A DNA stretch of 23,713 bases. It comes from a virus. The notes under the pieces are model-generated. The model saw nothing but the letters and a program-made list of their open reading frames with translations. It had not been told where the DNA came from and made no database searches. The position numbers and the translations under genes were made by a program. How positions within the stretch are numbered: the stretch's first letter is position 1; every line of letters starts with the position of its first letter. The stretch is taken from the IMG/VR virus record IMGVR_UViG_3300042485_002849, positions 1-23,713 of that record; one strand, 5' to 3'. Shown piece by piece: positions 1 through 23,713 of the stretch.

Positions 1-251
1 TTAAAGGGTCTAGTTTACAAGTTAAACAACTTTGGGAAGAAGAAAAAGAAAAAACAGATGTTAAAAAATTTCAAGAAGCAAGATTAAACGAATTTGATGA
101 AATACAAAACGAACTAAATTCTCTTATCTCAAACGCAAAAAACCAAACCATAGAATACTATACATCAAACCCAGGCCAATTTAGTATATATAAACCAACA
201 TCAATGGCCCTAGAATATATTAAAAAAGCAAAAGAACTATTAAGTAAATAA
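1..251 (+). CDS. C-terminal part of an unidentified protein
   Basis: An open frame enters from the left edge (first full codon at 3) and ends at TAA 249-251, giving about 82 residues. The visible part is charged and probably helical, with a Glu/Lys-rich stretch (KQLWEEEKEKTD) and a C-terminal helix-like segment ending KAKELLSK. It stops 2 nt before the next gene, so the two are probably co-transcribed. In T4 the portal gene 20 and the small core genes 67 and 68 precede gene 21, so a head-assembly role is possible by position only. I recognise no domain and assign no function. Confidence 0.75.
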   Translation, partial: KGSSLQVKQLWEEEKEKTDVKKFQEARLNEFDEIQNELNSLISNAKNQTIEYYTSNPGQFSIYKPTSMALEYIKKAKELLSK

Positions 252-253
252 AA

Positions 254-2062
254 ATGAAAAAGACACTACAAGACCAGTATTTATTGATTAAAGAAGGTAA
301 AGGACATAAAGGAGTTTTCCTTGCAGATGCAAAACGTCAATTCCCAAATATTGTACGCAATGCGGCTACATTTGAGGAAGCATCATCTTGTCTTAAAACT
401 AAAAATATTATATCGGAAAATGTAATTGGATTAACTGCTGTTAATTCACCATTTGAACCTAAAAAAAAGGAATCATATGAGTTAGCATTTGAAAACTTTC
501 TAGCAGAAGCTAAAAAGAAAAAAGAAGAAGATGAAAAAGCTGAATTAAAAGCTACATCAAAACAAGTAGAAAAAGACTTAGAGCATAACTTTGATTATAA
601 AGATGATAAAAATCCTGATAACTTGATATTTGATCAAATTATGACGGGTTATTATACGGAAATGAAAGATCCTAAAAATGCAGATAAAACCATGCAAGAA
701 TTAAAAGACATGGTATTTAAAAACTTACAAAAAGATCCAATTTTTTATACAAAAGATGGTCAATTTGGAGTTAAAGGTTTAGGATATTCAGTAGACCATC
801 CCGGATTAGGTGAACCTAAAGAACCTAAAGGAAAATATAAAGCATCGGGATATGGTGATTTAAATGAAGGTGTAATGTATGGTGATTCTGATGGTGATTT
901 TGACGAGCAAGAAGATAATAAAGAAAGAGCTAATTGGTATTATGATGCATACCTAGGTGAAAAAGATCCTAAGAAGAAAGATGAGTACTTAAAAATAGCT
1001 CGTGAGTATGGTTCATACCTTGGATGGGGAGAAGAAGAACTTCCTGTAAATGAAGGTATGGATGGTATGGACCCACTTGAACGTGAAGCTCGTATAGCCC
1101 TTTCTATGATCGGATATAACCACTCAGTACTTTCAAATTATTCAAGACAAGATTTTATAGATACTCTTAAAAAAGAAAGTAAAGATAGATTTGATAATGA
1201 AAAATTAGATGATTTAGCTCGTCGATTAGAATCTTTAAAAAATGAATCTAAAATTTCTCCTGAAGTTTATCCAAATAATACAAAAATAAATTATAAAGGT
1301 GAACCTGTAACAATTATAGGTAACTTTATGAATAGGAATGATGAATCTATCCAATATACAGTTAAAGATAAAGACGGAAAAACATCTGAAATAAGCTCAG
1401 CGGATAAAAATATTACTAAGATAACTACTGAATCTTTAGAAGAATCTAAATTACGTAAAGTAATTCGTGAAATGATTGATGCTGAGTTATCTATATTACC
1501 TAAAACATCATTAAAAGAAAGCATTGAAAAAGAATTGGCTGCTATCAATAAAGAAGCAGAACATGAAATTATTGCCTCTAAATTAGAAAAAGTACAAACA
1601 TTAATTGACAAAAAACAAGCTCAAATTTCTAGATTAGATGAAGATGAAGATTTAAAAGATCTTACCGATGCTAAAAAAGTTAAAGAAATTTCAAAAGACA
1701 TCAAATCACTAGAAAAAGCAAAAGCGAAATTAGAAAAAATGATGCATAAAGGTAAAGCAAAATCACCACGTAAAGAGGTAATTGATGAAACCGATGAAAC
1801 TATTGATGAAGCTGAAAATGATCTTGATCCAAAATCCTTAAAAGATGCTGAAAAATCAATTAAAAATATCCAAACTATAGCAAAGGATATATCAAAAACA
1901 GAAATTTTTGAAGATGATGAACAATTAGCATATGAAATTAAAGAAAAAGCAGAACAATACTATGAAGAATATGGTACTTTAGAAGATGCGTTACGTGAAT
2001 TTAAAAATGAAGATGAAAAAGAATTTGCAAGACAACATTTAACAGATGCATACGGACTATAA
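254..2062 (+). CDS. Large charged head-module protein, possibly a prohead core component
   Basis: This 602-aa protein lies directly upstream of the gp21-like protease, where T4 has its prohead core genes, and stops 2 nt before it. It is rich in Lys, Glu and Asp. The first 60 or so residues look like a compact domain (GHKGVFLADAKRQFP). The middle is Gly/Asp-rich (GYGDLNEGVMYGDSDGD, near 200-217). About 330-380 may be a small beta domain (YKGEPVTIIGNF). The rest is probably coiled coil. A short amphipathic motif, ESKLRKVIREMI, sits near residue 400 and resembles the N-terminus of the gene at 19476. No catalytic motif is visible. Proteins of this style occur beside gene 21 in marine T4-like phages without known function. 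A core or internal head role is inferred from position and composition. The start is the first ATG after the upstream stop. Confidence 0.75.
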   Translation: MKKTLQDQYLLIKEGKGHKGVFLADAKRQFPNIVRNAATFEEASSCLKTKNIISENVIGLTAVNSPFEPKKKESYELAFENFLAEAKKKKEEDEKAELKATSKQVEKDLEHNFDYKDDKNPDNLIFDQIMTGYYTEMKDPKNADKTMQELKDMVFKNLQKDPIFYTKDGQFGVKGLGYSVDHPGLGEPKEPKGKYKASGYGDLNEGVMYGDSDGDFDEQEDNKERANWYYDAYLGEKDPKKKDEYLKIAREYGSYLGWGEEELPVNEGMDGMDPLEREARIALSMIGYNHSVLSNYSRQDFIDTLKKESKDRFDNEKLDDLARRLESLKNESKISPEVYPNNTKINYKGEPVTIIGNFMNRNDESIQYTVKDKDGKTSEISSADKNITKITTESLEESKLRKVIREMIDAELSILPKTSLKESIEKELAAINKEAEHEIIASKLEKVQTLIDKKQAQISRLDEDEDLKDLTDAKKVKEISKDIKSLEKAKAKLEKMMHKGKAKSPRKEVIDETDETIDEAENDLDPKSLKDAEKSIKNIQTIAKDISKTEIFEDDEQLAYEIKEKAEQYYEEYGTLEDALREFKNEDEKEFARQHLTDAYGL

Positions 2063-2064
2063 TC

Positions 2065-2697
2065 ATGAACAAAGAACTCTTAATAGAAACTAGACAATTC
2101 ACCCCTAAACCAATTCGTTTAATTGAAGGAATGGGTAATGGTGGTAATGTATTTGTTGAAGGCATTTTAGCTACTGTTGAAGTAAAAAATGGTAACGGAA
2201 GATACTATAAAAAAGAGTTATGGGATCGTGAAATTGAAAATTTTCAAAATAAAATTAAACAAAAATCTACAGAAACAGTAGGTGAACTAGACCATCCCGA
2301 TTCCCAAGTAATTAATTTAAAAAATGCATCTCACGCAGTTCGTGATTTATGGTGGGTTGGAGATGAAATCCATGGTAAAGTAGAAATATTTTGCGATATG
2401 GGAGATAAAGGTACTACCTCAGGTCGTATTGCGGGAGCATTAGTTAAAAATGGCTTAGTTATTGGTATTTCCTCTCGTGGAATGGGCTCATTAAAACAAA
2501 TGGGTGAAGTAATGGAGGTACAAGATGATTTTGAACTATTAACATGGGATTTAGTTTCAAATCCTTCAAATCCAGACTCATGGATGAAAAATGGTGCATT
2601 AAATGAATCACGTACTACATTTTTAGACCCATATTCAAAAACCAACTCAATTATTACCGAAATTCTTTGCGCAAAAGGAACTTGTCCTTTATTTTAA
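2065..2697 (+). CDS. 21: Prohead maturation protease, T4 gp21-like (peptidase family S77)
   Basis: The 210-aa product matches the T4 gp21 class, about the usual length. It is the serine protease inside the prohead that cuts scaffold, capsid and core proteins before DNA packaging. Features in order: a beta-rich start (NVFVEGILATVEVKNGNGRYY, 28-48, read in parts), the GELDHP motif with the likely catalytic His77, the GISSRGMGS motif with the likely catalytic Ser136 (or Ser137), and DFELLTWDLVSNPSNPDSW, whose Asp162 may complete the site. GELDHP plus GISSRG, followed by an Asp/Pro-rich segment, is typical of the phage T4 prohead protease family. It sits between a possible core gene and the scaffold gene, as expected for the T4 order 21-22-23. 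About 140 nt of non-coding sequence follow. Confidence 0.93.
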   Translation: MNKELLIETRQFTPKPIRLIEGMGNGGNVFVEGILATVEVKNGNGRYYKKELWDREIENFQNKIKQKSTETVGELDHPDSQVINLKNASHAVRDLWWVGDEIHGKVEIFCDMGDKGTTSGRIAGALVKNGLVIGISSRGMGSLKQMGEVMEVQDDFELLTWDLVSNPSNPDSWMKNGALNESRTTFLDPYSKTNSIITEILCAKGTCPLF

Positions 2698-2737
2698 AAC
2701 GCGACTTTAATAATCTTATACATACGTATACTAGAAT

Positions 2738-2805
2738 ATACCATCCCCCTCAACATATATGGTATTAATTAAATGAATATCTATTACGTTTTTTAAATAA
2801 ACGTA
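2738..2805. other. Intergenic spacer with two inverted repeats before the scaffold gene
   Basis: The 139-nt gap 2698-2836 is the longest non-coding stretch in the window. It holds ATACCAT (2738-2744) facing ATGGTAT (2759-2765), and TACGTTT (2785-2791) facing AAACGTA (2799-2805) with a 7-nt loop. Neither stem is followed by a clean T tract, so terminator function is doubtful. The ATATTTATAA motif found before later genes is absent. The spacer may hold a promoter or an RNA processing site for the scaffold and capsid genes. Confidence 0.4.
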
Positions 2806-2836
2806 CTTTCCCAACAAAATTAAATTTAGGAAAAAA

Positions 2837-4024
2837 ATGGCAACAAACAGAGCAATGCTTAAAGAAGCAATCGCTGACGCTAAAGCTGTAAAAGAAACAG
2901 CAATAGCAAACGCAAAAGCAGCCCTAGAAGAAGCCTTCACACCTCAACTTAAGTCAATGTTATCAATGAAACTTCAAGAAATGGACCTCGAAGAGGACAA
3001 TTTTGAAGAAGCATACATGTCTAAAAAAGATAAAGATCTTGAAGAAATGTATGATAAAGAAGAAACAAATGAAGAAGTTGATTTAGAAGAGCTTTTGGCT
3101 GAATTAGAAGAGGACGAAATGGAAGAAGGACTTTACGAAGCTGAAGAAACTGAAGAAGAAGAAATATCTGATGAAGAAGAAACAGAAGATGAAGCTGAAC
3201 CAATCGACCTTGAAGACATGACAGATGAAGATCTAAAATCAATGATTGAAGATGTAATCGCGGACATGATTAAATCAGGTGAACTTGAAGGTGGAAACAC
3301 AGAAGAGGAATCTGAAGAAGTAGAAGACGAAGAAGAAGTAAATTTAGAAGAATTATTAAAAGAAATTGAAGAAATGGAAAACGATGAAAAAATGGTTAAT
3401 GAAGTAGATTCAGAACTTACACCTGCAGAATTTAACAAAATGAAAGCTATTGAAGATCAATTAAATGAATCATCAACTACTGCTCTTAATGAAGATCCAG
3501 TTTCAATAGTTCCTGTAGTAGCAGGTATGGTTGCACTTTTTTCTGCAGCTTTCGGAGTACTAAAAGCTCAGGCATATGCTAAAAAAAGAGCAGAAACAGA
3601 CCCAAAATGGAAAAAATGGTACGATGAAGCCGTTAAAACTGGAAAAGATATCAGTGATGCGGGAATGGGTGGTTCAGGAGATCTTGAAGAAGCTTATTCT
3701 ACTATTGAAACCTTAAAGTCTGAATTAAACGAGATCAATTTGTTAAATGCTAAATTGCTTTATACAAACAAAATCTTCAAGTCTAAAACTTTAAATGAAA
3801 ATCAAAAAGTAAAAGTGTTAAGTTCTTTTGACAAAGCTAAAAACGTAGGCGAAGTAAAAATGGTATTTGAAACATTAAATGAGGGAATCAAAGTTTTAAA
3901 AAATACTATTAACGAAAACCTAGGTAGAGCTTCAAAAGGAACAATGGCACCTAACGTTAAAAAACCAATCGTAGAGTCAAACGAGGCATTTTTAAGAATG
4001 CAAAAATTGGCTGGAATTATTTAA
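2837..4024 (+). CDS. 22: Prohead scaffolding core protein, T4 gp22-like
   Basis: This 395-aa protein lies between the protease and the major capsid gene, the T4 gene 22 position. It would form the core on which the capsid shell assembles and then be destroyed by the gp21-like protease. Residues 1-50 are Ala/Lys-rich and helical. About 50-195 are extremely acidic, with runs of Glu and Asp. A hydrophobic stretch (222-242, IVPVVAGMVALFSAAFGVL) is unexpected in a scaffold. About 285-350 carry an ELNEINLLNAKLLYTNKIF segment and a following helical region that I associate with scaffold proteins of marine T4-like phages. The end, FLRMQKLAGII, also fits that group. T4 gp22 is 269 aa, so this is longer. 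AGGA lies 6 nt before the ATG, one of the few Shine-Dalgarno-like sites here. Family assignment is good; the meaning of the hydrophobic segment is open. Confidence 0.85.
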   Translation: MATNRAMLKEAIADAKAVKETAIANAKAALEEAFTPQLKSMLSMKLQEMDLEEDNFEEAYMSKKDKDLEEMYDKEETNEEVDLEELLAELEEDEMEEGLYEAEETEEEEISDEEETEDEAEPIDLEDMTDEDLKSMIEDVIADMIKSGELEGGNTEEESEEVEDEEEVNLEELLKEIEEMENDEKMVNEVDSELTPAEFNKMKAIEDQLNESSTTALNEDPVSIVPVVAGMVALFSAAFGVLKAQAYAKKRAETDPKWKKWYDEAVKTGKDISDAGMGGSGDLEEAYSTIETLKSELNEINLLNAKLLYTNKIFKSKTLNENQKVKVLSSFDKAKNVGEVKMVFETLNEGIKVLKNTINENLGRASKGTMAPNVKKPIVESNEAFLRMQKLAGII

Positions 4025-4053
4025 ATTATAAATTAAAAACAAAAAACAAAACA

Positions 4054-5796
4054 ATGTCAACAATTAATTCATTACTCGAAAGTTCTGCTTCCGGATGGAA
4101 AAACATGCAGAACGATGCCGCTAGAATGGCATCAAAATGGGGTAAAACAGGTCTCTTAGAGGGACTTGGTAGCGAAGTTAATAAAAATAACATGGCTATG
4201 ATCCTCGAAAACCAAGCAAAACAATTAGTAACTGAGCAATCATCAACAAACCAAGGTGGAGGTTCTTTTACAGTTGGTCAAGGTGAACAATGGGCTGGTG
4301 TAGCTCTTCCATTGGTACGTAAAGTATTTGGTTCTTTATCAACTAAAGAATTTATGTCTGTACAACCAATGAACCTACCTTCAGGTCTTGTATTCTTCTT
4401 AGATTTCCAATATGGAGATTCAACAGGAGCAGGAAATGGTAAAGCAGCACCAACAAGCCCTTTTGGTCCTGCTGGAGATACTTATGCTACATCTGCATCT
4501 TTATATGGTAACACTAACCCAGGAGCTGAATCAAATCCAACGAATGGTTTATATGGTGCAGGTCGATTTGCATACTCAATTAACCAATTTTCCGCATCTT
4601 TACAAGTATCTCGTTCAGCTGCTCTTTGGAGTGACGTTGATTATGATACTACATTATCTGCATCTGTTGCAAATGGTGATTATTCGAAAGTAACTTATTT
4701 TGTAGGTACTGGTACAAACGCTACACGTCCTGACTTTAAAGGTGTTCGTGCATTCGTTCCAGCTTCTGGATCAGCAACTACTCCATTAACTGAGACTTAT
4801 GCTCGTTTATTACCTCAGTACACTGCTACTAATGGTTCATCAACTATTACCTTTATTTTCTCTGGTTCTTTTACAGGACTTAATGTTGCAGCTGTAGGTA
4901 TACCAGGTACAGGATCAGCAGTATCTGCAAATACTTTATTTTACAATTATCAACCAGCTGATAACAATCGTGGTGACTTTGAAGATAAATCAGGAGCAGG
5001 ATATGCAAATGCTGAATCTACATCATCAGATAACTTAGCTATTCCAGAAATCAATATCCAAATGAAATCTGAAGCTATTGTTGCTAAAACTCGTAAGTTG
5101 AAAGCACAATGGACACCAGAATTTGCACAGGATTTAAACGCATACCAATCATTGGATGCTGAGGCTGAATTAACATCAATTATGTCTGAATACATTGCTC
5201 TAGAAATAGATCTTGAAAACTTAGATATGTTGATTCAAGATGCTTCTGCTGCAGATGAGTGGTGGTCAGCTAAAAACAACAACCAATTAAATGCTGAAAA
5301 AACAGCTTGGAACACAACCAACACATTTTACAATACACAAGGTGAATGGTTCCAAACTTTAGGTACTAAATTTCAAAAAGTAAGCAATAAGATTCACCAA
5401 AAAACTCTACGTGGTGGTGCTAATTTCTTAGTATGTTCTCCTGCAGTAGCAACTATCATTGAATCAATCCCTGGATTTGCTTCATCTTCAGATGGTGATG
5501 TTACTAAAGGTTCATATGCTTTTGGTATCCAAAAAGCAGGTCAATTTAACAGCCGTTACACAGTTTACAAAAACCCTTACATGACAGAAAACGTTATTTT
5601 GATGGGTTATAGAGGAGCTCAATTCCTTGAAACTGGTGCTGTATTTGCTCCATATGTACCGTTAATCATGACACCTCTTGTGTACGATCCAGTAACATTT
5701 ACTCCACGTAAAGGTTTATTGACTCGTTACGCTAAGAAAATGATCCGTCCGGAATTCTTCGGTCGTGTATTTGTTAATGATTTAGCTAGCGTTTAA
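4054..5796 (+). CDS. 23: Major capsid protein, T4 gp23-like
   Basis: The 580-aa product is the HK97-fold shell protein (T4 gp23 is 521 aa). Support comes from VQPMNLPSGLVFFL (103-116), matching T4 VQPMNSPTGQVF, and from a C-terminal block with NPYMTENVILMGYRG, FAPYVPLIMTPLV, FTPRKGLLTRYA and FGRVFVNDL that follows the T4 order. The N-terminal 60 or so residues look like the propeptide removed by the prohead protease: they are helical and contain LLE and ILE sites, and LVTE ending at Glu61 lies just before a Gly/Ser-rich stretch, comparable to T4 cleavage after FLTE at Glu65. A Gly/Ser/Thr-rich segment near 220-310 may be the surface insertion domain. The leader is A-rich without Shine-Dalgarno or the ATATTTATAA motif, so the gene is probably transcribed with the scaffold. 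A strong terminator follows. Confidence 0.96.
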   Translation: MSTINSLLESSASGWKNMQNDAARMASKWGKTGLLEGLGSEVNKNNMAMILENQAKQLVTEQSSTNQGGGSFTVGQGEQWAGVALPLVRKVFGSLSTKEFMSVQPMNLPSGLVFFLDFQYGDSTGAGNGKAAPTSPFGPAGDTYATSASLYGNTNPGAESNPTNGLYGAGRFAYSINQFSASLQVSRSAALWSDVDYDTTLSASVANGDYSKVTYFVGTGTNATRPDFKGVRAFVPASGSATTPLTETYARLLPQYTATNGSSTITFIFSGSFTGLNVAAVGIPGTGSAVSANTLFYNYQPADNNRGDFEDKSGAGYANAESTSSDNLAIPEINIQMKSEAIVAKTRKLKAQWTPEFAQDLNAYQSLDAEAELTSIMSEYIALEIDLENLDMLIQDASAADEWWSAKNNNQLNAEKTAWNTTNTFYNTQGEWFQTLGTKFQKVSNKIHQKTLRGGANFLVCSPAVATIIESIPGFASSSDGDVTKGSYAFGIQKAGQFNSRYTVYKNPYMTENVILMGYRGAQFLETGAVFAPYVPLIMTPLVYDPVTFTPRKGLLTRYAKKMIRPEFFGRVFVNDLASV

Positions 5797-5820
5797 TAGC
5801 AAATAAAACAAGTAATAAAG

Positions 5821-5845
5821 AGCCGAACGAAAGTTCGGCTTTTTT
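5821..5845 (+). terminator. Strong intrinsic terminator after the capsid gene
   Basis: AGCCGAAC (5821-5828) pairs perfectly with GTTCGGCT (5833-5840) around a GAAA tetraloop and runs into TTTTT. The GNRA loop and uninterrupted 8-bp stem make this the clearest terminator in the window. It ends the head transcription unit 25 nt after the capsid stop codon. Confidence 0.93.
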
Positions 5846-5856
5846 AGTCTTTTATT

Positions 5857-5866
5857 AATATTTATC
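5857..5866 (+). promoter_or_regulatory. Variant of the ATATTTATAA gene-start motif before phoH
   Basis: AATATTTATC lies 11 nt after the terminator and 15 nt before the phoH start codon. It differs from the exact motif by a C late in the element. The position right after a terminator is what a promoter needs. Confidence 0.4.
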
Positions 5867-5881
5867 AACAAATATAGTTAT

Positions 5882-6580
5882 ATGAATGATTTTAACCGAA
5901 CTCCGGAAGCAAAAAAGGTTTTTCAAGAAAAAAGAAAACCAAAAGGCCCAATTAAATTTAACATCCAATTAAACGAAGAGCAAAAACGTGCTAAAGAACA
6001 AATTCTTTACAACACTGTAACTGTTTTAAAAGGTAAAGCTGGATCTGGTAAATCGCTATTAGCAGCAAATATTGCTTTAGATTTACTTTTTAGTAGAGAA
6101 ATTGAAAAAATAATCATTACTCGCCCAACAGTAGTAGCAGGACAAGATATTGGATTCTTACCAGGAGATGTAAACGAAAAATTAGCTCCATTTACTGCTC
6201 CTGTATATGAAAATATGCATCGCCTATACAATAAAGAAAAAATTGAAAAATGTATAGCAGATGGTGAAATTGAAATTGTTCCTGTATCGTTTATGCGTGG
6301 TAGAAATTTTACTAATTGTTTAGTTGTAATTGATGAAGCTCAAAACTTAACAGATACACAAATGGAACTTTTATTAACTCGTATATGTCATGGTTCAAAA
6401 ATGATATTTTGTGGTGATGGTGCTCAAATTGACTTAAAAGATCGCAAAACTTCTGGATTTGATGTTGTATGCAAACATATGAAAGATGTACCTGGGTTTG
6501 AGGTAATTACCTTAGAAAAAAATCATAGACACGAAATTGTAGAATATATTTTAGACATATATAAAAATCTTAGAAATTAA
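5882..6580 (+). CDS. phoH: PhoH-like ATPase
   Basis: This 232-aa P-loop protein of the PhoH family shows Walker A GKAGSGKS (51-58), a TRPTVVAGQDIGFLPGD block (80-96) characteristic of PhoH, Walker B VVIDEAQN (148-155), and downstream FCGDGAQIDL and EKNHRHEIVEYI segments. PhoH proteins bind ATP and resemble the helicase core of RNA-processing enzymes. In bacteria some belong to the phosphate-starvation regulon, but the role in phages is unresolved. phoH is a frequent auxiliary gene in marine phages. Here it stands alone between the capsid terminator and the fibre block. The ATG at 5882 leaves a 50-residue N-terminal extension before the P-loop. Family assignment is firm; biological role is not. 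Confidence 0.95.
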   Translation: MNDFNRTPEAKKVFQEKRKPKGPIKFNIQLNEEQKRAKEQILYNTVTVLKGKAGSGKSLLAANIALDLLFSREIEKIIITRPTVVAGQDIGFLPGDVNEKLAPFTAPVYENMHRLYNKEKIEKCIADGEIEIVPVSFMRGRNFTNCLVVIDEAQNLTDTQMELLLTRICHGSKMIFCGDGAQIDLKDRKTSGFDVVCKHMKDVPGFEVITLEKNHRHEIVEYILDIYKNLRN

Positions 6581-6603
6581 TTTAATTAGATAACCTTCTT
6601 ATT

Positions 6604-6613
6604 ATATTTATAA
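6604..6613 (+). promoter_or_regulatory. ATATTTATAA motif, candidate late promoter (copy 1)
   Basis: This exact decamer ends 7 nt before the ATG at 6621. It is the first of nine identical copies, each just upstream of a gene; the others are at 8391, 8898, 11298, 14429, 16662, 18820, 19453 and 20912. Reading by eye I found no exact copy inside a coding region. Recurrence, strand consistency and closeness to terminators suggest a -10-type late promoter box that would give very short leaders. A translation or RNA-processing signal is the alternative. Confidence 0.6.
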
Positions 6614-6620
6614 ACAAAAA

Positions 6621-6830
6621 ATGAGTACACTAGCAATAAATACAATTGAATCCTTATCAGGAAACAATATAACTATTAGTGGGTCTTTATTATTAGAATC
6701 AAATCAAACTATTTCGGGAAATGTTATAATTTCTGATGTATTAGTATTTGATCCTATTTCTTCCCCTATTATTACAGAAGGTAAAATATTTTATTCTTCA
6801 AGTGGTATATTTTACTTTGGAAATGTATAA
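6621..6830 (+). CDS. Short fibre-module protein (stub copy of the next gene's N-terminus)
   Basis: This 69-aa protein resembles the first 65 or so residues of the following 360-aa protein: both start MSTL, continue with NTIE/NNIE, SGNxITI and a DVLxFDPI block, and reach FYSSSGxFY. It then stops after FYFGNV, while its partner continues into a long distal region. The pattern of Ser/Thr/Ile-rich short beta strands is that of a fibre attachment or shaft domain. It could be a real small fibre component, a competitor for the same attachment site, or the remnant of a gene that lost its distal part. It has its own candidate promoter and an intact frame, which favours expression. Confidence 0.7.
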   Translation: MSTLAINTIESLSGNNITISGSLLLESNQTISGNVIISDVLVFDPISSPIITEGKIFYSSSGIFYFGNV

Positions 6831-6848
6831 AAAATAAAAAATAAAAAA
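6828..6848 (+). repeat. Three perfect 7-bp repeats TAAAAAA in the leader of the 6858 gene
   Basis: Three TAAAAAA units start at the stop codon of the short gene and run into a longer A tract that reaches the next ATG. This leader has no ATATTTATAA, so both genes probably share one transcript. The A-rich run likely serves as an unstructured ribosome-binding leader. Confidence 0.6.
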
Positions 6849-6857
6849 TAAAAAAAA

Positions 6858-7940
6858 ATGAGTACTTTAAAAACTAATAATATTGAACCTGTTTCTGGAA
6901 ACCAAATTACCATTAATAGTCCTTTAACTGTAACTGGAGGCATCACGGCATCTTTAACAACTCCCGATGTATTAACATTTGATCCTATTTTATCCCCTTC
7001 TGTAGTAACAGGAGGAATGTTTTATTCTTCAAGCGGTAATTTTTATGTTGAAAGTGCAAGTGCATGGACTCCAATTTTAACAGCTGTTAATAGACAACCA
7101 AACTCATCATCATATGATACAATTGTTCAAACTACTTACCCAAATGCTATAGATTCTTATTATTTTGGAGAAGTTGCAAAATCTTTTATTAGTGGTACTT
7201 TTGGATATGCTAGTGATAATATTGTATTAGCAAATTCAATTTGTTCTGATGACGTAGATGGTCCTGTATTTGTAAATGAAGTTAATATAGGTCAATTCCC
7301 ATCTTCAACTAACCAATTTTTAGGTCCATTTATGGCTGGTGGTTTAGCAGGTTATCCTCATACTGGGAGATTAGCAGTAGCTGCTTGGGCTAGTCATGTC
7401 ACTACCCAAACAAGTGGAGCATTATTTTTAATTAATATGCCTCATATTGGAATTACTCAACAAACAGATCTTGTTTCATCAAATGATAATGTAGGTAGAA
7501 TGCATCGTAGAGGAAAAGCTAGTGCAACTGGTGATCAAACCTGTGGAGCAGCATTTTTTGCTTATACTCAAGCATCTACAAATATTTTAGGATTAAGTGT
7601 ACCACCAACAGCATCAGAATATACTGATAATTACCAATGGTATACCTTAACTAATATTTTATATCCTTTTAGTGCTTCATTTACTGGATCATATAGCCAA
7701 AATATGGTATTAGCTACTGAAAAAATTAGATCAGCAAGTGATGCTTGGATTATAGGACCTAATGGTGTTTCAAACCCACTAAGTTTTGTTCCTGCTAATG
7801 TAGATATATTCTATTGTAATGGTACTTTTATTAACACAGATGATGGATATAATTCATATGTTAGCGTAAATTCATTCCAAAAATTTACTTCAGGAAGTGG
7901 TTGGACTGATTATACATCAGCATTTACAGGTAGCTTTTAA
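6858..7940 (+). CDS. Probable tail-fibre or adhesin protein with SGN-type N-terminus
   Basis: The 360-aa product starts with the module shared with the short upstream gene (MSTLKTNNIEPVSGN, then DVLTFDPI and GGMFYSSSGNFYVES, ending near residue 70). The rest, about 70-360, is a Ser/Thr/Gly/Asn-rich, low-charge region (for example GQFPSSTNQF, FMAGGLAGYPHTG, FVPANVDIFYCNG) that looks like a beta-structured receptor-binding or virion surface domain. I recognise no enzyme motif and no chaperone domain. The neighbours are fibre-type genes, which supports a host-contact role. The N-terminus would anchor the protein and the distal part would give specificity; this is inference from the shared-module pattern. 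Confidence 0.7.
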   Translation: MSTLKTNNIEPVSGNQITINSPLTVTGGITASLTTPDVLTFDPILSPSVVTGGMFYSSSGNFYVESASAWTPILTAVNRQPNSSSYDTIVQTTYPNAIDSYYFGEVAKSFISGTFGYASDNIVLANSICSDDVDGPVFVNEVNIGQFPSSTNQFLGPFMAGGLAGYPHTGRLAVAAWASHVTTQTSGALFLINMPHIGITQQTDLVSSNDNVGRMHRRGKASATGDQTCGAAFFAYTQASTNILGLSVPPTASEYTDNYQWYTLTNILYPFSASFTGSYSQNMVLATEKIRSASDAWIIGPNGVSNPLSFVPANVDIFYCNGTFINTDDGYNSYVSVNSFQKFTSGSGWTDYTSAFTGSF

Positions 7941-7949
7941 TATTTTTAA
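7940..7949 (+). promoter_or_regulatory. Variant ATATTTTTAA motif before the 7959 gene
   Basis: It differs from the exact decamer by one base (T for A at position 7), overlaps the last base of the preceding stop codon and ends 9 nt before the ATG. It lies within the 189-bp block duplicated at 8898-9086, where the equivalent sequence is the exact motif. Confidence 0.45.
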
Positions 7950-7958
7950 TAAAATAAA

Positions 7959-8321
7959 ATGGCAAATTTAACATTAAGACAAACAAAAGGTTCTCCTCTT
8001 ACTATTGATGAAATGGATGGTAATTTTGAGTATTTTACAGGCTCATATACAAATACCGGAACTATTACAGCACAAAGATTTAGTGGATCTTTTACAGGAT
8101 CTTTACAGGGTACTGCACAAACAGCATCTTACGTTCAAAATGTTATAAGTTCAAGCTTTGCTACAACAGCATCTTATTTTAATGGTGGGATATTTTTAAA
8201 CCCAACCACCCAATCTTTAGCTTTAACTATCTCTTCAGGATATAATGCATCATTAACAGGACCAATATATAATTCAAGTTCCATTATTATTGAAATGGGT
8301 GCTAGATTAGTAATACTATAA
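7959..8321 (+). CDS. Short fibre-module protein (stub sharing the N-terminus of the 776-aa fibre)
   Basis: The first 57 or so of 120 residues are almost identical to the N-terminus of the large fibre gene at 8917: MANLTLRQTKGSPLTIDEMD, then NFEYFTGSYTNTG and SGSFTGSLQGTAQTASYV. After one SSFATTASY repeat it turns into a short unrelated end (LTISSGYNASLTGPIYNSSS) and stops. DNA identity is very high, about 7 mismatches over 189 bp counted by eye, so this is a recent duplication. It may be a minor fibre or collar component using the same attachment site, or a truncated former fibre. The frame is intact. Confidence 0.72.
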   Translation: MANLTLRQTKGSPLTIDEMDGNFEYFTGSYTNTGTITAQRFSGSFTGSLQGTAQTASYVQNVISSSFATTASYFNGGIFLNPTTQSLALTISSGYNASLTGPIYNSSSIIIEMGARLVIL

Positions 8322-8361
8322 TAAAACTTTATAAACTAATTTAACCTTTTAAAATTAAAAT

Positions 8362-8389
8362 AAAATAGATAAATAAAGCTATTTTTTTT
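8362..8389 (+). terminator. Possible weak terminator, A/T stem with T8 tract
   Basis: AAAATAG (8362-8368) can pair with CTATTTT (8379-8385), followed by further T residues to 8389. The stem has only one G-C pair and a 10-nt loop, so it would be weak. Its place, directly before a copy of the candidate promoter motif, matches the arrangement at 5821 and 11270. Confidence 0.4.
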
Positions 8390-8390
8390 C

Positions 8391-8400
8391 ATATTTATAA
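8391..8400 (+). promoter_or_regulatory. ATATTTATAA motif, candidate late promoter (copy 2)
   Basis: Exact copy ending 9 nt before the ATG at 8410 and starting 1 nt after the T tract of the possible terminator. Confidence 0.6.
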
Positions 8401-8409
8401 ACAAAATAA

Positions 8410-8898
8410 ATGGCTAATTTATATGTAACTATTACTGAGGAAATTACCCTTCCAAATACTACTACTGAAAAAACCCAAACATTTAAAATAATTAATGGGA
8501 TCAATCAAATAGTACGGCGAGTAGATACAATAACTACTGCTTTTAGTGGATCAGGTATTGAAATTATTCGTTTTTGCAATAGTGAAGCAGAACAAACAGG
8601 TGGAGCATTTGTAAAACAAGATGTACAATATATTAGAATTACTAATTTATCAACCCAATATGATACTTTAATTTATTTAGTTGCAAACGATAATACAGAA
8701 AGTACTTTATTTAATTTGTCCCCTGGAAAAACTCTAATGTTAGGAGACACAGATATAAACACCCCAGCGCAAAATGACCCAGTAGTAGATGGGTATGTAG
8801 ATGAAATTTATTATAGTAGTTTTATTTACTTAAGTTCTATTAAAGCAAAAGCAATCACAGGAAATACTCAATTAGAATATTTTGTAGCATCAAATTAA
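8410..8898 (+). CDS. Small virion-type protein of unknown function
   Basis: This 162-aa, mostly beta protein starts MANLYVTITEEITLPNTTTE and contains RRVDTITTAFSGSGIEIIRF, YIRITNLSTQYDTLIYLV and LFNLSPGKTLMLGDTDI (each under 20 residues). The order 'VTITEE ... YIRITNL ... LxPGKxxxLG' recalls small hypothetical proteins near structural genes in marine phages, whose function I do not know. A capsid-decoration, collar or fibre-associated role is possible. It separates the stub and long copies of the shared fibre module, has its own candidate promoter, and ends in the motif of the next gene. No enzyme motif is visible. Confidence 0.7.
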   Translation: MANLYVTITEEITLPNTTTEKTQTFKIINGINQIVRRVDTITTAFSGSGIEIIRFCNSEAEQTGGAFVKQDVQYIRITNLSTQYDTLIYLVANDNTESTLFNLSPGKTLMLGDTDINTPAQNDPVVDGYVDEIYYSSFIYLSSIKAKAITGNTQLEYFVASN

Positions 8899-8907
8899 TA
8901 TTTATAA
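8898..8907 (+). promoter_or_regulatory. ATATTTATAA motif, candidate late promoter (copy 3)
   Basis: Exact copy that overlaps the last base of the preceding stop codon and ends 9 nt before the ATG at 8917. It belongs to the duplicated block shared with 7940-8128. Confidence 0.6.
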
Positions 8908-9086
8908 TAAAATAAAATGGCAGATTTAACATTAAGACAAACAAAAGGTTCTCCTCTTACTATTGATGAAATGGATGGTAATTTTGAATACTTTACAGGC
9001 TCATATACAAATACCGGAATCATTACAGCACAAGGATTTAGTGGATCTTTTACAGGATCTTTACAGGGTACTGCACAAACAGCATC
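8898..9086 (+). repeat. 189-bp duplication shared with 7940-8128
   Basis: The two blocks align without gaps at an offset of 958 bp, with 7 mismatches counted by eye. Each covers the regulatory motif, the A-rich leader and the first 56 or so codons of a fibre-module gene. Similarity ends abruptly inside the TASYV repeat, where the coding regions diverge. The direct repeat could support recombination that deletes or swaps the intervening 8410 gene and one fibre end. Confidence 0.85.
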
Positions 9087-11247
9087 ATATGTAACCTTAG
9101 CACAAACTGCTTCGTTTATAACAGGTTCAGTATTTACAAACACAAACCCCGCACTAAGTGCTTCCTTTGCTGTATCTGCATCAAGAGCTATAAGCTCAAG
9201 CTTTGCAACAACATCTTCATTTGTTCAAACAGCACAAACTGCTAGTTACGTTTTAAATACTATAAGTTCGAGCTTTGCTTCGACTGCATCCTTTGTTCAA
9301 AATGCTCAAACAGCATCTTATGTACAAAATACTATAAGCTCAAGCTTTGCTCAAACAGCATCTTATGTACAAAATACTATAAGCTCAAGCTTTGCTCAAA
9401 CAGCATCTTATGTACAAAATACTATAAGCTCAAGCTTTGCTCAAACTGCATCTTATGTACAAAATGCTCAAACAGCATCTTACGTTCAAAATGCTCAAAC
9501 TGCTTCATATGTTCAAAATGCAGTAAGTTCAAGCTTTGCTTCAACTGCTTCATTTGTAAGAACAGCACAAACTGCTTCATACGTTTTAAATGCTGTAAGT
9601 GCTTCATATGCAACAGTTGCACAAACCGTTTTAAATGCCTCATTATTCGCACTAGTTGGATCCCCTAACACTTTTATTAGTAATCAAACAATTCAAGGTT
9701 ATTTAACTCTACAAGGTTCTTTAAATCAAGGTACTGGTGTAACAAATGGAAACGCTTCACACGCACAAGGAAATACTACAACAGCAGGATACTACGGTTA
9801 CTACTCCGGTACAACAGGTGTAACCGCAGGAGTATTTGAATTAGAAGCAGCATATGGTGATTTAACTTCTATCTTTACTTCAAGTTCATTTGCATTATTT
9901 GATGATCCATCGGGACTTATTAATGGAACACCTAGCGTAATTAAATCTCAAGTTTCATCATCGATTTATATTACTGGAGGGATTTATGATTATACCGAAG
10001 TAACCCTTTTTGATACTACAATTGATTCAATAAGCACCGGATTAGTTGTAGGTATTTTTGGTACTCCCCAACCAGCAGGAGCTAATTATTCTATAGGAAA
10101 CTATTCACACGCAGAAGGTGAATCTACAACAACAATTGGACTTGCTTCACACGCAGAAGGTTATGGTACATTAGCACAAGGATATTATTCACACGCTGAA
10201 GGTAATAACACAATAGCACAAGGAAATTACCAACATGTACAAGGTCAATTTAACCAATCATCCTCAGCACAATCTGCATTTATAGTAGGAAACGGCACAT
10301 CAAACTCATCTAGATCAAATCTAATCTTTGCTTCAGGTTCACAAGTACAAATTACAGGATCTTTAACAGTATCTGGATCAGGTACATTTATAAACATAGG
10401 TCCCGCAATATTTAGTGGAAGTATTACATCAACTTCAGGATTTACCGGGTCATTGCAAGGCACAGTAACAACTGCTTCATATGCAACAACATCATCATAT
10501 GCCGCAACTGCTTCATTATTATTAGGTAGTGTTACAAGTGCTTCATATGCTGCAACGGCATCATATGCTACTGTTGCCCAAACTTTATTAGGAAGTGTTA
10601 CAAGTGCTTCTTATGCAGCAACTTCTTCATTATCTAATGAAACAATAGGAGCGGGAGATACCGGCAATACCAATGGGGGTGAAATTCAGTTTAGAGGTAG
10701 TTTTGGTCCTGGATCTCCTAATGGAAAAACCACCTATTCCTCAGCATTTATATGGGATGGTGCTTATAATGGTTTATTAATAGCTGATCCTAATACAACC
10801 TTTACACAAAATGGAGGATATTATTACCTACAAGTTGGAACTGATGTGATATCAGCTGGTAATTATTCAGTATCATTTGGTTCTAGTTCTTATGCACAAG
10901 GTGAAGGTTCATTTACTCATGGTAAAGCAATTACAGCAAATGGAGAATATTCTCATGCTGAAGGTTTAGGTACCATAGCATCTGGATCTTATCAACATGT
11001 TCAAGGTAGATTTAACACTCAAGGAGATTCTACTTCCTTAATGATTGTAGGTAATGGTACAGCTGATGGTTCTCGTAAAGATGCATTCAAAGTAAGAATA
11101 TCCGGTTCAATTGTTTTACCAACTACCCAATCAGCTGCTCCATCTTGGACAGGAACGGATGGAGAAATTATTCCTGCAACTGTAGAAGGTAAATACCTTC
11201 TTTATATGTGGATGTCAGGTGCTTGGAGATCAGGTTCATTTGTATAA
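8917..11247 (+). CDS. Large repeat-built tail fibre / adhesin
   Basis: The 776-aa protein is a fibrous surface protein. Residues 1-57 are the attachment module shared with the 7959 gene. About 58-220 consist of 9- and 15-residue repeats built from TASYVQN and ISSSFA, including three identical 15-residue copies (131-175). Then come YadA-head-like repeats: SHAQG at 281, SHAEG at 397, 411 and 425 (14-residue spacing), then QHVQG near 439. A second TASYA-type repeat zone lies near 505-570. A second head-like set follows (THG near 665, SHAEG 679, QHVQG 693). The end (TDGEIIPATVEGKYLLYMW) resembles fibre tips. Such repeats form trimeric left-handed beta-rolls in adhesins. No endosialidase-type chaperone domain is visible. 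It is probably a trimeric host-recognition fibre. A strong terminator follows. Confidence 0.85.
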   Translation: MADLTLRQTKGSPLTIDEMDGNFEYFTGSYTNTGIITAQGFSGSFTGSLQGTAQTASYVTLAQTASFITGSVFTNTNPALSASFAVSASRAISSSFATTSSFVQTAQTASYVLNTISSSFASTASFVQNAQTASYVQNTISSSFAQTASYVQNTISSSFAQTASYVQNTISSSFAQTASYVQNAQTASYVQNAQTASYVQNAVSSSFASTASFVRTAQTASYVLNAVSASYATVAQTVLNASLFALVGSPNTFISNQTIQGYLTLQGSLNQGTGVTNGNASHAQGNTTTAGYYGYYSGTTGVTAGVFELEAAYGDLTSIFTSSSFALFDDPSGLINGTPSVIKSQVSSSIYITGGIYDYTEVTLFDTTIDSISTGLVVGIFGTPQPAGANYSIGNYSHAEGESTTTIGLASHAEGYGTLAQGYYSHAEGNNTIAQGNYQHVQGQFNQSSSAQSAFIVGNGTSNSSRSNLIFASGSQVQITGSLTVSGSGTFINIGPAIFSGSITSTSGFTGSLQGTVTTASYATTSSYAATASLLLGSVTSASYAATASYATVAQTLLGSVTSASYAATSSLSNETIGAGDTGNTNGGEIQFRGSFGPGSPNGKTTYSSAFIWDGAYNGLLIADPNTTFTQNGGYYYLQVGTDVISAGNYSVSFGSSSYAQGEGSFTHGKAITANGEYSHAEGLGTIASGSYQHVQGRFNTQGDSTSLMIVGNGTADGSRKDAFKVRISGSIVLPTTQSAAPSWTGTDGEIIPATVEGKYLLYMWMSGAWRSGSFV
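9307..9441 (+). repeat. Three perfect 45-bp tandem repeats in the fibre gene
   Basis: Units 9307-9351, 9352-9396 and 9397-9441 are identical at DNA level, each coding QTASYVQNTISSSFA. Degenerate copies flank them, with a 27-bp sub-unit coding AQTASYVQN at 9442-9520. Perfect identity at synonymous sites means recent copying. As 45 is a multiple of 3, gain or loss of a unit keeps the frame and changes only fibre length. Confidence 0.93.
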
Positions 11248-11269
11248 ATCATATAATATAATTTAAAAT

Positions 11270-11296
11270 GAGCCTCTATATGAGGCTCTTTTTTTT
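11270..11296 (+). terminator. Strong intrinsic terminator after the fibre block
   Basis: GAGCCTC (11270-11276) pairs with GAGGCTC (11282-11288) around a 5-nt TATAT loop, followed by eight T residues. It lies 22 nt after the stop codon of the large fibre gene and 1 nt before the next candidate promoter. Confidence 0.92.
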
Positions 11297-11297
11297 C

Positions 11298-11307
11298 ATA
11301 TTTATAA
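11298..11307 (+). promoter_or_regulatory. ATATTTATAA motif, candidate late promoter (copy 4)
   Basis: Exact copy ending 12 nt before the ATG at 11320. It would drive the whole neck operon 11320-14039, whose internal junctions carry no further copy. Confidence 0.62.
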
Positions 11308-11319
11308 TAAACTACTAAT

Positions 11320-12468
11320 ATGAATATTCCTATATGGAGCGGAAGTTCTACATTTACACCAGGAGAAACACCATTTGGTTTTTATGATAACGATCTACAA
11401 TTTCAAGTAGATATTGATAAGTTTGCTGTATTTGCTTCTCGTCGATTAGGATATCCAATAGTTGAAATTGAATTGCAAGATTTAAATTTTTATGCCGCAT
11501 TTGAGGAAGCAATTACTACATACGGAAATGAAATATATGCTTATCAAGTAGCTGAAAATTTATTAACTTTACAAGGAGCTCCAACAAATACAGCACCTGG
11601 TAATAATGAATTAGTTCAAGGAAATTTATCTAATGTTATTTTACTTTCAAACCAATATGGAACGGAAGCGGGAGTTGGAGGGACAGTATCTTGGTATACA
11701 GGATCACTTACATTAACCCCCGGAGTACAAAATTATGATATGAAATCTTGGGCAACGTCCCAAAATATTCAAGGTGGTATTGAAATTAAACGTATTTTTT
11801 ATGAAAATACACCAGCTATTACTAGATATTTTGACCCGTATGCGGGTGCAGGAGCTGGAATGATGAGCATGATGGATAGTATGGGATTTGGAGGATATTC
11901 TCCTGCAATGAACTTTATGTTAATGCCTTTAAGTTACGACTTGCAAAAATTTCAAATGATTGAATTTAATGATCAAATCAGAAAATCTCAATATTCATTT
12001 GAATTAGTAAACAATATGTTAAGAATATTTCCTATTCCAAATGGAGGTGTAGATAAATTACGATTTGAATATATTTTATTATCGGATCGTAATCAACCAT
12101 ATGTTGAACGAAACGGTCAAAACATTATTACCAACGCCTCTAATGTGCCATATACTAATCCAACATATACTACGATAAACTCGATTGGTCGTCAATGGGT
12201 ATTTGAATATGGATTAGCAATAGTTAAAGAAATTTTAGGATATGTAAGAGGTAAATACTCAACTATACCAATCCCTGGATCTGAAGTAACTTTAAACCAA
12301 GGAGATTTAATTTCTGCAGCAACAACAGAAAAACAAGCATTGATTGAACGTTTAAGAGCATATTTAGATACAACATCACGTAAAGTTTTACTTGAGAATA
12401 AATCACTTGAAGCAGAATACCAGAATAAAACTATAGCACAAGTACCAATGACAATTTTTATAGGATAA
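11320..12468 (+). CDS. 13: Neck protein, probably T4 gp13-like
   Basis: This 382-aa protein is the first gene of a tight cluster with gp14-like and gp15-like genes, which is the T4 gene 13 position. The N-terminal region has FASRRLGYPIVEIELQDLNF followed by AFEEAITTYGNEI (about 40-70). The RRLGxPxVxVE pattern followed by an 'AxExAxxxY' helix resembles neck proteins of cyanobacterial T4-like phages. A Gly/Met-rich stretch (AGAGAGMMSMMDSMGFGG, near 170-190) is unusual and probably a flexible loop. The C-terminal third is helical and charged. gp13 and gp14 of T4 complete the head and form the collar between portal and tail. T4 gp13 is 309 aa, so this is somewhat longer. The match is from motifs and position, not alignment. 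Confidence 0.68.
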   Translation: MNIPIWSGSSTFTPGETPFGFYDNDLQFQVDIDKFAVFASRRLGYPIVEIELQDLNFYAAFEEAITTYGNEIYAYQVAENLLTLQGAPTNTAPGNNELVQGNLSNVILLSNQYGTEAGVGGTVSWYTGSLTLTPGVQNYDMKSWATSQNIQGGIEIKRIFYENTPAITRYFDPYAGAGAGMMSMMDSMGFGGYSPAMNFMLMPLSYDLQKFQMIEFNDQIRKSQYSFELVNNMLRIFPIPNGGVDKLRFEYILLSDRNQPYVERNGQNIITNASNVPYTNPTYTTINSIGRQWVFEYGLAIVKEILGYVRGKYSTIPIPGSEVTLNQGDLISAATTEKQALIERLRAYLDTTSRKVLLENKSLEAEYQNKTIAQVPMTIFIG

Positions 12469-12469
12469 T

Positions 12470-12979
12470 ATGGCTCTTTTTGGAACACAACGTGACGTAT
12501 CATTAATAAGACATATCAATCGTGAGTTGTTACATGATATTATTTCCCAACAATGTGTATTTTATCAATTGCAAGCAACAGAAACTAAAGTAAATATATA
12601 TGGTGAAGCCGCAGGTGCAAAATATTATGAAGAACCTGTTATTTTAAATATGTTACTTAATTTAGGAGATATATCATCTCCAACTGGAGATATGGGTGTA
12701 GATTATGATTTACCAATTACATTTACGTTTTTTAGGGATGATCTAATTGATGCTAATATTTTACCTAAAATTGGAGATATAATAATGTGGTATGAAGGAT
12801 ATTGGGAATTAAATAATGTAGCAGATAATCAACTATTTGTAGGTAAAGACCCAGATTATCCATACAATATAAACCCTTTAAACCCTGGATTAGATAATTT
12901 TGGTACTAGTATATCTCTTACATGCACAGCCCACTATGTTCCTTCAGATCGTGTAGGTATAACTAAAGAAAGGATATAA
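12470..12979 (+). CDS. 14: Neck / head-completion protein, T4 gp14-like
   Basis: The 169-aa product fits the core of the T4 gp14 neck protein: a VFYQL segment followed by NIYGEAAGAKYYEEPVILN, DLPITFTFFRDDL, and LPKIGDIIMWYEGYWELNNV, then VGKDPDYPYN. This parallels the T4 order (CYYVP, FGED, DEVTLSIN, EGDLIYFP, FEINWVEPYDPFYQLG). It lacks the C-terminal part of T4 gp14 (256 aa). The ATG starts 1 nt after the stop of the gp13-like gene (TAATATGG), which suggests translational coupling. It sits directly before the gp15-like gene, as in T4. Confidence 0.72.
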   Translation: MALFGTQRDVSLIRHINRELLHDIISQQCVFYQLQATETKVNIYGEAAGAKYYEEPVILNMLLNLGDISSPTGDMGVDYDLPITFTFFRDDLIDANILPKIGDIIMWYEGYWELNNVADNQLFVGKDPDYPYNINPLNPGLDNFGTSISLTCTAHYVPSDRVGITKERI

Positions 12980-12983
12980 AATT

Positions 12984-13889
12984 ATGCCATCAATTAGAAA
13001 ACCACAACCTAAATCTCAAAAAGAAATTTCAAATGGTTTAGTAGACCCTTATGTTTTTCCAGAAACAGACCAATCTTTAGGTAACCCAAATACTCAAACC
13101 GAATTTAATCAATTTTCCTCAAATGATCAAAGTGGAGTTGATTTTAATCGATCTAACCAAATGTCATTTAAAGATGACACAACTAAACCTTTTACTTTAG
13201 GTTTACAAGATATAGATGAATCAATAATGTATTACTTCCAAAATGTTATTAAACCTACAGTTTTACAAAATGGAGTAAGAACACCAGTTCCCATAATTTA
13301 TGGTTCTCCTGAAAGATGGAAATCTACTCAAAAAGATGGATATTATAAAGATAAAAATGGTGCAATTATGTCTCCTTTAATTATGTTTAAACGAGATACA
13401 ATTGAAAAAAATCGTTCTCTTACAAATAAAATAGATGCTAATACTCCTCATTTATATACATTTTTTAAAAAAGTATATAATGGAAAAAATTCATACTCAA
13501 ACTTTAACATTTTAAATAACCAAATCCCAGTAAATCAATTTATAGTAAATGTAGTGCCTGATTATGTAACTTTAACATATAGTTGTACTATTCAAACATA
13601 TTATATGGAGCAATTAAATAAAATAATTGAAGCTATAAATTATGCTTCTGATTCATATTGGGGTGATCCTGAACGGTTTAAATTTAAAGCATCTATTGAT
13701 TCATATGCTACTACTGTAGAAATTACAGATAATTCAAATAGAGTTGTAAAGGGGACATTTACTATTAAACTATTTGGATATGTAGTACCAGATACAATTC
13801 AAAAAGAATTAACGGCAATTAAAAAAATTAATAATAAATCTCAAATTATTATAGGAATAGAAACAACAATTAATCAAAATAATATATAA
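12984..13889 (+). CDS. 15: Tail completion / sheath stabiliser protein, T4 gp15-like
   Basis: This 301-aa protein (T4 gp15 is 272 aa) would cap the finished tail and join it to the neck. Matching landmarks: NGVRTPVPIIYGSPERW (compare T4 FIRVPITYASKEHF), SPLIMFKRDTIEKNRSL, VPDYVTLTYSCTIQTYYMEQ (compare T4 IKMIYELSIFTRYEDD), NKIIEAINYASDSYWG, and a C-terminal VKGTFTIKLFGYVVPD. The first 70 or so residues are Gln/Asn/Ser-rich and probably disordered, with no T4 counterpart that I recall. AAAGGAT lies upstream of the ATG inside the end of the gp14-like gene and may act as a ribosome-binding site. Confidence 0.8.
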   Translation: MPSIRKPQPKSQKEISNGLVDPYVFPETDQSLGNPNTQTEFNQFSSNDQSGVDFNRSNQMSFKDDTTKPFTLGLQDIDESIMYYFQNVIKPTVLQNGVRTPVPIIYGSPERWKSTQKDGYYKDKNGAIMSPLIMFKRDTIEKNRSLTNKIDANTPHLYTFFKKVYNGKNSYSNFNILNNQIPVNQFIVNVVPDYVTLTYSCTIQTYYMEQLNKIIEAINYASDSYWGDPERFKFKASIDSYATTVEITDNSNRVVKGTFTIKLFGYVVPDTIQKELTAIKKINNKSQIIIGIETTINQNNI

Positions 13890-13892
13890 AAA

Positions 13893-14039
13893 ATGGCAGC
13901 AAAATCAAAATCCCAACAAGTAATTTCATTTGTAAGAAAACCTAAAAAGAAAAGACCCGGAGTTCATACTAAAACAAAACATAGTAGAAGTAAAAATAGT
14001 AAAAATTATGTTAAACCATACGTGGCTCAAGGAAAATAA
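13893..14039 (+). CDS. Small, very basic conserved-looking protein (48 aa)
   Basis: ATG at 13893 opens 48 codons to TAA 14037-14039. The product is rich in Lys, Arg and Ser (VRKPKKKRPGVHTKTKHSRS, then KNYVKPYVAQGK) with almost no acidic residues. I associate the pattern 'KKRPGVHxKxKxSxxKxSxxYxKxYxxQG' with small hypothetical proteins in aquatic T4-like phages, usually near structural genes. The charge suggests nucleic acid or scaffold binding, but no function is known to me. It is the last gene of the neck cluster, 3 nt after the gp15-like stop. Confidence 0.72.
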   Translation: MAAKSKSQQVISFVRKPKKKRPGVHTKTKHSRSKNSKNYVKPYVAQGK

Positions 14040-14044
14040 ATTTG

Positions 14045-14056
14045 TATATTTATTAA
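14045..14056 (+). promoter_or_regulatory. Variant TATATTTATTAA motif before the 14082 gene
   Basis: It is one base from the exact decamer and farther from its gene (25 nt). A second A/T element, CCTTATAAAC, lies between it and the ATG. Confidence 0.35.
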
Positions 14057-14081
14057 CATAAACCTTATAAACAAAAAAAAC

Positions 14082-14411
14082 ATGTCAATTATCCAACAAC
14101 AACGAGTTTTAACAGAAGAAAACTTACAACCACAACCAGTTTTAACAGAAGAAAAAACACCCCAACAAACCTTTTTAACAGAAGAAGAACAAAACACATT
14201 AATAGAACTTCAAAATAACACTAGAAGTTTAATAAAAGAATTAGGTGAAATAACACTAGTTAAAATTCAAATTGAAAATAGGTATGAAACTGCAAAAGAT
14301 TCATTAGCAGAAATTACCCTTCAAGAAGAAGAATTTTCTGAAATTTTAACTGAAAAATATGGAAACTTTTCTCTTAACCCAGAAACAGCTGAGGTTATTA
14401 AAAGAGATTAA
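14082..14411 (+). CDS. Small coiled-coil protein with three N-terminal LTEE motifs
   Basis: This 109-aa protein has two parts. Residues 1-40 contain three spaced copies of a short motif (RVLTEEN, PVLTEEK, TFLTEEE) separated by Gln/Pro-rich linkers. Residues 40-95 are a predicted coiled coil (LIKELGEITLVKIQIENRYE) and the end, KYGNFSLNPETAEVIKRD, looks like a small capping element. I associate helix-plus-'YGxxxxNxETxE' proteins with unknown small genes in marine phages. The xLTE motif equals the T4 prohead protease consensus (hydrophobic-x-Glu; T4 capsid protein is cut after FLTE), so this could be a cleaved core peptide. Its place between neck and sheath genes argues neither way. Confidence 0.7.
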   Translation: MSIIQQQRVLTEENLQPQPVLTEEKTPQQTFLTEEEQNTLIELQNNTRSLIKELGEITLVKIQIENRYETAKDSLAEITLQEEEFSEILTEKYGNFSLNPETAEVIKRD

Positions 14412-14428
14412 TATTTTTAATGTTTATT

Positions 14429-14438
14429 ATATTTATAA
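14429..14438 (+). promoter_or_regulatory. ATATTTATAA motif, candidate late promoter (copy 5)
   Basis: Exact copy ending 18 nt before the ATG at 14457. A related ATATTTTTAA lies at 14411-14420, just after the previous stop codon. Confidence 0.58.
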
Positions 14439-14456
14439 TAAAATAATTTATAACAA

Positions 14457-16637
14457 ATGGAGGAAACAATTGTATCACCTGGTGTACTAGCTATAGAAAA
14501 TGATCAATCATTTATTACTACTGCACAACCCATCCAAGCTGGGGCTGCTATTATAGGCCCAACAGTTAAAGGTAAAGTAGGGATACCTACATTATGTACT
14601 ACTTATGGCGAATATTTAAATAAGTATGGTTCCACATTTTATAGCGGTAGCCAAAATTATTCATATTTTACATCTATTGCCGCATATAATTATTTTAATA
14701 ATGGAGGAAGATCATTATTAGTAACACGAGTAGTAAGTGGAAGTACAATTGTTGATTGGACACCTGCTACTTCCTCTAAAATACCTACTCATATTGCAGA
14801 AACATCAGCCTCTATAGAATTTTATTATGATTTTGGTTTTGGATTTTCTTCTGCTTTTGATGAATCATTTTTCCCATCTCAATATGAACATTTAGAATCT
14901 ATTATCATAAATGGAGTTCATATATATTACCAAGGTACTCCACCAACTAATTCTCCAACTAGCCTATACATAAATACAGGATCATTTACTAGTTTAACAA
15001 TGACTGATTATGTTGTATCAACATCAATAGCTATAAATGTTAGTAGCTCTTCAGATATGTATACTTCATCATTACAGTACATTACAGCAAGCTCAGTTTC
15101 CCACCCAGATTATGGTCAACCTGGAGAATACCTTCGTTTGATGGCTACTCACCCGGATGGAGAAGTTGGAAATACTTATTACATAGCTGCTGATTATACT
15201 GATCAAGAAACTATTCTTCAATATTTTACTGGAGGATCTAATACCGAATGTTTTGTACTAGAAACATTTAATGAAGGTATAATAATGAATAGTACAGGTC
15301 CTACAGGATCATATGGTACATTATTGAGTGGATCTGCTGAAAATTATAGATGGCAAATAGTTCCTGTAAGTATTAATGATGGAACTTTTAATTTAATAAT
15401 TAGACAAGGAAATGATACAAATCTTTCCCCATCAATTTTAGAAAATTGGGGACCTTTATCACTAGATCCTTTTGCTTCAAATTATATTGAAAAAGTAATA
15501 GGTAATCAAGTTGAAACAATTGTTCAAGATGAAGATGAATATTATGTTGAATTAATAGGTAGCTATCCAAATCAATCTAATTATATAAGAGTTAAATCTG
15601 TTTTATATCCTACCCCTAATTATTTAGATAATAATGGATTCCCAGAAGCACAATATGAAAATTATCTTCCTAAAAAAAGAACAGGAACTTTTGGAGATGG
15701 TAAAGGAACAAACATTCCAAGTGGTATTCCGGGATTATATTATGATAAAATAACTGCAAATAATATTCAAGGTCTTACTGCAAATTCATATAACGAAGCA
15801 GTTTCTTTACTTTCGAATAAAGATGCATATAAATATAACATCCTAATAGCCCCAGGACTAATAAGTAGTTTTGGTGCTCCATCTACAACAGTCATTAATA
15901 ACATTAATACTTTAGTTAGAGAACGAGGAGATACAATGACTATTATGGATTTAGTTCCATATAATACTTCTTTAAATACTACTATAGCAGAATCAATTTC
16001 TTACAATACATCATATGTTGCTACATACTGGCCTTGGTTAAAAACTGTTGATCCTAATTTAGGAACTCAAGTTTGGGTTCCTGCTTCAACTATGATGATA
16101 GGAGTATATGCTCAAAATGATAATATTGCGGCTCCTTGGTTTGCTCCTGCTGGTATAAATAGGGGGGTTTTAGAAAATGTTGTTCAAGCAGAACGTTTTT
16201 TAACTCAAGGAAATAGAGATAAATTATATCAAGCAAATATAAATCCGATTGCAACTTTTCCCACTACAGGAGTAGTAGTATTTGGCCAAAAAACTTTACA
16301 AAAGAAAAAAAGTGCACTTGATCGTGTAAATGTAAGACGTTTATTAATTGAATTAAAAAACTATATTTCTCAAGTAGCAGATACATTTGTATTTGAACAA
16401 AATGATGACAATACAAGAAGCGCATTATCTTCAATCATTAATTCCTATTTAGCAACTATCCAACAACAACAAGGATTATCAGAATTTAGATTAATAATGG
16501 ATTCTTCAAATAATCCCCCAGCGGTTGTAGATCAAAACCAATTAATAGGTCAAATATATTTAAAACCTATAAGATCAGTTGAATTTATTCTTTTAGATTT
16601 CAATATACTCCCTACAGGTGCAACATTCCCAGGTTAA
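14457..16637 (+). CDS. 18: Tail sheath protein, T4 gp18-like, first paralogue
   Basis: The 726-aa protein is the contractile sheath subunit (T4 gp18 is 659 aa). The N-terminus has the family start VSPGVLAIENDQSF, AGAAIIGPTVKG, and YSYFTSIAAYNYFNNGGRSL then VTRV. A variable middle (about 100-330) should be the surface domain. The conserved C-terminal half contains YWPWLKTVDP, PWFAPAGINRGV, INPIATFPTTGVVVFGQKTL, then SALDRVNVRRLLIELKNYI, DQNQLIGQIYLKP and LPTGATFP, the segments that form the inner sheath layer. Its closest relative in the window is the next gene. Each has its own leader and candidate promoter. Confidence 0.94.
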   Translation: MEETIVSPGVLAIENDQSFITTAQPIQAGAAIIGPTVKGKVGIPTLCTTYGEYLNKYGSTFYSGSQNYSYFTSIAAYNYFNNGGRSLLVTRVVSGSTIVDWTPATSSKIPTHIAETSASIEFYYDFGFGFSSAFDESFFPSQYEHLESIIINGVHIYYQGTPPTNSPTSLYINTGSFTSLTMTDYVVSTSIAINVSSSSDMYTSSLQYITASSVSHPDYGQPGEYLRLMATHPDGEVGNTYYIAADYTDQETILQYFTGGSNTECFVLETFNEGIIMNSTGPTGSYGTLLSGSAENYRWQIVPVSINDGTFNLIIRQGNDTNLSPSILENWGPLSLDPFASNYIEKVIGNQVETIVQDEDEYYVELIGSYPNQSNYIRVKSVLYPTPNYLDNNGFPEAQYENYLPKKRTGTFGDGKGTNIPSGIPGLYYDKITANNIQGLTANSYNEAVSLLSNKDAYKYNILIAPGLISSFGAPSTTVINNINTLVRERGDTMTIMDLVPYNTSLNTTIAESISYNTSYVATYWPWLKTVDPNLGTQVWVPASTMMIGVYAQNDNIAAPWFAPAGINRGVLENVVQAERFLTQGNRDKLYQANINPIATFPTTGVVVFGQKTLQKKKSALDRVNVRRLLIELKNYISQVADTFVFEQNDDNTRSALSSIINSYLATIQQQQGLSEFRLIMDSSNNPPAVVDQNQLIGQIYLKPIRSVEFILLDFNILPTGATFPG

Positions 16638-16661
16638 TAATATATTTTGAAAAAAAATTTA

Positions 16662-16671
16662 ATATTTATAA
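16662..16671 (+). promoter_or_regulatory. ATATTTATAA motif, candidate late promoter (copy 6)
   Basis: Exact copy ending 12 nt before the ATG at 16684, between the two sheath genes, so the second sheath could be expressed separately. Confidence 0.6.
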
Positions 16672-16683
16672 TAAAAAAATAAA

Positions 16684-18804
16684 ATGGCATCTTTTACAGT
16701 ATCACCAGGAGTAACAACTAATGAAATAGATCAAACTTTTTTAACAGGACAACCTGTACAAGCAGGAGCTGCTATTATAGGTCCAACAGTTAAAGGTCCT
16801 TATGAAATCCCAACAGTAGTAACTTCATATTCACAATATGTATCATTATTTGGAGATACTTTTATAAGTGGAGGTATAAATTATTCATATTTAACTTCAA
16901 TTTCCGCATATAATTACTTTAATTATGGAGGATCTTCATTATTAGTAGCTAGAGTAGCAAGTGGATCATTTACTTCTGCAACATCTTCTCTTCCTAATAC
17001 TGTAATAGCATCACCAGGTAACACCTCATCAATTTCTATTAATGTTTCTACTATATTTACAGGAAGTGCAATATCAGACTTTATAGCTTTTCAATTTAAA
17101 TCATCAGATAATGATTGGTGGATTGCTCCAAATTCTCTTGACATTAATGTAAATGGTAATTCATTAGATTATTATTATACTTCAAGTGGAGCAACAACAA
17201 ATGATAATTATGATAATTATATTAGTGCTGTTGTAAGTACAATTAATGATCCTGAAAATGATTTTAAAAATGTATTAAAAATAACCGCTAGTTACTCATC
17301 CCCAACATTAACAATTAAAGCAATTAATGGAGGTAATAGTTTAAATGGTCTTGAAATTAGAAAAAATGCATATATTCAATTTGATGGAACACTAGTAGGA
17401 TCTTTAACAGGAGGAACATCTAATATCACATCAACTGCATTTACTTTAGAAACATTATCTGAAGGAATTATTATGAATAATTCTGGACCAGAAACTAATG
17501 GAGCTTTAGCTAGTGGCTCAAAAGATAATGTACGAATTGAAATTACTAACTCAAATACTTCATCAGGTATATTTAATGTATTAGTTAGACAAGGAAATGA
17601 TACCTTAAATAAAAAAAATATACTTGAATCTTTTAATGGAGTTAATTTAGATCCAAATTCCCCACGTTTTATTTCTCAAGTAATTGGTGATCAAGCATTA
17701 GAATATAACCCAGTAAATGCTCAAATGGAATTATCTGGAGAATATAGAAATAATTCAAAATATATACGAGTTAAAAATATTAATTACCCAACCCCAAATT
17801 ATTTAGATTCAAATGGCAATATTTCTAATGGACTTTATCCTACATACCTACCTATAAATTCTAGCTCTTCATTTTCATCTGCTACAGGTACGCTCTCTGC
17901 AAATGTAGGTACAACAATGTATGATAATATAGGAGTAAATACACAAGGATTAATAGGTAGTGATTATGATAACATGATTAACCTATTTGGAAATCAAGAA
18001 GCATACCAATTTAATACCTTATTCACCCCAGGTTTATTAAAAGAACACCATTCTTCTCAAATATCTCAAATTATTACAAATACTCAAAATAGAGGAGATA
18101 ATTTATATGTAGTAGATTTAGTAGATTATTCAAAAACTGTTCTTCCAACTATAACACAAGCCCTATCAATAAATTCATCATATGCAACTTCATATTGGCC
18201 TTGGGTTCGTATATTTGATCCTGCAACAGGAAAACAAGTATGGGTACCTGCTTCAACTGTAATTCCTGGAGTATATGCTTTTAATGATAAAGTAGCTGCA
18301 CCTTGGTTTGCACCTGCAGGTATGAATCGTGGTGGTTTATCTACAGTATTACAAGCTAAATTTAAATTAACCCAATCAGATAAAGATGCATTATATAGTA
18401 ACAATATAAATCCTTTAGCTACATTACCTAAAAAAGGTGTTGTAGTATTTGGACAAAAAACTTTACAAAAAGAACAATCTGCACTTGATCGTGTAAATGT
18501 AAGACGTTTATTAATTGAATTAAAAAATTATATTCGTCAAATTGCTGATACAGTATTATTTGAACAAAATACAATAGCAACAAGAACTTCATTTGTCGGA
18601 AGAGTAACTCCATTTTTAGAAAGCATTCAACAAAAACAAGGATTATATGCTTATAAAATAATAATGGATGAATCAAATAATGGACCCGCAGTAATTGATC
18701 AAAATCAATTAATAGGACAAATTTTCATTCAACCAACAAGAACAGCAGAATTTATTTCAGTAGATTTTATTTTACTCCCTACAGGAGTTGAATTCCCAGT
18801 GTAA
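16684..18804 (+). CDS. Tail sheath protein, T4 gp18-like, second paralogue
   Basis: This 706-aa protein is a full-length second sheath. It keeps every landmark of the first: VSPGVTTNEIDQTF, AGAAIIGPTVKGP, YSYLTSISAYNYF, YWPWVRIFDP, PWFAPAGMNRGG, GVVVFGQKTLQKEQ, ALDRVNVRRLLIELKNYI, DQNQLIGQIFIQP and LPTGVEFP. The two middles (about 95-330) differ strongly, whereas the C-terminal 120 residues are roughly 60-65% identical by eye. A 47-bp block is identical between 16314-16360 and 18481-18527. Both frames are intact with all conserved segments, so neither looks like a pseudogene. They could form a mixed sheath, alternate sheaths, or one could be specialised for an end ring. Confidence 0.93.
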   Translation: MASFTVSPGVTTNEIDQTFLTGQPVQAGAAIIGPTVKGPYEIPTVVTSYSQYVSLFGDTFISGGINYSYLTSISAYNYFNYGGSSLLVARVASGSFTSATSSLPNTVIASPGNTSSISINVSTIFTGSAISDFIAFQFKSSDNDWWIAPNSLDINVNGNSLDYYYTSSGATTNDNYDNYISAVVSTINDPENDFKNVLKITASYSSPTLTIKAINGGNSLNGLEIRKNAYIQFDGTLVGSLTGGTSNITSTAFTLETLSEGIIMNNSGPETNGALASGSKDNVRIEITNSNTSSGIFNVLVRQGNDTLNKKNILESFNGVNLDPNSPRFISQVIGDQALEYNPVNAQMELSGEYRNNSKYIRVKNINYPTPNYLDSNGNISNGLYPTYLPINSSSSFSSATGTLSANVGTTMYDNIGVNTQGLIGSDYDNMINLFGNQEAYQFNTLFTPGLLKEHHSSQISQIITNTQNRGDNLYVVDLVDYSKTVLPTITQALSINSSYATSYWPWVRIFDPATGKQVWVPASTVIPGVYAFNDKVAAPWFAPAGMNRGGLSTVLQAKFKLTQSDKDALYSNNINPLATLPKKGVVVFGQKTLQKEQSALDRVNVRRLLIELKNYIRQIADTVLFEQNTIATRTSFVGRVTPFLESIQQKQGLYAYKIIMDESNNGPAVIDQNQLIGQIFIQPTRTAEFISVDFILLPTGVEFPV

Positions 18805-18819
18805 AAAATAAATCCTTAA

Positions 18820-18829
18820 ATATTTATAA
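18820..18829 (+). promoter_or_regulatory. ATATTTATAA motif, candidate late promoter (copy 7)
   Basis: Exact copy with the longest spacing, 29 nt to the ATG at 18859. The extra length is an AAAAT-repeat leader. Confidence 0.55.
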
Positions 18830-18858
18830 TAAAAATAAAATAAAATAAAAACAACAAA

Positions 18859-19347
18859 ATGGCAATTTTAAATCCTCAAGAAATATTTTTTACCGCGTTT
18901 GAACCAAAACAAACAAACCGCTTTATCCTTTATATGGATGGTATACCTTCATTTTTAGTAAAAGGAGTAGGTGGAATAAATGTAGCTCAAACAGCAGTTG
19001 CTCTTAACCACATTAACGTTCAACGTTATGTAAAAGGAAAAACTATTTGGGGTACAATTTCAATGACTTTATATGAATCTATTACTCCATCTGGAGCACA
19101 AGCTGTAATGGAATGGATACGTTTAGGTCACGAATCTGTAACTGGTAGAGATGGTTATTCTGATTTTTATAAGAAAGATTTAACTTTTAATGTTTTAGGT
19201 CCTGTTGGAGATATTGTTTCTGAATGGATAATTAAAGGAGCAGTAATTACAAGTGCTAATTTTGGAGATTATAACTGGGATGATGATGGAACAATAGTAA
19301 ATATTGCTTTAGAAGTACAACCAGATTATTGTATCTTAAACTATTAA
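18859..19347 (+). CDS. 19: Tail tube protein, T4 gp19-like
   Basis: The 162-aa product has the length of T4 gp19 (163 aa) and follows the sheath genes as in T4. Landmarks are a start of NPQEIFFTAFEPKQTNRFIL, then GIPSFLVKGVGGINVAQTAV, a central YVKGKTIWGTISMTLYESI, the helix SGAQAVMEWIRLG, DLTFNVLGPVGDIVSEWII, and a C-terminal DGTIVNIALEVQPDYCILNY. This is the tube fold in which hexameric rings stack to form the DNA channel. A terminator follows, so the tube gene ends its transcription unit. Confidence 0.94.
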   Translation: MAILNPQEIFFTAFEPKQTNRFILYMDGIPSFLVKGVGGINVAQTAVALNHINVQRYVKGKTIWGTISMTLYESITPSGAQAVMEWIRLGHESVTGRDGYSDFYKKDLTFNVLGPVGDIVSEWIIKGAVITSANFGDYNWDDDGTIVNIALEVQPDYCILNY

Positions 19348-19371
19348 AATTAAAATTAAAAATAATTATAT

Positions 19372-19408
19372 AAGCTTCAACGTTTTCGTTGGAGCTTTTA
19401 TTTTTTTA
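19372..19408 (+). terminator. Intrinsic terminator after the tube gene
   Basis: AAGCTTCAACG (19372-19382) pairs with CGTTGGAGCTT (19387-19397) around a TTTT loop, with one T-G wobble, followed by T-rich sequence (TTTTATTTTTTT). It separates the tail-shaft genes from the hub and tape-measure genes. Confidence 0.9.
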
Positions 19409-19452
19409 TTATATATTATCATATTAACACGTTAATTAAACTATATCTACCC

Positions 19453-19462
19453 ATATTTATAA
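19453..19462 (+). promoter_or_regulatory. ATATTTATAA motif, candidate late promoter (copy 8)
   Basis: Exact copy ending 13 nt before the ATG at 19476, downstream of the tube terminator. The 19890 gene has no exact copy and probably depends on this one. Confidence 0.6.
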
Positions 19463-19475
19463 CATATACCATAAC

Positions 19476-19847
19476 ATGAAATTAGATAATTTACGTGCGC
19501 TAATAAAAGAAACATTAAACCACCGTTTAACTGAGGAATATCAAGATAAATTTAAAATGATAGGTATGCTTATTACTAACATTGATCTAAGACCCCAAAA
19601 AGAAATATACTCAGATATTCGTTCAATCCCCGGTATTACAGTTATATCATCTAAAGAACCATTAGAATTTAATCAACAAGACCAATCTAAATTTCAAGCA
19701 TTAATGACTGTTAAAGTAGATGGACATCCTTGGATTGCAAAAGGTGGATTTGATAGATCAAAAATGCAAGAAATACGAAAAGAAATATTAAAAGTAAAAG
19801 GAGTTTTATCATTTAATGTAAATCCTGATAATATTACTACTCTTTAA
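19476..19847 (+). CDS. Small protein of unknown function with an LRxLIKE helix
   Basis: This 123-aa protein opens with an amphipathic helix (MKLDNLRALIKETLNHRL). It then shows a pattern that could be a small alpha/beta, ferredoxin-like fold: FKMIGMLITNIDL (strand), KEIYSDIRSIPGI (helix), TVISSKEP (strand), FQALMTVKVD (strand), RSKMQEIRKEILKVKGV (helix), LSFNVNP (strand). The segment 'IRSIPGITVI' recurs in unknown phage proteins. The opening helix resembles one near residue 400 of the 602-aa head-module protein. I cannot assign a function. It starts the transcription unit that carries the hub and overlapping ORF, so a tail-assembly role is possible. Confidence 0.68.
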   Translation: MKLDNLRALIKETLNHRLTEEYQDKFKMIGMLITNIDLRPQKEIYSDIRSIPGITVISSKEPLEFNQQDQSKFQALMTVKVDGHPWIAKGGFDRSKMQEIRKEILKVKGVLSFNVNPDNITTL

Positions 19848-19889
19848 TATATGTATATAAGACAAATAAAGTTATATTAAATAAAAATT

Positions 19890-20621
19890 ATGGAAGAAAA
19901 ATTTAAATTACCAACAGAAATTATTGAATTACCCTCAAAAGGTTTACTTTACCCTAAAGATTCCGAACTATCAAAAGGTACTATTGAAATAAAATATATG
20001 ACCGCTAAGGAAGAAGATATTTTAACAAACCAAACATTTATTAAAAATGGTACAGTTTTAGATAAACTTTTAAAATCAATAATAACAACTAACATTAACT
20101 TTGATGATTTATTAGTAGGAGATAAAAATGCTATAATGGTAGCTTCTCGTATTTTAGGATATGGATCAGAATACACATTTAATTATTTAGGAGAATCACA
20201 TACTATTGATTTATCTACTTTAGAAAATAAAGAAATTGAAGAAGAATTATATTCAAAAAATATCAATGAATTTGAATTTACTCTCCCCAAATCAGGTAAT
20301 GTTGTTACTTTTAAACTTTTAACTCACAAAGATGAACAAGAAATTAATCGTGAATTAGAAAGTCTTAAAAAAATCAATAAAGATTCATCCCCAGAACTTA
20401 CAACCCGTTTAAAATATCTTATAATTTCAATAAATGGTGAAAAAGAAAAAAAGACAATTAGAGAATTTGTTGATAATTATCTTTTAGCCCAAGATTCACG
20501 GGCACTACGAGAATATATTCGTCGAATTCAACCAGATGTTGATTTAACTTTTTTTCCCGACGGAAGTTCAGATAGAATCAATATCCCAATTGGGGTTAGC
20601 TTTTTTTGGCCTGACTTCTGA
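19890..20621 (+). CDS. 26: Baseplate hub assembly protein, T4 gp26-like
   Basis: The 243-aa product opens LPTEIIELPSKGLLYPKDSE, followed by IEIKYMTAKEEDIL and LDKLLKSIITTNINFDDLL. This layout, a 'LPSKG' turn, a beta strand, then 'MTAKEE' and a helix, is that of the T4 baseplate protein family that includes gp26. The end, INIPIGVSFFWPDF, also fits phage proteins of this kind, which often close with FFWP. T4 gp26 is 208 aa. In some relatives I recall a cysteine-containing element before that end; here it reads DLTFFPDGSSDRINI, without cysteines. The last 74 nt are also open in the frame of the next ORF and contain two T7 runs. Confidence 0.72.
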   Translation: MEEKFKLPTEIIELPSKGLLYPKDSELSKGTIEIKYMTAKEEDILTNQTFIKNGTVLDKLLKSIITTNINFDDLLVGDKNAIMVASRILGYGSEYTFNYLGESHTIDLSTLENKEIEEELYSKNINEFEFTLPKSGNVVTFKLLTHKDEQEINRELESLKKINKDSSPELTTRLKYLIISINGEKEKKTIREFVDNYLLAQDSRALREYIRRIQPDVDLTFFPDGSSDRINIPIGVSFFWPDF

Positions 20622-20895
20622 TACAGCACAAGAAACTAGATTAGCATTATTTACCCAAATCCATCAAATAATTTTTTATGGTAAAGGAGGATATGATTGG
20701 CATACTATTTATAATATGCCAATTTGGCTTCGCCGTTTTACTTTTAAACAAATTAGTGATTATTATCTTGAAGAAAAATCTTCATATGAAAATAAAAAAG
20801 GTAACAAAACAATGATTGATTCTAATGGAAAAGTTAATACTCCTGAGTTTGCTAAGATGTCTCATCAAATAAGACAACCTGCTAAATATAAATAA
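20590..20895 (+). CDS. Small hub/tail assembly protein, perhaps gp51-like; start uncertain
   Basis: This 101-aa frame overlaps the gp26-like gene by 32 nt and opens with TTG. The first in-frame ATG is at the M of MPIWLRRF, about 43 residues in, which would cut a conserved-looking stretch. The key segment is FTQIHQIIFYGKGGYDWHTI, then YNMPIWLRRFTFKQISDYYL. The pattern 'GKGG(F/Y)xxxxxYxMPxxLRRF' marks small proteins that follow the gp26-like gene in aquatic T4-like phages, possibly the hub assembly catalyst gp51 group; I am not certain of that link. The frame is +1 relative to gp26. It may start at TTG, be made by frameshifting as a gp26 fusion, or reflect a sequencing error in a T7 run. Confidence 0.65.
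   Translation: MGLAFFGLTSDTAQETRLALFTQIHQIIFYGKGGYDWHTIYNMPIWLRRFTFKQISDYYLEEKSSYENKKGNKTMIDSNGKVNTPEFAKMSHQIRQPAKYK
20601..20607 (+). other. T7 run, candidate +1 (or -2) ribosomal frameshift site
   Basis: In the gp26-like frame the run reads AGC TTT TTT TGG, five codons before its stop. A +1 slip gives AGC TTT TTT GGC and enters the downstream ORF, joining VSFF to GLTSDT. A similar T7 run sits at 20549-20555 (ACT TTT TTT CCC), just inside the region open in both frames (from 20548). The downstream ORF has no usable ATG start, which is why the slip is considered. Confidence 0.4.
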
Positions 20896-20911
20896 AAAAT
20901 ATTAATTTTTA

Positions 20912-20921
20912 ATATTTATAA
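20912..20921 (+). promoter_or_regulatory. ATATTTATAA motif, candidate late promoter (copy 9)
   Basis: Exact copy ending 14 nt before the ATG at 20936, giving the tape-measure gene its own candidate start point. Confidence 0.6.
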
Positions 20922-20935
20922 CAAAATATAAAATT

Positions 20936-23713
20936 ATGGCTCTTGGAAACGCAGCAGAAGAAGCTAAAAAGAAATTTGAAAAATTAAAAAAAGTAATTAA
21001 AGAATTAGGAGACGATATTAACGACCTTAATCTTAATGATACAGTAAAAGATGCAGCGGCTGTTGAACTTGCACTAAAAGGAGCAAATGAAAGATTAAGA
21101 GAAATGCAAGCTGATGTTAATTCTATAAATGATTCTTTTAGAAAAACAGTTAATTCAATTAAAATAGGAAACGAAGGATTACTTCGAGCAAAAGGTTCTT
21201 TTTCTAGACTTACTAGTCTAGCAAGTGATTTAGAATATCACATGAAAGGATCTAATAAACTTTCCGTAGAACAATTAAAATTAATAAAAGAACAAGCTAA
21301 TCAAGAAAAAAGACGATTAGAAAGAAATTTAAAACAACTTATAGCTGATAAATCAATCCTAGAATCAGAAGGAAATCAAGCAGATAAAATTAAAGAAATT
21401 GAAAAAGCTATTGAGGTTTCTAATAATCTTTTACAAGCTCAAAATAAAGAATTTACTGATTTAATTAAAAGCACTGAAATTTTAACTTTTAAACAAGAGA
21501 ATTTAAGTAATGCTATGGGTTTAGGAGGTGTAGCTTTAGAGGGGATGCTTGGTTCAATGGATGCATTAGGGATGAGTAAATTAACTGCAAGATTAGGGTT
21601 AAATGAAGCTAAGCAAAAGATGGAGGAAATGGCTGAGGAACTTACTGATGGAGGAAAGATAGCAGCTACCATAGGTGATAGATTTAAAATTATGGGAGCC
21701 GGAATAGCATCTATGGGTTCAAATCTTAGTAAAAATCTTACTTCTGCTGAAGCTATAATAGTAGAAATGGCTGCTGCTTTAAAAATTGCAGATGATGGTG
21801 CTGGAGACATGGCTAAAAAAATGAATCTAACTTATGGGGAAGCATTAAATACCCGTAGAGAATTAGGAAACATGGCTGCTATGTCTGGAGATGTTGCTTT
21901 AAATACTAAAAATCTTCAAGAATCATATATGGCTGTAGGTGCTGCTTTAGGTACTAATGTTATGTTAAATGAAAAAGATTTAACTACTATGACTAAATTA
22001 GTAAGTCAAGCAGGGTTTCAACATAGTGAATTAATGGAAATTCAAAAACTATCTTTATCTCAAGGAAAAAGTTTAGAAGATAATACTAAAGAAATTTTAG
22101 GAGGTGCTGAAGCATACGCTTCTAGAAGAGGTACAATAGTTAATGAAAAAGAAGTTTTAAAAGAAGTTAATAAAATGTCAGCATCTTTAAAGTTGTCATT
22201 AGGGGGTAGTGCGGATAAAATGTCACAAGCAGTAGTACAAGCAAAAATGTTTGGTTTAACTCTTGAACAAGCTGCTAGCATGTCTTCAAGTTTACTTCAA
22301 TTTGAATCTTCTATTGAAAATGAATTAAGTGCTGAATTATTACTTGGTAAAGATTTAAATTTTGAAAAAGCAAGACAATTAGCCTTAAATAATGATATAG
22401 CTGGAGCTGCTGAGGAAATAGCTAAACAAGTAGGTACATCCGCAGATTTTGCTAACATGAATGCAATCCAACAAGAAGCAATAGCAAAAGCAGCAGGTTT
22501 AACAAAAGATGAATTAGCTCAATCTTTAATAGATAGAGAAGCAATGGCTGCACTAAATGGGGTTGAAGGTGATACTGCAAAAGAAAGATTTAATAATTTA
22601 GTTAAACAAGTAGGAATGGAAGAAGCTAAAAAACGCTTAGGAGAGGAAGGATTAGCTAACCAAATGGAACAACAAAATGTACAAGAAAGATTTGCTCAAG
22701 CTACAGAAAAACTTAAAGAAATATTTGTCCAAATAGCAGAACCTATCCTAGCAATTGTTTCCCCATTAATGAATATAGTTAGCAGCATACTCCCAGCAAT
22801 CAGCATACTTTTACAACCTATAGTATGGGCTTTTCAGTTAGTAGCAGATGGAATAAATTTTGCTGTAGAAGGTGCTAAAAAATTACTTGGAGTATTTACA
22901 GGAACAACAAAAGAATTAGGATTTTGGGAAGGTTTATTAGGCGGAATATTATTAATATTTGGTAGTATGAAAGTTATTAGTTATGCTATTTTAGGATACA
23001 CTAAACTATCTACCTTTTTAACAGGATCATTAGCAACAATAAATAAAGTTTTAGAAGCTTCTAATGCAAGAATATTAGCTTCAAAAACAGCAGAAACTGT
23101 TGCAGATGGTACTAAAATAGGATTAGGAACAAGTCTATTAGGTATTTTAGGATTACAAAATGCTGCTAGAGCTTATGGTTTAGCTCAATCTCTTACTGGA
23201 AATACATTAACTGCTATTAGAGCAGCTATGGAACAAACTATATTAGGTAAATTAATTCTACAAGGTGGAGCTTTATTAAAAAATGTAGGCCAATATATTT
23301 TATTAACTATTCAGGCTGGATTTAGATCCGTAGCTGAAAGTACTATATTAGGTTCTTTAATAGCTCAAGGAGGAGCTATAATAAAAAATATAGCAAAAGG
23401 AGCTATTTTCCTTGCCCAAGCAATAGCCACTTCCGTAGCCCAAATATCAGGTAGTGCAGCTTTAAGTTTAGGAGCAACAGCTTTAATAGCGTTAGCTGCA
23501 GGAGCAGCAGCATATGCATTTTTTTCAAGTATGAAGGATGGTGAAATAGATTATAGTAAAGGACCAATAGTAAGTGGTGGCTTTGGCTCAGTTCAATTAG
23601 ATAAAAACGATACTGGTTTCTTTGATAAAAATGGTATTAAAGCAGGAACTGATTTATTTAAAAAAGAAGATAAGGTAGGTATAAATCCAAATAACTCTTC
23701 CCCCCAACAACAA
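20936..23713 (+). CDS. Tail tape measure protein, N-terminal 926 residues (runs off the window)
   Basis: The frame from ATG 20936 is open to the last base with no stop. Residues 1-180 are charged coiled coil (EEAKKKFEKLKKVIKELGDD). About 180-340 are Gly/Ala/Met-rich. About 340-600 are helical with long Ala/Glu/Lys stretches. Hydrophobic segments follow near 602-640 (PILAIVSPLMNIVSSILPA), 664-688 (LLGGILLIFGSMKVISYAIL) and 838-862 (ALSLGATALIALAAGAAAYA). The visible end (SGGFGSVQLDKNDTGFF) resembles a motif common near tape-measure C-termini. This combination is typical of tape measure proteins, which span the tube, set tail length and may form a membrane channel at infection. T4 gp29 is 590 aa, so this is much longer. 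Its place after the hub genes agrees. Confidence 0.88.
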   Translation, partial: MALGNAAEEAKKKFEKLKKVIKELGDDINDLNLNDTVKDAAAVELALKGANERLREMQADVNSINDSFRKTVNSIKIGNEGLLRAKGSFSRLTSLASDLEYHMKGSNKLSVEQLKLIKEQANQEKRRLERNLKQLIADKSILESEGNQADKIKEIEKAIEVSNNLLQAQNKEFTDLIKSTEILTFKQENLSNAMGLGGVALEGMLGSMDALGMSKLTARLGLNEAKQKMEEMAEELTDGGKIAATIGDRFKIMGAGIASMGSNLSKNLTSAEAIIVEMAAALKIADDGAGDMAKKMNLTYGEALNTRRELGNMAAMSGDVALNTKNLQESYMAVGAALGTNVMLNEKDLTTMTKLVSQAGFQHSELMEIQKLSLSQGKSLEDNTKEILGGAEAYASRRGTIVNEKEVLKEVNKMSASLKLSLGGSADKMSQAVVQAKMFGLTLEQAASMSSSLLQFESSIENELSAELLLGKDLNFEKARQLALNNDIAGAAEEIAKQVGTSADFANMNAIQQEAIAKAAGLTKDELAQSLIDREAMAALNGVEGDTAKERFNNLVKQVGMEEAKKRLGEEGLANQMEQQNVQERFAQATEKLKEIFVQIAEPILAIVSPLMNIVSSILPAISILLQPIVWAFQLVADGINFAVEGAKKLLGVFTGTTKELGFWEGLLGGILLIFGSMKVISYAILGYTKLSTFLTGSLATINKVLEASNARILASKTAETVADGTKIGLGTSLLGILGLQNAARAYGLAQSLTGNTLTAIRAAMEQTILGKLILQGGALLKNVGQYILLTIQAGFRSVAESTILGSLIAQGGAIIKNIAKGAIFLAQAIATSVAQISGSAALSLGATALIALAAGAAAYAFFSSMKDGEIDYSKGPIVSGGFGSVQLDKNDTGFFDKNGIKAGTDLFKKEDKVGINPNNSSPQQQ

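Follow-up and report, generated by a model that had tools for sequence, protein, structure and literature searches.

The 23,713-nucleotide stretch analysed here (the window), a 23.7-kb IMG/VR record, contains a T4-type head and tail block. Two overlapping reading frames of this block, ORF A and ORF B, in all probability (about 0.9) encode a tail assembly chaperone in two forms, namely a short form (TAC-N) that ends at the stop codon of ORF A, and a long form (TAC-NC) that would be produced when ribosomes shift into the +1 frame shortly before this stop codon. Comparison of sequences supports the junction itself, the likely direction of the shift, the absence of a common separate start for ORF B, and a coding constraint on the +1 frame.

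Gene order in the window

The genes of the window are arranged in the order head maturation protease, major head protein, PhoH, head-tail adaptor, two tail sheath genes, tail tube, ORF A and ORF B, and tape measure protein. The tail tube gene (18859-19347, + strand) was assigned by its match to the tail tube family PHROG_4542 (E 3.4e-20). The tape measure protein gene (20936-23713, + strand, continuing past the window end) was assigned because its product shares 30% identity (E 2e-55) with the protein annotated as tape measure in Flavobacterium phage immuto, and a PHROG profile search with it returned no PHROG tape-measure match. ORF A starts at 19890, between the tail tube gene and the tape measure gene, which is the position of a G/GT-type chaperone gene. 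One small ORF (19476-19847; 123 amino acids, family unassigned) intervenes between the tube gene and ORF A; it matched nothing in Pfam at E 1 and PHROG families only at E 0.2, and the equivalent position in immuto is without an annotated gene. Furthermore, the two tail sheath genes occur in tandem (14457-18804) and share 45% identity (328/735 columns), and a single sheath gene is found in the stretch of immuto that was compared. Finally, the window encodes a 776-amino-acid protein (8917-11247) with many repeat units of the TASYVQN/SSSFA type, resembling a repetitive fibre or appendage protein, the N-terminus of which, as judged by eye, is shared with the ORF at 7959-8321.

Identity of ORF A

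ORF A (19890-20621, + strand) starts with ATG and encodes 243 amino acids ending in VSFFWPDF. Its product matched the 'baseplate hub' family PHROG_150 (E 2.1e-8), a profile that is also matched by T4 gp26 (E 6.7e-71) and T4 gp51 (E 2.6e-84). The corresponding Pfam comparison, to PF12322 (T4_baseplate), gave an E-value of 0.0018 and 18.5 bits, which is under the gathering cutoff of 24.5 bits; this cutoff was passed by the relatives GXN1 (89.1 bits), LIS04 (85.6 bits), and RM378 (37.6 bits), and PF12322 was not listed for immuto or Mel-JY01 in the Pfam search. Both T4 proteins match PF12322 as well as PHROG_150, and they match each other from residue 18 to residue 162 of gp26, with 20% identity (E 2e-6). 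As hhalign of ORF A against T4 gp26 and gp51, using single sequences, gave no match, the link between ORF A and the T4 family rests on PHROG_150.

Structure prediction was consistent with these assignments. The AlphaFold model of ORF A (pLDDT 89.5) matched the hub subunit of SP-15 and hub assembly proteins of T4-like phages in a library of viral structures. A Foldseek search of the same model against the PDB yielded no significant match (E above 0.6; the HK97 chaperone had an E-value of 1.4 and a probability of 0.28). Re-alignment of the trimmed model with VIA-align to 522 PDB chains preranked by Foldseek placed 3fgx_A first (Z 6.1; 83 residues aligned, rmsd 4.2), followed by YqbN (3klu; Z 5.7, 88 residues, rmsd 4.3) and the HK97 chaperone (2ob9_A; Z 5.2, 79 residues, rmsd 3.3). 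These three chains cover residues 1 to about 100 of ORF A and are effectively tied; their Z values are middling, and with the untrimmed model only one chain reached Z 5. Proteins of the YqbN/XkdN type are presumably phage tail assembly chaperones too. The resemblance of the predicted N-terminus of ORF A to the tail assembly chaperone of HK97 is thus a weak one. In a sequence search of solved structures, no match was found for ORF A, and ORF B gave one match, to adiponectin (E 0.0057), which is apparently unrelated.

Gene order, the PHROG_150 family shared with T4 gp26 and gp51, and the three best re-aligned chains, including the HK97 chaperone, indicate that ORF A probably encodes the short chaperone (TAC-N, similar to lambda gpG) and that ORF A and ORF B together probably encode the long chaperone (TAC-NC, similar to gpGT). 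An earlier reading made from the sequence only had labelled ORF A a hub protein, for which tail assembly chaperone is the better name on these grounds.

The junction between ORF A and ORF B

The downstream frame is open from 20548 to 20895 and is in the +1 relation to ORF A, with which it overlaps over 74 nt (20548-20621). Its first ATG is located at 20716 (the Met of YNMP), and the sole earlier ATG, GTG, or TTG codon is a TTG at 20590, so that the overlap and the lack of an ATG ahead of the YNMP segment were as the sequence-only reading had described them. Two runs of seven T residues occur in the overlap (20549-20555 and 20601-20607). The second of these opens the putative slip block TTTTTTTGGCCTGA (20601-20614, + strand), which is read as TTT TTT TGG CCT GA in the zero frame and as TTT TTT GGC CTG A in the +1 frame. 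The candidate P-site slip codons are UUU UUU (20601-20606, + strand), at which UUU would re-pair with UUU. From there, the +1 frame (20602-20895, + strand) would add a TAC-C domain (FFGLTSDTAQ...YNMPIWLRRF...YK) to ORF A, whereas the part of the +1 frame that is open 5' of the block (20548-20600, + strand) is probably untranslated. In the window, which is AT-rich, TTTTTTTGG was found once, against 1.44 occurrences expected from shuffled windows. Being at chance level, it derives its weight from conservation only, and the comparison across relatives is decisive.

Conservation of the putative slip block among relatives

Two sets of relatives were compared, the first consisting of the best 80 of 153 viral IMG/VR loci found by a search with ORF B and the second of the best 80 of at least 600 IMG/VR loci found by a search with an alignment of ORF A. 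Together, they comprised 160 loci on 159 contigs, one contig being common to both sets (L068 and L164). The +1 relation of A and B was present in all 160 loci compared (best 80 of 153 and best 80 of at least 600). When scored mechanically, 79/80 loci of the first set (best 80 of 153) were +1; in the exception, L067, the frame break is situated upstream in A, and the FFWPD and FFGLT frames are still +1 to each other. In this locus (near 3950-4009), the A frame is broken about 20 codons before its end, with undetermined bases just downstream, which likely represents an assembly error. The second set (best 80 of at least 600) had +1 junctions in 80/80 loci.

The block itself was nearly invariant. 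In the second set (best 80 of at least 600), TTTTTTTGGCCTGA was present in 72/80 loci, TTTCTTTGGCCTGA in four, TTTCTTTACCCTGA in two, and TTTTTTTGGCCTAA and TTTTTTTTCCCTGA in one each, and all eight loci lacking the identical 14-mer retain TTT[C/T]TTT. Among the first-set loci (best 80 of 153), the distinct junctions read TTT TTT TGG CCT GA. For the counts of start codons, conservation, and diversity, the loci of the first set were located by the string of seven T residues, which is thereby presupposed, whereas the junction listing of that set was made independently of this condition; the second set was located by the looser pattern TTT[CT]TT, present in 80/80 loci (best 80 of at least 600). 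Diversity was zero or near zero over the slip block, and the flanks were variable, including many third codon positions. The identity of ORF A to the relatives aligned or listed ranged from 45 to 79%. The comparison of the same junction in related genomes that the sequence-only reading had proposed was hence carried out, with the outcome that a slip site near the end of the upstream gene, a fusion at Phe-Phe, and the +1 relation of the frames were upheld at this level.

A variant of the block bears on two other explanations, both of which depend on the homopolymer. Six of the 80 second-set loci (best 80 of at least 600) and phage immuto have TTT CTT T, with a longest T run of three, and possess the same +1 junction. 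Such natural variants, in which the T run is broken, argue against sequencing error and against polymerase slippage as the common cause. That a sequencing or assembly indel split a single gene has a negligible probability; homopolymer runs are prone to error, but the same T count or the CTT variant recurs both across independent contigs and across complete phage genomes that have been deposited, and none of the relatives compared showed an indel of one base by which the two frames would become one continuous ORF. Slippage of RNA polymerase on the seven T residues, by which some mRNA would be one base shorter, is known from other genes that use transcriptional slippage (PMC5009743) and would find a homopolymer in the window, but given the junctions retained on the interrupted run, it is highly unlikely.

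Probable translation of the +1 frame from the slip site

For the analysis of the +1 frame, 136 distinct junctions (window included) were used, with start codons scored from the previous +1 stop codon to 33 codons past the block. A stop codon was found within the first 33 codons of the +1 frame in 0/136 of these junctions. The length of the +1 frame 5' of the block is not conserved, with at most three open codons in 27/136 junctions. This also concerns the position of the slip. In the window, cognate +1 re-pairing would be possible elsewhere in the overlap, at the first T run or at CCC or GGG, so that the shift could occur there. However, where the first run is located, the +1 frame is closed (by a stop codon within the 16 codons upstream of the slip block) in 49/136 junctions, making a slip at that position unusable in those junctions, and the second block alone is nearly invariant. 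A slip elsewhere in the overlap is therefore extremely unlikely, and of the two T runs noticed in the sequence-only reading, both of which exist, only the second (20601-20607) appears to matter.

Alternatively, ORF B may be a separate protein, started at the TTG at 20590 or by coupling to the termination of ORF A. This reading is very unlikely. It can draw on the TTG of the window and on the presence of an ATG somewhere in the scored stretch of 37/136 distinct junctions. Against it, no ATG, GTG, or TTG occurred in the scored stretch of 27/136 distinct junctions, 23 of which have at most three open codons ahead of the block, and the start positions are not common among the relatives. An ATG-started separate gene, named in the sequence-only reading as a finding that would speak against frameshifting, was thus encountered in part, in that a +1-frame ATG does exist in those 37 junctions, but at no common position. 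A smaller count for the first set, up to Met-Pro, gave a similar picture, with a start codon absent from 16/56 distinct B frames and an ATG in 10/56; between the block and Met-Pro, 47/56 distinct B frames were without a start codon.

The +1 frame ahead of the first Met of ORF B shows the codon-position pattern of a translated sequence. From the block to the first Met, diversity at codon positions 1, 2, and 3 of the +1 frame was 0.256, 0.150, and 0.458 (72 non-redundant sequences), and 0.207, 0.164, and 0.463 in a set of 18 sequences; five windows without Met-Pro, as well as L067 and L149, were left out of the diversity computation. This pattern indicates purifying selection on the +1-frame protein, and translation of the B frame from the slip site, ahead of its first Met, is well supported by the sequence comparison. 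In addition, codon usage at the junction was skewed in the 80 second-set A genes (best 80 of at least 600). CCT represents 42% of their Pro codons, yet it is used at 80/80 junctions; similarly, GAC represents 25% of their Asp codons, yet base +15 is C in 76/80. Both biases fit dual coding, with Pro-Asp in the zero frame over Leu-Thr in the +1 frame, in which CTG AC(n) requires the C. The domain encoded by ORF B is predicted to be helical (mean pLDDT 74.6), and the first helix of the model (residues 6-25) lies wholly ahead of the first Met (residue 39).

Probable direction of the shift and proposed mechanism

The direction of the shift was considered for 12 +1-type sites, hand-picked for variety (the window, L136, L111, L130, L168, immuto, Mel-JY01, LR756508, GXN1, RM378, LIS04, and SP-15). 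Cognate +1 re-pairing (UUU to UUY) is possible at the two block codons in 12/12 of these sites. A -2 slip at the same site would join the same frames with one extra Phe, and such a shift is known for phage Mu (PMC5009743). In the seven-T form, as in the window, re-pairing of UUU with UUU by -2 is as cognate as by +1, and this applies to 6/12 picked sites. In the other six (L136, L111, L130, L082, L084, and L085), cognate -2 re-pairing at the block is absent; the CTT sites L136, L111, L130, and L082 (immuto) would need G.U pairing there, and no -2 pairing at the block exists at LR756508 or GXN1, whereas the +1 shift is cognate at all 12. Cognate -2 pairs are also found elsewhere in some overlaps. 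A -2 shift is accordingly unlikely as an alternative to the +1 shift.

Three kinds of stimulatory signals were looked for. Firstly, folding of 49 clusters revealed no RNA structure downstream of the block beyond the control (mean z of -0.77 downstream, -0.87 upstream, and -1.09 for the control). Secondly, inspection of the conservation table by eye revealed no conserved purine-rich core at the spacing that a stimulator of the Shine-Dalgarno type requires. Thirdly, the slip codon is not followed by a stop codon; in 80/80 second-set loci (best 80 of at least 600), the first codon of the block is succeeded by TTT or CTT and then by TGG, TAC, or TTC, so that the stop codon in the A site that marks RF2-type sites is absent from all of them. 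Certain tailed-phage sites and the influenza site seem to be without stimulatory signals according to the account in PMC5009743.

In the proposed mechanism, of which the slip efficiency, the slipping codon, the pause of the ribosome, and the roles of the chaperone forms are inferred, most ribosomes would read ORF A to its stop codon, yielding TAC-N of 243 amino acids. With Phe-tRNA in the P site at UUU UUU UGG, some ribosomes would slip one base forward, the P-site tRNA re-pairing from UUU to UUU, or, in relatives, from UUU to UUC or from CUU to UUU. Slipped ribosomes would stay in the +1 frame and produce TAC-NC of about 334 amino acids, consisting of TAC-N followed by a C-terminal domain that is helical. 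If the roles parallel those of lambda gpG/gpGT, the short copies may coat the tape measure protein, and the fewer long copies may recruit tail-tube subunits via the extra domain.

Distant relatives

A +1 gene pair of the same kind was found in phages of Flavobacterium, Microcystis, Rhodothermus, Bacillus, Listeria, and Streptococcus, and in the uncultured LR756508. A -1 relation was found in Melnitz (Kyanoviridae), XacN1, Atu_ph07, and the uncultured LR756511, in which T TTT TT(T/C) is present. For these distant pairs, the second frame was taken to be whichever open extension was longer, the homology of the second frame to ORF B being an assumption for most. The candidate slip codons of the distant pairs encode Phe-Phe, or Phe-Leu (CTT and CTA forms), and all fall among the last 24 codons of A. 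On visual inspection, T4 gp26 terminates in EFFELL, and the tail of T4 gp51 contains SISKMIPAER, which resembles the segment TIYNMPIWLRR of ORF B (TAC-C).

A scenario to which we would give even odds is that TAC-N of the gp26-type family ancestrally ended in a slippery Phe-Phe or Phe-Leu site, which came to be read in opposite directions, namely as +1 in the group of the window, Mel-JY01, RM378, LR756508, and SP-15/LIS04/GXN1, and as -1 in Melnitz, XacN1, Atu_ph07, and LR756511, and that this site was replaced by two genes in T4. The UUU-YUU-U of the window's group would, in the same scenario, function in the absence of a stop codon, with neither detectable RNA structure nor an obvious stimulator of the Shine-Dalgarno type.

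Comparison with known systems

Tailed phages are known to make gpG and gpGT by -1, -2, or +1 frameshifting; +1 is very likely used by the myovirus HSTV-2, and T4 is named as an exception to tail-gene frameshifting (PMC5009743). The sequence-only reading drew an analogy with tail genes that give a short and a long product, which holds for the window as far as the sequence goes. It also considered such a strategy plausible but not standard in a T4-type hub gene, whereas ORF A is most likely the tail assembly chaperone gene itself, a gene in which frameshifting is the rule and the +1 direction has been described for some phages (PMC5009743). Frameshifting of the G/GT type, +1 included, is therefore already known, and the system of the window is of a known kind. 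What looks new is a conserved +1 site with a 14-nt block in a T4-type group, and the apparent use, among relatives, of +1 or -1 close to the same terminal Phe-Phe. The literature searched, which did not include Vladimirov et al. 2022, contained no +1 site in a chaperone gene of T4-type phages. That study reportedly identified the chaperones of T4-like phages, its abstract being said to name genes 26 and 51 and frameshifting kept in several T4-like groups.

In common with lambda gpG/gpGT (Xu, Hendrix, Duda 2004, via PMC5009743 and PMC6316719), the window has a pair of genes preceding that for the tape measure protein, as well as a putative C-terminal extension, but the shift is likely +1 in the window and -1 in lambda, and the sequence search of solved structures returned no significant chaperone match. 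T4 gp26 and gp51 belong to the same PHROG_150 family as ORF A, but they are encoded by two separate genes, in contrast to the apparent frameshift in the window. Both are listed as hub assembly chaperones, gp51 being essential and of unknown function (PMC3004832), and some T4-like phages are described as carrying short and long chaperone genes separately (PMC10885494, citing Vladimirov et al. 2022). The chaperone of phage Adele (Vandenendeviridae; PMC12846349) is similar in gene role, gene order, and a conserved poly-T slip motif, but uses the -1 frame and a GTTTTT motif; the same source cites Vladimirov et al. 2022 for poly-T -1 signals in chaperone genes of T4-like phages. The +1 sites of RF2 and influenza PA-X resemble the slip block in a P-site +1 slip on CUU or UUU, the RF2 site being CUU_U, or UUU_U in a minority of species (PMC5009743). 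In contrast to RF2, the slip block has no stop codon in the A site, and the gene concerned is a phage tail gene. Like the slip block, the PA-X +1 site occupies an internal position and does not lie beside a stop codon.

As the same family appears to be frameshifted here, the group of the window ties T4 gp26 and gp51 to the lambda G/GT system, and the occurrence of +1, -1, and two-gene forms offers a natural series for the study of how the direction of recoding evolves. Furthermore, the long chaperone form may be missed in deposited genomes. In immuto (L082, 4163-4273), annotation of the deposited 36-amino-acid hypothetical protein begins at an internal start of the TAC-C frame and leaves the initial part of this domain unannotated. 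In Methylophilales phage Melnitz (L173, 2507-3399), the chaperone gene ends in AGT TTT TTT TAA and the -1 frame is open for 64 codons past the stop codon, so that the gene deposited as 'baseplate hub assembly' (3256-3399) seems to belong to a -1 frameshift product.
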